Shown: positions 1 through 64,000 of the stretch, piece by piece | Layout of the letters: each line of letters starts with the position of its first letter | Numbering within the stretch: the first letter of the stretch is position 1 | Assembly (NCBI GenBank): GCA_028291515.1 | Contig: JAQGHU010000103.1 | Location: forward strand, 1 to 64,000 | Length of the DNA: 64,000 nt | Direction of reading: 5' to 3' | Source of the DNA: Schlesneria sp. | GTDB taxonomy: Bacteria > Planctomycetota > Planctomycetia > Planctomycetales > Planctomycetaceae | Translations under genes and position numbers: made by a program | Notes under the pieces: model-generated | Told to the model about the DNA's origin: nothing | Seen by the model: only the letters and a program-made list of their open reading frames with translations | Databases searched by the model: none

Positions 1-171
1 ACGCGCGTCCGCAAATCCATCGCCAATGGCGCTGCCATCATCGTCTCCTCCCTGAGTCACATGAACTCAGGAAAGTTACTCCAAACCACACCTCGGAGTG
101 AAGATCATTTTCAAATGTGCTCTAAGAGCCATTCGGAAACGTCTTTTTGAGGCAAACAGCAGACAGCGCAA
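1..171 (+). pseudogene. possible 3' remnant of an ABC-transporter ATPase gene
   Basis: Frame 1 is open from the window edge to a TGA at 169-171. Its first ~17 residues (V-R-K-S-I-A-N-G-A-A-I-I-V-S-S) resemble the stretch just before the switch histidine of ABC-type ATPases, where family members read ...SSH. Here the sequence reads SSLSHM and then loses resemblance to the family. I infer a truncated or frameshifted gene end that enters from outside the window. Only about 50 residues are visible, so this is a weak call; it could also be chance. Confidence 0.22.
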
Positions 172-316
172 CCGCCAAGATGAGTGGATTGATCGCGTAC
201 CTTTTGGGTCCCGCTGCCAACCATTCCCGGCGTGATCGCCATGGTTTGGTTCATTCTGCTGATACAACCACGGAAGTAAACCTCATTCGGTTCGTGAGCC
301 CTACTTGGGTAGTGGG
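172..316. other. gene-free interval with a short hydrophobic reading frame
   Basis: No convincing gene. A short frame ending in TAA at 277-279 encodes a hydrophobic tail (V-I-A-M-V-W-F-I-L-L-I-Q-P-R-K), which looks like the last membrane segment of a protein whose upstream part is out of frame. It may belong to the same decayed gene as the fragment at 1-171. Confidence 0.2.
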
Positions 317-670
317 TCAGTTTGAATTAAGATTCGAATTCGCAGGTGGCGCGGATGTTTTCTGCTTCCGTGGCTTCCAGATAATCAGGTAGGCGGAGAG
401 CAGCATGAGAGGAATGGTCATCGCCGAGTAAGGAACAGCGAACCGGAATATATTCTCAAAAACAGTGTACGGTTCATTGGATTCTTCATCGTGATGCTCG
501 GCGCACTCCAATTGAATCTGAATGTATGAAGTTCGTAATTCCGTCCTGAATTCATAGCCCGTCTCGACCGGCATGGCAAGACTTCTGACCCACAGGCTTG
601 AGAGAGCGCACGCCATCACCAGCGTGGCTACCCCCGCTTTTCGTCGCCAGCCGTGGAAGATTGCCCACAT
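317..670 (-). CDS. small membrane protein of unknown function
   Basis: A protein of about 117 residues with two predicted membrane segments: one near the N-terminus (about residues 12-33, rich in A, L, V) and one near the C-terminus (S-A-M-T-I-P-L-M-L-L-S-A-Y-L-I-I-W). They flank a polar, acidic middle of about 45 residues, probably exposed outside the cytoplasm. The tail is short and basic to polar. GAGAGG lies a few bases upstream of two adjacent ATG codons; the second (670) has the better spacing. I recognise no family. It stands alone, with no operon partner. Confidence 0.55.
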   Translation of the reverse strand: MWAIFHGWRRKAGVATLVMACALSSLWVRSLAMPVETGYEFRTELRTSYIQIQLECAEHHDEESNEPYTVFENIFRFAVPYSAMTIPLMLLSAYLIIWKPRKQKTSAPPANSNLNSN

Positions 671-1151
671 CATATACCTCTCTACAAACGAACAAACCCC
701 GGTTTATCGCCGGGGCATGGCGGATTCAATCCCAATCGAAGATGTCAGGCAAGATTGTAGGTCCGCAGCAGTCCGACCATTTCTTCGATTGTCCAGACTG
801 GATCGCTGACTCCAGACTTCATCGCTGGAGTTGATCGCAGCGTCGGATGCTTGAGTCAATGCGGTATCCTCAAGAGAAGGGCCGGGAATGGTATGGCACA
901 TGGCAATGCACTGGATGCAGTGCAAAGGCGTCGTTAGACAAGAATGACTCGTCAAGCCCCAGCCTTCCGCGCGGCCGATCTTCAGGTTTCAAACTGACCC
1001 ACTACCCCTACTTGACGGACTACTGGCCGAGGTGATCCTCGCTTGACGGACTACTGGCCGAGGTGATCCTCGTTGTCTGCAGTCTACCTGTGGGACAATC
1101 GCACCGCGTTGCCTGAAGGGCCGACACTTTGATCGGGGTCTCTACTTGAAG
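671..1151. other. gene-free interval with hairpin and tandem repeat
   Basis: I see no supportable gene here. The stretch holds a small perfect hairpin at 907-924 (TGCACTG, 4-nt loop, CAGTGCA) and the 31-bp tandem duplication at 1011-1072 listed separately. Short open frames on both strands have no ribosome-binding site and no recognisable motif. Confidence 0.5.
1011..1072. repeat. perfect 31-bp tandem duplication
   Basis: Positions 1011-1041 and 1042-1072 are identical over 31 bases (each starts CTTGACGGAC and ends GTGATCCTCG). There are exactly two copies with no spacer, in a non-coding interval. Replication slippage is the simplest origin. Confidence 0.9.
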
Positions 1152-1505
1152 CTATTTCTCGATATGCCATCCGGTCACGCGAAAGATCTGGTTCCCGTCG
1201 CGTTGGAACTCCACGAAGATGACAGGTTCCAATAGGCTTCGTTTTCCATAGAAGCATGTCATCCGCACGCCTTCATCGCCGAACGAGACCTCATGCAATT
1301 TATACGGCTTGAGGCAGGCAACGACGCTGGCCCTGCTCATGCCGCGACGAAACCGCATTGAGGCGACGCGTTCGAGGTACTTCATTTTCTCTGCCTGAGG
1401 ACGAGATTCATCCGGTTCCGGCAGTGGTCGGCCAATCACGAACGAGACGGCCGCCAGGGCGATTCCCAACACGACCAGCACATTGGCCCCTCTCGCAGTT
1501 GGCAT
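1152..1505 (-). CDS. small membrane-anchored protein of unknown function
   Basis: A 117-residue protein with one N-terminal hydrophobic segment (A-N-V-L-V-V-L-G-I-A-L-A-A-V-S-F-V-I) followed by a soluble domain. The soluble part contains R-R-G-M-S-R-A-S-V-V-A-C-L-K-P, which has the shape of the helix in small SmpA/OmlA-type domains, then strands ending in a Trp-rich C-terminus. The start at 1505 is chosen because AGGAGGT sits 7 bases upstream; a longer frame from 1529 would place that site inside the gene. Probably exported and membrane-anchored. No function is assigned. Confidence 0.6.
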   Translation of the reverse strand: MPTARGANVLVVLGIALAAVSFVIGRPLPEPDESRPQAEKMKYLERVASMRFRRGMSRASVVACLKPYKLHEVSFGDEGVRMTCFYGKRSLLEPVIFVEFQRDGNQIFRVTGWHIEK

Positions 1506-1788
1506 TACGCTCACCTCCTGGAATTTCATGAGGAGTCATCAATCCCGTCGGTCTGTGCGTTCAGTATAACTCTTCTTCATTGCGTTCTCATATGATTGCA
1601 GATGTTGTTGAATGGGATATTTGAATTCGCTCATTTTCCGCAACTATTGGGATCGGAATCACGGCGGGGGCGATCGCAACAGGCAATCCATATCGCTTGG
1701 CGAGTCACATTGAATCCGCTTCCGAGGAATTGGGCGGCAAGTGGGTGGGAATTGTGGCGAAGAGCGATGCTAAAACTTCACCTGCGGC

Positions 1789-2376
1789 CTACGGGTTTGG
1801 CGAGATTTCACACTCTGGCAGAGCTTTTCGTAGCGTCGCGCGGCCTGCGGGGGTTGTCTTGGTCTTGGTCAGGCTCAGCAACGTGAGTTTCGATTGACCC
1901 TTCAATGATTCCAATCCCGCATCCGTAATCTGCGTATCGGCCGCGTCGAGTTCAACGAGGGGCATTCCCTTGAGGTGAGCAAGTCCAGCATCGGTGACTT
2001 TCGTCGACCGGATGATAAGTCGTTTGACGTTGCTCAGAGACTTAAGCTTCTCGAATCCGTCGTCGGTGATGGACGTGCCGCCGAGATCCAGTCTGTCGAC
2101 CTGTCGCAACGCTCCGATCTCGGTCAGCAAACCTTCGGGGATGTCTGGCTCGATGAGGTGGACGTTGCAGACGCGGACCATGCCGGGAAGATACGGTCGA
2201 ACGTTTTCGCCGATCCATTTGGGGCCGAGGTAGCGAAAATCGGCGGTTCCCTTCGCTGCCATGATGTTCTTGGCAACTCGATGGTTGTTTTGGTCCTGCA
2301 GAGAGAGCCACGTCAGCACGCCACCGATGGCGATCAGTGGGACGGCGATCAGGGCCAGCAGAACGTATCGGTTCAT
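1789..2376 (-). CDS. membrane-anchored leucine-rich-repeat protein
   Basis: A 195-residue protein: an N-terminal membrane anchor (Y-V-L-L-A-L-I-A-V-P-L-I-A-I-G-G-V-L), a spacer of about 55 residues, then about four leucine-rich repeats of the planctomycete type (L-x-L-x-x-T-x-I-T-D-x-G-L/F-x-x-L), ending E-C-E-I-S-P-N-P. The architecture, and the ending R-x-x-L-R-x-x-L-P-x-C-x-I, match the LRR protein at 41130-41948, so the two are paralogues. The repeats suggest protein-protein contacts outside the membrane. Start at 2376 places the anchor at the N-terminus; an ATG at 2412 would add 12 residues. Confidence 0.75.
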   Translation of the reverse strand: MNRYVLLALIAVPLIAIGGVLTWLSLQDQNNHRVAKNIMAAKGTADFRYLGPKWIGENVRPYLPGMVRVCNVHLIEPDIPEGLLTEIGALRQVDRLDLGGTSITDDGFEKLKSLSNVKRLIIRSTKVTDAGLAHLKGMPLVELDAADTQITDAGLESLKGQSKLTLLSLTKTKTTPAGRATLRKALPECEISPNP

Positions 2377-2464
2377 CTTCCGGGATTCGAGCTTCGGGTG
2401 AACGAGTTCCATAACAACCTTGTGGCATATCGTATTTGGGCCGGGCAAAATCGAGTCGAAGTGA

Positions 2465-2481
2465 CATGCTGAAGCATAACC
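2465..2481. repeat. dispersed 17-bp motif with small palindrome, copy 1
   Basis: ATGCTGAAGCATAACCT, containing the palindrome ATGCT-GA-AGCAT. The same 17 bases occur at 55846-55862. This copy lies upstream of the LRR gene that reads leftward from 2376. Confidence 0.6.
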
Positions 2482-2737
2482 TGCAAGTCTTCAAGTCCAT
2501 CGCCCCGACGAAGAGATCGCCGTCCGTAGAGCGCAGAGGTTCACGATTTTGCTCCAATTGTGCGGTTCTCGGCCAACCGAATGGTCGGCTCAATCGGCAC
2601 GATCGCGCTATGCCGGATAGTCATGTTGAAGAACGTTGCTAGAGTTGCGGTCAACCACGTCATTAAGACGGCATCGATATTGCTCCCAAGGAGTCAGGAC
2701 TACGAGCCGAGCGTTCAATTCGGTCACAGGAGGCCTT

Positions 2738-2986
2738 ATGTCAAGCACTACTCACGACGGTACAGAGATCGAGACGATCGTCTTTAAGAGACGGTTTCTG
2801 CTCGCCTATGGAGTGCATCAGTTGCAAGCGAGTTTCTCAGGCTACGGATATTGGAATCATTCGCTGGGACTCTGGCTTCTTGAAGCCAAGGATGCCACGA
2901 CGTTTGATACTCAAGCGGGAGCACTCGTTTATCGACGAGGCAACCTGCTACGGATGCAACTGGCGATGAATAGCCATGAAGTGTGA
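2738..2986 (+). CDS. possible small protein of unknown function
   Basis: An open frame of 82 residues whose ATG is preceded by a good ribosome-binding site (AGGAGG, 4 bases upstream). The product is Tyr/Leu/His-rich in the middle and has no signal peptide, membrane segment or family motif that I recognise. The opposite strand is also open over part of this stretch, and the DNA could instead be a dispersed non-coding repeat. Only the ribosome-binding site supports it, so confidence is low. Confidence 0.3.
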   Translation: MSSTTHDGTEIETIVFKRRFLLAYGVHQLQASFSGYGYWNHSLGLWLLEAKDATTFDTQAGALVYRRGNLLRMQLAMNSHEV

Positions 2987-3189
2987 GCACCGCAGAGATT
3001 GCCGACGGCAGTCGTGATCTCGTTAAGGGTTCTGTTGAAGCATCACCCCCCCAGGGCCAGACGAAGTCCCTCAGAGGCGAGCCAGTTTTCCTGGACGCGC
3101 CTATAATGGCAGCGGCGGCTGGTTCTTGATCTGTGCGCACTCGCGACATTCGACGAGGATTCGGCGTCCCCTCATGGATGGAGGTTCCG

Positions 3190-4194
3190 ATGTCGCGTAC
3201 GATCATTGTCGGATTGCTGGCAGTTCTGCTGATGAAGGAAGCAGCGGCACAGCCACCAATCGCACCGCCCGTTTCCTGGCGGCAGGCGATCGAGGACGAA
3301 TTAGCCATGAAAACGATGGGCGGACGACAGTTCTGGGGCGATGTCCAGTTTTTCCAAGGCTGGCGGATCCAGCAGAATGTCTTCACCAGGCACTACCGAT
3401 TGCTCGACGCGGACGATCATCGGCACGCATCGGGAACGCTGGAAGATTGCCAGCGGATCCTGGCCGACATTCGCAAACGCGACAACCTGCCTCCAATGAC
3501 CGGCAGGGTGGTCATCCTGATCCACGGCATCCTGCGTTCGTCGAAATGCATGACCTCGATGGCCAGCGCGGCCACCGCCGCAGGCTATCAACCGATCCTG
3601 TTCGACTATCCCAGCACGCAAGTCTCCATCCCCACTGCAGCCGAATTCCTGCACAGCACGATCGAGTCACTCGAAGGGATCGAAGAGATCCACATCGTTT
3701 CGCACAGCATGGGAGGCTTGGTGACACGAGCGTACTTTGCCGAGCATACCGATCCCCGCATCAAACGAATCGTGATGGTGGGCACTCCCAACCACGGGGC
3801 GGAACTGGCCGATCTACTGCATCAGAACTACCTCGTCCGAGCCGCCTCGGGCCCCGGAGGTCGGCAACTGGTGACGAATCGTCAGGGCCTGATCCCCTCA
3901 TTGCCTACCCCACCCTGTGACTTCGCGGTGATTGCCGGAGCCCGAGGCAACACCGCCGGGTGGAACCCATTCATCCCCGGCGACGATGACGGCACGGTCA
4001 CGGTCGCGAGCACTCGCCTGGCCGGAGCAGTCGACTTTTCGACCGTCAAGGCGACGCACACGCTGATGCTGGGCAATCAAGATGTGATCCAGCAGACGAT
4101 CCATTTCCTCCGCGAAGGCCAACTCGTCCCCAATCGCCCCCGTGAACCGATCACCGTAACCCCACCCGAACCCACCGATGCCATCGCCCCGTAG
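3190..4194 (+). CDS. secreted alpha/beta-hydrolase (lipase/esterase, PGAP1-like)
   Basis: A 334-residue protein with an N-terminal signal peptide (hydrophobic I-I-V-G-L-L-A-V-L-L then A-A-A-Q). The core shows an alpha/beta-hydrolase order: strand plus oxyanion motif V-V-I-L-I-H-G-I, nucleophile elbow S-H-S-M-G-G-L (Ser about residue 173), a downstream acidic stretch D-D-D-G-T-V-T-V and a late His in K-A-T-H-T-L, giving a plausible Ser-Asp-His triad. This arrangement is typical of lipases and PGAP1-like esterases that act on acyl esters. The start at 3190 is chosen because GGAGG lies 5 bases upstream and the signal peptide then begins directly; an in-frame ATG at 3133 is possible. Substrate unknown. 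Confidence 0.85.
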   Translation: MSRTIIVGLLAVLLMKEAAAQPPIAPPVSWRQAIEDELAMKTMGGRQFWGDVQFFQGWRIQQNVFTRHYRLLDADDHRHASGTLEDCQRILADIRKRDNLPPMTGRVVILIHGILRSSKCMTSMASAATAAGYQPILFDYPSTQVSIPTAAEFLHSTIESLEGIEEIHIVSHSMGGLVTRAYFAEHTDPRIKRIVMVGTPNHGAELADLLHQNYLVRAASGPGGRQLVTNRQGLIPSLPTPPCDFAVIAGARGNTAGWNPFIPGDDDGTVTVASTRLAGAVDFSTVKATHTLMLGNQDVIQQTIHFLREGQLVPNRPREPITVTPPEPTDAIAP

Positions 4195-4502
4195 ATCTGC
4201 CTCCCCTGCGGGTTGCCACGGACTCGAAATCCTCGACGTGGCCGTGCGGTTGCAAGTTGCGATGGCTGCGTACTGCCAACTGTCTGTCGCTCGGCCCTCA
4301 GCCCTGGCCCCTCAGCCCCTTCCAGTCGATTGTGTCACGCATCTGCGATGCCTCTTTTTTCGTCTTCCAATTTAAAATTGGCATTTTGCAATTCGCAATT
4401 TGCAATGTCCTTTCCTCGCCCAAGGTCTTGGCGACCTCGGCTACAATCACTGGGCCGCTTCGAAGTCACCCAAATATTTTCATTCCCCCGACATCAACAT
4501 CC
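4195..4502. other. intergenic region, AT-rich short repeats
   Basis: No gene seen. Around 4368-4410 lie several overlapping copies of a CAATTT/GCAATT/AAATTG motif, AT-rich against the GC-rich surroundings. Next is a 19-base motif (4426-4444, TCTTGGCGACCTCGGCTAC) that recurs with one mismatch at 56051-56069. The region should hold the promoter of the globin gene, but I cannot place it confidently. Confidence 0.4.
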
Positions 4503-4895
4503 ATGACCGACCCCACCTCAGACCCGACCCTCACCGTCGTCCCCGCGATCGGCGAACCCGAACTTCGTCGCCTGGTCGCCCTCTTCTATCGCCAGATCCC
4601 CAGCGACGACATCCTCGGCCCGATGTATCCCGCCCAGGCACTCGCCGCCGCCGAACAACGCCTGGCTGGCTTCCTCATCTTCCGCTTCGGCGGCCCCGAC
4701 ACCTACATCCACGAACGAGGCCACCCCCGCCTCAAGATCCGCCACGCCCCCTTCGCCATCACTCAGCCTGCCCGAGACCGCTGGGTCACTCTGATGGACA
4801 AGGCACTCGCCGAAGTCGCCTGGCCCCCAGAGATCCTGTCCATCGTCCGCCCCTTTCTACACGACTCAGCGACGTTCTTGATTAACCGAAGCTGA
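4503..4895 (+). CDS. truncated haemoglobin, group II (GlbO type)
   Basis: A 130-residue 2-on-2 globin. The family pattern is clear: F-Y-R-Q-I near the N-terminus, D-D-I-L-G-P-M-Y-P, then A-E-Q-R-L-A-G-F-L, a G-G-P-D-T-Y loop, and R-G-H-P-R-L-K-I-R-H-A-P-F-A-I, where the second His is the expected proximal haem ligand. The D-R-W-V-T-L-M motif follows. Group II truncated haemoglobins bind O2 and NO in the cytoplasm and are linked to oxidative or nitrosative stress. The length is normal. It stands alone downstream of the secreted hydrolase; no haem or nitrogen genes are near. Confidence 0.92.
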   Translation: MTDPTSDPTLTVVPAIGEPELRRLVALFYRQIPSDDILGPMYPAQALAAAEQRLAGFLIFRFGGPDTYIHERGHPRLKIRHAPFAITQPARDRWVTLMDKALAEVAWPPEILSIVRPFLHDSATFLINRS

Positions 4896-5071
4896 ACAGG
4901 ATTCTCTGCCGTCATCCGTAAAAAAACTCTCGCAGGATTCTCCCCAACGAATCCCGCACCACTGCAACCTTCTTGCGTCTGTAATTCTCGCATCGATACG
5001 ATGTCCGAACGTTGGGGGCAGTTGAGGGTGTTCCGGGACGATGCCCCAATCTCAATTGTGAAGGCTGAATA

Positions 5072-6124
5072 ATGCGATTGGGCACTGCGTCCATTGCTGT
5101 TGCCGTACTCGCGGCTTCGCTGGTGATGGCCGACGACAAGCTCGACGAGACCAAAGCAGTCGAAAAAATTGAACTGCTCGGCGGCAGCGTCATCAGAGAT
5201 GCCAAGTTGCCAGATCGGCCTGTGATCGTCGTCCATTTGCAGCGGAGCAAACAATTCAGCGACGAAGACATGGGTCTGCTCGTCGCCTTCCCAAGCCTGA
5301 TCAGGCTCACTCTGAATGGTCAAATTACGGATGTCGGCCTCAAGGAACTACGCCGACATTCGAAGCTGACACAGCTTGAACTCAGCAGTTCTCAGATCAC
5401 AGATAAGGGCATGATTGAACTCCGGGAACTCAAGGGGCTGACGGACCTCGGCCTCAACCACACGCGGATTACGGATGCGGGTCTGCGAGAACTCCGTGGC
5501 TTCAAAAACCTGACGGCACTCCTGCTCGCCCGCGCCAACATCACCAATGCCGGCCTGATTACTGATGCCGGCCTAATTGAACTCAAGGATCTCACAAGCT
5601 TGAAAACCCTCGGCCTCGGTGGCACTCAAATTACGGGGACTGGCCTGGTTGAACTTAGAGAACTGAAACAACTGACGGTACTCGATCTCGGCGATACGCA
5701 AATCACCGACATGAGTTTAAAAGAACTCCGTGATTTCAAGCATCTCTCGACTCTAAGGGTTACTCGCACTGGAATCACTGATGCTGGCCTGGTTGAACTC
5801 AAGGATCTCCAGAATCTGGCCGACCTCGGTCTCAGTGGCACTCAAATTTCGAATGCTGGCGTGGTTGAACTCAGAGAACTCAAACAACTGACAAAACTCG
5901 ACCTCAGCAATACGCAGATTACCGACGTGAGCTTAAAACAACTCCGTGACTTCAAGCATCTGTCGAGTCTGAATGTTTCTCGGACCGAAATCACGGATGC
6001 GGGCCTGACTGAACTCCAAGAACTCAAGAATCTGAAATCGCTGGATCTCAAGAAAACGCAAACCACTGATGCAGGGATCAAGAATCTCCAAGAGGTTCTC
6101 CCAAATCTGACTATTCGCCGATGA
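5072..6124 (+). CDS. secreted leucine-rich-repeat protein
   Basis: A 350-residue protein with a signal peptide (A-S-I-A-V-A-V-L-A-A-S-L-V-M-A-D-D). From about residue 60 to the end it is a continuous run of about eleven 23/24-residue repeats of the pattern L-x-x-L-x-L-x-x-T-x-I-T-D-x-G-L-x-E-L. These form a curved solenoid used for protein contacts. There is no catalytic domain and no C-terminal anchor, so it is probably periplasmic or surface-exposed. One repeat carries an extra six residues (I-T-N-A-G-L followed by I-T-D-A-G-L) from an 18-bp microduplication at about 5546-5578. Confidence 0.85.
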   Translation: MRLGTASIAVAVLAASLVMADDKLDETKAVEKIELLGGSVIRDAKLPDRPVIVVHLQRSKQFSDEDMGLLVAFPSLIRLTLNGQITDVGLKELRRHSKLTQLELSSSQITDKGMIELRELKGLTDLGLNHTRITDAGLRELRGFKNLTALLLARANITNAGLITDAGLIELKDLTSLKTLGLGGTQITGTGLVELRELKQLTVLDLGDTQITDMSLKELRDFKHLSTLRVTRTGITDAGLVELKDLQNLADLGLSGTQISNAGVVELRELKQLTKLDLSNTQITDVSLKQLRDFKHLSSLNVSRTEITDAGLTELQELKNLKSLDLKKTQTTDAGIKNLQEVLPNLTIRR

Positions 6125-6601
6125 AACGACGCCTTCCTGAAGGGTCGGCACTTTCTCTGGCCCCTCCGGTGAATTGCCGTGGACCTATCCGTCCCGTCAG
6201 TCGGTGGAAAGTGACTCAATGGACAGCAGAACGAGAATGAGACCGCCGGGCCCGATTATACAAGCTCCCGTCGGACAAGCTTCGCATGAGGACCTTGCTG
6301 CAATTTTCTTGGGACTCCCATTGGCCGACTTTAGCCACCCCTCCGGAAAAATCTCGACAATTCACCAGACCTTCCGAACCGGCCAGTCAAGATGGGGCCC
6401 GCACAAAGTCTAAATGGCATCCGAATTGCAAAGCCTTCGTCAGGATCACGAATTCCAGATTGCCCCCTATCCGCCGTGCGACGCCCTGGCCACAATGAGA
6501 GGCATGGACTTTGCAAAGGAGGGCATCAACTTGACAAGCCGCTCCAGCACGTTTGCTCGTAGCGGGGGATCCAAAACACCAGTCGACGTGAAGGGGATGT
6601 G
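6125..6601. other. gene-free interval
   Basis: I see no supportable gene between the LRR gene and the GRDP-like gene. Short frames on both strands lack ribosome-binding sites and motifs. A 19-base stretch at 6136-6154 (CCTGAAGGG.CG.CACTTT) resembles 1112-1130 (17 of 19 bases), possibly a minor dispersed repeat. Confidence 0.4.
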
Positions 6602-7189
6602 ATGATGTTTCTCGAAGCTGCCACGCGAGCCCTCCCTGAATCCATTGAGAGTCTCGACCTGAGCTACCTCGGTCAAAAGATTCTGGATGATGATGCCTTC
6701 GAAGCTCAGCGGCGCAATGGCGAACAGTTGTGGGATGAACCACGCGTCGCCCGCGCACTGCACGAATACAAGCAGTTCCTGGCCCTGATGCAGTGGTACC
6801 CCGAAGCAGCCCTCACTCCCTCGGAAGACATTGATGACGTCTGGCACACCCACGTCTTAAACACCGCCCGCTACCAGGCCGACTGCGAAACGATTTTCGG
6901 CTGCTTCCAGCACCATTCCCCGACATCCGGTACGTCGGAAGCAGTGCAGGAACAGCACCTGAACGATCGCGACGAGACTCAGCAGCTTTTCGCAGAAGCC
7001 TTCGGGGAAGTCCCACAGTCGTACGCCGTCATCGTCGAACGCCGCTGCGGCCGGACAGTTGATCGCCGATGCGGCAGAATGGTCGCAGATCGCCGATGTG
7101 GCCGAAAATCTGCCGATCGCCGTTGTGGAAGGAAAACCGCCGAACGTCGCTGCGGCAGAATCGTCGAACGACGATGTGGCCGGATCTAA
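6602..7189 (+). CDS. GRDP-like protein with Cys/Arg repeat tail
   Basis: A 195-residue protein. Residues ~1-120 resemble the bacterial form of the glycine-rich-domain-protein-like family (formerly DUF1399), with the conserved helix and motif P-S-x-x-I-D-D-V-W-H-T-H-V-L, then Y-x-x-D-C-x-x-x-F-G. From about residue 146 to the end the protein switches to six copies of [D/E]-R-R-C-G-R with 2-3 residue linkers, very basic and with one Cys per unit. The tail is unlike the rest of the protein. Its role is unknown; nucleic-acid binding, metal binding or disulfide cross-linking are all only possibilities. ATGs at 6602 and 6605 and a GTG at 6599 follow AAGGGG. Confidence 0.8.
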   Translation: MMFLEAATRALPESIESLDLSYLGQKILDDDAFEAQRRNGEQLWDEPRVARALHEYKQFLALMQWYPEAALTPSEDIDDVWHTHVLNTARYQADCETIFGCFQHHSPTSGTSEAVQEQHLNDRDETQQLFAEAFGEVPQSYAVIVERRCGRTVDRRCGRMVADRRCGRKSADRRCGRKTAERRCGRIVERRCGRI

Positions 7190-7233
7190 GTCGCAGTCTG
7201 CCCAATCACCAGGTTGTAGCCCGGTTCAGATCG

Positions 7234-7270
7234 CGAATCCGGATTGCGGGTTTTCCACAATCCGGATTCG
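7234..7270. terminator. bidirectional terminator-like inverted repeat
   Basis: Perfect 13-bp arms (CGAATCCGGATTG at 7234-7246 and its complement at 7258-7270) with an 11-base loop, followed on the + strand by TTCGTTTC. It lies between the convergent GRDP-like gene (ends 7189) and xylR (ends 7350), where a shared terminator is expected. The T-tract is weak. Confidence 0.65.
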
Positions 7271-7349
7271 TTCGTTTCTGGCTTGGATCTGGACAGGGGC
7301 AGGGTGGCCGGGGTCGACCAGCGGTGGTGCTGCTGAGGTTTCGGCCTGC

Positions 7350-8504
7350 CTATCGTCGAAATTGTCGGCGATAAGCTGAGGGAGTCTGTCCGAATGCCTT
7401 TCGGAACGCGCGAGTCAATACCTCCACTCCCTCGAAGCCGCTGTGCGCGGCAATCCAGGGCATCCGCTCGTCGTTCGATAACAGCAAACGCCTGGCGAGT
7501 TGTAATCGGGCGCGGCGAATCTCCTCTGCGGGGCTGTGTCCTAGTAATTGAAACAGTCGCAACTCCAGAGATCGTCGCGAAATCGGCACCTGTTCCAGGA
7601 CATCGCGAACTTGAATCGGCCGATGTGCGTTCTCGCGAATGTAGTGAATGGCTTGTGCAATCAGCGGATCGTCCACGGCCAGTGTATCTGTCGATTGCCG
7701 CGTCACCACGCCCGCGGGCGGCAGCAGGATCGGTTCGCTGGGAACCTTGCCGGTGGAGATCAGCTTGTCCAGCAGTTCTGCCGCTTTGAATCCGACTCGT
7801 TGAGGCGAATGGTCGATTGTGGACAGCTTGGGAGACGAAATTCGACTCGACAGTTCGTCGTGGTCGCCGCCCAGCACGGCGACTTCACCTGGCACATCGA
7901 TTCCTCTCAATCGGCAAGCCTCTGTCAATTGCCGACCACGAATACCTTCAAACGCGAGTAAGGCGACGGGCTTGGGAAGCGATTCGATCCAGTCGCCCAA
8001 TTCTTCCATCGCCTGCGCCCAGTTATCGCCGTGCTCGATTCGATACTGCGGGGCGAACACCGAACAGGAAAACCCGCGCGAACGGACCGTTTCCATGAAT
8101 GACTCACCGAACCGGTCGATGTAACCGGGACGATGCAAAGCTCCGCAATAGGCAAATTGCCGGAAGCCTCGCTCCAGGAAATACACTCCGCATTCACGAG
8201 CGGTCGCTCGTTCATCCGTCGTACATCGCGCGATCTGCCCGTCGCCATGCGAAAACCACGAGACATTCACACACGGCAAGCCCGACGCGATCACTTGTTC
8301 GGCCAGGGCGGCATGCGTCACTCGTGCGATCACCCCTTCACCTTGCCAGCCATCGGGCAACAACAGTCGTTCGAATCGACCGCGTGGTTCCAGAAAAAAC
8401 TGCCAGCCCCCGCGGGTGGATGCGTATTCAGCAATACCTTGCACGATTCCCGACCCCCACGAGGTCGATGTTTCGATCAACAAGGCGACTCGCAAAGCTT
8501 TCAT
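7350..8504 (-). CDS. xylR: XylR-family transcriptional regulator (LacI-type sensor + AraC HTH)
   Basis: A 384-residue regulator. Residues ~1-270 form a LacI/periplasmic-binding-protein-like sugar sensor (start R-V-A-L-L-I-E-T-S-T-S-W-G, then G-V-I-A-R-V and V-A-V-L-G-G-D-H-D). The last ~105 residues are an AraC-type double helix-turn-helix (V-P-I-S-R-R-S-L-E-L-R-L through G-F-x-x-x-x-x-L-T-R-A-F-R-K-A-F-G-Q-T-P-S-A-Y-R). This fusion is the XylR architecture, which activates sugar-utilisation operons in response to xylose or related sugars. Planctomycetes carry many copies, so the ligand is not certain. No sugar-catabolic gene is adjacent; the target is probably elsewhere or is itself. Full length. 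Confidence 0.9.
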   Translation of the reverse strand: MKALRVALLIETSTSWGSGIVQGIAEYASTRGGWQFFLEPRGRFERLLLPDGWQGEGVIARVTHAALAEQVIASGLPCVNVSWFSHGDGQIARCTTDERATARECGVYFLERGFRQFAYCGALHRPGYIDRFGESFMETVRSRGFSCSVFAPQYRIEHGDNWAQAMEELGDWIESLPKPVALLAFEGIRGRQLTEACRLRGIDVPGEVAVLGGDHDELSSRISSPKLSTIDHSPQRVGFKAAELLDKLISTGKVPSEPILLPPAGVVTRQSTDTLAVDDPLIAQAIHYIRENAHRPIQVRDVLEQVPISRRSLELRLFQLLGHSPAEEIRRARLQLARRLLLSNDERMPWIAAHSGFEGVEVLTRAFRKAFGQTPSAYRRQFRR

Positions 8505-8834
8505 TCGGATCTCGAAGACAAGGATCGCTGGGAGTTCTATGAGTTGCGCAGATCGTCACATCGGGGCCATTCCTTTGCAGAGCCCCCTTCGCGCCGTTTT
8601 GGAAGAGATCTCCCGAATCGTCCGTAATCTATATAAATTTTCTGCAAATACGCGAGCAAGTTCCAGCGAATCGTGCGGCGCGAATCAGATCTGGTGCGCA
8701 AATCGTCCTAATGACTGCGCGAACACCGGTTGTGAACTTTCGCCGCCAAGAGACAATTTGACGATGTCCGCAATGCCGAATCTTGTCGGTTACTGCAGTG
8801 ACGATTTGTCCGATTCTTTCCAGAGGGGTCTGAA
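8505..8834. other. divergent intergenic region between xylR and the DUF1559 gene
   Basis: 330 bp between divergently transcribed genes, hence expected to hold both promoters. A plausible + strand promoter is listed separately (8609-8637). No small gene is supported. Confidence 0.5.
8609..8637 (+). promoter_or_regulatory. candidate sigma-70-type promoter for the DUF1559 gene
   Basis: TTGGAA (8609-8614), 17-base spacer, TATAAA (8632-8637), in a locally AT-rich stretch. It would give a leader of about 190 bases before the ATG at 8835. Planctomycete promoters are poorly characterised, so this is tentative. Confidence 0.3.
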
Positions 8835-9947
8835 ATGTTGACGACAGCCACGCGCAAACGGAAGGGTTTTACTCTGATTGAACTACTGGTCGTAATCGCG
8901 ATCATCGCTGTTCTGATTGCCTTATTGCTTCCTGCCGTACAGCAGGCTCGCGAGGCCGCTCGACGAACACAGTGCCGCAACAATCTGAAGCAACTCGGTC
9001 TGGCATTTCACAATTACATCAGCAGCCATCGAATGACGCCACTGCACGAGTTTCGCGCGGCGTCAGACTATGCGGGAGGCAATGGCGTGGCTGGCTATAA
9101 GTCATGGTACTGCGGAATTCTGCCTTACATCGATCAGGCCCCGCTTTACAACATGCTGAACTTCTCCAACGGCGAAGGATGGACCGCGTTCGCTGCCGGG
9201 TCGTCACCGCAAATGCAGGTGTCTCGCGTGCAAATTGCCGGGTTCAAGTGCCCATCGGAATCCCAAGTGAATGCGACACAAGGGATCAACTCCGCCAACT
9301 TCAACTATCTCGCCAATGCAGGGAGACCTCGCAACTTGCTGAGGCCTGGCACTCCCAGCACTGGCGGTGCGGCTCCGCCAGCATCGAAGGGAATTATCTC
9401 GATGTCACGTATGACCCCGGGCGGCCCTTACAGTGCCAACTGGCGATCCACAACAAATCAAGCCTTCTCGATCGACGGTGTCACTGACGGGACTTCGAAC
9501 ACGGCGATGATGAGCGAATCGATGGTCAGCAACGGCACCACCAGCAATAAAGACAATCGACGGAATCTGTGCTACACGAACTCGGCGATGATCGAGCAAT
9601 ACGACGCCTACATGGACGCCGTCGTCCGAGACGGACTTTCGGGCTCCGTCAACTGGGGTGACTGGACCCAGTACAAAGGTCTGTCCTGGATGTATTCGGA
9701 CGCTTGGGAAAAGCACGTCTATGCACACTTGTTTCCACCAAACACCGTCAACATCGCCGCGTACGCATCAGACACCTTTCGCTGCTATGAAGGTGACGGA
9801 GGCATCACGGCTTCCAGTGAACATGTGGGTGGCGTGCACGTAGCCATGATGGACGGTTCCGTCCGTTTCGTTTCCAACTCCGTCGATCTCGGCGTCTGGT
9901 GGGCCGTCGGCACCAAGGCCGAAGGCGAAGTTGTCGGTGACTTTTAG
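8835..9947 (+). CDS. DUF1559 domain-containing prepilin-like protein
   Basis: A 370-residue protein with a textbook type IV prepilin N-terminus: short basic leader (R-K-R-K-G), cleavage expected after Gly-11, then F-T-L-I-E-L-L-V-V-I-A-I-I-A-V-L-I with Glu at position 5 of the mature form. It continues L-P-A-V-Q-Q-A-R-E-A-A-R-R-x-Q-C-x-N-N-L-K-Q, the start of the planctomycete DUF1559 domain. The C-terminal H-V-G-G-V-H-V-A-M-M-D-G-S-V-R-F matches the H-x-x-G-x-x-x-x-x-x-D-G motif of this family. Planctomycetes encode many such pseudopilin-like proteins; roles in secretion or surface structures are assumed. Its TAG stop falls on the first bases of an interspersed repeat. Confidence 0.95.
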   Translation: MLTTATRKRKGFTLIELLVVIAIIAVLIALLLPAVQQAREAARRTQCRNNLKQLGLAFHNYISSHRMTPLHEFRAASDYAGGNGVAGYKSWYCGILPYIDQAPLYNMLNFSNGEGWTAFAAGSSPQMQVSRVQIAGFKCPSESQVNATQGINSANFNYLANAGRPRNLLRPGTPSTGGAAPPASKGIISMSRMTPGGPYSANWRSTTNQAFSIDGVTDGTSNTAMMSESMVSNGTTSNKDNRRNLCYTNSAMIEQYDAYMDAVVRDGLSGSVNWGDWTQYKGLSWMYSDAWEKHVYAHLFPPNTVNIAAYASDTFRCYEGDGGITASSEHVGGVHVAMMDGSVRFVSNSVDLGVWWAVGTKAEGEVVGDF

Positions 9948-10040
9948 AGCGCATCCCACATAACGGTGGCGTCCCGCGAGCAGAAAATCCACTTAGTCTA
10001 ACCCATGTTTCAACGCGACACGTAAGTGCTATCAGCACTA
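9947..10040 (+). repeat. interspersed ~93-bp element, copy A
   Basis: Starts AGAGCGCATCCCAC and ends in the hairpin AGTGCT-ATC-AGCACT (10025-10039). It aligns along its length with 22824-22915 and with the reverse complement of 31591-31683; all share GTGGCGTCCC, a TAGTCTA/GAGTCTA core and TTTCAACGCGACAC. Compared with copy B the hairpin stem differs by a paired change (G-C to T-A), so base pairing is preserved. Confidence 0.85.
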
Positions 10041-10222
10041 GTGCTGCATCAGAACATGATTCGCGCGCAGTCAAGCTCGCCCGGAGACTCAGGGTCTTAG
10101 GACGCACGACAAGGCCAATACCCGTATCACGTGTTGTTGACGACGTACTTAGTCCGGCCGCCATGGTGACGGCGGCTGGTGGAAGTCCGTGACGACCCAT
10201 CTCATGCAGGAGGAAGGTTGCG

Positions 10223-10651
10223 ATGCCACAATTACGGGGACCCTCCCGGTTGGCTATTGCCTGTGCGTTGATGCTCCTTGCGATCTGCGGCTGCGGATCG
10301 AAGGGAGATCAGACGGCCAATCGACTCAAAGACATGACCTACACCGTCGAGAATCTGGCTAGCGAAGTGGAAGGTCGCCTGAAGGAAATCGATCGCCGCG
10401 CCGCCCGTAAAGAGCCAGAAGCCAATGATCCCGGCGACGCACCAGTTGGCGAGAGGCACCGATCCAGCGGTCCGGGCGGGTATCCGTTCACGATCGAACG
10501 GGTTGGCGAAGATGTCGCTCACAAACTGAAGATGATCGACAGCAAGCAGCCAGCAGCCGCCCTTGAAAAGTTGACGCGGCAGTTGAAGGAAAAAGGGATC
10601 ACCGAAGAAAAGCTCGCCGCCCTGGTTGCTGCCGTCAAAGAATATCAATAG
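10223..10651 (+). CDS. small lipoprotein with helical C-terminus
   Basis: A 142-residue protein with a lipoprotein-type signal peptide (A-C-A-L-M-L-L-A-I-C-G-C-G-S; Cys-24 the likely lipidation site). Helical, charged stretches follow: one near residues 35-65 (T-V-E-N-L-A-S-E-V-E-G-R-L-K-E-I-D-R-R) and another at the C-terminus (L-E-K-L-T-R-Q-L-K-E-K). These flank a Pro/Gly-rich linker. AGGAGGAAGG lies 6 bases upstream of the ATG, a strong start. I recognise no family; it is probably a membrane-tethered periplasmic protein. It is followed 66 bp later by the metallophosphoesterase gene, possibly co-transcribed. Confidence 0.75.
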   Translation: MPQLRGPSRLAIACALMLLAICGCGSKGDQTANRLKDMTYTVENLASEVEGRLKEIDRRAARKEPEANDPGDAPVGERHRSSGPGGYPFTIERVGEDVAHKLKMIDSKQPAAALEKLTRQLKEKGITEEKLAALVAAVKEYQ

Positions 10652-10717
10652 CGTCAGAATCGCCTGCTCAGCGACTTTAACCTTCTTAAAACGTGATCAT
10701 TCGAAGAGGAGATCTCG

Positions 10718-11629
10718 ATGTCATTTGCTCGACGTTCGTTCCTGCAATCTGTGTTTGGAGGAATGGGGCTGTGGTCTGGGATGGGGGCGACAAGCCGGGC
10801 CGCTGAAGACCTCCAACCGTTTGTGGCGGCGTTTTTGACCGATACACATCTTCCCGGTGGGAAGCCTGAAGTTGCCGAACGAGTTGCCGGGTTGATTGAC
10901 TCTATTCAATCGCGACCAGCCCCACCGCAACTCTTTATCTTCGGCGGCGACAACGTCATGGCGGTCGATGGCAACCAGACCAACGAACAGACCGACGAAC
11001 AGTTCCGCCTCTGGAACGACACGGTCATGAGTCGATTGAAATCCCCCAGCGTCAGCGTAATCGGCAATCATGACATCCGCTGGAAGGATCGCGTGGCCGA
11101 CAAGCCAGAGGAGTACCAGGAGAAGGCGCGAGCCATCGCCACTTATAAAATGCCGTCGCGGTTCTACCGGAAAGAACATGGCGGATGGACGTTTCTGCTG
11201 CTCGACACGTACCAGCACTCAGGCTGCGAACTCGACGAAACTCAGTGGACCTGGCTGAAGGAACAGTTGCAACAAGGTGACTCTCCGGTGTGTGTCGTGA
11301 CTCATGCTCCGCTGATGTCGGCGACTCACTTTCTCGAACCGAGCACCGATCGCGGCAAGGGGTACAGCATCCCCTCAGGTTGGTCACCACAGGGACTAAC
11401 TAAATTCCGGGCGATGTTCCAGGAATTCCCCCGAGTCAAGCTTTGTCTCAGCGGTCATATGCATACGTGCGATCGAGTTGAAATCGATCAAACGGCATAC
11501 GTTTGCGGGGGCGCGGTCAGTGGCAACTGGTGGGGAAAAGGAGACTATCTCGGTTTCGGTCCAACCTGGGTCGAGCTGAAACTCTTCCCAGACGGTCGCT
11601 GGACGCACACACTCCAGAAGTGGTCGTAG
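10718..11629 (+). CDS. Tat-exported calcineurin-like metallophosphoesterase
   Basis: A 303-residue protein with a twin-arginine type signal (A-R-R-S-F-L-Q-S-V-F-G-G, processed near A-T-S-R-A-A-E). The metal-binding motifs of the calcineurin-like phosphoesterase superfamily appear in order: D-T-H (Asp-42, His-44), G-G-D-N (76-79), G-N-H-D (116-119), a central His in V-V-T-H-A-P, and G-H-M-H near residue 250. This is a complete dinuclear metal site, so the protein should hydrolyse a phosphomonoester or diester in the periplasm. The substrate cannot be told. AGAGGAGAT precedes the ATG. Confidence 0.9.
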   Translation: MSFARRSFLQSVFGGMGLWSGMGATSRAAEDLQPFVAAFLTDTHLPGGKPEVAERVAGLIDSIQSRPAPPQLFIFGGDNVMAVDGNQTNEQTDEQFRLWNDTVMSRLKSPSVSVIGNHDIRWKDRVADKPEEYQEKARAIATYKMPSRFYRKEHGGWTFLLLDTYQHSGCELDETQWTWLKEQLQQGDSPVCVVTHAPLMSATHFLEPSTDRGKGYSIPSGWSPQGLTKFRAMFQEFPRVKLCLSGHMHTCDRVEIDQTAYVCGGAVSGNWWGKGDYLGFGPTWVELKLFPDGRWTHTLQKWS

Positions 11630-11656
11630 CCATCTGGACAGCCGACCCTTACCCGA

Positions 11657-11684
11657 GAGCCTGGTCCTGGGACCACCCAGGCTC
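11657..11684. terminator. hairpin between metallophosphoesterase and Rieske genes
   Basis: GAGCCTGG (11657-11664) and CCAGGCTC (11677-11684) form a perfect 8-bp stem with a 12-base loop, 27 bases past the metallophosphoesterase stop. There is no T-tract, so termination is uncertain. Confidence 0.35.
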
Positions 11685-11714
11685 ACGACACGACTATCCG
11701 ATGGGGCAACTTGA

Positions 11715-12935
11715 ATGATCGATTTGGCCGAACTCCCGCCGCGACCCGCCTGGCACACGTTGCCCGGCCAGTACTATGGCAACCCCGCGATCTACCAGCA
11801 GGAACTGGCTCGAATCTGGAATCGCGGCTGGTTGTTCATTGCTCCCTCGTGCGAGCTGCCAAATGCCGGCGACTATCTCACTCTTTCCGTCGATTCCTCG
11901 CCGATTCTACTGTTACGCGGCGAGGACGGCGTGCAGGCTTTTCACAATATCTGTCCTCATCGCGGATCACTCCTCTGCGACAAGCCATCGGGACACACTG
12001 GCCAGGTCCTGGTCTGTCCGTATCATCAATGGTCATTCTCGCGCGATGGGAAGTTGCACGCCTGTCGCGGTATGCACGACTGCGACACATCAGCCCTGGG
12101 CCTGCAGAAGATTGCCACGATTACTGTCGCAGGCCTGGTGTTCATCAACCTGGCTGACGAACCTATCGATCCAAAGCCATTGCAACAGCTATTCGCCGCC
12201 GCCGAACCGCACGGTTTCGAAGTCGCAAAAGTCGCCCACGCAATCGACTATCGAGTCGCTGCCGACTGGAAGCTGATCTGGGAAAACAATCGCGAATGCT
12301 ATCATTGCGATGCTGGCCATCCGCAATATGTTCGAGCGAATTTTGACATCGCCGAAGGAGATCGCGACACACCGCTGTCTCGAGCCGCCCAGACCGCCGT
12401 CCTCGCTCGCACGTCCGCCTATTGGGACGCCGAGGGGCTGTCGTTGAAGCATGTCACTGGTGGATTGGCAAGCTATCCCGATCCGGATGACCCGTGCCCA
12501 TTTCCTGTCTCGGCAACTCGGACAGTCCAGGTGGAGGGGTACCAGACCGAATCGCTCGACGGCCAGCGTGTCGCTCCGTTCATGGGACGACTGCAATCGC
12601 CCGATGTCGGAGTCCTTCGGTTGCGGTCCATCCCCAGCTTCTGGTGCCACGCCAGTTGCGATCACGCCGTTCTCACCCGAGTCCTGCCAGCGGAATTGGG
12701 TGTGACGAACATCCGAGTCACCTGGCTGGTGACAAGGGACGCCAAAGAACTCATCAATTATTCACTTGATCGGCTGCTTCCCTTCTGGCAGCTTACCAGC
12801 GAGCAAGATTGGGAAATGTGCGAGCGACAGGCCAAAGGGGTCAATTCGCGTGCCTATCGTCCGGGGCCATTGTCAAAAGTCCGTGAATACAACGTCGAAG
12901 CTTTCTATCATTGGTATCTCGCCCGCCTTCGCTAA
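11715..12935 (+). CDS. Rieske [2Fe-2S] aromatic-ring/quaternary-amine oxygenase, alpha subunit
   Basis: A 406-residue oxygenase of the ring-hydroxylating dioxygenase alpha family. The Rieske cluster ligands are present as Cys-80/His-82 (C-P-H-R-G) and Cys-101/His-104 (C-P-Y-H). The mononuclear iron site shows N-N-R-E-C-Y-H-C-D-A-G-H, with His-197 and His-202. Full length for the family. The pattern I-W-E-N-N-R-E-C-Y-H-C resembles the branch acting on quaternary amines (carnitine, choline, betaine) more than aromatics, but that is inference. No reductase partner is adjacent. Its 3' end overlaps or abuts the DUF5690 gene, suggesting translational coupling to a possible transporter. Confidence 0.9.
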   Translation: MIDLAELPPRPAWHTLPGQYYGNPAIYQQELARIWNRGWLFIAPSCELPNAGDYLTLSVDSSPILLLRGEDGVQAFHNICPHRGSLLCDKPSGHTGQVLVCPYHQWSFSRDGKLHACRGMHDCDTSALGLQKIATITVAGLVFINLADEPIDPKPLQQLFAAAEPHGFEVAKVAHAIDYRVAADWKLIWENNRECYHCDAGHPQYVRANFDIAEGDRDTPLSRAAQTAVLARTSAYWDAEGLSLKHVTGGLASYPDPDDPCPFPVSATRTVQVEGYQTESLDGQRVAPFMGRLQSPDVGVLRLRSIPSFWCHASCDHAVLTRVLPAELGVTNIRVTWLVTRDAKELINYSLDRLLPFWQLTSEQDWEMCERQAKGVNSRAYRPGPLSKVREYNVEAFYHWYLARLR

Positions 12936-12943
12936 GGATTGAT

Positions 12944-14260
12944 TTGGAACCTTCGCGTCCGGTTTCGAATACAAGCCCGCAACAGGCAAATTGGCTGAAT
13001 CGAGCGCCAGCGGCCGTACTGGCCGCTTACGCCATCGCCGCCGCCTTCGGTGTCTACTTCTGCATGTACGCCTTTCGCAGGCCCTTCGATGCCGTCACCT
13101 TCACCGATGTCCGCTTTCTGAATACTTCCATCGATCTGAAAACCGCCTGCGTGATTTCGCAGTTAATCGGCTACCTGCTATCGAAGTATGTCGGAGCACT
13201 GGTTTGCGCCGAAGTTCGAGCCCATCACCGTGCCCGCCTGCTGATCTCACTGATCCTGATTTCGGAAACAGGACTGCTGTTGTTTGCGGTCCTCCCCCCG
13301 GACTGGAAGCCACTGGGGATGCTGGTGAACGGCTTGCCGCTTGGCATGGTCTGGGGCGTTGTGGTCCGGTATCTCGAAGGTCGCCGATCCAGCGAAGTGC
13401 TGTTGGCGGGACTGAGTTGTTCCTACATCATTGCCGGAGCGATCACGCGTGACATTGGTCGAGATCTCGTCATGACAACCTGGCACGTTCCCGCCGTCTG
13501 GATGCCGGTGGTGACGGGCGGATTGTTTTTCGTGCCGTTGTGGCTTTCGATACGAATGCTGGACCGCTTGCCGCCACCGGGGCCTGACGATGTCGCTCAG
13601 CGAGCACCCCGTCACCGGATGGAAGCGGGACAGCGACGTGCCTTCCTGAAACGGTTTCACGTCGGTTTGTTCCTCCTGCTGACAGCCTATTTCTTCCTGA
13701 CCGCCTTTCGAGATTTCCGCGATCACTATTCCGCGGAGTTATTCGCCTCGTTGAGATTGTCCCACGAGCGGTCCATCTTCACGCAAACTGAGAAATGGGC
13801 CGTCTTCGGCACAATTCCGGCCATGGGAGCCCTCAGTCTGATCGCCAGTCATCGCGGTGCTTTGCTGGCAACATACACATTAATCGTGTGCGGCTTCGCC
13901 ACAATCGGATTGGCGACCTGGGCCTTCTCGTCGCAACTTGTCAGTGGCTATGTTTGGATGGCTTGGACCGGCGTTGGTCTCTATTTGGCCTATGTTCCCT
14001 TCGGTGTCAGCTTATTCGAAAGACTAATGGCTGGCAGCCGAATGTCAGGCACATCAGTCTTCGCAATCCAGTTGGCCGACGGCGTTGGCTATACCGGATC
14101 CGCTATCATTCAGCTCTACCGCGACCTGATTCACGGCCAGTCTGATCGTCTGGCCTTCATGATCCCTTTCGCCCAAATCGTGTCCATCGCGGGCGTCGTC
14201 CTCATCACCGCCAGCGGCCTCTTCATGCTCGGCCGAGTTTCTGATCCTCCTGGAGAATGA
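12944..14260 (+). CDS. DUF5690 family multi-pass membrane protein
   Basis: A protein of about 438 residues with about 12 membrane segments. It matches my memory of the DUF5690 family: G-V-Y-F-C-M-Y-A-F-R-R-P-F near the first helix, I-S-Q-L-I-G-Y-L-L-S-K, N-G-L-P-L-G-M-V-W-G, Y-L-E-G-R-R and F-L-T-A-F-R-D-F-R-D. The fold is major-facilitator-like; no transported substrate is known. The start is ambiguous. TTG at 12944 follows AAGGA at a good spacing, while an ATG at 12911 lies inside the Rieske gene with no ribosome-binding site. Tight linkage to the oxygenase suggests uptake or export of its substrate or product. Confidence 0.85.
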   Translation: MEPSRPVSNTSPQQANWLNRAPAAVLAAYAIAAAFGVYFCMYAFRRPFDAVTFTDVRFLNTSIDLKTACVISQLIGYLLSKYVGALVCAEVRAHHRARLLISLILISETGLLLFAVLPPDWKPLGMLVNGLPLGMVWGVVVRYLEGRRSSEVLLAGLSCSYIIAGAITRDIGRDLVMTTWHVPAVWMPVVTGGLFFVPLWLSIRMLDRLPPPGPDDVAQRAPRHRMEAGQRRAFLKRFHVGLFLLLTAYFFLTAFRDFRDHYSAELFASLRLSHERSIFTQTEKWAVFGTIPAMGALSLIASHRGALLATYTLIVCGFATIGLATWAFSSQLVSGYVWMAWTGVGLYLAYVPFGVSLFERLMAGSRMSGTSVFAIQLADGVGYTGSAIIQLYRDLIHGQSDRLAFMIPFAQIVSIAGVVLITASGLFMLGRVSDPPGE

Positions 14261-14450
14261 TCGCATCACCAGTCGGATGGCTTCCGTCTAGTCGTCAATC
14301 ACCAGCAGAGGAACGTCCGATCCTAGAGCCTCGATACCACTGACCCAGATCCCACAAAGTTTCAGGTGAACCGCGCTGCGTCAGCACGCGGATAACTTGA
14401 TTTTATCGAGCCCCGCCACAAATCGCCGTCTCTTCAGCGTCCCGTACCCG

Positions 14451-15170
14451 CTACTCAAAAGGCGCCGCGAACGGACTACTCCGAGACATAATCGTGACCT
14501 CACTCACCAACCGCTCGCTGAACCGGAAATGCAGGTAACAGTGATCAAACGGGTAACGCACCCATTCGGGAACAAAGACCGATCGCGATTGATAACCACC
14601 ACCCGCAGCAGGCGGTTCACCAAATTGGGAAATGAGCTCTTCCCGAGTCGTGGTGGTGGGGATCCCAGGAATCCCGATCAGTGGCAGGTAATGTTTGGCG
14701 AACCGAACGGGGATCGCCCCAACCGAGTTCAGCACATTCCATTTTTCCACCGGCATCCCCTCGGCGATAATCTCCCCTTTGACCGCAACCGGAGCGTCGG
14801 GTTCGCCCCCTCCCACAATGTCGTAACGGCCGGTGTCCAGATCCAGCCTGACCGTCAACAGATTCGTGTCAGCCGCATAACTCACAGAATAAATCTCGAG
14901 CCTCCGAATAGAGAGGAGCTCGTTCTCGATCGACAGAGTCGGTTTTGAAACGACGTCTTCAAAGAAGCTTTCGCAGTCCGCGATCGACACCGTGCAGCCG
15001 CACAGATCTGACAACTCGACGTTGTCATCGATTGGCATCGGAATATCGCTCACTCCGCCAGTCAGTCCCCCTCCCTCAAAACCGACACACAGCCGACCAG
15101 CAAAGAGCGAGCACCAAGCCTCAGTCACTGAAACCCGCCTCCCCTCAATCACCAGCACCCCGCCAGTCAT
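14451..15170 (-). CDS. protein of unknown function
   Basis: A 239-residue soluble-looking protein with no clear signal peptide or membrane segment. It has a Gly-rich N-terminal third, a central beta-rich stretch (I-Y-S-V-S-Y-A-A-D-T-N-L-L-T-V-R-L-D-L-D), and a C-terminal segment T-T-T-R-E-E-L-I-S-Q-F-G-E-P. The last resembles the 'lost in small proteins' type motif preceding a predicted loop, followed by Y-C/F-H-F-R-F strands. Codon use is like its neighbours. The ribosome-binding site is weak, and no family is recognised. It stands alone. Confidence 0.6.
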   Translation of the reverse strand: MTGGVLVIEGRRVSVTEAWCSLFAGRLCVGFEGGGLTGGVSDIPMPIDDNVELSDLCGCTVSIADCESFFEDVVSKPTLSIENELLSIRRLEIYSVSYAADTNLLTVRLDLDTGRYDIVGGGEPDAPVAVKGEIIAEGMPVEKWNVLNSVGAIPVRFAKHYLPLIGIPGIPTTTTREELISQFGEPPAAGGGYQSRSVFVPEWVRYPFDHCYLHFRFSERLVSEVTIMSRSSPFAAPFE

Positions 15171-15464
15171 TCTGCTTATTGCCTCACGCGCGAACGAAGA
15201 AGTCGATTTCCCCGCGAGTCACCATACCATAACTCGACCGAATTCGGGCGGGGCAGGACGCGTCTAAGTAAGCGAACCGTGCCAACCCGCCAGGCACCGC
15301 GCTGCCTTTCTGCAGATCTCCATGGTGACGCGATCACATTGATGGGTCATCTGAAGGACGCTATGGTAGGTCACTAGTAGAACGTAAGGTCTGTGGCAAG
15401 CTTCACGACCAATAGTGTACCGCTTGTCAGCAGGCCGGCACCTCCGTGTAAAGTAGCGATTCCA

Positions 15465-18400
15465 ATGCAAGTTCCGATGTCCGATATTCATGGCGTGGTT
15501 GGCTTCGATCGCGGTCGACGGACGGCCGCAGTGGCCCTGTTGCTCATCTGTTTTGTCTGCCTGGTTGGTCACACTCAGGCTCAGGTTGTCCCACTACCGC
15601 GCGGTCCGGTTGCTGGGGAACGACCGCAGATTCGTGGTCTGGCCAAGGGCTTTGAAAAAGTCTTTGCGATCACTCAAGATCGGTCGCCTCATCAAGAGAC
15701 ATTGTCGGGAGCGCTACGGCGCGAAATCGTTCGGCAAGCCACGTTGATTGCGGCAGAAGAAGAGCTTGGACTTTGCACGTTGGACGATTCCATAGGCGAG
15801 ACCATTCCAGCAGGGGACGCCGCCGCCGGGCCCTTCGCCATCAAAGTTGCGGCCGTGATGAGAAAACCGGGGCCGGGCGAAAAGCCTTGGATGCGACAAC
15901 CGTTTGATTGTTCCATCACATTGACCCGTCCCGATTTTAAGGGAATTGCATTCAGTTGGACATCACCCGCGTTTATCCTGCTGAAACTCGACGATTACGA
16001 GGTCCTGGTCGAACAGATGGAGGTCCTGTCGCGCGGCCCGTTTGTGGAAGCTCTGCAGAAAGCTGGGTTCGAAAAGAGGAACCTCGAAGCGGTGCAAGTG
16101 CCAGATCCGAAGCTCGCACATCGAATGGACTTCGTCAGTCAGTTTGCCACAGTTCGCTATCTGCATAGCCGCTTACGAACCGGTCAGGACGAAGCAGAAG
16201 CTCTTGAAGGCCTTGTCCGAGCCTACGCCAATCTCGGCAGCCTGACTGATTTCCATTGGTCTCCGGCAGCGAAGGCATTCAAGGCAAGGTCGCTGCTGTA
16301 TTCTCAGCGCCTCATTACCAAGCACGGTTCCACACCTTCCTCGCTGGCTCATCGGGCCTATGCCGAGGCACTGGCGGGACGTCACGCCGCAGCTTCGCGA
16401 GCGGTCCAGGACGCGTTCGGAGCGACTGGAAAAGAGGCTCCCGAGTGGCTGCCTCTGATCGAGGCTTATTGCGACTACTTGCCAGAGGTGCTGGAGAAGA
16501 CGAAGGGGTCAAATCAGGAACTGGCGCAATACCTGCGTACCAACATGATCGACCTGCGGTTCAACCTGGTACAGTCAACAGCCACGATCCAGAACCTGTT
16601 GAAGGTGAATCCTGCCTGCATTCGTGATGCTGATCTCCTGGCGTCGCTTCCTACATTTGGCACGCAGCGTATTGCGACTGAGGTGGTCTTTGGTCATTGT
16701 TGGCCGGCGGTTTACGAGCGGCTAGCTGCAATTCCTGATCTTCCAGAAGCCGCAAGAAAGTCAGCAGACGCGCTCAAGGGGAAACGCCCCGATCCGAAAA
16801 CAGAGGCGACGAAACGACAGGATGTGACAGCTCAGTTGCTGGCATCTTCGACTAAGAGTTCGTCTGGCCCGGCCTGGTCCGCCATGGGATCAATGCTGCG
16901 TGAAGCGGCATTCGCTCAAGCTTGGCGTACATTAAGTTCTCAAGCCAACAATCTGGGTGTCCGGTCGGACCCCCTGGTGCTGCGACAGAAAGCATTAGTT
17001 GCGGGGCACCCGCTCGAAAAACTCCTCGAATGTTTCGCAAGTAACGTTCGTTTTGCGGAAGCAGCACTGCAGCAGTTCAATCTGACGGATGTCTACTGGT
17101 GCTTGGACGTGGCGTCGTCTCCGCTGCCTCGTGAGTCCCATGATGCTCGAGATGGGATCGACCGTATCATCAACGAAATCGACTTCAACACTGACGAACT
17201 CTACGAGGATGCCTGCTATCGTCGAGCTCTTCCTTATGCTGGCCCCTACGCTCCGAAGCTCTCGGTCATCACGCCGCAATGGCCAGAGGCCGTTGCCGAG
17301 AACATCAGGCTCAGTGGAAAAGCTCCGCTGGCGTTGCTTGAGAAAAAATATCCGACTTCAGGCCAAGTGCTGCAGGCTCTTTATGCGCGTCATTTAAGAG
17401 ACGACCGCGTTGACGATGCCAAACGCTGCCTGCTGAAAGCGATCGAAATCTCGCCGAATGGCAAGTCCTACCTGGAACTCGCGAAGATTTACGAAGAGGA
17501 AGGAGATCGCGAGAAATGGCAGCAAGCGTTGGAAAAAGCACTGAAGATCCCGAACCTCGACCTGGAGCACGTGACGGCTCACGTCGAGTTAGCCGACCGG
17601 TTCATGAGGCAGGGTAAATGGCCTCTCGCGAAGCCACATGTGCTGAAGGCTGTCGAATCGGGTACGAATGTCGGTTTGTTGGCCGGTGCTCGTTACGAAG
17701 AGGGTGTTGAGAATTGGGTTGGAGCCGAAAAGCATCGGCAAAGAGTTTCGACTCGCAACTCGAATGCGCCAGTCGGCTGGTACTTCTGGTGCCTGCGGAC
17801 GGGACGAGGCAAGATGAAAGAGGCAAAAGCCAAGGCTGGCGAATACTGGAAGTCACGCGGAAAGTCATTCGTCCCTGAAGAGCGATGGGAACTCGCGACG
17901 GTTGCCATGATCGATGGCGATCTGCCGACGGCGGTCACCTACTTCAAAGAGTTGATCAACTCCTCGTCCAAAGCGGGCCTGTATGCGGCTGTGCTCTATG
18001 ACGAAAAGAACGATGCGGCAGCACGTGATGAATGGTTTCAGAAAGTCGCCGCGGGGCGGACTTCGCCCGACCCGTTCAACGACCTGGCAGACATCATGAA
18101 GGGGGTCTTAAGCGGTAAGGAAGCCACGCGCTGGAATCCCGTTGCGCTGGATGTCTTGGCTCTGCACACGCCCGAAGCCGACGTCTCGGACCTGTATTAT
18201 CTCGCCGGAAAATTCCTGGAAAAGAATGGAGATGCTCAACTCAGCAAAGATTACCTGCAGATTGCTGCCACACCTTTCCAAACTGAAAATCTGGCGGCGG
18301 CTTTAGCCGCTGATATGCTGCGCAAGAAAAAAGTTGCCGTGGGAAAAGCACGACTGAACACGCTGCCGGATGCGATTGCCCCTCAAGTGGAACTCATTGC

Positions 18401-20399
18401 TCGCAACGAGTGGGCGCGAAAAAACGGCAAGAACGACCTCGCCGAAGCCGCGCTGAATCAACTTCTGAAGAGCGAACCCAAATCAGTAGCGGGCCTGCTG
18501 GCACGTGCCAGCCTCTCTCGGTCACAGCAACGCTATCCCGCCGCTCGCACCGACTTGGAAGAGGTCATTAAGATCGCTCCCAATTACACCCTTGGTTATC
18601 AGGAGTTGTCGCGATTGCTGTCGACTTGTCCGCAGGATGCCGTTCGCGATGGAGCCAAAGCTTTGGAGTACGCCGAAAAAGTGATGTCGTTGCGGCAAGC
18701 AGAAAATGCAGACTCTCTAAAGACGCTCGCCTGGGCTTTTGCCGAAACGGGAAATTTCGAGAAGGCCGTCGAACTGGAAACACAGGTCAGCAGAATTCCC
18801 GGTCGAATGGATGCCGGTGTGAATGAACGCCTGGCTCTGTTTCGATCCGGTCGTCCGTATCGTCGATACGAAACAGCGCCGTCGGAATTGCCCAACAATG
18901 TCGGATCATTCCAGACTGCGCGAGTCGGCGTCTGGGTGAACCTGCTCGAATGGACTGACGGTCTCGATTGGGCTCCGCTGGGCGTCAACTGGAACGAGCA
19001 CCTTGAAGCGACTCCCTCCAAGCAGCAAATCGTCCTGCGACCCGAAGCCTTCCGGCGTTTTCCGTTAGCGGCCACCGTCGATGGCAGCTATGACCTCGAA
19101 GTCGAATTCAAGCGAACCAGCGGGAATGGACCAGTCGCGGTCTACTTTCCCGTGGGCATCCACACGATGCGGCTGACACTCGACGCCGAAGGATCCGCCT
19201 CTGTGTCCTATGTGGACGGCAACGAGATCGGGAAGCGTCAGGTCACGCTCGCCAACGACAAAGTTTATAAGGTTCACGTCCGCGTCACGCTGGCGGGTGA
19301 GAAGTCCGAGTTTCACATCGACTGGGATGGAACGCGCGATTTCATCAAGTGGGACGGTGATCTCGACGCCCTGCGAAATATCGATCTGTCCGATTGGAGC
19401 ACCAACATGATTCGACGCCCCTGGATCGGCAGCAACGGCTGCCGATTGGTCCTGCAATCAGCTCGACTGAAGATGTTGGATGGCATCATTCGTCGCGACC
19501 CGATGACCGATCAGGACCGACAGCAGGATCTCAAGGAAGGATTTGTTCGCCTGGTGGGCCAACCGCTGACCGAAGGTTCTGTCGAGGCGTGGACGTTGTG
19601 CATCAACCAGATCGCGCCCGAGGTCCGAGGAAACGGAGCGGAAGTCTCCTGGCCGATGATCACACAACGGTTCCGCTTTTGCGATAACTACATCGGTGCT
19701 CATGCTCCCTCGCAAATCGCCTGCAACGCCATTCTCGGTATGAAAAGCCTCTCTGTGATTGCCTACAACGCTGCCAGCCGGGACACGAAGTTTCGAGTGG
19801 TCATCGACGGACAGGATGTCTATTCCTCCCATAATACTGGCTTCGCAGTGATCAAAGTCGATGTTCCCCCCAAATCGAAACGTATCGAACTGATCGTCGA
19901 TCCGCTGGAAGCCCACCATTACGATCACGCCTACTGGTGCTACCCGCGCTTCCATCCCGAGCCCGCGAACAAGATTGAAGACGATCGACTCGACAGTAAC
20001 CGCAGTAAGCTCACGCTGCGCGGCTGGACCGGGAATGCCGAAGCGGGCGTTACCTACGATCAGCCAATCCCCGGCTTCCAGACGGGCCCCATCAGCTTTC
20101 GGAATCTGGCTCCCTGCGATGAATTCATCTTCGCCCATGCGGCGTCATCCATGAAGTTTCAAGTTCCCGAGGGAATGACGCGTTTCACGGCGATCGGATA
20201 CAACGTCATGAGTCAGATGGCCCGCTATGAGGTGTTGGCCGATGACGTGCGCGTCTTTCAAAGCGCCGAAGCCGGTATCGTCCCAATCGATGTCCGACTT
20301 CCGGCAAATACAAAAACAATCCAATTAAAAATCGACGCCTGCGGTGACATCACCGGTGACCACGCCATCTGGTGCTATCCAAGGCTGAATAAGAACTGA
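15465..20399 (+). CDS. giant exported TPR protein with two C-terminal NPCBM-like domains
   Basis: About 1644 residues. An N-terminal signal peptide (A-A-V-A-L-L-L-I-C-F-V-C-L-V-G-H-T-Q-A-Q) precedes a long helical region. Residues ~550-1150 show degenerate tetratricopeptide repeats (for example D-D-A-K-R-C-L-L-K-A-I-E-I-S-P-N-G-K-S-Y and A-A-R-T-D-L-E-E-V-I-K-I-A-P-N-Y). A beta-rich domain follows, then two tandem modules each ending H-A-x-W-C-Y-P-R, which match the NPCBM (putative carbohydrate-binding) fold. The combination suggests a large periplasmic or surface scaffold that binds glycans or peptidoglycan. The start at 15465 puts the signal peptide close to the N-terminus, though no good ribosome-binding site is seen; the frame is open from 15393. 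Confidence 0.85.
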   Translation: MQVPMSDIHGVVGFDRGRRTAAVALLLICFVCLVGHTQAQVVPLPRGPVAGERPQIRGLAKGFEKVFAITQDRSPHQETLSGALRREIVRQATLIAAEEELGLCTLDDSIGETIPAGDAAAGPFAIKVAAVMRKPGPGEKPWMRQPFDCSITLTRPDFKGIAFSWTSPAFILLKLDDYEVLVEQMEVLSRGPFVEALQKAGFEKRNLEAVQVPDPKLAHRMDFVSQFATVRYLHSRLRTGQDEAEALEGLVRAYANLGSLTDFHWSPAAKAFKARSLLYSQRLITKHGSTPSSLAHRAYAEALAGRHAAASRAVQDAFGATGKEAPEWLPLIEAYCDYLPEVLEKTKGSNQELAQYLRTNMIDLRFNLVQSTATIQNLLKVNPACIRDADLLASLPTFGTQRIATEVVFGHCWPAVYERLAAIPDLPEAARKSADALKGKRPDPKTEATKRQDVTAQLLASSTKSSSGPAWSAMGSMLREAAFAQAWRTLSSQANNLGVRSDPLVLRQKALVAGHPLEKLLECFASNVRFAEAALQQFNLTDVYWCLDVASSPLPRESHDARDGIDRIINEIDFNTDELYEDACYRRALPYAGPYAPKLSVITPQWPEAVAENIRLSGKAPLALLEKKYPTSGQVLQALYARHLRDDRVDDAKRCLLKAIEISPNGKSYLELAKIYEEEGDREKWQQALEKALKIPNLDLEHVTAHVELADRFMRQGKWPLAKPHVLKAVESGTNVGLLAGARYEEGVENWVGAEKHRQRVSTRNSNAPVGWYFWCLRTGRGKMKEAKAKAGEYWKSRGKSFVPEERWELATVAMIDGDLPTAVTYFKELINSSSKAGLYAAVLYDEKNDAAARDEWFQKVAAGRTSPDPFNDLADIMKGVLSGKEATRWNPVALDVLALHTPEADVSDLYYLAGKFLEKNGDAQLSKDYLQIAATPFQTENLAAALAADMLRKKKVAVGKARLNTLPDAIAPQVELIARNEWARKNGKNDLAEAALNQLLKSEPKSVAGLLARASLSRSQQRYPAARTDLEEVIKIAPNYTLGYQELSRLLSTCPQDAVRDGAKALEYAEKVMSLRQAENADSLKTLAWAFAETGNFEKAVELETQVSRIPGRMDAGVNERLALFRSGRPYRRYETAPSELPNNVGSFQTARVGVWVNLLEWTDGLDWAPLGVNWNEHLEATPSKQQIVLRPEAFRRFPLAATVDGSYDLEVEFKRTSGNGPVAVYFPVGIHTMRLTLDAEGSASVSYVDGNEIGKRQVTLANDKVYKVHVRVTLAGEKSEFHIDWDGTRDFIKWDGDLDALRNIDLSDWSTNMIRRPWIGSNGCRLVLQSARLKMLDGIIRRDPMTDQDRQQDLKEGFVRLVGQPLTEGSVEAWTLCINQIAPEVRGNGAEVSWPMITQRFRFCDNYIGAHAPSQIACNAILGMKSLSVIAYNAASRDTKFRVVIDGQDVYSSHNTGFAVIKVDVPPKSKRIELIVDPLEAHHYDHAYWCYPRFHPEPANKIEDDRLDSNRSKLTLRGWTGNAEAGVTYDQPIPGFQTGPISFRNLAPCDEFIFAHAASSMKFQVPEGMTRFTAIGYNVMSQMARYEVLADDVRVFQSAEAGIVPIDVRLPANTKTIQLKIDACGDITGDHAIWCYPRLNKN

Positions 20400-20428
20400 T
20401 CAGTGTGGCCTGATTTGAGAGTCACTCT

Positions 20429-20477
20429 CGTTCCCAAGCTCCAGCTTGGGAACGCAAGTCTTCGAAGCTCTGCTTCG
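20429..20477. repeat. double hairpin (dispersed-repeat type) downstream of the giant gene
   Basis: CGTTCCCAAGCT-CC-AGCTTGGGAACG (20429-20454) is a perfect 12-bp inverted repeat with a 2-base loop. A second small hairpin CGAAGC-TCT-GCTTCG (20463-20477) follows. It begins about 30 bases after the giant gene's stop and could act as a terminator. The sequence is of a type commonly dispersed in GC-rich bacterial genomes. It abuts the start of the TPR pseudogene, whose N-terminus is missing. Confidence 0.7.
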
Positions 20478-21635
20478 TGTCTATCCCACCTGATCTCGAA
20501 CCAGAAATCCAACAGAAAGAGCCAACGGACGGGTGGCACGCCCTGACGCGATGGGATCTCAGCAGGGGACGTGCCTGGTCATCGCTCGAACAATTCGATA
20601 AAGCAATTCGCGATCTTGATACTGCGATCAAACTTGATCCCGGTCTTGCTGTCGCTTGGGCATATCGAAGTTCTGCGAAGAGCCAAAACGAGGCCGACTT
20701 GGATGACGCTCTGAGTGACATCAACGAAGCCATTCGGCTCGATCCAAATTCAGCCTACGCTTACACGGTTCGGGGGACCGTATGGGAAGAGGATCGGTCG
20801 TACCAATGAGGCCATGGCTGATCTAAACCGTGCCATTGAGATCCAACCGGATCGAGGAATGGGATATCGCAATCGAGGATTTCTATTTCAGGCACAGGGT
20901 CGACATGAGCAAGCCATTGCTGACTATGACGCTGCAATTCGGCTCGACGCGATGGACGTCGAAGCATATGTTTATCGGGCTATTGAACAGGAACTGAGGA
21001 GGCGACTCGCGGATGCCATCGTCGATTGTGACAAGGCGATCCAACTTGTTCCTCGGTTTTCGTTGCCGTACGAACGTCTTGCCAGGATTCATGCGACTTC
21101 GATGAATGCCGCCTTTCGCGATGGCGAAAGGGCCATCGGATACGCAACGACCGCCTGTGAGTTATCACGGTGGCAGGATCCTGACCCGATCGCCACTCTC
21201 GCTGCTGCCTACGCTGAAGCGGGCCGCTTTGAGAAAGCGGTCGAGTTGCAGGAAATGGCCGAGACTGTCGCTGAGACCGCGGCTAAGAAGTCGCTCGCAG
21301 ACAAGATCGCTAAGGTGCGCGCCCGAGAACTCGAGCAATTGGATTCGACCGACGTTCAGCCGGCAGTTGGAAACACGAAGATCGCCAAAGCGACCAAAGC
21401 TTGTGCCGATTCCGACTGGAAGGATCCTCACAAAATCACATCGCTGGCACGCGCCTACAGGGACGCGATCCGTTGGTATCAGAAGGCTCATGAACTCACG
21501 TTGGAGCCTCAGCGTAAAGCGTTTCAAGATCGCTCGAAGCTCTACAGCGCAGGTATGACGTTTCGCGAACCGCCGAAATTGCCAGAAAGACGTTCATTTC
21601 CCGTTTTCAACCGCCCCCAAACGCTGAGTGATTGA
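20477..21635 (+). pseudogene. frameshifted, N-truncated TPR protein
   Basis: Two overlapping frames encode one TPR protein. The first (20477-20809) ends R-G-T-V-W-E-E-D-R-S-Y-Q-stop in mid-repeat. The second (from about 20790, ending 21635) picks up R-T-N-E-A-M-A-D-L-N-R-A-I-E-I-Q-P in the next phase, the natural continuation of the repeat. The N-terminus has no ATG or signal and abuts the hairpin repeat at 20429-20477. The C-terminal half also has a shortened repeat (S-L-A-R-A-Y-R-D-A-I-R-W-Y-Q-K), which suggests a second deletion. I read this as a decayed gene rather than a sequencing error, because three defects coincide. Confidence 0.65.
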
Positions 21636-21715
21636 TAAATCGCGACACACCAGGGTAAGGCAGTGCTTTTACTTGGGCATCGGGAAATGCGATGACGGCG
21701 CGAAGGAGTTGCGCA

Positions 21716-21916
21716 ATGGCAAGAGTCCTTGGTTTGATTGTGGCGATCGTCACGGCAGCGCTTGATGCGGCGAGCGCTGGCGGCAAAGACCAGATCGTGC
21801 CGCAGTCCGGCGTGGTCAAGGACGCGGATCTGGCGAAGCCGAGTCAGGCCGGTCACTCACCAGGACAACGGACCTATATTTGGAACAATCGCAGGCTGGA
21901 GACACAGCAATGCTGA
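21716..21916 (+). CDS. possible small secreted protein
   Basis: 66 residues with a signal-peptide-like N-terminus (V-L-G-L-I-V-A-I-V-T-A-A-L-D-A-A-S-A-G-G) and a short polar mature part ending in Cys. AAGGAG lies 7 bases upstream of the ATG. The stop overlaps the next start in the arrangement ATGCTGA (21910-21916), which favours translational coupling with the following membrane protein. No family is recognised. Because it follows a decayed region it could itself be a gene remnant. Confidence 0.45.
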   Translation: MARVLGLIVAIVTAALDAASAGGKDQIVPQSGVVKDADLAKPSQAGHSPGQRTYIWNNRRLETQQC

Positions 21917-22443
21917 GTGCAACAGGTTCTGACGCGGCGTGCGTGCCGAGGGGCTCCGAGCGAGAGTCTTCCAAACCACGTTCATGGCGGCAATTCGTCG
22001 TGTCCAAGATTGGATACGTTGTTGTGTTCGTGGTCGGCGTTCTCGTTGGGCGCGTGGATATTTTTGTCCGAAGCCTGGCTGGAACATTATACGAAGGTGC
22101 CGTCATTGCATATGCTCTAGAAACGCCTCGCCGTAGTTTCAATTCGAAGTTGGGCATCCTGGAAAACACGGTTTTCCTGCTGGAGGTGACTCGCAATACA
22201 GATCTGTGCATCCCCACTTTGGTACGACTTCTCGATCATCCCGATCGGCTCGTTCGGTTCACGGCGTCTGACTTTTTGGCAAATGCCAGTAATCCACCAT
22301 CGATGGGCGCCTTGTTGCGGTTGACGGCGATTTCTCAAGATCCAGGAAGAGACCGCGCCGACCGGGATGATGCAGCGACTGTGATCAAAATCATTCAGGA
22401 AAGGTTCGCGAAGTGGAGTCGTAAGGAAGCATCGAGTGGGTAG
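21910..22443 (+). CDS. membrane-anchored protein with HEAT-like helices
   Basis: About 177 residues. One membrane segment lies near residues 30-50 (I-G-Y-V-V-V-F-V-V-G-V-L-V-G). The C-terminal domain has paired helices containing L-C-I-P-T-L-V-R-L-L-D-H-P-D-R-L-V-R-F-T-A-S-D-F-L-A, a single HEAT-like motif. GGAG lies 8 bases upstream of ATG 21910, which overlaps the preceding small gene's stop; an ATG at 21880 is an alternative. Function unknown; the helical domain suggests protein binding. Confidence 0.55.
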   Translation: MLSATGSDAACVPRGSERESSKPRSWRQFVVSKIGYVVVFVVGVLVGRVDIFVRSLAGTLYEGAVIAYALETPRRSFNSKLGILENTVFLLEVTRNTDLCIPTLVRLLDHPDRLVRFTASDFLANASNPPSMGALLRLTAISQDPGRDRADRDDAATVIKIIQERFAKWSRKEASSG

Positions 22444-22823
22444 GGGATCATGCGGCGGCGGCTAAAACCGAAACGCTGGCAGCCGAACAAACAAAAGTGC
22501 TCACCGATACGGCAGCGGAGATCGCGTGCTCACCGTCGGCCAAAGCATTGTTGACCGCCGGCGCGACTCAATTCCCTATACGAGAAGGTCCGCGACTTTC
22601 CGCTCGATAGATGAATTGCATCCCCGACTTTTGTCGGAGCAACTTAAACACAGCCGATAGTATCACCCACTTTGACGAAGTGTTGTGTGAGAGACGACCA
22701 GTGCTTCTTACGTTGTCGAGGCAGTTCAAGAACTGGCGGCGCAATCCCGGGACGATGTTGACGCCCTTAAACCGGATCCTCTCTGGAAAAGCCCGGTAGG
22801 AATTCCAGCGATGGCCGCGATTA
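22444..22823 (+). pseudogene. coding-like fragments, no intact gene
   Basis: Two short open segments look like gene debris. One (about 22450-22608) runs directly on after the preceding stop and encodes an Ala/Thr/Glu-rich helix (K-T-E-T-L-A-A-E-Q-T-K-V-L). The other (about 22690-22823) encodes S-Y-V-V-E-A-V-Q-E-L-A-A-Q-S-R-D-D-V-D-A and runs into the interspersed element. Neither has a start or a ribosome-binding site. I infer a degraded gene interrupted by the element. Confidence 0.35.
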
Positions 22824-22915
22824 GAGCGCATTCCACCTCACTGTGGCGTCCCACGAGCGGAAAACCACTGAGTCTACGCCTATTTCAACGCGACACGGAA
22901 GTGCGACCCGCACTA
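22824..22915 (+). repeat. interspersed ~93-bp element, copy B
   Basis: Begins GAGCGCATTCCACCTCACTG, contains TTTCAACGCGACACGGAAG and ends with the hairpin AGTGCG-ACC-CGCACT (22900-22914) followed by A. It has the same orientation as copy A. The terminal CTA (22913-22915) is the complement of the TAG stop of the leftward gene that ends here. Confidence 0.85.
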
Positions 22916-23617
22916 GCTATCCGATTTGGAGTCGCGAACCTGGACCTGCAAGGCTCCCAGCATCTTGGTGATAGCGGTTTCTTTCTTGTCGATCCCCAGC
23001 ACTGTCTCCAGGACGAATGCTCGGGGTTCGTTGCTGGGGTGAATGATCAGGCGGCCGCTTCGCAGCAGCATGTATTCGAAAACATCGTCAATCTCTTTGC
23101 TGATCCGCAGATTCGGAGCGGAATAGCGTTCGAGGTTGCTGAGGAAGCCGTGGTGATGCAGCAGCTCGTTCGGGCGGACTTCCCAGTAGTCGAACCGGAT
23201 GTTGATCATCATCGCGACGTAAAGCAGCGACAATATGGTCACAATTCCAAAGTAGAAGGTCGCATTCGCTCTCGGGTTGACCGAATTCACGATCTTGGTC
23301 AGCGCGGGCAACAGGGTGGGGACATAGACCGAAGTCAGCACGGTCCCCATCACAATGACCAGGAACACGAAGAACAGGTTGAGCGATGTCGTTCGCGGAA
23401 AATCAAACGCGAGCACAACCAGATTCACGCCCGTAATCGTGAGAAACGCGATACCGACGCCCTGACAGTAGACGCTTTCTTCACCCAGAATCAGCATCAG
23501 CACGCCGGCAAGGATCGCCATCAGATAGGTGGGATACAGGATCACGATTTTTGGATACGAGACCAGAATGATCGGTTTGGCCGAGTCCTTCTGGCTGGAT
23601 GGAAGCGGTGCAGTCAC
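22913..23617 (-). CDS. multi-pass membrane protein of unknown function
   Basis: 234 residues. Four membrane segments occupy about residues 20-150 (including Y-L-M-A-I-L-A-G-V-L-M-L-I-L-G and F-F-V-F-L-V-I-V-M-G-T-V). A soluble C-terminal domain follows with R-F-D-Y-W-E-V-R-P-N-E-L-L-H-H-H-G and a second stretch R-S-G-R-L-I-I-H-P-S-N-E-P-R-A-F-V. The start is a GTG at 23617 with GGAGA 8 bases upstream. The stop codon lies inside repeat copy B. I recognise it only as the type of conserved membrane protein seen in planctomycetes; no function is assigned. Confidence 0.75.
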   Translation of the reverse strand: MTAPLPSSQKDSAKPIILVSYPKIVILYPTYLMAILAGVLMLILGEESVYCQGVGIAFLTITGVNLVVLAFDFPRTTSLNLFFVFLVIVMGTVLTSVYVPTLLPALTKIVNSVNPRANATFYFGIVTILSLLYVAMMINIRFDYWEVRPNELLHHHGFLSNLERYSAPNLRISKEIDDVFEYMLLRSGRLIIHPSNEPRAFVLETVLGIDKKETAITKMLGALQVQVRDSKSDS

Positions 23618-24465
23618 GCGAGGGATCTCCTTATTCTGGTCTCATGCACATTGAAAGCGAATTCATTTCGCCGAGGCCGCCGACGGCAATCACCGCCTGG
23701 CAACGTCGGCAATCTACCGGCGACTACGCAGGGAATCCAGAGCGGTAGAGGCGTTCGGACCATCCCAACCTCATTTTGATGGCCAGCCGGACTCACCTCG
23801 ACACCCTGAACGCTGATTGAGGCCTCCAAGATCACAAGTTTTGACGCGCTGTCTTTACAAAGCGACCGTTGATGATCACGAAGGTGATTGACGCCATGCC
23901 TCCGCAATCAGCTGGTCGTTCGGTCCAAGATGATTGCCGCGTCTGTATCCACTTTGTCTTTCGGAACTCTGGAGACCAACGTCAAGGTTGCCAATAGGCC
24001 AAAACTGCCACCAGCTGATCTTCAGGGTCGCGACGCGCCTGCCTGCCGTTTATTGTGACGCAACATATTTAATACACTGTGTTTGTGTCGTGTGCAGTAG
24101 CATGAATTGCGTGTGTTCGATCAAATTTTGCTACGCGACTCTGCCGGCAGGCGTCTCACGGCATTCGACCAACCACGCGGCAATGCAGATTTCGTCATGG
24201 AAACCTTGATTGCCAGCCGTAATAATAAGCGGCGACTGGTCAAATGGAGTTGGCTGGGGTCGCTGAGCGGTTTTTTGGAACCGCGACGAAATGATCTCGC
24301 ACGAAACCTGACCGCGGATTCTGGTTGTCAGAATCGCGATTCGCTCGCAAACGCGGACCCGCCTCCTGACCAGATCCTCTCCCGATATGATGTCCGGCAC
24401 TCGGGCATCCGAAACCCACCAGAAATTCCTTCGCCGATTCATCGGGAGTTGCAGGTAAGCAGCCC
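23618..24465. other. 848-bp gene-free region upstream of the cyanophycin synthetase pair
   Basis: I find no supportable gene on either strand. The stretch around 24055-24140 is AT-richer than its surroundings, as expected of a promoter region. A perfect hairpin (GATTCTG, 5-base loop, CAGAATC; 24317-24335) lies about 130 bases before the cphA paralogue and could be part of its leader. The promoters of the divergent neighbours should be here, but I cannot place them. Confidence 0.45.
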
Positions 24466-27081
24466 ATGCAGATTCAAAAACTTCTTGCCTTGCGCGGTCC
24501 CAACATCTGGTCGCGTCACCCCGTTCTTGAAGCGTGGGTGGATTTGGGACCGTTGAAAGATACGTCGTCGAAGGATTTTCCCGGGTTCAATGATCGCCTG
24601 ATGGCTTGGCTGCCGACGATGATCGAGCATCGTTGCAGTGAGGGGGAGCGGGGCGGTTTTTTTCAGCGACTTCGCTGGGGAACCTACCTGGCACACACGC
24701 TCGAACACACGACGCTCGAACTGGAATCCCTGTCAGGAACGCCGGTCGGATACGGTCGCGCCCGCGAAACGACGACAGAGGGGGTCTACAAGGTTGTCTT
24801 CCGGTATCAGGAAGAAACGCTGGGACGGGCTTGCCTGGAAAAGGCGCGAGAACTGTTGATGGCCGCCGTCTATGACTTGCCGTTCGATATCAGTACCGAA
24901 CTGAAACAACTGCGCGAACTCGCCGATCGCGTCTGCCTGGGCCCCAGCACGGCGGCCATCGTGGACGCGGCCAAAGCCCGAAACATCCCGACCAGGCGAT
25001 TGAATGCTGGCAGCCTGGTCCAGATGGGTCAGGGGATCAAGCAGCGCCGCATCTGGACGGCAGAAACGGACTTCACCAGCGCGATCGCCGAATCGATTGC
25101 TCAGGACAAACAGCTCACTAAGACGTTGCTGAAATCGGCGGGAATTCCTGTCCCGGAGGGGCGTGAAGTCGACAGTCCGGACGACGCTTGGATAGCCGCT
25201 CAAGAAATTGAGAAAGCGATCGTAATTAAGCCCGTCGACGCCAACCATGGCCGCGGCGTCTTCATGGATCTGACCGAAGAATACCAGATCCGCACCGCCT
25301 ATAGCGAAGCTTTGAAAGAAGGTTCTGGCGTCATTGTCGAGCGATTCGCCAGCGGTAACGAACATCGATTGCTGGTTGTCGGCAATCAGTTGGTCGCGGC
25401 GGCGGCGGGTGATGCGGCCGCCGTCGTCGGTGACGGCCAGCATACGGTTCGACAACTCATCGAACTGCAAATCAATTCAGACCCCCGACGCGGTGACGAC
25501 GAATCGCAGCCATTGAATACAGTCCTGGTCGACGCCCTGACGACGATCGAGATCGAACGACAAGGCTACCAGCCCGAATCGATTCCCCCTCATGGCACCA
25601 AGGTGATTGTCCGTCGCAACGACAATTTGTCTCGAGACGTGACGGATTCGGTGCATCCCACAATCGTCGAACACGCCGTCATGGCCGCTCAGATCGTTGG
25701 ATTGGATATTGCCGGAATCGACATGGTCGTCGAAGACATTTCCCGTCCGCTCGAAGAACAAGGGGGCGTGATTGTCGAAGTGAATGCCGGCCCCGGGTTA
25801 CTAATGCATTTGAAGCCGCGCACTGGCAAGCCAAGGCCCGTGGGCGAGGCGATCGTCAATCATTTGTTCCCTGACTTGAACGACAATGGTCGAATTCCGC
25901 TGGTTTGCGTTACCGGGACAAACGGCAAGACCACGTGCACCCGTCTTGTTAACTCCATCCTGCGAGCGGCCGGCTATCACGTTGGCATGACGTGTACGGA
26001 CGGAGTTTCGATTGATGGCCGTGTGATCGAACAGGGTGATTGTGCCGGGCCGCGAAGTGCTCGTAATGTTTTGCTCAATCCACTGGTCAACGCTGCGGTT
26101 TTCGAAGTGGCCCGTGGAGGGATCTTGCGGGAAGGTTTGGGCTTCGACAAATGTGATGTCGCGATTGTCACCAACATCGGTGAGGCCGATCATCTCGGCA
26201 AAGCGTACATTCACACTCCAGCAGACATGTTTAAGGTGAAGCGAACACCTGTGGACGTGGTGCTTCCCACCGGAACCGCAGTCCTGAATGCGAACGATCC
26301 GCTGGTTGTTGATATGGCGGCATTATCTGCCGGAGCAGTCACCTTTTTCTCTGCCGATCCAACGAACGAAGTAATCAAGCAACATCGACTGGCGGGTAAA
26401 CGAGCTGTCATCGCTCGTGACGGAAAAGTCATTCTGTGCGATGGTGCCACAGAATCGGAAGTGATTAATCTGGATGTGATCCCGTGTACGCACGGCGGAC
26501 GGGTGAACTTTCAGGTCGAAAACGTGCTGGCGGTTGTCGCTGCCTGTTGGGCTTTGGGAATTTCGCCAAAAGTCATGGCTGCTGGATTGCAAGCTTTTCA
26601 AGGAAATCTGATCGACAATCCGGCTCGGTTCAATGTGCTGCAATCGGCCGGCAAAACGTTGATTTTGACCGATGGCCGCAATCCATCATCACTTGTGGCT
26701 CTTGTCGACGCATTAGACGGTTTTTCGCTGGGACATCGGTCGATTGTTTATTCCGCTGAGGAAGATCGGCGCGATACGGATATTCGGCGGCAGGGTTTAT
26801 TGTTGGGTGATGCTTTTGATCGAATCGTACTCTGCGAAATTGACGAACCCGTCGGACGCTCGCGCGGGGATGTCATTCAACAGTTGCGAATCGGGATGAG
26901 CGAAGCCAAACGAGTGCGAGAAGTCTTGGAAATCCATGACTGGGGCCAGGCCGTCGACACGGCTTGGAGTAACTTGGGGCGAGGTGAGGTACTGGTCGTT
27001 CAGTCCGCATCGATTCCGAAGACCATTCGGAAGATTCAAGCGTTGGTCGGGATGGAGCCCAACGAATTGAGTGTGGCCTGA
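24466..27081 (+). CDS. cphA: cyanophycin synthetase paralogue with altered Mur-ligase motif
   Basis: 871 residues with the three-part cyanophycin synthetase layout. The N-terminal domain starts L-A-L-R-G-P-N-I-W-S, an ATP-grasp domain spans ~200-470, and a Mur-ligase-like domain has the P-loop V-T-G-T-N-G-K-T-T-C at about 482. CphA makes the Arg/Asp storage polymer cyanophycin from ATP, Asp and Arg in the cytoplasm. This copy diverges at conserved places. The Mur motif D-Y-G-H-N reads T-D-G-R-N (about 735-739), the ATP-grasp stretch D-G-N-Q-G-R-G reads D-A-N-H-G-R-G, and D-Y-R-L-L reads E-H-R-L-L. It may be a cphA'-like partner or an enzyme with altered activity. It is followed 287 bp later by a second copy. 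Confidence 0.88.
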   Translation: MQIQKLLALRGPNIWSRHPVLEAWVDLGPLKDTSSKDFPGFNDRLMAWLPTMIEHRCSEGERGGFFQRLRWGTYLAHTLEHTTLELESLSGTPVGYGRARETTTEGVYKVVFRYQEETLGRACLEKARELLMAAVYDLPFDISTELKQLRELADRVCLGPSTAAIVDAAKARNIPTRRLNAGSLVQMGQGIKQRRIWTAETDFTSAIAESIAQDKQLTKTLLKSAGIPVPEGREVDSPDDAWIAAQEIEKAIVIKPVDANHGRGVFMDLTEEYQIRTAYSEALKEGSGVIVERFASGNEHRLLVVGNQLVAAAAGDAAAVVGDGQHTVRQLIELQINSDPRRGDDESQPLNTVLVDALTTIEIERQGYQPESIPPHGTKVIVRRNDNLSRDVTDSVHPTIVEHAVMAAQIVGLDIAGIDMVVEDISRPLEEQGGVIVEVNAGPGLLMHLKPRTGKPRPVGEAIVNHLFPDLNDNGRIPLVCVTGTNGKTTCTRLVNSILRAAGYHVGMTCTDGVSIDGRVIEQGDCAGPRSARNVLLNPLVNAAVFEVARGGILREGLGFDKCDVAIVTNIGEADHLGKAYIHTPADMFKVKRTPVDVVLPTGTAVLNANDPLVVDMAALSAGAVTFFSADPTNEVIKQHRLAGKRAVIARDGKVILCDGATESEVINLDVIPCTHGGRVNFQVENVLAVVAACWALGISPKVMAAGLQAFQGNLIDNPARFNVLQSAGKTLILTDGRNPSSLVALVDALDGFSLGHRSIVYSAEEDRRDTDIRRQGLLLGDAFDRIVLCEIDEPVGRSRGDVIQQLRIGMSEAKRVREVLEIHDWGQAVDTAWSNLGRGEVLVVQSASIPKTIRKIQALVGMEPNELSVA

Positions 27082-27085
27082 ACCA

Positions 27086-27112
27086 GATTGGCATTGAAGA
27101 CCAATGCCAATC
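27086..27112. terminator. hairpin immediately after the first cphA paralogue
   Basis: GATTGGCATTG (27086-27096), 5-base loop, CAATGCCAATC (27102-27112): perfect 11-bp stem starting 4 bases after the stop codon. There is no T-tract, so it may act as a transcript-stabilising or attenuating structure rather than a full terminator. Confidence 0.5.
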
Positions 27113-27143
27113 CAAGTGCCGGAGGCGCTGGTTCAAGCGAGTG

Positions 27144-27164
27144 ATCTGTATGCGGCATACAGAT
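27144..27164. promoter_or_regulatory. second hairpin between the cphA genes
   Basis: ATCTGTATG (27144-27152), loop CGG, CATACAGAT (27156-27164): perfect 9-bp stem. It could equally be a regulator-binding palindrome for the second cphA gene. Function unknown. Confidence 0.35.
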
Positions 27165-27368
27165 TGCTGTTGTAGTGATCAGGCTGGTGATTGACGGTGC
27201 GCGCCGTCGGCCAGAAGCCCTGCTGAAGGACTCCCCAAGTTTGAGGTGCTCGATCTAGGATGCGTCGATTGTGGCTTAATGCCGCAATCGACGAGAGCGA
27301 CGGCGGCGATGGAGCCTGCCGGAGTCAGTTTAGTAGGCCAAAATCAGGAATCGAAAGACAAGCGAATC

Positions 27369-29993
27369 ATGGAACTGGGCAAAACGCGAGCTTTGCGTGG
27401 TCCGAATATTTGGTCACAGAAAACGGTTCTCGAGACACTTCTCGACGTTTCTGACATCGAAATCGCCGCTCTCGATATGGAATCCATCCATCGACGAGCT
27501 GCCACTTTCCTGGCGGGATCATCCTCTCCACTGGGTGATAATGAGGAGTCCGGCTGGAGCTTTAATCCAGGCTTGGCCTTGGCGGAACTCCTTGTCCGCA
27601 TTGCGATTGAGCTGCAGAACCAAGCTGGTTCGGCAGTCTCTGTGGGCCGCGTGGCCGAGACGAAGGACGCCGGACAATACCGCGTCGTCGCTGAATATAA
27701 AGAAGAGCCAGTAGGTCGATTGGCCTTGGATATCGCCGCTGATTTCCTGAAATCACTGGTTCGAGATTTGCCATTTGATCCTGCTCCCCGCATCGCCGAG
27801 ATCCGTAGCCTCGATCAACAGATTCGCCTCGGTCCCAGCACCGGTTCGATCGTCCGTGCCGCTTGGGCTTTGGGAATTCCGGCGCGCCGTCTAAATGATC
27901 GCAGTTTGGTTCAACTTGGATACGGTTCTAAACAGCACCGAATCCTCGCCGCCGAGACCGACAAAACTTCTGCGGTCGCCGAATCAATTGTCCAAGACAA
28001 AGAACTGACCAAAAACTTACTCGCCGCCATTGGGGTGCCTGTCCCCAAAGGTCGCCCGGTCACGAGTGCCGAAGACGCTTGGGAAGCTGCTCTAGAAATT
28101 GGGCTGCCAGTCGTCATCAAGCCGCAAGACGGCAACCAGGGGCGCGGAGTCGCGGTCAATCTGACCAACCGTGAAAGCGTCGTCGCGGCCTACAAGGCTG
28201 CGATTGAAGAAGGAAGCGAAATCCTGTGCGAGCGTTTTGCTCCAGGCTCCGATTACCGGCTGCTGGTCATCGGCTACAAACTGGTTGCGGCTTCTCGTCG
28301 TGAACCCCCTCAAGTGATGGGTGACGGTCGCCATTCGATTACCCAGTTGGTGGACGAAGCCAACAAGGATCCTCGACGAGGCGAAGATCACGCCACGTCG
28401 CTCAGCAAACTGCGCCTGGACGAGATTGCCTGCGGTGTGCTGGCTGAACAGGGCCTGACGATCGATTCAATCCCTGCCGCTGGCCAAGTGGTGCTGATTC
28501 GCCGCAATGCGAACCTGAGTACCGGTGGTTCCGCGATGGATGTCACAGACTTGGTTCACCCCGAAGTGGCTGCTCGCGTCGTCGAAGGCGTCCGCATGGT
28601 CGGACTCGATATCGCGGGCGTCGACGTGGTCTGCCAGGACATCAGCCGCCCCTTGGAACAACAGGGTGGTGTGATCGTCGAGATCAACGCGGCTCCTGGC
28701 CTGCGAATGCACTTGGAACCTTCGTATGGCAAAGGTCGTCCGGTCGGTGAAGCGATCGTCGGGACCATGTTCGAACCAGGCGACGACGGCCGAATTCCAA
28801 TCGTGGCTGTTACAGGAACGAACGGGAAAACGACGACGACTCGCCTGATGGCTCACATCCTGCGAAGCACTGGTAAGCGCGTCGGTATGACCTGCACCGA
28901 TGGTGTCTATATCGACGACCGACGAATCGATACCGGCGATTGCAGCGGACCGAAGAGTGCCCGCACCGTGCTGGCCAATCCTGTCGTCGAAGCAGCAGTG
29001 CTCGAAACGGCTCGCGGTGGGATCCTTCGCGAAGGTCTGGGGTTTGACCTGTGCAATGCGGCCGTCGTCACGAACATCGCGGACGGCGACCATTTGGGCA
29101 TGAATGGGATTGATACCGTCGAACAGCTCGCTCGTGTCAAACGCGTTTGCGTCGAAGCGGTCGCTCCAAACGGACATGCCGTCCTGAACGCCGATGATCC
29201 GCTGACCGCCGCGATGGCCGAGTACTGCCCCGGTAAGGTGTTGTACTTCTCCAAGTCAATCGACAACCCGATCCTGGCGGCGCATCGAGCCAAAGGTGGC
29301 AAGGTTGTCTATGTGCAGAACAACTGCATCATGGCTTCGGAAGGATCGTGGGAAGCTCGTATCGCTCTGCTGGATTCGGTCCCACTGACATTCGGCGGAC
29401 TGATCGGCTTCCAAGTTGAAAACGCCATGGCCGCCGCGGCCGCTGCCTGGACCCTCGGCGTGCCATTCGAAGTGATTCGTCATGCCTTGGAGACGTTCGT
29501 CAACGACTCGCAAAAAGTTCCTGCTCGATTCAACGTCGTGCAGTTCCGCGGTTCGACGATCGTCATCGATTACGGCCACAATTCCGCCGCGCTGGTTGCC
29601 CTGTGCGAAGCCTTCGACAAAATGCCGCACGAACGACGACTCATTGTCTACACCGCCGCCGGTGATCGACGTGATGAAGATATTATCCACCAGGCGGAAT
29701 TGATCGCGAACGGCTTCGACGAAATGGTCCTGTACGAAGACCAGTGTCGACGTGGTCGAGCCGATGGTGAAGTGATTAGCCTGATGCGACAAGGCCTGGC
29801 CTTGGGCAAACGGATGCAGTCACACCGCGTGTTCGAAACTCGAGGCGAGATGATCGCGATCGAAATGACGTTACGACGCATGCACCCTGGCGACCTGGTG
29901 TTGATCCAGGCCGATCAGGTGGAAGAAGCCATCGCGTTTGTTCAACAGCTACTACCAAAGTTAGCAGCTGAACACATGACCGCCAGCCGCTAA
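27369..29993 (+). CDS. cphA: cyanophycin synthetase (CphA)
   Basis: 874 residues, the length of its upstream paralogue. It has an intact N-terminal motif (R-A-L-R-G-P-N-I-W-S). The ATP-grasp signature is V-V-I-K-P-Q-D-G-N-Q-G-R-G-V with D-Y-R-L-L-V-I-G-Y-K-L-V-A-A-S-R. The Mur-ligase P-loop is V-T-G-T-N-G-K-T-T-T (about 481), and the C-terminal D-Y-G-H-N is at about 733-737. All conserved active-site landmarks are present, so this is the likely functional enzyme that polymerises Asp backbone and Arg side chains. The start at 27369 aligns both paralogues; upstream in-frame codons to 27246 add a non-homologous leader. A strong terminator follows. No cyanophycinase gene is visible in the window. 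Confidence 0.93.
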   Translation: MELGKTRALRGPNIWSQKTVLETLLDVSDIEIAALDMESIHRRAATFLAGSSSPLGDNEESGWSFNPGLALAELLVRIAIELQNQAGSAVSVGRVAETKDAGQYRVVAEYKEEPVGRLALDIAADFLKSLVRDLPFDPAPRIAEIRSLDQQIRLGPSTGSIVRAAWALGIPARRLNDRSLVQLGYGSKQHRILAAETDKTSAVAESIVQDKELTKNLLAAIGVPVPKGRPVTSAEDAWEAALEIGLPVVIKPQDGNQGRGVAVNLTNRESVVAAYKAAIEEGSEILCERFAPGSDYRLLVIGYKLVAASRREPPQVMGDGRHSITQLVDEANKDPRRGEDHATSLSKLRLDEIACGVLAEQGLTIDSIPAAGQVVLIRRNANLSTGGSAMDVTDLVHPEVAARVVEGVRMVGLDIAGVDVVCQDISRPLEQQGGVIVEINAAPGLRMHLEPSYGKGRPVGEAIVGTMFEPGDDGRIPIVAVTGTNGKTTTTRLMAHILRSTGKRVGMTCTDGVYIDDRRIDTGDCSGPKSARTVLANPVVEAAVLETARGGILREGLGFDLCNAAVVTNIADGDHLGMNGIDTVEQLARVKRVCVEAVAPNGHAVLNADDPLTAAMAEYCPGKVLYFSKSIDNPILAAHRAKGGKVVYVQNNCIMASEGSWEARIALLDSVPLTFGGLIGFQVENAMAAAAAAWTLGVPFEVIRHALETFVNDSQKVPARFNVVQFRGSTIVIDYGHNSAALVALCEAFDKMPHERRLIVYTAAGDRRDEDIIHQAELIANGFDEMVLYEDQCRRGRADGEVISLMRQGLALGKRMQSHRVFETRGEMIAIEMTLRRMHPGDLVLIQADQVEEAIAFVQQLLPKLAAEHMTASR

Positions 29994-30022
29994 GGTTGTT
30001 TGTCGCTGAAGTCAGAGAGTCC

Positions 30023-30062
30023 AAAAGAGAGTCACAGCGAAAGCTTGTGACTCTCTTTTTTT
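30023..30062 (+). terminator. strong rho-independent terminator after cphA
   Basis: AAAAGAGAGTCACA (30023-30036) pairs with TGTGACTCTCTTTT (30046-30059), with a 9-base loop and a run of seven T in all. It lies 30 bases past the second cphA stop and ends that operon. Confidence 0.92.
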
Positions 30063-30186
30063 GTTGGACGACTCACGAGGCAGAGACTGCGATTGACACG
30101 CGGGGCGGTGCCCACGCGGTTAAACGAGGGACAACAAACTATTGATGCTGGCGTACGCACGGCCACAACGGTAGCTTTGCCGCACC

Positions 30187-31593
30187 ATGCAAAGCGATCT
30201 GTACCATCTGGCAGTTCTGTTTGGCAGTTTGGCGCTGCTGATGACCCTGGTCGTACGCGGCAAAAGCATCTTCGTGGTCGCTCCACTGTGTGCCGTACTG
30301 GCTCTAACGCTGAGTGGTACGGACCCGGTTGCGGGGATGAACGGGCCCTATATGACTGGGTTCGCCGACTACGTGCGGCGCTTCTATCTGATCTTCGCAC
30401 TCGGTGCCGTCTTCGGAAAGGTGATGGATGAGTCGGGGGCGGCTATCTCGGTGGCGAATAACGTGGGACGCTGGCTGGGGACTCAACGGGCCTGCTTGTC
30501 GGTCGTGCTGGCGTGCGCCTGCCTGACGTACGGCGGAGTCTCGTTGTTTGTCGTTGGGTTCTCGGTCTATCCGCTAGCGGTGCAACTGTTTCGCTCCGCG
30601 AACCTGCCGCGTCAATTCATCCCTGCCGCAATAGCGTTCGGGTCGATCACATTCACGATGACATCGGCGGGATCTCCCGAGATCCAGAACCTGATCCCGA
30701 TCAAGTACCTCATCGACGCGGAGGGCAAACCTCTGACCGACGCTCGCGCGGGTTGGCAGGTGAGCTTGATCGTGGCCTTTCTCATGTTTGCGATCGGGCA
30801 GTTGTATCTCGACCGCGTCATTCTTCGTGCCGTTGCAGCCGGTGGAAAGTTTGAACCACGCGACAGCGATCGCCCCGCGGTTACCGCGGATACAGCGGGG
30901 AATCCTGGCTTTGTCTCTGCCGTCGCCCCGTTGGTCGCGACTTTGTTAGCGCTAAACCTGATTCCCGCGCTGTGTCTTAAGTACCGGGACTCGATACCCG
31001 AGCAGACTTGGTCGATCGTGAAAGCTGTTATCCGGAATTATCCTGAAGACGGAACGCTGGCCATCTTCATCGGGGTCATGGTTGCCGTCGTCTTGCATCG
31101 CAAACGCCTGCACAACGTTTGGGGCTGCTTTGGTGATGGATTCGTGAATGGGTTATTGGCGGTCGGTTCGACGAGCGCTGTGGTTGGCTTTGGTTCCGCC
31201 GTGAAAGATCTGCCCGCGTTCCACTTGGTCGTGCACTGGGTGACTCACTTACCTGGCGACCCCTTAATCAGTGCCGCGTTGGCCGTGGCGGTGATTGCTG
31301 GCATCGCGGGATCGGCCTCGGGCGGTCAAGGGATCGCTCTCCCCATCATCAAACCGATCTATATCGATGAGTTGGGCGTGAGCGCCCGAGCACTCCATCG
31401 AGTCATCGCGATCTCATCCGGATCGCTCGATTCGCTTCCTGCGAACGGCTACCTGGTAATGTTGATCCGTAACATCTGCGGCGAAACGCACGCCAGATCC
31501 TATGGTCCGATCTTCGTAACCACAGTCCTTGTTCCGACCGCTGGAACGGCCATCGCGATTGCTCTGTTCAAATGGTTTCCGCAATGGGGTTAG
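30187..31593 (+). CDS. GntP-family permease
   Basis: 468 residues with about 12 membrane segments and no signal peptide. The order of hydrophobic blocks and motifs such as G-G-V-S-L-F-V-V-G-F-S-V-Y-P-L-A, A-I-A-F-G-S-I-T-F-T-M-T-S-A-G-S-P-E and G-S-A-S-G-G-Q-G-I-A-L-P fit the gluconate/H+ symporter (GntP) family. That family also includes permeases for other hydroxy acids, so the substrate is open. It is separated from cphA by a strong terminator and is therefore its own unit. The TAG stop is the first three bases of repeat copy C. Confidence 0.88.
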   Translation: MQSDLYHLAVLFGSLALLMTLVVRGKSIFVVAPLCAVLALTLSGTDPVAGMNGPYMTGFADYVRRFYLIFALGAVFGKVMDESGAAISVANNVGRWLGTQRACLSVVLACACLTYGGVSLFVVGFSVYPLAVQLFRSANLPRQFIPAAIAFGSITFTMTSAGSPEIQNLIPIKYLIDAEGKPLTDARAGWQVSLIVAFLMFAIGQLYLDRVILRAVAAGGKFEPRDSDRPAVTADTAGNPGFVSAVAPLVATLLALNLIPALCLKYRDSIPEQTWSIVKAVIRNYPEDGTLAIFIGVMVAVVLHRKRLHNVWGCFGDGFVNGLLAVGSTSAVVGFGSAVKDLPAFHLVVHWVTHLPGDPLISAALAVAVIAGIAGSASGGQGIALPIIKPIYIDELGVSARALHRVIAISSGSLDSLPANGYLVMLIRNICGETHARSYGPIFVTTVLVPTAGTAIAIALFKWFPQWG

Positions 31594-31683
31594 TGCGGGT
31601 CGCACTTCCGTGTCGCGTTGAAACACGGGTTAGACTCAGTGGTTTTCTACTTGCGGGACGCCACAGTGAGATGGGATGCGCTC
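31591..31683 (-). repeat. interspersed ~93-bp element, copy C (inverted)
   Basis: Reverse complement of copies A and B. On the + strand it opens TAGTGCGGGTCGCACT, so the hairpin AGTGCG-GGT-CGCACT (31592-31606) overlaps the stop codon of the GntP permease. It contains GTGTCGCGTTGAAAC and ends GGGATGCGCTC. Confidence 0.85.
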
Positions 31684-31690
31684 CAGATTA

Positions 31691-31786
31691 GTGTAGACAA
31701 CACACTCCGTATGCTGAGCGTATTCGATAATTACGAAGTCCAAGACAATCTGAAAGCACTCAGCACACGGAGTGTGCTGTCGACGT
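31691..31786. repeat. imperfect long inverted repeat (~30-bp arms)
   Basis: The left arm 31691-31720 and right arm 31757-31786 are complementary at about 24 of 30 positions, including a 10-base block CACACTCCGT and its complement. The loop is 36 bases. It sits directly beside repeat copy C, so two different repeat elements are stacked in this gap. It may be a small non-autonomous mobile element or a structured RNA. Confidence 0.65.
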
Positions 31787-31803
31787 TAAAGCAGTTCCCC
31801 GGG

Positions 31804-32130
31804 TTAATTGGTCATTACCATCCCCAGAACGATCAATCCACAAAATCCAACAACGACCAGAGCCGCAATGGTGGCTTCCATGATCGCGAAGAGCTTGTTG
31901 CGTTTTGGCTGCAACATCCCAGTCACGCCCAGGACAAAAGAAAGCACCAATAGCCCTGCTGAGGCAATCAAACCTAAACCCAAGATGATGGCTTGAGGCG
32001 ATTCTTCGTCCATACCACCCGGTTGCGATCCCATCACTCCGGCGACAACTACCAAGGCAAGAATTGCTGCTCCCGCGAACAGTGACGCGATGAACGAGGC
32101 GATCCCCGGACCTGAATGCGGATAGCTCAT
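31804..32130 (-). CDS. small three-helix membrane protein
   Basis: 108 residues. Three membrane segments: I-A-S-F-I-A-S-L-F-A-G-A-A-I-L-A-L-V-V-V, then I-I-L-G-L-G-L-I-A-S-A-G-L-L-V-L-S-F-V-L, then A-T-I-A-A-L-V-V-V-G-F-C-G-L-I-V-L. Polar loops connect them, and a short Pro/Ser N-terminus faces the cytoplasm. It resembles the many small uncharacterised membrane proteins of planctomycetes; no family or function is assigned. It is transcribed in the same direction as gltX, which it follows by 95 bp. Confidence 0.65.
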   Translation of the reverse strand: MSYPHSGPGIASFIASLFAGAAILALVVVAGVMGSQPGGMDEESPQAIILGLGLIASAGLLVLSFVLGVTGMLQPKRNKLFAIMEATIAALVVVGFCGLIVLGMVMTN

Positions 32131-32225
32131 CAGCGTGGCCCTTAAGCGTAGTCTTTCACGATCGATGCGTGCTTACGATCGCAAGATTGTCACTGGAAGC
32201 GGACCCCGCCGTCAACGACATGAAT

Positions 32226-33803
32226 TCAGCTTTGTCTGTTGGCCAGCCGCAAGGTTCGATCGATCCTCGAGAGACATCGATCTCGACCCAGAATGGCCAG
32301 CGCGTCGAACAAACCGATTCCCACGGCGCGACCGGTCACGGCGACGCGCAACGCATGTACAATCTGACCAATCTTAACGCCCTGCGACTCGACGAAGGCA
32401 TGCACTAGTGAATCGAGGGCGGGTGCGTCAAATGCTGCCGCTGTCGCAAGCTGTTCTCGCAAAGCCGTCAGCAGACCAACCGCTTCGGGAGCGTCGACGA
32501 CCCGTTGTTTGAATGCCTTCTCGTCATAGACCAAAGCGTCATCGGCAACGAAGAACTCTTTGTAGTCCAGGATGTCGCTGAAGATTCTCAATCGATCCGC
32601 CAGCCCCGTGACGACCTGCCCAACCGTGCTCTGAATGGCGGCATCCGAGGTCTGGGACACGAGGCCGGCTTGCTGCAGGAACGACAGGCACCCGGCAACC
32701 TTGTCTTCCAGCGGCAGTTGGTTCATCCAATGCTGCTGGTAGCTCTGAAGTTTTTCCGCATCCAATCCTGCGGGAGATTTCACGATGCGGTCGAGTGTGA
32801 AGTTCTGGATGACGGTGTCCAACGTCATGAATTCGGTCTTGTCATCCAATGACCAGCCCAGTCGTGAAAGGGCATTCAAGATTCCTTCAGGAAGGTAACC
32901 AAGACGTTCGTAGTACTCGACCATTAGTGGATTGAGGATCTTCGAGTCCCCCAATCCCAGTTGGGGAAGCACTTCGTCTGCGCGATCGAACATCTTCTTC
33001 AATTGCGGGCTATTGCGTAGTTTATCAATGTCACGTTTCGCCAACTTCTTAGTTGAACCGGGAGCGGTGATGAACGGGATGTGAGCAAACACGGGCGGCG
33101 TGTTTCCCAGCGCCTGGTGCAGCAATGCCTGGACGGCCGTGTTCGTCAGATGCTCTTCGGCACGAATCACGTGCGTGATCTGCATGTGAGCGTCATCGAC
33201 AACCGTCGCAAAGTTATAGAGGACTGTGCCATTGCTGCGCATGATGACCGGATCGACCATCAACGCTCCGTCCCACTCGACATGACCTCGCACGGCGTCA
33301 TCGATTGCGACTCGCTGGTCGCGCGGAACCAAAAACCGCACGACATACGGCCGGCCTTCGGCTTCGAATTGGGCGCGCTCCGCGTCGGTCAATTCGAGCG
33401 ACCGTCGAATGTTGACGAACTGCTGCTTGGCCGACTCTGCGACCGCGCGATCCGCCGCGATCTGCTCGGGCGAGTCATAGTCCTTGAAGGCCTTCCCCTC
33501 AGCCAACAGCTTCTCGACAGCGGCTTGATACAGGTGAGTCCGTTGCGATTGATAGTAGGGCCCGAAATTGCCACCCACGTCAGGACCTTCGTCCCAATTC
33601 AGTCCCAGCCACCGAAACGCGCGAAAGATCGGTGCGAGTGCCGCTTCGACGTTGCGCTGCTGGTCGGTGTCATCAATCCGCAGGATGAACGTGCCATTGT
33701 TATGTCGAGCCCAGAGCCAGACGAACAGGGCGGTACGCATGCCGCCAATGTGCATGTAACCGGTGGGGCTGGGGGCGAATCGAGTCCGGACAGTCGCAGT
33801 CAT
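32226..33803 (-). CDS. gltX: glutamate--tRNA ligase
   Basis: 525 residues, class I aminoacyl-tRNA synthetase that charges tRNA-Glu (and possibly tRNA-Gln) in the cytoplasm. The N-terminus [14 protein letters not shown] holds the HIGH motif, and R-I-D-D-T-D follows. The KMSKS-type loop reads K-K-L-A-K-R-D, with Ala in place of the usual Ser. Directly after it there is an insertion of about 30 residues ([14 protein letters not shown]...) before the conserved [25 protein letters not shown]. The anticodon-binding C-terminal half is present. It is otherwise a normal housekeeping gene. Confidence 0.95.
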
Positions 33804-33885
33804 GATCTACCTCGATGAAACTCTTCAAACGAGGCGGGATGATAGCGATCCGGCAAGACTTCCGGGAAGCAACGACCCAATAATC

Positions 33886-36408
33886 TCAATAGGCAAGGTA
33901 CCGATAAAACAATCGCTTGATGACTTCCATCGCCACTCCGTACAGCAATGTGATCACGATCACAACGGCCACCAGACCAGCAGAGGGTGTCACGAATCCC
34001 AGCGGCTCTTGCAAACGCGTGAACGGAAGACACAGGACAATGCCTGCAATCACAACTTCTGCCAGCAAGAACAGCTTACCCGGGCGACTCATAAAGAACG
34101 GACGTTGGGTGCGGATGACCAACAGGATCATCAGTCCGGTCAGCGTCGATTCCATGAACCAACCAGTTTGGAAGAGGTGCTCGCTTTCACCGAACAGCCA
34201 CAAGATGGAGCCGAACGTCAGGAAGTCGAACATCGAACTGGCAAAGCCAAACGACATCATGAATCGCAAGATGAACGAAATATCCCACCGCCGCGGCCGC
34301 TCAATCTGTTCCGGGTCGACGCTGTCAGTCGCGAGGGCCATCGCAGGGAAGTCGGCCAGCAAATTGACCAGCAGGATCTGAGCGGGCGAAAGCGGATCGA
34401 AAGGCAGAAACAACGAAGCGACGGCCAGACTGAACATATAGCCGAAGTTTCCGGCAATCGCAAAGAAGACATATTTGAGTGTATTCGAGAACGTGCGGCG
34501 ACCTTCGTAGACCCCCTTGACCAGAACCCGCAGATCTTGCTCCAACAGCACAATCTGAGCCGCCTCGCGAGCGACATCGACCGCCGATGCCACCGAAATC
34601 CCCACATCGGCCGCGTGCAGCGCTGAGGCATCGTTGATGCCGTCACCCAGATAGCCCACCACAGCTCCCGACTGCTGCAGCGCTCGAATAATCTGCTCTT
34701 TCTGGTTCGGCTCAACTTCCGCGAAGACATTGGCTTTGCGAGCCCTCTCGCGGACCGCTTCTTCACTCAGATTGCGAAGGTCGGTCCCTGTAACAATGAC
34801 AGGCGATTCAATACCAACTCGCTGGCTGATGGTGGCAGCGACGGCGCGGTTGTCACCCGTAATAATCTTCAGGTCGATGCCCAGCTTCTTCAGTTCTTGA
34901 ATCGTCTCGCCGGCGTCTGCCTTCGGCGGATCGGAAAAGACCAGGAACCCGACAAACGTCATGTCATGTTCATCGGCCTTCGTGATGTGCTCCGCATCCA
35001 CGCGTCGAATGGCGAGCCCCAGCACCCGCAATCCGTCGCCGCTCATCGCGTTAAATTGCGCGTCGATTGAGGCTCGGATCGAACTCAGATCGACGAACTC
35101 ACCAGACGATGTTTCCGCCTGCGTGCAAACGTCCAGAACATGCGACAACGCCCCCTTGGTCACCAATAATTTCTGGCCACCTTCCAGGACCCGAACGCTC
35201 AATCGTTTGCGGATGAAGTCGTAGGGGATTTCGTCGAGTTTTTGAACGCCACCTGTTTCAAATTTTCGATGGTCAGTAATGGCTCGATCGATTGGATTCG
35301 TGAAGCCGGTCTGAAAGTGAGCATTCAGATAAGCCAGTCGAGCCACCCAGTCGCTCGATTTGCCAGACGGATCCTGCGCATCCTGCAGTTGGATGATCCC
35401 CTCGGTCAGAGTACCGGTCTTATCTGAGCAGAGCACCGTCATGCTTCCCAGGTTCTCGATCGATAGCAGTTGCTTCACGATGACCTTGTGCTTGGCCATC
35501 GCCTTCGCACCCGCCGCGAGGACCACGCTGGTCACCGCGGGCAGCAATTGAGGCGTCATTCCCACTGCCAATGACAGCGCGAGAAGCAACGAATCAGCGA
35601 ATTCTTTGCCTTGGAATCCGACCTTTACCGCGAACACGACCACGACAATGACCAGCACGACCTTGATCAGCAGTTGTCCGAATTGACGCAGCCCCAATTC
35701 AAATCCCGTGACCGGTGGCTTGTGTTCCAACCGTTCCGAAATCTTGCCGAACTCGGTATCGCGGCCTGTCCCCACGACGACAGCGGTCGCCATGCCGCTA
35801 ATGACGTGCGTGCCCAGGTACAATGAATTCGTGCGTTGGCCCAGCGAAGTGTGCTCGGCCACTTCACCGGGGATCTTCTCCATCGGAAAGCTTTCGCCGG
35901 TGAGCGCCGCTTCATTCAGAAACAAATCTCGTCCTGCGATCAGTCGGCAATCACCAGGGATCATGTGACCGGCACTCAATCGCAAGACATCGCCGGGTAC
36001 AATCACCTCGAGCGGAACTTCACGATCTTGACCGTCGCGAATGACGGTCGCCTTCGTCTCGATCATCCCCATCAGTTTCGCGACGGCATCCGCCGCACTC
36101 AGTTCCTGCCAGAACCCCAGCAGTCCGCTGGCCAGCAGGATGAAGATGATGATCCAGGCATTGGTCTGTTCGCCCGGCATCGAGAACGACAGCGTGGCGG
36201 AACCGAGCAGCAGCAGAATGATCGGGTTCTTGAACTGATCCAGCAGCAAGCTCCAGGCGGAGTGCTTGCGCGCCTTCAACTGCCGAGTGTGAGCCAATCG
36301 GTCCGCCGCATCCGCCTGGGTCAGCCCCTGGTCGGACGACTTCAATCGATCCAGCAACTGCGAAAGCGGCACGGACCAGAACGCCACGTCATTGTGCGTC
36401 TCGGACAT
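33886..36408 (-). CDS. mgtA: magnesium-translocating P-type ATPase
   Basis: About 840 residues, P-type ATPase of the P3B (MgtA/MgtB) class, which imports Mg2+ using ATP. It carries the actuator motif L-T-G-E-S, the phosphorylation site C-S-D-K-T-G-T-L-T-E-G, the hinge G-D-G-I-N-D-A-S-A-L, and the expected 10 membrane segments. The N-terminus lacks heavy-metal domains. Start choice: ATGs at 36408 and 36411 and a GTG at 36414 follow GAGGAG. It is a monocistronic gene next to gltX; no PhoP-like site or Mg-sensing leader was recognised in the 160-bp upstream gap. Confidence 0.94.
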   Translation of the reverse strand: MSETHNDVAFWSVPLSQLLDRLKSSDQGLTQADAADRLAHTRQLKARKHSAWSLLLDQFKNPIILLLLGSATLSFSMPGEQTNAWIIIFILLASGLLGFWQELSAADAVAKLMGMIETKATVIRDGQDREVPLEVIVPGDVLRLSAGHMIPGDCRLIAGRDLFLNEAALTGESFPMEKIPGEVAEHTSLGQRTNSLYLGTHVISGMATAVVVGTGRDTEFGKISERLEHKPPVTGFELGLRQFGQLLIKVVLVIVVVVFAVKVGFQGKEFADSLLLALSLAVGMTPQLLPAVTSVVLAAGAKAMAKHKVIVKQLLSIENLGSMTVLCSDKTGTLTEGIIQLQDAQDPSGKSSDWVARLAYLNAHFQTGFTNPIDRAITDHRKFETGGVQKLDEIPYDFIRKRLSVRVLEGGQKLLVTKGALSHVLDVCTQAETSSGEFVDLSSIRASIDAQFNAMSGDGLRVLGLAIRRVDAEHITKADEHDMTFVGFLVFSDPPKADAGETIQELKKLGIDLKIITGDNRAVAATISQRVGIESPVIVTGTDLRNLSEEAVRERARKANVFAEVEPNQKEQIIRALQQSGAVVGYLGDGINDASALHAADVGISVASAVDVAREAAQIVLLEQDLRVLVKGVYEGRRTFSNTLKYVFFAIAGNFGYMFSLAVASLFLPFDPLSPAQILLVNLLADFPAMALATDSVDPEQIERPRRWDISFILRFMMSFGFASSMFDFLTFGSILWLFGESEHLFQTGWFMESTLTGLMILLVIRTQRPFFMSRPGKLFLLAEVVIAGIVLCLPFTRLQEPLGFVTPSAGLVAVVIVITLLYGVAMEVIKRLFYRYLAY

Positions 36409-36569
36409 CATCACTCCTCGTTACCCATCGATACGACCTCGGCGAACGTATCGGCGGATGGTAACGATAGAGCCCCATTTTGCAATTCGCACGGTGGCGA
36501 TTGCCGCAGCTTCTACGGAAATGGTCAGGCGAAACGAGTAGAGCCACGTCAGGACCGGAAACCCCGATA

Positions 36570-37031
36570 CTATTCCTTCTTCGATGGCCAATTCAGAGCA
36601 ACCGCGGCGACCATCGAGAAAAATAGCCCCGCCAGATTGATATATTTCGAAGCCTGGTGCAGGTGAGCAAACTCGATCGTCTTCGGCTGCCCCGGTGGAC
36701 GCACCATCGCAGCGAGCGGCGAGTACACCCAGTGATAATCAACAAACATTAATGCGAGCACCGCCAGCAGGCTGAGGATCGCGAAGGCCCGTCGTCGCGT
36801 CGGCAATTCCGGATGAAACTCGGCCAAACACGCTCCCAGCCATGCCAATCCGACCAGAATCGCCCCCGTTCGATAGAATGGCGGAAAGCGAATCGCGACC
36901 AAAGTATCCTTGATTGTTGTGTCAAATCCACCGCGAGTCACTTCCAGAATCCCGACAATGACGAACAAAGTCGCCGCACCAATCCAGGCGGATGAGCAAA
37001 ATCGAGCAAGAAACAGGGCCGCGCGAACCAT
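36570..37031 (-). CDS. four-helix membrane protein, DUF4149-like
   Basis: 153 residues. Four hydrophobic segments: S-S-A-W-I-G-A-A-T-L-F-V-I-V-G-I-L, then G-A-I-L-V-G-L-A-W-L-G-A-C-L, then A-I-L-S-L-L-A-V-L-A-L-M-F-V, and a C-terminal A-G-L-F-F-S-M-V-A-A-V-A. The loop H-L-H-Q-A-S-K-Y-I-N near the end resembles the F-x-x-L-H-x-x-S pattern of DUF4149/TMEM205-like proteins; this is a tentative match. The start at 37031 has GAAGGA 5 bases upstream; an earlier in-frame ATG at 37118 adds a poor N-terminus. It is divergent from the PVC-cytochrome operon. Confidence 0.7.
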   Translation of the reverse strand: MVRAALFLARFCSSAWIGAATLFVIVGILEVTRGGFDTTIKDTLVAIRFPPFYRTGAILVGLAWLGACLAEFHPELPTRRRAFAILSLLAVLALMFVDYHWVYSPLAAMVRPPGQPKTIEFAHLHQASKYINLAGLFFSMVAAVALNWPSKKE

Positions 37032-37130
37032 GAGATTCCTTCTGGCGTGGTCATTCAACAGTTGAGTAACTTCAAGGCGGACTCCACAATACAAACGGAA
37101 CGGTATTCCCGACAGCATTGAGGTGGTCGC

Positions 37131-37454
37131 ATGGCAATCGCGGCAGTCACGGACGAACTCGCCACAACCAGTGCGGACTACGTTGATGATGCGGCCGTTG
37201 CCATCGCCAAAGCGGAAGCGGACCGCTGGCGTCGCCGATACCTGCTGTTGGTCGCCACAATTGTCATGATGGGAATCGGTTACGTGTTAAGCCCCGCGAT
37301 TGTGATCGCCTTGGAAAAGCGAGGTGCGATACCTCGGCCGGTGGAGTACGTTGTGCAAGTCCTGATGTATCCATTGGAACTGGCTTACGAGAACTCAGAC
37401 CTCGTTCAGTCGTTCTACGCTGGTTATTTTGAATTGATCGGAGTCGATGAGTGA
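37131..37454 (+). CDS. small membrane protein coupled to the PVC cytochrome gene
   Basis: 107 residues. An Ala/Asp-rich N-terminus is followed by a basic patch (R-W-R-R-R-Y) and one clear membrane segment (L-L-L-V-A-T-I-V-M-M-G-I-G-Y-V-L), then a second, more amphipathic segment (V-E-Y-V-V-Q-V-L-M-Y-P-L-E-L-A-Y). Its stop overlaps the GTG start of the next gene by four bases (GTGA at 37451-37454), which implies translational coupling. GAGGTGG precedes the ATG. No family is recognised; it may help anchor or deliver the exported heme protein. Confidence 0.75.
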   Translation: MAIAAVTDELATTSADYVDDAAVAIAKAEADRWRRRYLLLVATIVMMGIGYVLSPAIVIALEKRGAIPRPVEYVVQVLMYPLELAYENSDLVQSFYAGYFELIGVDE

Positions 37455-40400
37455 TTCGGTCTTTCCGTTTGTGTGTTCTGGTCTCCGTTTCCGCCGTGAC
37501 GCTCGTCGCAAACGCGCGGGGTGACGAGGCACGCTCGTTGCCGGCAATCAAAAGTCCGCTTTCGACCGATCAGGCCCTGTCGAGCTTTGTGCTGGCATCA
37601 CCGGATCTGAAGTTGGAACTGGTGGCCGCCGAACCCGAAGTTGTCAGTCCCGTCGCCATCGCTTTTGGTAGCGACGCATCGATGTGGGTGGTCGAGATGC
37701 GGGATTATCCCTACGGACCCAAGCCTGGTTCCACTGACAAGCCGCTTTCTCGAATCAAGCATCTGTTCGACAAGAATCAGGATGGGCGATTCGAAACCGC
37801 CTCGGTCTTCGTCGACGGACTGCTATTTCCCACCGGGGTGCTGCCATGGAAAGACGGAATCATCGTGACACTGGCGGGTGAAATCGCCTTCTTCGCCGAT
37901 CGAGATGGCGATGGCCATGCTGAAATCAAAGAGACCTGGTTTACCGGATTCGTTCAAGAAAACTCGCAACTGCGAGCCAATCATCCGACACTGGGCCCTG
38001 ATGGCTGGGTCTATGTCGCCAACGGCCTTCGAGGCGGCACGATCGTTGCCGCGAAGCCGGAATGGAAAACCAAGGGACAGCCTGTCGCCCTCGCCGGATT
38101 CGACTTTCGCTTCAATCCCAGCACCGGCGAATCCGCCGCGGTATCTGGGAATGGCCAATACGGCCTGTGTTTCGACGACTACGGCAATCGATTCGTGTGC
38201 TCGAACCGGAATCCCGTGCAGCATGTCGTGCTCGAAGATCAGTACATCCGGCGCAACCCGTTCCTCGCCGTGAAGAAGGCCGTACATGATGTTGCTCCGT
38301 ATGCAGAGTTCTCCAAGCTGCATCCGATCAGCAAGGCCTGGACCACCAGCACCCTGCATGCGAATCAGTTCACCGCCGCCTGTGGGGTGCAGATCTATCG
38401 CGGAGATGCGTTACCCCCTGAATTTGTGGGGAATGCCTTCACCTGCGATCCCACCGGTAACCTGGTCCATCGCGAAGTTCTCACACCGACGGGGGCCACG
38501 TTCACCGGCAATGCGGCCGACGGCGATCAGGAATTCCTCGCCAGCCCCGATACCTGGTTTCGGCCTGTCGATCTCGTCAACGGTCCCGATGGAGCACTCT
38601 ACGTCGTCGACATGTATCGCGCGGTGATCGAGCATCCCGATTGGATGCCTGCCGAAATGAAGACTCGCAAGGATCTGAACGACGGCAGCGACCGCGGTCG
38701 CATCTGGCGAGTCATGTCGATCGAACCGACCGTCAATCAAGAGCGGCCTGATGAGCCGATCGCCAAGCTCTCCACCAAAGATGTCATCGAGTTGCTGGAA
38801 CATCGCAACGGCTGGCATCGCGACACAGCCATGCGAGTCCTGCTGGAGCGGAACCCGCACGAAGTCCTGGACGCTCTCAAGAATAATTGGAAGCAGAACA
38901 GGCTGACGCGCAGTCGCCTGCGTGTGCTATGGATGCTGAAGATTCTCGACCCCCGCCTCACTCCAGCCGTGCTCGCCTGGTCAGAAACCAAATCTCGCGA
39001 TGCACGAGTGCGCGAGCAAGTGATTTCGGCCATTGGCGACAATCTGGATGAGTTGCTCGGCAGCGAGCAAGCGATGGATCTGGTCGATGATGAAGCGGAT
39101 GAACGAGTTCGCTTTCGTTTGGCTTTGGATCTGAGTGGCCGTAGCGAGGATGCCGCATTCGAACGAAAGTTGCTGGTTCGACTTCTAGACCACGGTGCCG
39201 AAGATCCCTGGTTGCGAGTCGCTGTCGCGACGATGCGGTGCAATCCGCCCGAATTGCTGATCGTCGAACTGTTGGACCACTGGCAGATGCGCGGCGCGAT
39301 CCCCGATGGTGCCGCTGACTTGATCGAGGAACTCAGTGAAGTCGCAGGGGCTCAGATGACGCCGAATGCGGCGACTGCCTACTTCAAGGCCTTGTTGGCG
39401 TTCGACGCACCGACGCTCAGTTCCCCTGCGGTCAACGACATTCAATTGGCCGGACTTCGCGGCCTCGGGCAGGGGACCGCGCGGCGTGGAATCATTCTGC
39501 AAACATACTTCGACCAGATCGGCGAGGCGGAACGCGGCTTGATCAGTCATCTGGTCTCGCGCGCGCTGGAAACGATCATCGATGCCGAAGTCATGGCTCT
39601 ACGTCGGCTCGCCACGATCAAGACGCTGCGGTTTCTGCCGAGTCCCAATGTCGCCACGGCGCTGCTGGATCTTGCGCTCTCGGACGAAGAGATCTCACTA
39701 AAACTCACCGCGTTGGAATCGCTAAGCGCTTCGCACGACCCCGCGATCGGAACCAGGCTGCTGGAAGCGTTCGATGCGCAAACGCCGCAGTTTCGCCGCG
39801 CCATACTGGACGTATTACTGGCCGACGAAGCTCGCACGAAGTTGTTGTTGGATGCGCTCGAGAGTTCGACACTCAAGCCGACCGAGGTTGATGTCACTCG
39901 GCAGTCGCGGCTGACCAAGCACAAGAACCCAGAAATCAAGCTGCGAGCGGCCAAGCTGTTCACCGACTCGACCTCGCCAGATCGCAATGCGGTCATGATG
40001 AAGTACCAGCCGGCTCTGGACCAGAAGGCCGATGCGGGCCGAGGTCGGATGATCTTCGAAAAGAACTGCGTCACCTGCCACCGCGTCGCTAACATCGGCA
40101 CCAATGTCGGTCCGGACATTGGCGACACCCGCGACAAGACCCCCGCCTATTTGCTGACGAACATCCTGGATCCGAACCGCGCCGTCGATGCGAATTACTT
40201 CGGCTATACGCTGGTGACCAAGCAGGGCCGCGTCCTGACGGGCCTCGTCAAAAGCGAGACGGCCTCGTCCATCACGATCCGACTCCCCGAAGGGAAAGAG
40301 GAAACGATCCTGCGGACGGATGTCGACGAATTGAAGTCCAGCGGACTTTCGCTGATGCCCATCGGCCTGGAAAAGACAATCACAGTCGATCAGATGGCCG

Positions 40401-40462
40401 ACTTGATCAGCTACCTCAAGAACTGGCGTTACCTCGACGGAGCGGTGCCGCTCGCCGAATAG
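37451..40462 (+). CDS. PVC-type heme-binding CxxCH protein (membrane-bound dehydrogenase domain)
   Basis: 1003 residues. A signal peptide (V-L-V-S-V-S-A-V-T-L-V-A-N-A-R-G-D-E) is followed by a six-bladed sugar/sorbosone dehydrogenase-like propeller (~50-400; V-W-V-V-E-M-R-D-Y-P-Y-G, G-P-D-G-A-L-Y-V-V-D-M-Y-R). A HEAT-repeat region (~430-830) and a C-terminal single-haem cytochrome c domain with C-V-T-C-H (about 874-878) follow. This layout is specific to Planctomycetes, Verrucomicrobia and Chlamydiae relatives, where such proteins are numerous. It probably oxidises a carbohydrate or alcohol in the periplasm and passes electrons to the haem. The start is GTG 37451, coupled to the upstream membrane protein. 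Substrate unknown. Confidence 0.93.
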   Translation: MIRSFRLCVLVSVSAVTLVANARGDEARSLPAIKSPLSTDQALSSFVLASPDLKLELVAAEPEVVSPVAIAFGSDASMWVVEMRDYPYGPKPGSTDKPLSRIKHLFDKNQDGRFETASVFVDGLLFPTGVLPWKDGIIVTLAGEIAFFADRDGDGHAEIKETWFTGFVQENSQLRANHPTLGPDGWVYVANGLRGGTIVAAKPEWKTKGQPVALAGFDFRFNPSTGESAAVSGNGQYGLCFDDYGNRFVCSNRNPVQHVVLEDQYIRRNPFLAVKKAVHDVAPYAEFSKLHPISKAWTTSTLHANQFTAACGVQIYRGDALPPEFVGNAFTCDPTGNLVHREVLTPTGATFTGNAADGDQEFLASPDTWFRPVDLVNGPDGALYVVDMYRAVIEHPDWMPAEMKTRKDLNDGSDRGRIWRVMSIEPTVNQERPDEPIAKLSTKDVIELLEHRNGWHRDTAMRVLLERNPHEVLDALKNNWKQNRLTRSRLRVLWMLKILDPRLTPAVLAWSETKSRDARVREQVISAIGDNLDELLGSEQAMDLVDDEADERVRFRLALDLSGRSEDAAFERKLLVRLLDHGAEDPWLRVAVATMRCNPPELLIVELLDHWQMRGAIPDGAADLIEELSEVAGAQMTPNAATAYFKALLAFDAPTLSSPAVNDIQLAGLRGLGQGTARRGIILQTYFDQIGEAERGLISHLVSRALETIIDAEVMALRRLATIKTLRFLPSPNVATALLDLALSDEEISLKLTALESLSASHDPAIGTRLLEAFDAQTPQFRRAILDVLLADEARTKLLLDALESSTLKPTEVDVTRQSRLTKHKNPEIKLRAAKLFTDSTSPDRNAVMMKYQPALDQKADAGRGRMIFEKNCVTCHRVANIGTNVGPDIGDTRDKTPAYLLTNILDPNRAVDANYFGYTLVTKQGRVLTGLVKSETASSITIRLPEGKEETILRTDVDELKSSGLSLMPIGLEKTITVDQMADLISYLKNWRYLDGAVPLAE

Positions 40463-40539
40463 TCTGCTGTCGCATCAGACCTGAATCGCAACGTAGCCAA
40501 TCTCGCCAAAAGATTGGGACTTCTCGATCCACACCAGAA

Positions 40540-40905
40540 CTACTTGCTGGCCGGCTTGGTGTACTCCACGACAACATTCGTCCGAATCCCACCACGCGGA
40601 GTGAACGCACCGATGATCTTCATCGATCGTGGCTGAGTGACCGCGACCATATCGTCCAGAATCAGATTCGTCACGTGCTCATAGAACGCACCGTGATTGC
40701 GATAAGCCTGCAGATACATCTTCAGCGACTTCAGCTCGTAGCACAGCTGATCGGGAACATAGGTTATCGTCAACGTTCCAAAATCCGGCTGACCGGTTTT
40801 GGGGCACAGCGAGGTGAACTCGGGACAGATCGTTTCGACCGAATAATCCCGCTGCGGATAAGGGTTCGGAAACGTTTCCAGGATCGAACGAAAATCAGTG
40901 GTCAT
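40540..40905 (-). CDS. queF: NADPH-dependent 7-cyano-7-deazaguanine reductase
   Basis: 121 residues, short unimodular (type I, YkvM-like) QueF, which reduces preQ0 to preQ1 in queuosine tRNA-modification synthesis. Motifs: [15 protein letters not shown] with the catalytic Cys-34 and Asp-41, then the family motif E-L-K-S-L-K and N-H-G-A-F-Y-E-H. The length is normal. The start at 40905 gives M-T-T-D-F; an upstream ATG at 40929 adds eight residues. No other que genes are adjacent. Confidence 0.94.
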
Positions 40906-41040
40906 TGCGTCGGAACTCAGTCTGGTCATTGGGCACGGGAAACAAGCGAGCCCGACCGTTCCCAGTCGGGCCGTATTTGCAGTGCTTCATGATAGACAGT
41001 TAAGGCGCGCACGGCAAATTGTGCCAACAGACGGCGGCGG

Positions 41041-41074
41041 CGGGACATCCCGTCATTCCCGCGCAGGCGGGAAT
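41041..41074. repeat. two adjacent hairpins of a dispersed-repeat type
   Basis: CGGGA-CA-TCCCG (41041-41052) is followed by ATTCCCGC-GCAG-GCGGGAAT (41055-41074, perfect 8-bp stem). The second resembles the ATTCCCGCGCAGGCGGGAAT repeat seen across many bacterial genomes. It sits between queF and the LRR gene and could terminate the latter. Confidence 0.65.
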
Positions 41075-41129
41075 TCAGATCATGGGTACCTGCTACCGTC
41101 ACTAGTTTGCATTCGTCGCAAAGGCCGGG

Positions 41130-41948
41130 CTAGGGCTCCGGCGTGATCTTGCAGTTGGGCAACTTTTCCCGCAGCCTGGCTCTCCCTTCGGCTGTCGTTT
41201 GCGTTCCTGACAGACCGAGTAATTTGAGACCGTGCAGGCCCTCTAGACTCACAAGTCCGGCGTCGGCAACTTTGGTTTCGCAGAGAAAGAGCGATTGGAG
41301 TTGCGTCAACTCTCCCACTTTTTCCAATCCAGCTTCGCCAATTTCCACGCCGCTTAGCTCCAGCATAATCAGTTTTGGCAGGCCCTTCAGATAATCCATT
41401 CCGGCACCGGAGACTTTTGTGAAGCTAAGAAAAAGGATAGACAGCCGCGACTTCCCTTGGAGGTGTTTCAATCCGTTGTCGGTGATCTGCGTGCGGCCAA
41501 GATCAAGGGCCTCCAGATTATCGAGATCTTTCAAGTGTGCCATTCCGGCATCAGTCAACGGCGTCTCTGTCAGATAGAGACATACCAGCCGCGTCCGGCT
41601 CTTCAAATGTTTACACGCCGCATCATCAAACTGAACGTGGTCTGCGTAGAAGTTCTCAAGGTTGGACAGCGATTCCAATCCAGCGAGGATGGCCGGTGGC
41701 ATCTTTTGGCGATCCAGATCGACCGAAACGACGCGGTGTGCAAAGGGGATTCGGCCCCGAATAGATTGCTGCACCCAATCCGGCCCGCAGTACTCCCAAC
41801 GCACTTTTCCACCAGCCGCTTCAAATTCTTTCGCAATCCGTTGTTCCCGCTGATAGGGCATCCATACGAGTAGGACACCAAAAAACGCAGCCAGCAGAAC
41901 AGCACCGATCCCGATTCGAACGCCGTACCTGCGAAGGAATCGCATCAT
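41130..41948 (-). CDS. membrane-anchored leucine-rich-repeat protein
   Basis: 272 residues. An N-terminal anchor (I-G-I-G-A-V-L-L-A-A-F-F-G-V-L-L-V-W) leads to a spacer containing W-E-Y-C-G-P-D-W-V. Seven or so LRRs follow (T-P-L-T-D-A-G-M-A-H-L, T-Q-I-T-D-N-G-L-K-H-L, and so on), ending R-E-K-L-P-N-C-K-I-T-P-E-P. It is a longer paralogue of the protein at 1789-2376. The N-terminus has two adjacent ATGs (41948 and 41945). The protein is anchored in the cytoplasmic membrane with the solenoid outside; the partner is unknown. Confidence 0.82.
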   Translation of the reverse strand: MMRFLRRYGVRIGIGAVLLAAFFGVLLVWMPYQREQRIAKEFEAAGGKVRWEYCGPDWVQQSIRGRIPFAHRVVSVDLDRQKMPPAILAGLESLSNLENFYADHVQFDDAACKHLKSRTRLVCLYLTETPLTDAGMAHLKDLDNLEALDLGRTQITDNGLKHLQGKSRLSILFLSFTKVSGAGMDYLKGLPKLIMLELSGVEIGEAGLEKVGELTQLQSLFLCETKVADAGLVSLEGLHGLKLLGLSGTQTTAEGRARLREKLPNCKITPEP

Positions 41949-42132
41949 GTTGACTCGGCCTCATGATCGGAGTTGCGATGGACACTTCGATGATGATTCC
42001 GTCCGGATCGAGATTTTGCAATCGTTGAATTCATGCAGCGACATGCGAGTCGTATGATTCAGGATTGCATGCCAGCGACGGCCGGGCGAAAACCCGCGGC
42101 GTGTTCATTTATGTCGAAGCGCGAGAGACGAC

Positions 42133-42473
42133 ATGAGAGAAGCGGTTTGCCCCATCTGCCAGGCTAAGCTACTGCAATATAGTCCAGGATGGGGTTTCTT
42201 ATGGGTGACTCAACGCCAGACATTTCGATGTCCATCCTGTGCAACAATGCTCGCGTGGAATTACCGCCGAATGTTCGTACCCGCATTTGCATTGTGGACG
42301 ATCAGTTTTCTTCCGTTTGCATATTACGGCAACACACACGTCGGGATGTGGAGCGATGAAGAGAACGGTGGATTTGTGGTCTTCTGGGCATCTGCACCAT
42401 CGTAGACGCAATCGGCTTCACATGCCTGTTGCGCCTCATCCCTGCTGATGCCGATAAGTTCAGCGATGAATAG
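42133..42473 (+). pseudogene. zinc-ribbon membrane protein, probably frameshifted
   Basis: The first frame (42133-42405) has a zinc ribbon with two C-x2-C pairs (C-P-I-C and C-P-S-C), then a membrane segment (M-F-V-P-A-F-A-L-W-T-I-S-F-L-P-F). It ends abruptly in F-W-A-S-A-P-S. A different phase in the overlapping DNA encodes a good second membrane segment (L-L-G-I-C-T-I-V-D-A-I-G-F-T-C-L-L-R-L-I-P) and a charged tail ending at TAG 42471-42473. The two parts join naturally near 42378-42388 if one frame change is allowed. It could be a recent mutation, a sequencing error or programmed frameshifting. Confidence 0.55.
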
Positions 42474-42493
42474 CACATTGCTCAAAACCAGAT

Positions 42494-45076
42494 CTACCGC
42501 AACTCGGCTGCGATCTGCACTGTCTCGCTGCGCTTGGCGGGCCTCGTCAGGTGATCAGCCAGGATTTCCAGGCTCATCTGGGCATCGGGTGCTTCGGCGA
42601 CGGCTTCCATCACCACCTCAAAGCTGACCAGTTCCTTCGGTGAGATCGCTGCCACGGAATCGAACGTGATCATGTTGTTGCGAATGGTGTACTGGCTACC
42701 GCGGACTTCCACCATCTTCAATTCAGGGGGCAATTGGATACTCAGGCTGACGTTCTTCGCCACGGCACTGCCGTGATTCTTGAGCTGAATCTTCGAGGTC
42801 AATCGATCGCCGACGGTGACGACACCCGTCCGGCCGACTGTTTCGATCTGCAGTTCCGGCCGACCGACGACATCGACTTCCGACTTAACAGCCGCAGTGC
42901 TGCCAGCGGGACCGCTGGCAGAGACTTTCGCTTGCTGCGTCCCCGGTGTGCGGGCGACCAGCTTGCTGCTGACAACGGTTTCGGCACCAGGTGGCAGAGC
43001 TCCCACGTCCCAGAAGATCGCCTTCTGAATCGGATCAAAGCGACCGCCATCCGATGCTTCGACGAATTCCATTCCGGCTGGGACGATTTCGGAAACGCGA
43101 ACTTGTTTCACTTCCGCGTTCCCTTCGTTCTTGATGTTATTCGTGAAGACCGTGGGCCGATCGACATAGATCTTGGTCTGGCCGGATCGTGTCAGCACCA
43201 GTTGCTCGCCGATGACTTCGACGACGCTTTCCAACTCTTGACTGATTCCGCCGTCGCCAGTCAGAACGGCACGATTGACGGCTCGCCCTGGCTTCACAGC
43301 GACGACAGACAACACGATCTCTCGTGTTTCATTCGGGGCCAGCTTGCCGATCGGACATTCGATGTCCGTTGCGGCTTCATGCTTCAGTCCGGCAGGTACC
43401 AAGTCGCGAACCGAGACATTGGTCGCGGCGGCAGTACCGGTGTTCTTGAGCAGGAAGGTCAATTCGATCGTCTCGCCCATGCGAGCTTGTTTCGGTGCTT
43501 TGACATTGAAAGAGAGCTGAGGTGCCGTCACGACGATTTCCGCTGCGGCTTCGGTCGCAAAGCTGACTCGGGCGACGCTGCCGATGGGGCCTTCCTGCTG
43601 CGGGATCACGCGGATCGAAATCTTCTTCTCTTCGTTCGGCTTCAGTGTGCCGATCTTCCAGATCAATTTCTTGTCGAAGATTTCCGCTCGCGGGGCCGAG
43701 CCATTCATTTCGGTTCCCTTGGGGATCCGATCTTCCACGACGACGTGTTGCGCGTCGACGTTGCCGACATTCTTGATGATGATCGAATAAATCATCATCT
43801 CGCCGAGTGTCGCCTGTTGAGGCGCCACTTTCTCGATCGTCAAGCGAGGTTGCTGCAAGCCCCTCGGTGACGACCCATCGACAACTCCATCACCCAGCAA
43901 GTCGTTATCGAGTGACTTGGGCTGTGGATCCGCGGGTCGACGCGTGGGCAACGCACCAGGTTCGCCAGGAAGCTGCCGTTCGGGCAGTCGAGCGGGCTTG
44001 GGTTCAGGAAGATCCGGGAAATCTCGTTGCAATGACGGTTCGTCTAACGGATCAGGAATCGATGTTGGCAGTTTTGGCGAATCATCGCGCCGGGCGGGCT
44101 TCTTCTTGGGAAGCGGATCCGGCTCGGTAAATGTCGGAGCCGGACTTCCCTTTTTGGGTTCGTTCTCGAACGGCGTACTCAGGTCCTCTTCTTCGATTGC
44201 GGCGGGAGCCCCCAGAGTCGGCTCGCTTGGATTCGGCTGAGTCGCGAACGGGTCGACTTCCGGCTTTGGCGTCGCTGGTAGTTTGCCGCCAAACGGATCG
44301 GAGTTAGCAGGTTGTTTGACCGGCGAAATCGGTCCGGACTTCGGCGGCAACTTGGCGAACGGGTCCGCATCGGGTTCGGGAGTGTATTCCTGGCGACGGT
44401 TATCGCGATCTGCAACGGGTGCAGACTCCGCGAACGGATCGCTCTCTTCGCTCGAATCACTCGCCGCCACCGGGACGATCTCTTGAGCCACGGGCTCAGG
44501 ACGAACTTGACGAACGAACGGCTTGATGCCGCCACCGACTTCCTGTGTCTGGGCATCGTTTCGCTTCGACTTCAGAACGTCTGCTTCCAAGGCATCCAGA
44601 TCATCGGGCAACCGCGTCGGGGTCTGCTGTTCACCTTCCGAAGCATCGGCCGTCTTGGTTTCTGGGAAAGCAGGCTCATCTCGGAAGTTAAGTCCTGGGC
44701 CTGTGCGAGCACTCTTCGCATTGACCGGCACAGTCGTGGGCTTCGCCTCCTCGAAGGGAGATTGGTTTTCAGATTCTTCGGCTGGCAACAGCGTGGGCTG
44801 TGCCGCGGATTTACCTGCCGACGACGACTTCTTCGCGACGGTGAACGTCCCGAAGGGATCATCGGCCAGCGGGGTCGGCCCTTTGGGCTCTTCCGCTTGA
44901 GATTCCGGGGGACTCGGAGTATCCGCGAAAGGATCGGGGGCGTTCTCGCTGCCCGCGTCATCCTGAGCGATGGCCGCAGTCTTATCCATGCCCTGCTGAG
45001 CTTGATAGACCGCCACCAAACCCACGCCGATGACGCTTGCCATCGCCGCCAGTTTCCACAATCCGCTTAATAGCAT
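42494..45076 (-). CDS. DUF11 repeat-domain protein with DPF-rich linker
   Basis: About 860 residues. An N-terminal membrane anchor (A-A-M-A-S-V-I-G-V-G-L-V-A-V-Y) precedes a disordered Pro/Ser/Asp-rich linker (~40-400) with six copies of D-P-F-[A/G]. Four or so DUF11-type immunoglobulin-like domains follow (L-T-I-E-K-V-A-P-Q-Q-A-T-L-G-E and V-K-N-V-G-N-V-D-A-Q-H-V-V-V-E-D). DUF11 domains are found in bacterial cell-surface proteins and help build surface layers. The start at 45076 has AAGGGA 6 bases upstream; an ATG at 45109 is possible. The linker would place the globular domains well away from the membrane. Confidence 0.88.
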   Translation of the reverse strand: MLLSGLWKLAAMASVIGVGLVAVYQAQQGMDKTAAIAQDDAGSENAPDPFADTPSPPESQAEEPKGPTPLADDPFGTFTVAKKSSSAGKSAAQPTLLPAEESENQSPFEEAKPTTVPVNAKSARTGPGLNFRDEPAFPETKTADASEGEQQTPTRLPDDLDALEADVLKSKRNDAQTQEVGGGIKPFVRQVRPEPVAQEIVPVAASDSSEESDPFAESAPVADRDNRRQEYTPEPDADPFAKLPPKSGPISPVKQPANSDPFGGKLPATPKPEVDPFATQPNPSEPTLGAPAAIEEEDLSTPFENEPKKGSPAPTFTEPDPLPKKKPARRDDSPKLPTSIPDPLDEPSLQRDFPDLPEPKPARLPERQLPGEPGALPTRRPADPQPKSLDNDLLGDGVVDGSSPRGLQQPRLTIEKVAPQQATLGEMMIYSIIIKNVGNVDAQHVVVEDRIPKGTEMNGSAPRAEIFDKKLIWKIGTLKPNEEKKISIRVIPQQEGPIGSVARVSFATEAAAEIVVTAPQLSFNVKAPKQARMGETIELTFLLKNTGTAAATNVSVRDLVPAGLKHEAATDIECPIGKLAPNETREIVLSVVAVKPGRAVNRAVLTGDGGISQELESVVEVIGEQLVLTRSGQTKIYVDRPTVFTNNIKNEGNAEVKQVRVSEIVPAGMEFVEASDGGRFDPIQKAIFWDVGALPPGAETVVSSKLVARTPGTQQAKVSASGPAGSTAAVKSEVDVVGRPELQIETVGRTGVVTVGDRLTSKIQLKNHGSAVAKNVSLSIQLPPELKMVEVRGSQYTIRNNMITFDSVAAISPKELVSFEVVMEAVAEAPDAQMSLEILADHLTRPAKRSETVQIAAELR

Positions 45077-45594
45077 TGGGAATCCCTTCCCCTCGTGCCC
45101 CCGGTACACTCACTGAGTCGACGCATCCCGACTCAATCATCTCACGTTTCTGCCGTCCGATAGCGCGATCCGCTCCAGCACATCGCGACTCGGCATCAAC
45201 CTGAACCCGTGTCTCTATCAGAATAATCAGATTACGGAAAGAGAAAGTTGCCAAAATCGGCAAAAAATGCCGTCCGATGTGCCGGATACGACCGAGAGGC
45301 CCGATTCTGTTCGGAAGGGAATTGGGGTAGGGAATCAGGGAGACCCCTGAATGCCTTCTTCGGTACCCAGTCACTTCCAACCATTTTCGATGAAATCGGC
45401 CGTTCTCCAAGAATTTCCGTGATACCCGCACAGGTTCTCCGCCAGTGCTTGGGAGGGCGAGGCTCCTGCCGAGCCGCGCACGTTATTGTGAGTCCATCGA
45501 CAGGCGCGGCTCGGCAGGAGCCTCGCCCACCCAAAAACAAAATAGCAGCAGTATCGAGCGCGGGCTTGCCGCGGTTCCTCAAGATGAGATTCCC
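45077..45594. other. divergent intergenic region with long inverted repeat
   Basis: About 520 bp between the divergent DUF11 and DUF2339 genes. It holds the 25-bp inverted repeat listed separately (45455-45528) and no supportable gene. The open frames crossing the repeat on both strands encode the same short peptide (G-G-R-G-S-C-R-A-A), an artefact of the repeat. Confidence 0.5.
45455..45528. repeat. perfect 25-bp inverted repeat
   Basis: Arms at 45455-45479 and 45504-45528 are fully complementary over 25 bases (left arm begins GGGCGAGGCTCC, ends GCCGCGC), separated by 24 bases. It is very GC-rich and would form a stable stem. The type is known as a dispersed element in planctomycetes. It lies 67 bp upstream of the DUF2339 start. 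Confidence 0.9.
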
Positions 45595-48099
45595 ATGGGC
45601 ATAGTCATCCTGTTTGTGATGCTGGTGGTCTTGATTGCCATGGTGGCTCGGCTACAAGGCGATCAACACCAGGACTTCAAGCAATTGAGGCAGGATTTTC
45701 GCGAGCTCAGACAAGAACTGAAGGCTCTGCAGCAAGTGCAGGCTCCTCAACCCGAGGCGAGGCCTGACACGGAAGCGGAACCGGTAAAACCCGTGGATGA
45801 GGTCGAGCCAGCGTCCGACGAAGAACCGCTGGAAGTCGGCGATGTCATCGAAGAGCCGGCGGTTGTGACACCGCCTGTGTTGGCTCCCACTCTGCACAAA
45901 CCAGGCTCGCTACAGCCCGCCCGACCGGAGCCAAGGTCACCGATTCGAGATCGCCTTAAAAATCGGCCTGCGCCGCCGCCGCCAGAACCGCGGGTTCCCA
46001 GCCATTTTGAAACGGCTGCGACAGAGACCTTGCGGAAGATCTGGAACTGGATCATCGTCGGTGAGGAATACATCCCGACTGGCGTCTCGATGGAGTATGC
46101 CATCGCCAGCCAGTGGCTGCTGCGAGTCGGCATCCTGATTCTGGTCGTCGGGGTCGGCTTCTTTTTGAAGTACTCCATCGAACACGATTTGATCAGCAAA
46201 GTCGGTCGCGTCGCCCTGACGACGATCGCTGGCCTGAGCATGTTGGTGGCGGGGACACGACTGCTCGGACGCAAGTACCACGTCTTCGGCCAGGGGCTGT
46301 TGGGCGGTGGCCTGGCGATCTTGTACTTTGCTGTCTACGCCGCCGCGAACTTCCATCACCTGATTGAACCCGCCCCCGCATTCGCTCTGATGGGACTGGT
46401 GACGGTGCTCGCCGGTGGAATCGCCGTCCGGTTCAATTCGATCCTGGTCGCAGTCCTCGGCATCATCGGCGGCTACGCGACACCGATGATGTTGCCCAGT
46501 GCTGGCACCCATTTCCCCGAGCTTTACGGCTATATGCTGATCCTGGGGATTGGCGTGCTGGGATTGTGTTACTGGAAGAACTGGCCGCTGGTCAGCTACC
46601 TCAGCTTCTTCGCCACGTACGCGTTGTACTTCGCATCCATGCAGAAGTACGACGTGACACACTACTATGAAGTGATGCCCTTCCTGTGCAGCTTCTTCAT
46701 CCTCTTCTCGACGATGGCGTTTCTGTTCAAGATCGTCAATCAGACCAAGTCCAATCTGCTGGACTTGCTCGCGCTGCTGATCAATGCCGCCGTGTTTTAC
46801 GGCAGTGCCTTTGAACTTGTCGAAGAAGCCTTTGATCGACGCTGGGTTGCGGTGGTCACGATCTCGCTCGCCGCATTCTACGCCGCGCACGTGTTTTATT
46901 GCCTGTATCGCAGACTGGTCGATCGCGAACTGATTGTCAGTTTCATCGGGTTGTCTGCCTTCTTCCTGGCGGTGACGATGCCGCTGCTGTTGTCGTCCGA
47001 GTGGATCACAGCCAGCTGGGCTATACAAGCCTTCGTACTGCTGTGGGTTGCCAAAAAGATTGGTAGCCAATTCCTGCGACACGCCTGCTATTTACTGTAT
47101 GGAATCGTGCTGCTTCGGTTCGGATTCGTCGATCTGACTCGACACTTCTTGATCGCACCACCCGCCGCAGAAATGACGATGATGGACTATCTGAATCATG
47201 TCGTTGAACGACTGGTGATGTTTGGAATTCCGATCGCTTCCATGGGTGGTGCCTATCGATTGTTGCTGCACTCGGATGACAAGGGTGATCGAATTGTTGA
47301 CCGGAAGAACGATATCTCGGGCTTGATCAACGAGGCCTGGGCGATACGGCTGGTTGTCGGTGTCGCATTCGGCATGCTGTTCCTGTATCTGCATCTCGAG
47401 TTGCATCGGACGCTGGGCTACTTCTATCAGCCGCTACAACTTCCTGTTCTGACGTTGCTCTGGCTGTCGATGTGCGGAGTGCTGCTGTATCAGGTGACAC
47501 GAACGACCAGCACCGCGATTCTCGCCCTGTTGGTGCTGTTTGTTGGCTGTGTACTATTCAAGTTGTTCGTCTTCGATCTCCCCGCCTGGGGGCTGGCGGA
47601 ATACGGTCTGTATGAAGGTCAATATTCGTTCCGCGATGCATCGCTGCGACTACTGGACTTCGGTGCCGCAGTCGCCTTCTTCGCCGGTGGGTACGTGCTG
47701 CTTCGAGGGCGAACAAGTTCACGTGATGTGGGCGTGCTACTAGGGTTCACGAGCATCGGGTTGCTGTTCGTCTACTTAACGCTCGAAGTCAATTCGTTCC
47801 TGTTCCACTACGTGAAAGAGTTGCGGCCCGGGGGCGTCTCCATCCTCTGGTCACTGTTTGCCTTGGGCTTGATCCTGCGAGGGATCTGGAAGAACGCCCG
47901 CTCGCTTCGCTACCTTGGATTGCTGCTGTTCGGCATCGTGGCCTGGAAAGTCTTCTTCGTCGACCTTCGAGAACTGGACCAACTCTATCGAATTGTGGCG
48001 TTCCTGGTGTTGGGAGTACTGCTGCTGGTCGGCTCGTTCATCTACTTGAAGTACCGCGATTCATTTGCCCAAAAACCCGCGTCGGAGGAGTCAGTATGA
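45595..48099 (+). CDS. DUF2339 large multi-pass membrane protein
   Basis: 834 residues. An N-terminal membrane segment ([16 protein letters not shown]) is followed by a charged/Pro-rich linker with a coiled-coil-like stretch ([13 protein letters not shown]). From about residue 160 there are some 20 membrane segments, typical of DUF2339 ([29 protein letters not shown]). The function of DUF2339 is unknown. The start at 45595 places the first helix at the N-terminus. Its stop overlaps the start of the DUF3999 gene by four bases (ATGA), a pairing seen in other bacteria, so they probably form one complex. Confidence 0.92.
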
Positions 48100-49487
48100 A
48101 ATCATTCGCACCAGGAATTGCGGGCATCTGGATCGCTGTTGCGGCTCTGGCTCAAGCGGCAGAACCAACGGAGCTCTTGAAGAAGGAAATCACTTTCAGC
48201 GGCAAAGGCGATGAATCACTGGTCGCCGTGAAACTCGATGCCGAAGTCTATTCATCGTCGCAATCGGGTTACGCCGACGTGCGACTGCGTGATGCTCGTG
48301 GAACCACAATCCCCTTCCTCGTGCAGAAGTCGCAAGAAGTCCGCACGCAGACGGTTCGTCGTCGAACATGGACATCGTCGAAGCCGACGTTGAAACCTTT
48401 AGAGAACGGCGGCCTTGAGATCACCCTGACACTCGACGAGAACGATCCGTCGCCGAACGGACTTAGTCTGGTCACACCGCTTCGCAACTTTGAACAGCGA
48501 GCTCGCGTTTTGACCTCCGCAGACGGAGAGACCTGGGAGCCCGCATCTGCCGACACCGTGATCTTTGACTATTCGCGATTCATGGATGTCCGCAACGACA
48601 GCGTGACGTTTCCTTCGACATCGCGAAAACATTTTCGCATCGTGATCAACGATGTCACCTCGGAACAACAATCGGAGTTGCTCGAGTTAACCCGTCGCCT
48701 GCGGGGCAATGACGAGACCGAGCGCACCGAACGCGTCGCCATTGACCGTCGCCCATTTCGCATCGACCAGATTCAGTTCTGGCAGGAGGGGACCGAAGAG
48801 AGGGCCAAAGGCGATCACAAGCAGAACTATCCCATCATTGGGTTTAAGGTCTCCGAAGACACCAAGGCCCAGCAGACGATTGTTGAGATCGAAACACATC
48901 GTGAACCACTGACATCGTTTGTACTGAAAACATCGTCGAAGAATTTCAGTCGTAACGCTGTTCTGCAAGTCCCCGAACAACATGGGGTGCAGAAGTCCTG
49001 GCGCGAAGTGAGTTCAACAACAATTTCTCGCCTCGATTTTCAAACGATAAAACGCGAACAGCTTCGAATCGACCTTCCCGAGTCGCGCGAAAGTCGGTAC
49101 CGCCTGGTGATCGGCAATCGCGACAGCTCACCATTGACCATCACCGGAGTCGCCGCAGAGGGAAATGTGTATGAACTGATCTTCTTGGCAAAATCGAGCC
49201 AACCCAATGAATTGACCTATGGAGATTCTGAAGCAACAGCACCCAGCTATGACACGGCATCGCTTCGCGCCTTGTTGACTGAAAACGTCCGCCCCGACAC
49301 CGGCCAACTGGGGCCTGAAGTCAAGATCGTGGGCGTCGCGTCAACGGGTTTCAAATGGTCTTCGATCGTCAACGATCCACGAATACTGACGGGAGTCATT
49401 GGCGTTTTGGTCGTCGTTCTGGGCTGGGCATTGTATGGTGCAGTCAAGCGGATCGACGCGTCGCCTCCTGAACCGCCGGCTCCCTGA
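48096..49487 (+). CDS. DUF3999 domain-containing membrane-anchored protein
   Basis: 463 residues. A signal peptide ([14 protein letters not shown]) is followed by a large beta-rich periplasmic domain. A C-terminal membrane segment ([18 protein letters not shown]) leads to a Pro-rich tail. The early stretch with [18 protein letters not shown] resembles the start of DUF3999 proteins, which are encoded next to DUF2339. Translation is coupled to the upstream gene (ATGA overlap, GGAGGA upstream). The two products probably work together at the envelope; the activity is unknown. Confidence 0.82.
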
Positions 49488-49507
49488 TACGATAGGTAAG
49501 GAAGTGA

Positions 49508-50353
49508 ATGCAGGAGCAATCACAGAACGTCATTGGAATCGTCTCCAACTGCTGGAAGGTTCAACTCGATCAAGGACATTCCCTGATCGAGTTGATTGAT
49601 CAGGCTCTCACCCGCGGGTTCCTGGCAATTGAGCTGCGACAGGGATGCTTGGGTGAGTTCGAAGCGGACTTCGCCGAGGCACACGCTTCCGAGACATCGC
49701 GTCGACGAATAGCCGACCTTTCCAAACGGTTTCCGACGATTGACTTTGACCTGGCGATCGGTGTTCCTTTCTTTGGTGGGCCACTGCTGCTTGACTCGGG
49801 CCACTTTCCGGCAGGGCTGGAGGCGGCGAAATGTCTGGCTCACAACAACTCGCCCCATCTGAGACTCGTGGATACCTCCACCCGTTCGCGCGATCCCGAT
49901 CCAAACATGATCGATGCCGCAATCGATGTCCTGACGAAGATGGCTCGCCGACTGATTCAAGAGGGAGGTAACCTCTCCATCGAACATGCCTATCAATCAT
50001 GGGATGTCTTCCAGTTCGTGATGACTCAAGCACGCCAACAATTGGGATCGGATGCAGATCGACTACGATGCTGCTTTGATCCCTGCAATCTATTACTCAC
50101 GGAACTTCCCGAGCGTATTCCCGCGATCGTCGATTCCATCACGCTGGCAGAGGTCTCGATGATTCACATTAAACAACGCCAGCAGGGGCTCATTCAGCCA
50201 GTCGTCTCCGATGGTGATCTGCTCTGGCCATCACTACTCGAATCGCTCACAGCACGTGGCCATCAAGGTCCGTGGCTCTTCGAGATCGCTCCAGACGCGA
50301 ACGTGTGGAGTCATCTGGAACAGAGTCGCCAGTTCGTGTTGAAGTCCTTCTAA
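49508..50353 (+). CDS. TIM-barrel sugar-phosphate isomerase/epimerase-like protein
   Basis: 281 residues, no signal peptide. It has the AP-endonuclease-2/xylose-isomerase-like barrel pattern: A-I-E-L-R-Q-G early, then H-L-R-L-V-D-T, L-S-I-E-H-A-Y-Q-S-W-D, C-C-F-D-P-C-N-L-L, M-I-H-I-K-Q-R and W-L-F-E-I-A near the C-terminus. These supply the expected Glu, His and Asp metal ligands. Substrate unknown. GGAA lies 4 bases upstream of the start (AAGGAAGTGA-ATG). Its end overlaps the convergent amidohydrolase gene by four bases. A perfect 11-bp palindrome inside the gene (49562-49594) is probably coincidental. Confidence 0.8.
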   Translation: MQEQSQNVIGIVSNCWKVQLDQGHSLIELIDQALTRGFLAIELRQGCLGEFEADFAEAHASETSRRRIADLSKRFPTIDFDLAIGVPFFGGPLLLDSGHFPAGLEAAKCLAHNNSPHLRLVDTSTRSRDPDPNMIDAAIDVLTKMARRLIQEGGNLSIEHAYQSWDVFQFVMTQARQQLGSDADRLRCCFDPCNLLLTELPERIPAIVDSITLAEVSMIHIKQRQQGLIQPVVSDGDLLWPSLLESLTARGHQGPWLFEIAPDANVWSHLEQSRQFVLKSF

Positions 50354-51534
50354 ATCGTCATCGACTGTGGTTGCGATTCCGGACGCGGCAGCAATCCGAC
50401 TGGACGACCCGATCGAAAGACATGAGTCGGCTCCAATCGCACTTTGCCCAGTTCGGTTCGACCCGCGGCGTCAATCAGGGGAAACTCACCCTGCTGCAAA
50501 TCCAGAACGGTGATGTCAGCGGATGCCCCGACTTGCAGTGTTCCCAGTTCTGTTTCGCGTTTCAGAAACTGTGCGGGCAAGATCGTGGTTCGACGTATGA
50601 CTTCGGGAAGCTCCATTCCCAGATGCAGAAACTTGTCCATCGTCGTGACCAGATCGAACACCGGGCCATGCCAGTTGTAGAAATGAATGTCGCTGCTGAT
50701 GAAATGAGGCAGAACGCCCTGTTCTAGCAACGCTCGCGCGACGTGAAAATCAAAGCTACCGAAGCCGTGACCCACGTCGAGCAGCACACCTCGATCAAGC
50801 GCCTCTTTCGCCGCAGGGAGTAGCTTCAGTTCGGCATCGACCAGTCCGCAGGCTTTTCCATGAAAGCAATGCGTCAGGACATCGCCGGCCTGCATCCGCG
50901 AGAGAACATGCTCGATCGACAGCGATGAGTCAGGGCTATGCACCACCAACGGCAGGCCGACGCGATCCGCCGCCTGTCGCGCCAGTTCAAGGCCTTCAGC
51001 CTCATTGCATCCGTTCTCCGCCAGGTTGGCGGTGCAGCGAATCTTGATGCCAACAATCACATCGCGGTTGGCGTTGACCACGCGTTCGACGTTCTCCACA
51101 TTGCAATAACGAAGGTCGTGGAGTTCGCCGAGTCCCGGCAATGTTCCCGGGCTGCTGATCAGGCCTTGCCCGGCGATATGCAGCAGTGCGAACACTCGCG
51201 TCTGCACTTTGTCGATCACGAACTGGCGAAAGCCATCGAAGATCAGACCGCCTGCGGTTCCGAAATCCAAGACCGATGTCACGCCGCGTGCGAGGCAACT
51301 CGGATCGGCATCAATCCCAAAGTGACTGACGCCTGGAAACACATGCACATGAAAGTCGATCAGCCCGGGAACAACGTATTTTCCTTGTACATCAATGGTC
51401 TGTTTGGCTTCATACTGCGACTGCGGTTCCAGGATCGCGGCCACTCGCCCGTGACGAACGGCGACATCGAACTGACCGTTCACATTGCTCGCGGGATCAA
51501 TGACGTGTCCATTCGAAATCAGCAGGTCATACAT
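50350..51534 (-). CDS. amidohydrolase/deacetylase family metallohydrolase
   Basis: 394 residues, cytoplasmic metal-dependent hydrolase of the dihydroorotase/D-aminoacylase group. The N-terminal beta-sandwich (L-L-I-S-N-G-H-V-I-D-P-A) leads to G-L-I-D-F-H-V-H-V-F with the H-x-H metal pair. A Lys-containing strand (V-G-I-K-I-R) that may hold the bridging carboxylated Lys follows, then V-V-H-S-P, T-H-C-F-H-G-K and S-S-D-I-H, and the C-terminal A-D-I-T-V-L-D-L of the second sandwich half. It probably cleaves a cyclic or linear amide; the substrate is unknown. Convergent with the isomerase-like gene. Confidence 0.85.
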   Translation of the reverse strand: MYDLLISNGHVIDPASNVNGQFDVAVRHGRVAAILEPQSQYEAKQTIDVQGKYVVPGLIDFHVHVFPGVSHFGIDADPSCLARGVTSVLDFGTAGGLIFDGFRQFVIDKVQTRVFALLHIAGQGLISSPGTLPGLGELHDLRYCNVENVERVVNANRDVIVGIKIRCTANLAENGCNEAEGLELARQAADRVGLPLVVHSPDSSLSIEHVLSRMQAGDVLTHCFHGKACGLVDAELKLLPAAKEALDRGVLLDVGHGFGSFDFHVARALLEQGVLPHFISSDIHFYNWHGPVFDLVTTMDKFLHLGMELPEVIRRTTILPAQFLKRETELGTLQVGASADITVLDLQQGEFPLIDAAGRTELGKVRLEPTHVFRSGRPVGLLPRPESQPQSMTI

Positions 51535-51820
51535 CAGTTGATCTCTCGCATCGAAGCACGCGGTCGCCTGAATGAGGCTTGTCGACAGGACGCATTCTGC
51601 AAGCCGGGATCGCTGTGGTCAAACTGCACAATGACTGAAATGCGTTTGGATTCGCCAGGTTGTGGCGTTGAAACCGTGACTGGCCTGCCGGATAATCAAG
51701 GATCACTTGTGGAAATCCATGTAGCCTTTCCGACCGTTTTTTGGGATGCTTTGGAGTCGGGCGGCCGTTGAGGGGCCGACTGCGATGCCTTTGTGAGAGT
51801 CCGGCGAGGAGATGCTCCCG

Positions 51821-52792
51821 ATGCAATATGGAACGCCAATACCCGTTTTTTTGCTCGCACTGCTGACGTCGGTTGCCTGTGGACAGGAGCCCGATACGAA
51901 CGAGCAGGCGACCGCCACTTTTTCGGTTGAGATCCAGGCCGAGATGAACGATCTCGCCGCAGGCGACTTCAAAACGCGCGAGGCGGCTGGTCAGAAGTTG
52001 GTGGCTCGCAAGCTGGCGGCTGTCGATCCCTTGCTCTCGATCATCGACAAGGGAACTCCGGAAGCGACCGTTCGAGCGTTCGAATTGCTGCGTCAGCTCT
52101 ACCGCCTCGGCGACGATGAGACCAACGAAAGAATCGAACTCGCATTTAATGAGCTTGCTCACAGTGAAAATCCAACGGTGGCGTCGCGAGCCGAAGCGGC
52201 GATCGAAGCCGGGTCTCCCATTCGTCACAAAAAAGCGGTCGCAATGTTCCTCAAATTAGGCGGCCAACTCCGATTTCTGCAGACTGAAAAGGCGGAGGGG
52301 GCCGAAGAGAACGAAGGGCTCCGGCCGATCGAGTATGCCATCATCGACAAGAAGTGGACGGGTGGCGATGACGGATTGAAGTATCTGCGACGAATCGAAG
52401 ACTTCCGAATCCAATCCGAGATCCGTGGACCGGCCCTCTTCCGCATCAAGGGGAGCACCGTCAGTGACGATGCGATTGCGGAACTGCAGGCGTCCTTGCC
52501 TGCATTGGTCGTTCAGCCGCGCGGCCCCGCTTGCTTGGGGGTCTCGCCGTACTCGCAGTTCGGTGGTCAGATGGAATTGCAGATTCATACGGTGAAGCCG
52601 GGATCGGCTGCCGATCGAGCCGGGCTCAAAGTGGGCGACGTCTTGATCAAGTTCAATGAGCATTCGGTTTCCGACTTCGAGACCCTTGTCGAAAAAATCG
52701 GCGAGCTCCAACCCGGTGACAAAGTGCCGGTCGAATACGAACGTGATGGCGTTCGCGAGACCGTGACGGTCGAGCTACGCGGCTGGGAATAA
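51821..52792 (+). CDS. exported PDZ-domain protein with HEAT-like N-terminal region
   Basis: 323 residues. A signal peptide (P-V-F-L-L-A-L-L-T-S-V-A-C-G-Q) precedes a helical region (F-K-T-R-E-A-A-G-Q-K-L-V, then V-R-A-F-E-L-L-R-Q-L) that looks like two HEAT-type helical hairpins. A middle domain follows, then a C-terminal PDZ domain (C-L-G-V, V-K-P-G-S-A-A-D-R-A-G-L-K-V-G-D-V-L-I-K-F-N, Q-P-G-D-K-V-P-V-E-Y). There is no protease domain, so the PDZ probably serves protein binding. GAGGAG lies 9 bases upstream of ATG 51821; an ATG at 51812 is too close to it. It is convergent with the eboB gene, 3 bp apart. Confidence 0.85.
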   Translation: MQYGTPIPVFLLALLTSVACGQEPDTNEQATATFSVEIQAEMNDLAAGDFKTREAAGQKLVARKLAAVDPLLSIIDKGTPEATVRAFELLRQLYRLGDDETNERIELAFNELAHSENPTVASRAEAAIEAGSPIRHKKAVAMFLKLGGQLRFLQTEKAEGAEENEGLRPIEYAIIDKKWTGGDDGLKYLRRIEDFRIQSEIRGPALFRIKGSTVSDDAIAELQASLPALVVQPRGPACLGVSPYSQFGGQMELQIHTVKPGSAADRAGLKVGDVLIKFNEHSVSDFETLVEKIGELQPGDKVPVEYERDGVRETVTVELRGWE

Positions 52793-52795
52793 TCT

Positions 52796-53707
52796 CTATC
52801 GAATGATGTTGGCTTCATTCGCGTCATCGATGCGTGGCGATTGACCGCCGCGCAACACACTGTTTCCTTCGAACAGATTGCGTTGATCCACTACGGGTGG
52901 GTTCAGCCAATCCGCTTCGGTGAACTGTCCGCTTTGCGAATACGCCGCAATCGCGTTCCTATAGCAAACCAGTTCGATCTGATCTCGCGGAATCCCACGT
53001 TCGGCGGCCAGCTTCGCTGTCTTGGGGACGGCCAGCACGTCGGACTTGCCCCAGTCGGCAGAGCTGTCGACGATCACTCGTTCGGGACCGGCGACCTTCA
53101 GGATGTCGACCATCCGCTCGTTGCCCATCTTCGTGCCGGGATAAATGGTGAACGCGCACCAGTATCCGCGGTCCAGAACCTCGCGATACGTTTCCTCGTT
53201 GTTGTGATCGATCACAACCATGTGCGGAGGAATGCCGTGCTCTTCGATCACATCTATGCTGCGATACGTCCCCTGCTTCTTGTTGCGATGCGGGGTGTGG
53301 ATCAGTACCGGCAGGCCGACTTCTTTCGCCATCTCCAACTGCTTGCGGAAGAACTTGTCTTCGGTCGGCGTCTGGTCGTCGTAGCCAATCTCACCCACCG
53401 CAACGACACCTTCCTTGGTCAGGAAGAGCGGCAGCAGGTCCATGACTTGTTCCGCCAGCGCCTCGTTATTGGCTTCCTTGGAATTCAGGCCCATCGTGCA
53501 GTAGTGGCGAATGCCGAACTGCGCGGCGCGGAATCGTTCCCACCCGACCAGCGATGAGAAATAGTCCTGGAACGAACCAATCTGCGTCCGCGCCTGCCCC
53601 TGCCAGAATGCCGGTTCAATGATCGCTTTGACTCCCGAAGCGGCCAGCAATTCGTAGTCATCTGTGGTACGCGAAACCATATGGATATGCGGGTCGACGT
53701 AGAGCAT
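52796..53707 (-). CDS. eboB: TatD-like metal-dependent hydrolase, EboB-like
   Basis: 303 residues. It starts Y-V-D-P-H-I-H-M-V-S-R-T-T-D-D-Y, with the H-x-H metal pair of TatD-type hydrolases, then V-V-A-V-G-E-I-G-Y-D-D (metal-bridging Glu), P-V-L-I-H-T-P-H-R-N-K-K and V-I-D-H-N-N-E-E, and V-I-V-D-S-S-A-D-W-G. It differs from housekeeping TatD nucleases in these spacings and matches the TatD-like member of the ebo cluster. The ATG follows GAGGAAA, with only a 9-bp gap after the eboA stop. In cyanobacteria ebo genes serve export of precursors of scytonemin-type compounds; here the function is inferred only from the pair. Confidence 0.82.
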   Translation of the reverse strand: MLYVDPHIHMVSRTTDDYELLAASGVKAIIEPAFWQGQARTQIGSFQDYFSSLVGWERFRAAQFGIRHYCTMGLNSKEANNEALAEQVMDLLPLFLTKEGVVAVGEIGYDDQTPTEDKFFRKQLEMAKEVGLPVLIHTPHRNKKQGTYRSIDVIEEHGIPPHMVVIDHNNEETYREVLDRGYWCAFTIYPGTKMGNERMVDILKVAGPERVIVDSSADWGKSDVLAVPKTAKLAAERGIPRDQIELVCYRNAIAAYSQSGQFTEADWLNPPVVDQRNLFEGNSVLRGGQSPRIDDANEANIIR

Positions 53708-53716
53708 GGTGTTTCC

Positions 53717-54598
53717 TCAATGAGCTTGTTCGGCGGCAGCGACCGTTCGCCAGGAGTATTCGCCGGCGGAGATGGCGTGTGCTTGTTCGGGGGCCTCGGC
53801 TAGGACGGACTTGGCGGCCGGATGTCGGCTGGTACTGAGCGCCAGTGCCGCGGCTTGGCGTTCGGCACTGGTGCCGGTTGTCAGGACGGTCTTGAGATCG
53901 GCGATCGCTCGATCATCGGCGTAGGTTCCCACGCCGCGCCACAGTTCCGCGGGGATCGGGCGATGAGCCGCTCGGCGTTCGTGAGCGAAGTCGACGAGCA
54001 TCGTCATCAGCCGTGGGTTGGCTCGTTCGTCGACACCGATCACCGGTCGTAGAGATACTTCTACGAACAGGCACTTCAAAATCATCTGGTTCCATTGATC
54101 GTCGCTGAATTGCTCCGATGGAAACGGATTGTGATGAGCGACCGCGCAAAACACGGCCTTGATGTTGGTCCGAATCCCCTCGGCCGCTCGCAAGATGTGA
54201 GCGGGTTGATTCGGGAACAATGGCAGTGTCTGGTACAGGGCGATCAGCTCACCAACTTCACCGGTCGAATACATCTGGTCCAGTGTTTTGACGTATGCGT
54301 CGGTATCGCTGGAAGGAAAGCTGAGCACCAGCATCGTGCGGACCAGTTGGTCGATGCTCCAGCGATCAGGATTCCATTCGTGCCTGGCGGCGATGGCGGC
54401 GTTGCATTCCCGTTCGGTCAGGTTCAGACTTCCCTTGCCGACTTTGCGAGGGACCAGGCCGAACGACAGATACAGCGCCTTCTTGTCACTGCTGGCGATG
54501 GCTTGGACGCGATCGTCAAGCCACGCCAGGGCGGCGGGGTCGAGCCGCGAGTTGAGCCAGGAACGCATCAACTCGACGAGTGCAGCGGGCTCAGACAC
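53717..54598 (-). CDS. eboA: EboA domain-containing protein
   Basis: 293 residues, no signal peptide. It matches the EboA family by an N-terminal helical segment (L-D-P-A-A-L-A-W-L-D-D-R), L-Y-L-S-F-G-L-V-P-R-K, then W-S-I-D-Q-L-V-R-T-M-L-V-L-S and G-E-V-G-E-L-I-A-L-Y-Q-T-L-P. A central N-I-K-A-V-F-C-A-V-A-H-H-N-P-F-P and V-I-G-V-D-E-R-A-N follow. The start is GTG 54598 with AGGAGA 7 bases upstream; the in-frame codon at 54625 has no such site. It forms a tight pair with the TatD-like gene downstream. The biochemical role of EboA is unknown; it is a marker of 'metabolite traffic' clusters. Confidence 0.85.
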   Translation of the reverse strand: MSEPAALVELMRSWLNSRLDPAALAWLDDRVQAIASSDKKALYLSFGLVPRKVGKGSLNLTERECNAAIAARHEWNPDRWSIDQLVRTMLVLSFPSSDTDAYVKTLDQMYSTGEVGELIALYQTLPLFPNQPAHILRAAEGIRTNIKAVFCAVAHHNPFPSEQFSDDQWNQMILKCLFVEVSLRPVIGVDERANPRLMTMLVDFAHERRAAHRPIPAELWRGVGTYADDRAIADLKTVLTTGTSAERQAAALALSTSRHPAAKSVLAEAPEQAHAISAGEYSWRTVAAAEQAH

Positions 54599-54745
54599 TC
54601 TGATTCTCCTGAAAACAAGCAGCACCGGTTAAATGACCCGTGTGCGACGATGGTCGTTTTGATTTTTGCTTTGGGTACCATGGTCTTGGAGTCTTCGACA
54701 TGGCCCCCGAAGACGGTGAGACCGTGGCACCCCACGCAAGCAACA

Positions 54746-55000
54746 TCAGTGATGATGACCGCAGCTGCTGGGCTGTCCGCAACAGCCGCCCGACATTGGC
54801 AAGGCAGGAGCGGCGCTGGCGATCGGCAGGGCGATTCCGCCGCTGATGATCCGCTCGACAGGCGCACTGGTCGCTGTCTTTCCCGGTTCGACACCAGCTC
54901 GCTGGCACAACTCGCCCCAGCTGCTGATCTTTTCTTTCATGCTGTGTTGCACTGAGATTGTGCGTGAATTCTGTTCGCAGTGGTAATCATACGTGGGCAT
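54746..55000 (-). CDS. FmdB-like zinc-ribbon protein
   Basis: 84 residues. The start M-P-T-Y-D-Y-H-C matches the FmdB regulatory zinc-ribbon family, but the usual C-x2-C pair reads C-E-Q-N, so the second Cys is missing. A later L-C-Q-R-A-G, then V-E-R-I-I-S-G-G-I follow, and the C-terminus is C-C-G-Q-P-S-S-C-G-H-H-H, a new Cys/His-rich metal-binding candidate. The ATG at 55000 has GGAGA upstream and fixes the start. It lies 147 bp upstream of eboA on the same strand, and may be co-transcribed with it. It may sense or carry metal, which is inference. Confidence 0.82.
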   Translation of the reverse strand: MPTYDYHCEQNSRTISVQHSMKEKISSWGELCQRAGVEPGKTATSAPVERIISGGIALPIASAAPALPMSGGCCGQPSSCGHHH

Positions 55001-55561
55001 GTTCAATTCTCCGCTGTTCGTCGTGGTTGACCGTTGGCAGGATATCCTTCGGAACTTCTGCCGGGCAAGCGCAGGCCGTGTTCGCCTCGATGGCGAATCC
55101 TTCGTAATTTCAATATCGGGAGTTCCGCCAAGTGACACGACCTTCGTCTGGGCAGGGCACTCCATTTCGAACCGATTGAGGTTTCACAACCAATTGTATC
55201 CAAAGGAGATGGGCAGACGATGCCTGGGTCTCGCGTACGTGCGATTTGGCAGGAATTGTCAGTCCATGACAGGGTTTTGCGGGGGTGTTCGATTTCCAGA
55301 TCGAGATTTCGTCCACAGATTGACTCACTTTCACCGTCTGGCACTTCGCCTAAGTGAATACTGCGGCATCGCTTCCGTAGTGATGCCCAACCGCTCTGCC
55401 ACCGTCGACTTCGCCTCGGCCCGAGATTTCGCTGTCAGTTTCTGTCAGTATTTTGCGTCTGCTGTCAGAGACTTGGCAGAGTCGCTCGTTCTTGATGTCA
55501 TGCATCGCATTCATCGCAGCACCAGTTCACCGAGGTCAAAACAGCGGACGTCCGAAACTGA

Positions 55562-55618
55562 AACAACCGGCCACACAGATCGACCGCCGCAGCGGGGTCG
55601 AAGGTGTGGCCGGTTGTT
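55562..55618. repeat. long hairpin with 15-bp perfect outer stem
   Basis: AACAACCGGCCACAC (55562-55576) pairs with 55604-55618, and an inner stem TCGACC/GGTCGA (55580-55585, 55596-55601) follows after a small internal loop. It is not followed by a T-tract. It may be a small mobile repeat or a structured RNA. Confidence 0.75.
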
Positions 55619-55845
55619 ACGGTCCACGGAAAATGGTCGTCTTCTCTGTCTGGTTATGCCATATCCGATGTGAGTCAAGCTAGATGAGCTTTCGGGTATT
55701 TCTCCAATTCGCGGCGGAAAAAACCGCGGTCCGGGTGAAGGGACCTCCTCAAGGCGAGGTTTGGTGAGCGGTGTGGCCTTCACACGCGGACCGGCAGTGG
55801 CCGCGTCTGTGTTTCCTTGGTGTGGGTGGATCGAGGCGAAGAGAT

Positions 55846-55862
55846 ATGCTGAAGCATAACCT
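55846..55862. repeat. dispersed 17-bp motif with small palindrome, copy 2
   Basis: ATGCTGAAGCATAACCT, identical over 17 bases to 2465-2481. It lies in the gene-free region between the fmdB-like gene and the protease gene. Confidence 0.6.
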
Positions 55863-56316
55863 ACAAAGCGATACTGACAGTTTTTGACACCCCAGGACAA
55901 TTTGTGACAATGGGGGACAAAACAGGCCTGTTTTTGGCAGTTTTGCTCAAAAAAGTGGATGGTTTGTGACAGATCGAAAGCAAGTCAGAGGGACGCACCG
56001 CTGCCAGGTGAGCCGCGCTGCAACAAACCCGATTTTTGGGGATGCAGGTCTCTTGGCGACCTTGGCTACGAATTCGTTTACAGCGATCGAGGTCGTCTGA
56101 AGTGATCAAGATCAGCCCGATCTTTACGAAACCGTAATGTTTCGTTACTACTCACGCAGAAACAGAGGTGACGCCATTTGATGTCCCTCATGTCAGCTCA
56201 AAGCGCTGTCGACGATTCGCAGTTTGTTCTGGGCGCTCCTGATACGACATCCGTCGAGATAGACAACCGCTTGCTGCAAGCACCGGTCGATCTACTCAGT
56301 TCAGCTGAGGGACCAC

Positions 56317-57843
56317 ATGAGCCGACTGATCCTGGCAATCAAATGCACCGTCCTATTCGGGCTCATGCACTGCTCACTTCGCGCCGAAACGTGGGCCGTC
56401 AAACCGAATGTCAGCCGAGAACATCGGCTGGCACCGGAACTCGACCTCCTGCGACGTGGCAACTGTCGCTTTAAGGGGATGGGGCGAAATGGAAAAGGTG
56501 TCTTTTCAGTCCCCGCTGACAAGACGAACGTTGTTCGCAGCATGGCCATCAATGTTGATGCGAACCTCCCCGAAACCACAACGAAATCGCGGCGATTGCT
56601 GATCAGTTACGCGGACGGGGGCAGCAAGCCGCTGGCCGAGACTTTGCAGGCCGCCAACTTGCGACTCGTGGAAGACTATAGTCGAGGCTCGTTCATGCTC
56701 GTCGAACCCGATGGCGATGTCACAACGGCCACGGTCGATGCGTTGATGAACGATGACGCCGTGGTCCACGCCGCGCCCGATTACGTGGTTTCCACAACAC
56801 CGAATGGGCAGCCTGAGATCGTGCAGGTTTCGGCCACGGCGATCGCGCCCAACGATCCCTTCTTCAACCAATTATGGGGGATGCAGAACATCAAGGCGAC
56901 GCAGGTCTGGCAGTCGTTTCGCGAGACTCCCAACATCGTTGTGGCGGTGCTCGATACGGGCGTCGATTACAGCCACCCGGACCTGAAGGCCAATATGTGG
57001 TTCAAGGGAGGCCGGTACGGATACGACTTCTACGACAACGACAGCGACCCGATGGACGAAGAAAGCCATGGAACTCACTGTGCGGGGACGATCGCCGGCG
57101 TCGGTAACAACGGCGTGGGAGTGGTCGGTGTCACCTGGAAGGCCCAGATCATGGCCATGCGATTCATGGGACCCGATGGCTCGGGCTCGACATCAGACGC
57201 CGTGAAGTGCATCGATTGGGCAGTGGCCAATGGAGCCCACATTCTCTCCAACAGTTGGGCCGGTCCCGACACTTCTCGCGAACTGGGCGAGGCGGTCACT
57301 CGTGCTGAGCAAAAAGGTGTGCTGTTCATCGCGGCCGCAGGCAATTCCGCGGGGAATGGCAACAACAATGACACCGCGCCGTATTACCCCGCGTCCTTGC
57401 CCAATGCCAACATCATTTCGGTCGCGGCGATTGACCCGAACAACGCTCGAGGGTCTTTCAGTCATTACGGTCAGCGGTCTGTCGACATCGGAGCTCCTGG
57501 CGTCGGCATCATCAGCACCGTGATCAAGGGTCAATATGCGAAACTCGACGGAACATCGATGGCCGCTCCGCATGTGGCAGGTGCCGCGGCCCTGGTCTGG
57601 GGGCGAACTTATGCGTCGCCAGCTCAGGATCGGACGCAAATGACGACCGTCCGTGATTTGATCTACGCGAACGCTCGTCCCGTGCCGGCACTGAAGTCAT
57701 TCTGGGGGTACACAGCACCAGCCCGTATTCCGGGCGGAGTACTCGACCTTTCGTTCCTCGCCCAGTCCTCGGGCGATCCGACCACGCCTCCCAAAAAGCT
57801 GGTCGAGTTTCGGATGAAGGTCGATCCGAGTAAGCTGCGATAA
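56317..57843 (+). CDS. secreted subtilisin-like serine protease (S8 family)
   Basis: 508 residues. A signal-like N-terminus (I-K-C-T-V-L-F-G-L-M-H-C-S) precedes a prodomain of about 130 residues and then the S8 catalytic domain. The catalytic residues lie in V-L-D-T-G-V-D-Y-S-H-P-D-L (Asp-213), E-S-H-G-T-H-C-A-G-T (His-251), A-A-G-N-S-A-G (oxyanion Asn-343) and D-G-T-S-M-A-A-P-H-V-A-G (Ser-414). This is a complete triad in normal spacing. It should be a secreted endopeptidase, self-processed from its prodomain. It stands alone, followed by a hairpin overlapping its stop codon. Confidence 0.94.
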   Translation: MSRLILAIKCTVLFGLMHCSLRAETWAVKPNVSREHRLAPELDLLRRGNCRFKGMGRNGKGVFSVPADKTNVVRSMAINVDANLPETTTKSRRLLISYADGGSKPLAETLQAANLRLVEDYSRGSFMLVEPDGDVTTATVDALMNDDAVVHAAPDYVVSTTPNGQPEIVQVSATAIAPNDPFFNQLWGMQNIKATQVWQSFRETPNIVVAVLDTGVDYSHPDLKANMWFKGGRYGYDFYDNDSDPMDEESHGTHCAGTIAGVGNNGVGVVGVTWKAQIMAMRFMGPDGSGSTSDAVKCIDWAVANGAHILSNSWAGPDTSRELGEAVTRAEQKGVLFIAAAGNSAGNGNNNDTAPYYPASLPNANIISVAAIDPNNARGSFSHYGQRSVDIGAPGVGIISTVIKGQYAKLDGTSMAAPHVAGAAALVWGRTYASPAQDRTQMTTVRDLIYANARPVPALKSFWGYTAPARIPGGVLDLSFLAQSSGDPTTPPKKLVEFRMKVDPSKLR

Positions 57844-57858
57844 AGTCGTATCGACTTT
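57842..57858. terminator. small hairpin overlapping the protease stop codon
   Basis: AAAGTCG-TAT-CGACTTT (57842-57858), perfect 7-bp stem with a TTT tail. It begins within the TAA stop codon, a weak terminator candidate. Confidence 0.4.
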
Positions 57859-57885
57859 CGCGACAGGCACGATCTGGAGGTTCAC

Positions 57886-58491
57886 ATGCTGCGATTCTTA
57901 CTGGCGATGGCATTGGCATCGTCATCTCTTGCCCTCGCGGCCGAACCGACGACGCCCGCGACCGAGATCAAAGTAGAGTGCTACGGCGTCATCAGAGACG
58001 GCGTGGTTGCCATTGGCGGCGAGACCACCGGCACGACGATCCATTTTGGCAAGATGATTTGGGATCTCAGCCTGAATGACGATGCCAAGCGAGCGTTCGC
58101 CAAGGAACACTCCAAGCAGCGCGTGACAGTGACGGGCTCGCTCAAACGAGTCGCCGGTACTCAGATTCCCGTTCGCTGGGTGGTCGATGTTGACCAGTTC
58201 TCGATCCCCAAAGAGACCCCCGGCAAGGGAAGTGTCCTGGTGACGGCGACAGGCAAGCTTCGCACCGCTGAGGGATCAGACGACGAATCTGCCTTGTTCA
58301 TTGAGACGAAGGGGATCAACTGGCCCTTGGACTTCTCGAAACAACCGCCGCTCGAAGCTGCAGCTCAGAAGCTCCTGCAAAAGAACGTCATCGTTCGTGG
58401 TGAGTTTGAAAAGACCGATACCGCACGACCATCGCAGTTGTTGATTCACGTCAACGCCTTAGAAGCTGCGGTCGAGAGTCGACAAAAGTAA
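57886..58491 (+). CDS. secreted protein of unknown function
   Basis: 201 residues. A signal peptide (L-L-A-M-A-L-A-S-S-S-L-A-L-A-A-E-P) precedes a beta-rich mature protein with two similar halves. Each contains an extended strand pattern (I-K-V-E-C-Y-G-V-I-R-D-G and V-L-V-T-A-T-G-K-L-R-T), followed by a helix and a V-T-V-T-G-S-L / V-I-V-R-G-E-F strand. That suggests an internal OB-fold-like duplication. GGAGG precedes the ATG. No family is recognised. It ends 6 bp from the convergent lipoprotein gene. Confidence 0.75.
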   Translation: MLRFLLAMALASSSLALAAEPTTPATEIKVECYGVIRDGVVAIGGETTGTTIHFGKMIWDLSLNDDAKRAFAKEHSKQRVTVTGSLKRVAGTQIPVRWVVDVDQFSIPKETPGKGSVLVTATGKLRTAEGSDDESALFIETKGINWPLDFSKQPPLEAAAQKLLQKNVIVRGEFEKTDTARPSQLLIHVNALEAAVESRQK

Positions 58492-58497
58492 CCGCGG

Positions 58498-59655
58498 CTA
58501 CTCTTCGAACCACTCACGCTTGCTCGGAGCCGTGCTGTGCTTGATCGGCTCGCTATCGCGTATCGCACGTTTGATTGGAACTTCAGCCGGGTCCTCTGAA
58601 TCGTCGAATGTCAGTCGAGCCCGCCCACTTTCATCATCGGCCGTGAGGTCTTCGGCCGGTTCGGTGTAGGGTGTATCCGAGCGACGAGATTGAAACTCGT
58701 CGATGTTACCCGCGACCCGCGAAACGCCGGGATCACTAGTTCGTCCGAGATCAACGACCTGCGTGCCACGCATCGTCGGCATGTCCCAGATCTGGGATGG
58801 AATGGAGGTGGGGTTGATCTCCACCTCACCCATGTTCATCACCAGCGACATCTGATTCTGAGGCCAATCCAACTTCACCCGGTGTGGGAGCACGGCACCG
58901 CTAGCCTTGTCGCGACGAAAGTCGTCCAGGCGAGCCACCGCAATCTTTTGACCGCGACTATCCTGGATGCAGTGTTCAGTGATGACACCATGCACCAGAT
59001 CCACGACCATCACCTTTTGCAGTGGTTGGCCATGAGCAGTCAACAAGGGTTGCACCAGCCGAGCCCGTTGACCCGTGGGGTCAATCTGCATGGTCAGACC
59101 CTCAGTCTCGATCGGTGCCACGCCCAGAGCTTGCATTAGCCATTGAGGTTCAAAGGGAATTCCCAATGACTGCCGTGCGACATCGATCTGTTCGTGTCGG
59201 CAGAAGACGTAAGAAGGCTCCATACGCTTGGCCCAGATCCAGAACACGTCATTATTGCTGCCCATGTCGACTTCGTGGCCGGCCAGTGAGTTCACCAACA
59301 TCCGCAGGTGTTGACCTTCTTCGACGACGAGCGAGCCAGAAAGACCCGGCATATTGTTGGCGCGAATCTGAACCTTGTGCGCTTGCCATGAGTGCAGCTT
59401 GTCGACGTTGCGGTTCAAATGATCAACGACTTCTTCAAGCTGAGGATCTTCCGAAAAGCGAGGTCGCGGGACAGCAGCCAAATGATTGGGCTGACGCAGG
59501 CGGAAACTTCCCAGTCCCGCGCAGCCAACGAGTCCCGTGCAACCGATGAGCGGTGCCGTCCCGACCAGCACGAGGCAGGCCGAACGCAGTACCGCCTTGC
59601 GGGCAGCGGCGACCGTCGTCCAGGCGCTTCTCTTCGGTGTGGCTGGGTCTGGCAT
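58498..59655 (-). CDS. LolA-like/DUF4292-like outer-envelope lipoprotein
   Basis: 385 residues. A lipoprotein signal peptide ends V-G-T-A-P-L-I-G-C with lipidation Cys-39. The mature part has a beta-rich domain with L-H-S-W-Q-A-H-K-V-Q-I-R-A-N-N and L-S-G-S-L-V-V-E-E-G-Q-H-L-R-M-L-V-N-S-L-A-G-H, which resembles the half-barrel of LolA/LolB-like lipid-binding proteins. The C-terminal ~80 residues are disordered and acidic. The start is ATG 59655, overlapping the TGA stop of the upstream gene by one base (TGATG), hence translational coupling. Role in lipoprotein or lipid transport is inferred only from fold resemblance. Confidence 0.8.
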   Translation of the reverse strand: MPDPATPKRSAWTTVAAARKAVLRSACLVLVGTAPLIGCTGLVGCAGLGSFRLRQPNHLAAVPRPRFSEDPQLEEVVDHLNRNVDKLHSWQAHKVQIRANNMPGLSGSLVVEEGQHLRMLVNSLAGHEVDMGSNNDVFWIWAKRMEPSYVFCRHEQIDVARQSLGIPFEPQWLMQALGVAPIETEGLTMQIDPTGQRARLVQPLLTAHGQPLQKVMVVDLVHGVITEHCIQDSRGQKIAVARLDDFRRDKASGAVLPHRVKLDWPQNQMSLVMNMGEVEINPTSIPSQIWDMPTMRGTQVVDLGRTSDPGVSRVAGNIDEFQSRRSDTPYTEPAEDLTADDESGRARLTFDDSEDPAEVPIKRAIRDSEPIKHSTAPSKREWFEE

Positions 59656-60143
59656 CAATTCCACTCCGTCGCAAGATGAACCTTCAACTCGGCCTGAATC
59701 TGACGTGTGACAGTTTCAGGAAGTTGCAGATCCTGTACTTCGTAGGTTCCTTCGCCGCGAACACCGCTTAATTCCAGCACCCCGCCGCAATCGTCAGGGC
59801 GTGAACCGTCTAATCGCAACTTGCGATGCTGCAGCAGCAAGAGGGCCAGCACATAGCGTCGCCGTTCATACTCAGGATTCATCTCTTCGGAGAGTTGTTC
59901 GAAGTAGCGAAAGGCGGTATCGGGATCCAATCGTTGCTCGCGTGGATCGTTGCCCGCGGGGACGACCGTCTTCCAGTATCCAAGATGTCCTTCGGGCGGA
60001 CCCTGCCAGGCTTCGTCCGAATAGTCGAATCGCATCATGACCCCATTTTTTTCAATCAACACCGAGTGGCAAACGGTACCTGGCGACAGCGGTTTGCCCG
60101 TCGTTGCGCATGTTTTGCTCGGTGGTTTGAAGTGGTAATCCAT
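59655..60143 (-). CDS. protein of unknown function coupled to the lipoprotein gene
   Basis: 162 residues, no signal peptide. The N-terminal stretch K-T-C-A-T-T-G-K-P-L-S-P-G-T-V-C-H-S-V-L has two Cys and a His that may bind metal. A region with F-D-Y-S-D-E-A-W-Q-G-P-P-E-G-H-L-G-Y-W-K follows, then a helical segment R-R-R-Y-V-L-A-L-L-L-L-Q-H-R-K-L-R. The ATG at 60143 fixes the conserved start; longer in-frame codons reach 60293. The stop and the next start overlap (TGATG), so the two are an operon. No family is recognised beyond an expected planctomycete restriction. Confidence 0.75.
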   Translation of the reverse strand: MDYHFKPPSKTCATTGKPLSPGTVCHSVLIEKNGVMMRFDYSDEAWQGPPEGHLGYWKTVVPAGNDPREQRLDPDTAFRYFEQLSEEMNPEYERRRYVLALLLLQHRKLRLDGSRPDDCGGVLELSGVRGEGTYEVQDLQLPETVTRQIQAELKVHLATEWN

Positions 60144-60355
60144 CAGCGCCGACGATCCCTTTGATCTCAATACATTTTGTTCACTCGAATCGGTGCCTTG
60201 TAATTCACGCGCTAAATACTGACAAGGTGAGATTCTCCCCTTGGCAGCGGGCCGCGCATCGATTACTTTCACCGCCTCGTGTCTGTGGTGCAATGGAATT
60301 GCAATGCCATGACATGACTTCCGGCGGCAGACTTAGAGATGGCAAGGAGGCCCTC

Positions 60356-60931
60356 ATGAGCTTCGGAAATTCATCGCGAGATCAGTACAATCAACCACGT
60401 TGCGACGTGCAGATCCGCTGGATGATTCGGCGTGACATGCCCGAAGTGCTTGAGATCGAGCGGAAAAGCTTCGAATTCTCCTGGACCGAAGAAGACTTTC
60501 TCTGTTGTCTGCGCCAGCGCAATTGCATCGGCATGGTTGCTGAACGACAGGAACGCATCGCCGGGTTCATGATATACGAGTTGCTGAAGTCGCAACTTCA
60601 CGTGCTCAACTTCGCGGTCGCCCCTTGGGCACGTCGCCAGAATGTTGGCACGCAGATGATCGAGAAGCTGGTCAATAAGTTGTCGCAGCAGCGACGCCAG
60701 GAAATCTGCCTGGAAGTCCGTGAGACAAACCTGGCCGCCCAACTCTTCTTCCGTAAGCAAGGTCTGCAGGCTCATAACGTCTTGCGCGGCCACTACGAAG
60801 ATACGGAAGAGGATGCCTATGTGATGCGGTATCAACTGTACCCCAGCGACGAAGTCATTCTTCCCTTTGTCCCTCGCAATCGCATCGCTGATGTCGAGCC
60901 GGACAATGATTCAGACGCTGAAGCTGCCTGA
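60356..60931 (+). CDS. rimI: ribosomal-protein-alanine N-acetyltransferase-like GNAT protein
   Basis: 191 residues. A GNAT acetyltransferase core: I-R-R-D-M-P-E-V-L-E-I-E-R-K-S-F-E-F-S-W-T-E-E-D-F, the RimI signature of an N-terminal Glu and S-x-W motif. The acetyl-CoA-binding stretch V-A-P-W-A-R-R-Q-N-V-G-T-Q-M-I follows, then N-L-A-A-Q-L-F-F-R-K-Q-G. RimI acetylates the N-terminal Ala of ribosomal protein S18 using acetyl-CoA. A C-terminal extension of about 30 acidic residues is extra. AAGGAGG lies 5 bases upstream of ATG 60356, a strong start. Confidence 0.9.
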   Translation: MSFGNSSRDQYNQPRCDVQIRWMIRRDMPEVLEIERKSFEFSWTEEDFLCCLRQRNCIGMVAERQERIAGFMIYELLKSQLHVLNFAVAPWARRQNVGTQMIEKLVNKLSQQRRQEICLEVRETNLAAQLFFRKQGLQAHNVLRGHYEDTEEDAYVMRYQLYPSDEVILPFVPRNRIADVEPDNDSDAEAA

Positions 60932-61009
60932 TTCATCGACAGTCACATTGTTGATTGTTCCGCGGACGGTCCCCATACTTCGGCCAAACATTGGTTTGGC
61001 TCAAGCAGG

Positions 61010-61540
61010 ATGGGATCGTTGATGGAAGTCGATCAAGAAGATGCTGTTGCGCAGTTCCTGGCGCTGGCGCGCTCATGCCAGGACCGGAACTTGATCGCGA
61101 CCGCAGTCATTGAAGAAGTCGTCCGTTTCTATCGCGATGTCCGCATTGCCGGGGCTGATGTCGAAGACGACGGCGACATGCTGCTATTCCAATGGGGAGG
61201 CGGCGAGCACCTGGTGCTTTCCGAGCCGACCGACTTTCGCAAGACTGAAAGTGCGGACTACGAATTTGACGGAGTCGAAGCGCAGTACCTGGACTTTACG
61301 CGCCAGGTGTTCGTGGCCGGTGACGCGGACGACGAAGACTTTGACGAGTCCGCGATTCAGCTGAGCATCACTCTGATCTACGGACCTGCGAACGGCAAAG
61401 AGCAATCGGGCAATGTCTGGATTGCTACTCCGTCCCGAGTTGAACACGACTTAAAGAAGCACGCGGCGGCACCACTGGTCGTTGAACTAATCAACCTGAC
61501 GCCGTCACGGATCATCGCAACCGTTGACGTGTGCGGATAA
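61010..61540 (+). CDS. acidic protein of unknown function
   Basis: 176 residues, no signal peptide or membrane segment. It is strongly acidic (D-A-D-D-E-D-F-D-E, A-D-V-E-D-D-G-D-M) with alternating strands (L-L-F-Q-W-G, L-S-I-T-L-I-Y-G) and a C-terminal I-I-A-T-V-D-V-C-G. No family is recognised. The start is uncertain: ATG 61010 has AGCAGG almost adjacent, and ATG 61022 is four codons later. It ends 15 bp before the convergent CoA transferase gene. Confidence 0.65.
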   Translation: MGSLMEVDQEDAVAQFLALARSCQDRNLIATAVIEEVVRFYRDVRIAGADVEDDGDMLLFQWGGGEHLVLSEPTDFRKTESADYEFDGVEAQYLDFTRQVFVAGDADDEDFDESAIQLSITLIYGPANGKEQSGNVWIATPSRVEHDLKKHAAAPLVVELINLTPSRIIATVDVCG

Positions 61541-61555
61541 TCTTGCTTGCCCGTT

Positions 61556-63145
61556 TCACACATGTGGCATCAGCCATGGGATCAAGAGGTCGATCGGGCT
61601 CGCGGGCGCAAAAACATGTGCGGGCATCGTTCGCACGTCTTTCATGATCGGCCGGAAGGACATCTGGCCGATGACATCACGCTCGATGTTGATGCCGGGT
61701 GCGACTTCGATCAGTTCCAGGCCTTCGCAAAGCAGGCGAAAGACGGCTCGTTCGGTGACAAACAGAACATCCTGATTGCGTTGCCGTGCAGTGTGCCCGC
61801 TGAACGAGACTTGTTCGACATGCTCGACGAATTTTCGAATCCGGCCCTCGCGTTGGATCGAGAGACCACCGGATTGAATCTCGACCTTCAGTCCGTCCGA
61901 GGTGAACGTGCCACAGAAGACCAAGCGGCGAGCATTCTGGCTGATGTTCATGAAGCCGCCGACGCCAGCCAGTCGAGGCCCGAAGCGCGAGACATTCACG
62001 TTGCCGTGCTGATCCACTTCAGCCGCGCCAAGAGCGGCAAAGTCCAAGCCGCCCCCATCATAGAAATCGAACTGCGATGGCTGATCGATGATCGCTTCGG
62101 GATGCACTGCGGCTCCAAAGCTAAGCCCGCCGGCAGGCATTCCGCCGATCGGACCGCTCTCGACAGTGAGAGTGACCGACTCCAACAGGTTTCGCTCGGA
62201 GGCAATCCTGGCGATCCCCTCCGGCATGCCGATCCCCAGGTTGGCGATGGCACCCAGGGCGAGTTCATCGCAGGCTCGAGCAGCAATGATCCGGCGTTCA
62301 TCCAAAGGCATCGGGGGCAGATAGGTGGCAGGGTCTCGCATGGTTTGCGGTGAGTAATAGGCCGCGTTGTCCACCTCGGCGAACGTCTGGTCGTGTTCTC
62401 CGTCCTCGGCGACGACGATTCGATCGACCAGGATGCCAGGAACGCGCACTCGGTTTGGCGCGGCGGGCTCGTTCAACAAGCGTTTGACCTGAGCGAGTAC
62501 TTTGCCACCGCAGTTTCGAACCGCCTGCGCGATGGGAAGCAGTTCACCTAAAACCGCCTCTTCATCCATCACCAGGTTGCCAAACGGGTCGGCCGCGGTG
62601 GCGCGGATCAGGCCGATGTGGATGGGGAACGATTTGTAGAAGAGCCACGTCTTGCCCGACAATTCAATTCGTTCAATCAGGTCTTCGGGCGAGACATCGT
62701 TCATCCGGCCGCCCCGTTCGAGCGGATCGATGAACGTTCCCAGACCGACATGGGTGATGCAGCCGGGGCGTCCCGCCGCGATATCGCGCAGCAAGTGGCA
62801 AATCACTCCTTGGGGAAAGCAATAGGCTTCAATCTTGTTATCAAGAGCCAGCTTTCCGATCTTGGGAAGCAGACCCCAATGGCCGCCGATCACCCTCCGC
62901 AGCAGCCCTTCGTGGCCCAGGTGATTGAGCCCACGCAGTTTCCCATCACCTTGACCGGCGGCATAGACCAGAGTCAAATCGCGAGGATGAGCATCGCGGA
63001 GAAATCGTCGCTCCAGCGCCGCACTCAGCCCTTCAGGGTGTGCCGCTCCGACAAAGCCGCCACTGACGACCGTATTGCCGTCGCGAACCAATGCAACCGC
63101 ATCATCCGCAGTCGCCAGTAGTGTTGCTAACCGTCCACGACTCAT
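61556..63145 (-). CDS. acyl-CoA:acetate/3-ketoacid CoA-transferase
   Basis: 529 residues, fused alpha and beta CoA-transferase halves like the YdiF group. The N-terminal half carries [11 protein letters not shown]; the C-terminal half carries the catalytic Glu in V-E-S-G-P-I-G-G (Glu-329), which forms a covalent CoA thioester. G-I-G-M-P-E-G and [15 protein letters not shown] confirm the fold. It moves CoA between short-chain or keto acids and acetate. It is followed 60 bp upstream-side by a FabG-like reductase on the same strand, so the two may share a role in acyl-CoA or ketone-body metabolism. Confidence 0.92.
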
Positions 63146-63205
63146 CGACAGGGCCTTTGCGGTTCTTTGCTCAGTATTCGTCGCCGATTGTGGTTGACCA
63201 GGCAG

Positions 63206-63958
63206 CTAACCCAGCCATCCGCCGTTGACGTGAAGGGTCTGCCCGGTCATGTAGCTGGCGAGGTCGCTGCAGAGAAAGAGAATGACGTTCGAGATCTCTT
63301 CCGGTTCGCCGAATCGTCCGAGAGGAATCTGAGCGATCATTCCGGCTCGTACTTCTTCGGGGATCGTTTTGCCCATCTCAGTTAAGACCACACCGGGGGC
63401 AACGGCGTTCACGGTGATCTTGCGACGAGCCAATTCTTTACTCAGAACTTTCGTAATGGCAATCACACCCGCTTTGGCGGCGGAGTAGTTCACCTGGCCA
63501 TAGAAGCCCACGACTCCGGAAATCGAGGCCATGTTGACGATGCGCCCTCCTTCGGCCAGTCGGTCCGCGACCGCACGGCAGATCTGGAAGACGCCCGTGA
63601 GATTGGTGTCGATCACACTCTGCCACTCTTCGTCCGACATCTTCTTGAGGGTCCGGTCGCGGATAATGGCCGCGTTATTCACCACGATATCCAATTTGCC
63701 GAAGCGCTGAATCGCGGCATCGATCATCTGATTGATCTGACTCACTTCGCGCACATCGGCCGCGATGGCAACAGCTCGTTCGCCGAGTGACGCGACGGCT
63801 TCTTCGGCGAGTTGCCGATTGGTGCCGAACGAATCGTCGAAATAGTTGATCACCACATTGGCACCAGCCGCATACAGTGTGGTGGCTGTACATTTTCCCA
63901 AGCCCTGTCCTGCGCCCGTCACCAGCGCCGTTTTTCCCGTCAGATTGATGGTGGCCAT
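63206..63958 (-). CDS. short-chain dehydrogenase/reductase, 3-oxoacyl-ACP reductase (FabG) type
   Basis: 250 residues. Classical SDR: cofactor loop T-G-A-G-Q-G-L-G (14-21), N-N-A-A-I (94-98), catalytic Ser-145 (M-A-S-I-S-G), Tyr-158 and Lys-162 (Y-S-A-A-K), and P-G-V-V-L-T after it. It probably reduces a 3-oxoacyl thioester with NADPH. FabG and acetoacetyl-CoA reductase are hard to separate by eye. The start at 63958 has AAGGA upstream; a longer frame from 63994 is less likely. It sits upstream of the CoA transferase on the same strand. Confidence 0.93.
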   Translation of the reverse strand: MATINLTGKTALVTGAGQGLGKCTATTLYAAGANVVINYFDDSFGTNRQLAEEAVASLGERAVAIAADVREVSQINQMIDAAIQRFGKLDIVVNNAAIIRDRTLKKMSDEEWQSVIDTNLTGVFQICRAVADRLAEGGRIVNMASISGVVGFYGQVNYSAAKAGVIAITKVLSKELARRKITVNAVAPGVVLTEMGKTIPEEVRAGMIAQIPLGRFGEPEEISNVILFLCSDLASYMTGQTLHVNGGWLG

Positions 63959-64000
63959 CTTGGTTGGTTCCTTTTGAAGTGGTCGGCTGATCACGACACC

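Follow-up and report, generated by a model that had tools for sequence, protein, structure and literature searches.

A dispersed repeat of about 93 bp in Schlesneria, probably a MITE of the IS630/Tc1-mariner type, whose TAG ends often coincide with stop codons of flanking genes

A short repeat that occurs three times in the 64,000-nt stretch of Schlesneria DNA analyzed here (the window) belongs to a family of dispersed copies in which both ends read TAG; for 52 of 119 clean copies, a flanking gene as predicted with a codon-scored caller has this terminal TAG for its stop. The simplest account of this family is a MITE of IS630/Tc1-mariner type. We consider it very likely that the element is such a non-autonomous MITE, moved in trans by a DDE transposase of that type, and that it is not a structured RNA. 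It is defined by its ends and its target, that is by the TA within YTAR, the terminal repeats, the empty site in a relative and the reuse of stop codons.

Copies, ends and insertion sites

The first-pass annotation of the window reported three copies (9947-10040, 22824-22915 and, inverted, 31591-31683), which indeed align with each other from end to end. Its description of a dispersed element in many copies, with a terminal hairpin that is conserved, was correct: a stem of 6 bp with a loop of 3 nt is found at the right end of all three, twice as AGTGCG-ACC-CGCACT and once as AGTGCT-ATC-AGCACT. The CCAC...GTGG stem near the other end is present as well, but it does not mark a separate second element as had been suggested, since it sits inside the left terminal repeat. 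That both ends of the element read TAG had escaped notice (Table 1).

Table 1. Element copies and adjoining predicted genes in the window
Feature	Position	Strand	Remark
Element copy 1, TA to TA, 96 nt	9945..10040	+	left TAG 9945-9947 is the stop of gene 8835-9947
Copy 1 right-end hairpin AGTGCT ATC AGCACT	10025..10039	+	
Copy 1 CCAC...GTGG, within left terminal repeat	9956..9969	+	
Element copy 2, TA to TA, 94 nt	22822..22915	+	right-end CTA 22913-22915 is the TAG stop of minus-strand gene 22913-23617
Copy 2 right-end hairpin AGTGCG ACC CGCACT	22900..22914	+	
Element copy 3, inverted, 95 nt	31591..31685	-	right-end TAG (+ strand 31591-31593) is the stop of gene 30187-31593
Copy 3 right-end hairpin	31592..31606	-	
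Predicted gene, N-terminal methylation motif and DUF1559 (PF07596)	8835..9947	+	stop from copy 1
Predicted gene, 234 aa, no Pfam match	22913..23617	-	stop from copy 2
GntP-family permease gene	30187..31593	+	stop from copy 3

The window lies on contig C66 of a genome of 8.59 Mb in 119 contigs (G000), where further copies are abundant and far beyond chance: 40 of the 82 first-look candidates were scored, and all 40 had E-values of 6.2e-25 or better. The examined stretches of G000 contain 76 distinct copies, and two pattern searches of this genome pointed to further places beyond the first search. The prediction of hundreds of copies per genome was nevertheless too high, as our searches suggest roughly 80, a figure from which very diverged copies may be missing. 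Forty genomes were searched (G000, 14 others of the genus and 25 more distant ones), and the element was present in G000 and in seven of the 14 congeners and in none of the 25 distant genomes. First-look candidates numbered 95 in G012, 45 in G013 and 27 in G007, where they are more diverged, and G004, G005, G008 and G011 gave a single match each. Altogether 140 distinct copies were collected from the examined loci of these eight genomes. Insertion sites are shared with examined G000 sites in 6 of 23 cases for G012 (two of the six matching on one flank only), in 1 of 20 for G013 and in 0 of 17 for G007.

Sixty-two copies could be anchored at both ends, and these typically span 95 nt from TA to TA (range 82-96). 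The TA is intact on the left in 52 and on the right in 56 of them, and 53 have Y outside the left TA together with R outside the right one. By junction class they divide into TTAG (25), TTAA (10), CTAA (10), CTAG (8) and others (9), and no flank consensus wider than YTAR was found among them. The terminal repeats are imperfect, with 19 of 28 positions matching when the left end of the consensus, TAGAGCGCATCCCACCTAACTGTGGCGT, is compared with the complemented right end, TAGTGCGGGTCGCACTTCCGTGTCGCGT; the hairpin belongs to the right repeat and occurs on that side only. Between the ends the consensus varies from genome to genome, with the blocks GGCGTCCCGCG and ACGCGAC mostly retained. The element is short, carries no transposase gene and is present in many dispersed copies.

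Empty sites support insertion at TA, and one of them is clean on both sides. When locus L284 of G012 is compared with the copy at locus L074 of G000, homology extends to query position 903 and resumes at 993, and the two pieces of homology overlap in G012 by 4 bp (CTAG). In L074, 95 nt from TA to TA replace the TA of G012, which amounts to a clean 93-bp insertion with duplication of the TA. Moreover, in L284 two convergent open frames overlap by this same CTAG, and in L074 both C-termini and both TAG stops are retained. The comparison at copy 3 is clean on one side only, the far flank being diverged. There the GntP protein ends in ...FPQWG followed by TAA in G012, which has no element, and, in the window, by the TAG that the element supplies; the G013, G011 and G001 orthologues stop at the same glycine, with TGA, and those in G006 and G014 end two residues later. 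The other (left) terminal TA of copy 3 has decayed to TG. At copy 2 the element is also present in a near relative (L191), and a more distant one (L192) is empty, with a left flank too diverged and a protein one residue shorter than that of the window. No empty site for copy 1 appeared among the matches listed for window positions 8600-12900, which included the N-terminal part of many DUF1559 genes and other copies of the element.

We infer the enzyme, its chemistry and the role of selection as a filter from these features. An element of typically 91 bp, which with the duplicated TA makes a net 93 bp, would be acted upon in trans by a putative IS630/Tc1-mariner-type DDE transposase. The enzyme would bind the imperfect terminal repeats of ~28 bp and insert the element at the TA within the palindromic YTAR target. 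Insertions within genes would mostly be lost by selection, and those in stop codons and other intergenic positions would survive.

Terminal TAGs as stop codons

Because a G follows the TA at both ends of the element, a TAA or TAG stop that is hit at its TA is rebuilt as an in-frame TAG, and the gene product is consequently left unchanged. A gene with the element in its stop codon therefore appears to be unharmed, and all three window genes of Table 1 end in such an element-end TAG. The 119 clean copies are the 140 minus 21 with short flanks or unclear ends, and with the codon-scored caller the copies at stops are distributed as 25/66 in G000, 11/20 in G012, 10/18 in G013, 6/13 in G007 and 0/2 in the others. 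As background, the same stretches contain 897 coding and 624 intergenic YTAR sites and 94 at stops, so that 94 of 718 non-coding sites lie at stops. When copies are set against this background, the contrast of stop and intergenic positions gives a Fisher odds ratio of 5.2 (p 1.7e-13), although p-values should be taken as guides only since copies share ancestry and gene calls are approximate. The excess holds in convergent regions (35/52 copies against 46/145 background sites, odds ratio 4.4) as well as in tandem regions (17/49 against 47/321, odds ratio 3.1). With a cruder longest-ORF caller the copies at stops number 23/63 in G000, 12/22 in G012, 11/17 in G013 and 3/6 in G007. Among 72 G000 copies, open frames of at least 150 codons reach the terminal TAG in frame 0 at 10 ends on the left and 19 on the right, compared with 0 left and 3 right in each of the other two frames, some right ends being mis-anchored. 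Both ends are used as a stop (21 left and 34 right; binomial p 0.10). The remaining 67 of the 119 copies lie away from stops, 14 of them between divergent genes.

Damage to genes was looked for in several ways. No intact ORF called by the codon-scored caller spans the element in any of the 119 copies, but this test is weak because the stops within the element would break a gene in two. The cruder caller places 3 of 63 G000 copies inside a longer ORF, and a search for split genes returned 5 of 119 copies with coding-like open frames on the same strand abutting both ends, four of which are in the stop class. Split genes thus concern at most 5 of the 119 copies, and possible gene damage is not zero; the strictest count of undamaged stop insertions is 48/119. 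In six of the 119 copies a gene ends inside the element, five of these being outside the stop class. Compared with 897 coding sites among 1615 background YTAR sites, the avoidance of genes is still strong.

It could be hypothesized, within the MITE explanation, that the stop excess is a mere by-product of TA insertions filtered by selection, measured against a background that is understated as small genes are missed. We give this hypothesis an even chance. It agrees with a target that is just YTAR, and the cruder caller raises the background to 71/372 non-coding sites at stops in G000, as against the overall proportion given above. The size of the odds ratios, overall and within convergent and tandem regions, argues against it, as does the finding that 47 of 112 copies are still at stops when the seven rows that belong to loci with shared-site partners are left out. 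The opposite hypothesis is that the insertion machinery is drawn to stop codons, for example by terminating ribosomes, transcript ends or local DNA structure, and that the TAG ends evolved in the element and its IS630 relatives as a strategy of harmless insertion, including insertion at the 4-bp CTAG overlap of convergent genes; this we regard as unlikely. The copies of the MITE can be counted, which makes it a suitable case in which to ask whether the choice of target is itself 'safe' or whether selection brings this about. A mobile element whose ends double as stops may make itself harmless, and in this way dozens of copies may persist in a genome dense in genes. In annotation, such repeats determine where many genes of these genomes end on the 3' side.

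A search of the literature (titles and abstract openings) returned nothing on this 93-bp repeat or on MITEs of Schlesneria, and as far as that search shows the repeat family, the measured stop-codon excess and the double restoration of stops at a CTAG overlap are new here. The supply of TAG by repeat ends as such is already reported, for the GTAG REPs (PMC3733652).

Candidate transposases and related systems

Matches to IS630 transposases (DDE_3) number five in G000 and fifteen in seven relatives; copy-rich G012 has one weak match only (E 2.4e-4, below the cut-off). Nine IS630 loci were checked for pairs of ends, and one of them, L176 of G011, has ends like those of the element; the ends of L103 and L183 are clear but unlike, and at the remaining checked loci the pairs were weak or absent. 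The IS630 transposon of L176 measures 1026 bp from TA to TA, and its ends, TAGAGCGTTTCCACGCTCAG and TAGAGCGGTTCCACGCTACT, match each other at 16 of 20 positions. Compared with the G007-type left end, each is identical at 18 of 24 positions; the figure for the G000-type ends is 12-15 of 24 only. Two overlapping ORFs of L176 match the IS630 family model NF033545; the second exceeds the cut-off and the first does not. In G000, L102 begins TAGAGCGCGTTCCC, and its left end has TAGAGCGC in common with the element; the element, L102 and both L176 ends also have GCG at positions 25-27. On these comparisons the ends of the element appear partly similar to IS630 transposon ends. In two of three IS630 copies examined (L176 and L102, not L101) the terminal TAG is likewise the stop of an upstream ORF. 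The transposases of L101, L102 and L176 are all split over two frames at an A-rich stretch, presumably as for programmed frameshifting.

No autonomous element with the full terminal repeats of the MITE itself was found. Among the five DDE_3 loci of G000, L101 has different ends of its own, L103 has unlike ends and L102 has a like left end for which no right end was found; L104 and L105 were covered by a scan for the left-end motif only. L043 at first resembled a longer candidate whose left end was set apart; it turned out to be a copy with another inverted-repeat insertion within it: at 1060-1576 of that locus the copy is interrupted by ~0.4 kb with inverted ends GGTAGTGACCAGCAT and ATGCTGGTCAGTACC, another small mobile repeat. 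In L023 (1594-1715) the right flank of a copy corresponds to the left end of the L101 IS630 transposon (at 994), an arrangement of adjacent insertion at a shared TA.

The closest analogue is RUP of Streptococcus pneumoniae, an AT-rich element of 107 bp that is described as short and non-autonomous, with ~110 copies, a TA target and IS630-like terminal repeats, and for which a partner common in the same species, IS630-Spn1, has been proposed (PMC2229807, PMC3049150). Unlike RUP as described there, the present repeat is visibly rich in G+C and has ends that serve as stop codons, and a full partner was not found. ISY100, a bacterial member of the Tc1/mariner/IS630 group, is reported to insert almost only at TA, with duplication of the TA, and to have imperfect ends of 24 bp (PMC2170065). 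Target, duplication and imperfect terminal repeats of comparable length are features that the present element has in common with it, but in contrast to the autonomous ISY100 it is too short for a transposase gene.

A further possibility is a repeat of the REP/TIR type moved by a Y1 (RAYT/TIRYT, HUH) transposase, in which case the hairpin would be the recognized palindrome and TAG part of the tag. Duplication of the TA and repeats at both ends, as observed here, are not known as a Y1 pattern, and we hold this origin to be improbable. What speaks for it is the likeness of a hairpin beside TAG to the GTAG REPs, palindromes of 20-40 bp with a GTAG tag that are linked to Y1 transposases and whose ends often give flanking ORFs a TAG stop (PMC3733652). 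Unlike these REPs as there described, the element mostly has YTAG, is ~93 bp long and has terminal repeats at both ends and a TA duplication. Of the 62 ends on each side, 60 on the left and 55 on the right have C or T, not G, before TAG; a REP/REPIN would be expected to have a GTAG or CGTC tag beside its palindrome. Matches to Y1 transposases are present (13 in G000, 4 in G012, 6 in G013 and 5 in G007), and one such locus, L314, adjoins a copy of the element; however, this is 1 of 28 Y1 loci, on one side only, and ~0.4 would be expected in G000 alone from copy density. The copy concerned (L314, 1311-1409) stands beside a RAYT-like Y1 gene (C32:98958-99299) whose frame probably ends at the element.

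The hairpin and nearby repeats

The compensatory change between window copies had been read as the signature of selected RNA or DNA structure, a claim that is unsupported as stated since covariation is weak and RNA folding ordinary. The innermost hairpin pair does covary: of 120 near-full copies, drawn from seven genomes, 111 have a standard pair there, compared with 86 on average and 98 at most in shuffles. Five of the six pairs, all but this one, stay inside their own shuffle ranges. In APC-corrected covariation the innermost pair ranks 5th of 4465 column pairs, behind four that are not base pairs, and the remaining hairpin pairs rank 375, 383, 1505, 2277 and 3539. The bulk of the signal comes from one subfamily with a TATCA core (10 copies in G000 and 2 in G012), and five copies have a broken T-C pair. 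Nor does the loop change freely, as had been stated; ATC in the loop and the T-A pair occur together for the most part, as a single haplotype. Changes on both sides that preserve pairing are found in isolation in three copies of G007 and, at pair 1, in one copy of G000, and these compensated pairs are weak support for pairing. The hairpin may be maintained to some degree. Local correction of palindromes is perhaps the sole reason that it is kept. Our results suggest some caution with small covarying hairpins in repeats, which can mark a subfamily of transposon ends and not an RNA structure.

Least probable of all, by a small step, is a functional RNA or a 3'-UTR/terminator kept at gene ends, with a hairpin that aids transcription end or mRNA stability: the stop excess within both convergent and tandem regions would fit, and pairs 2-6 of the right hairpin are all standard in 31 of 34 copies with the right end as stop, but they are about equally intact elsewhere (70/85), either end can serve as the stop, most copies lie away from stops and some between divergent genes, the consensus has no U-run after the hairpin, fold energies are ordinary (z from -2.05 to +0.66 in 8 sequences) and consensus folds differ between strands and genomes. 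The window gave no Rfam match at gathering thresholds.

Several other repeats are present in the window. At 30092-30132 lies a palindrome-like repeat of ~35 bp, a separate dispersed repeat that is found many times in G009 and once in G012. An inverted pair built on ACACTCCGTGTGC at 31700-31780 (2 matches, with as many in 9 of 100 shuffles) is perhaps another REP-like palindrome, and a related motif, GCACACKGAGTGTGC, occurs in 8 of 329 examined loci, some of them overlapping. The window also contains an exact tandem duplication of 31 bp (1011-1072) and, inside the ORF at 5072-6124, an array of 10 copies of a 72-nt repeat with one spacing of 90 (5324-6035).
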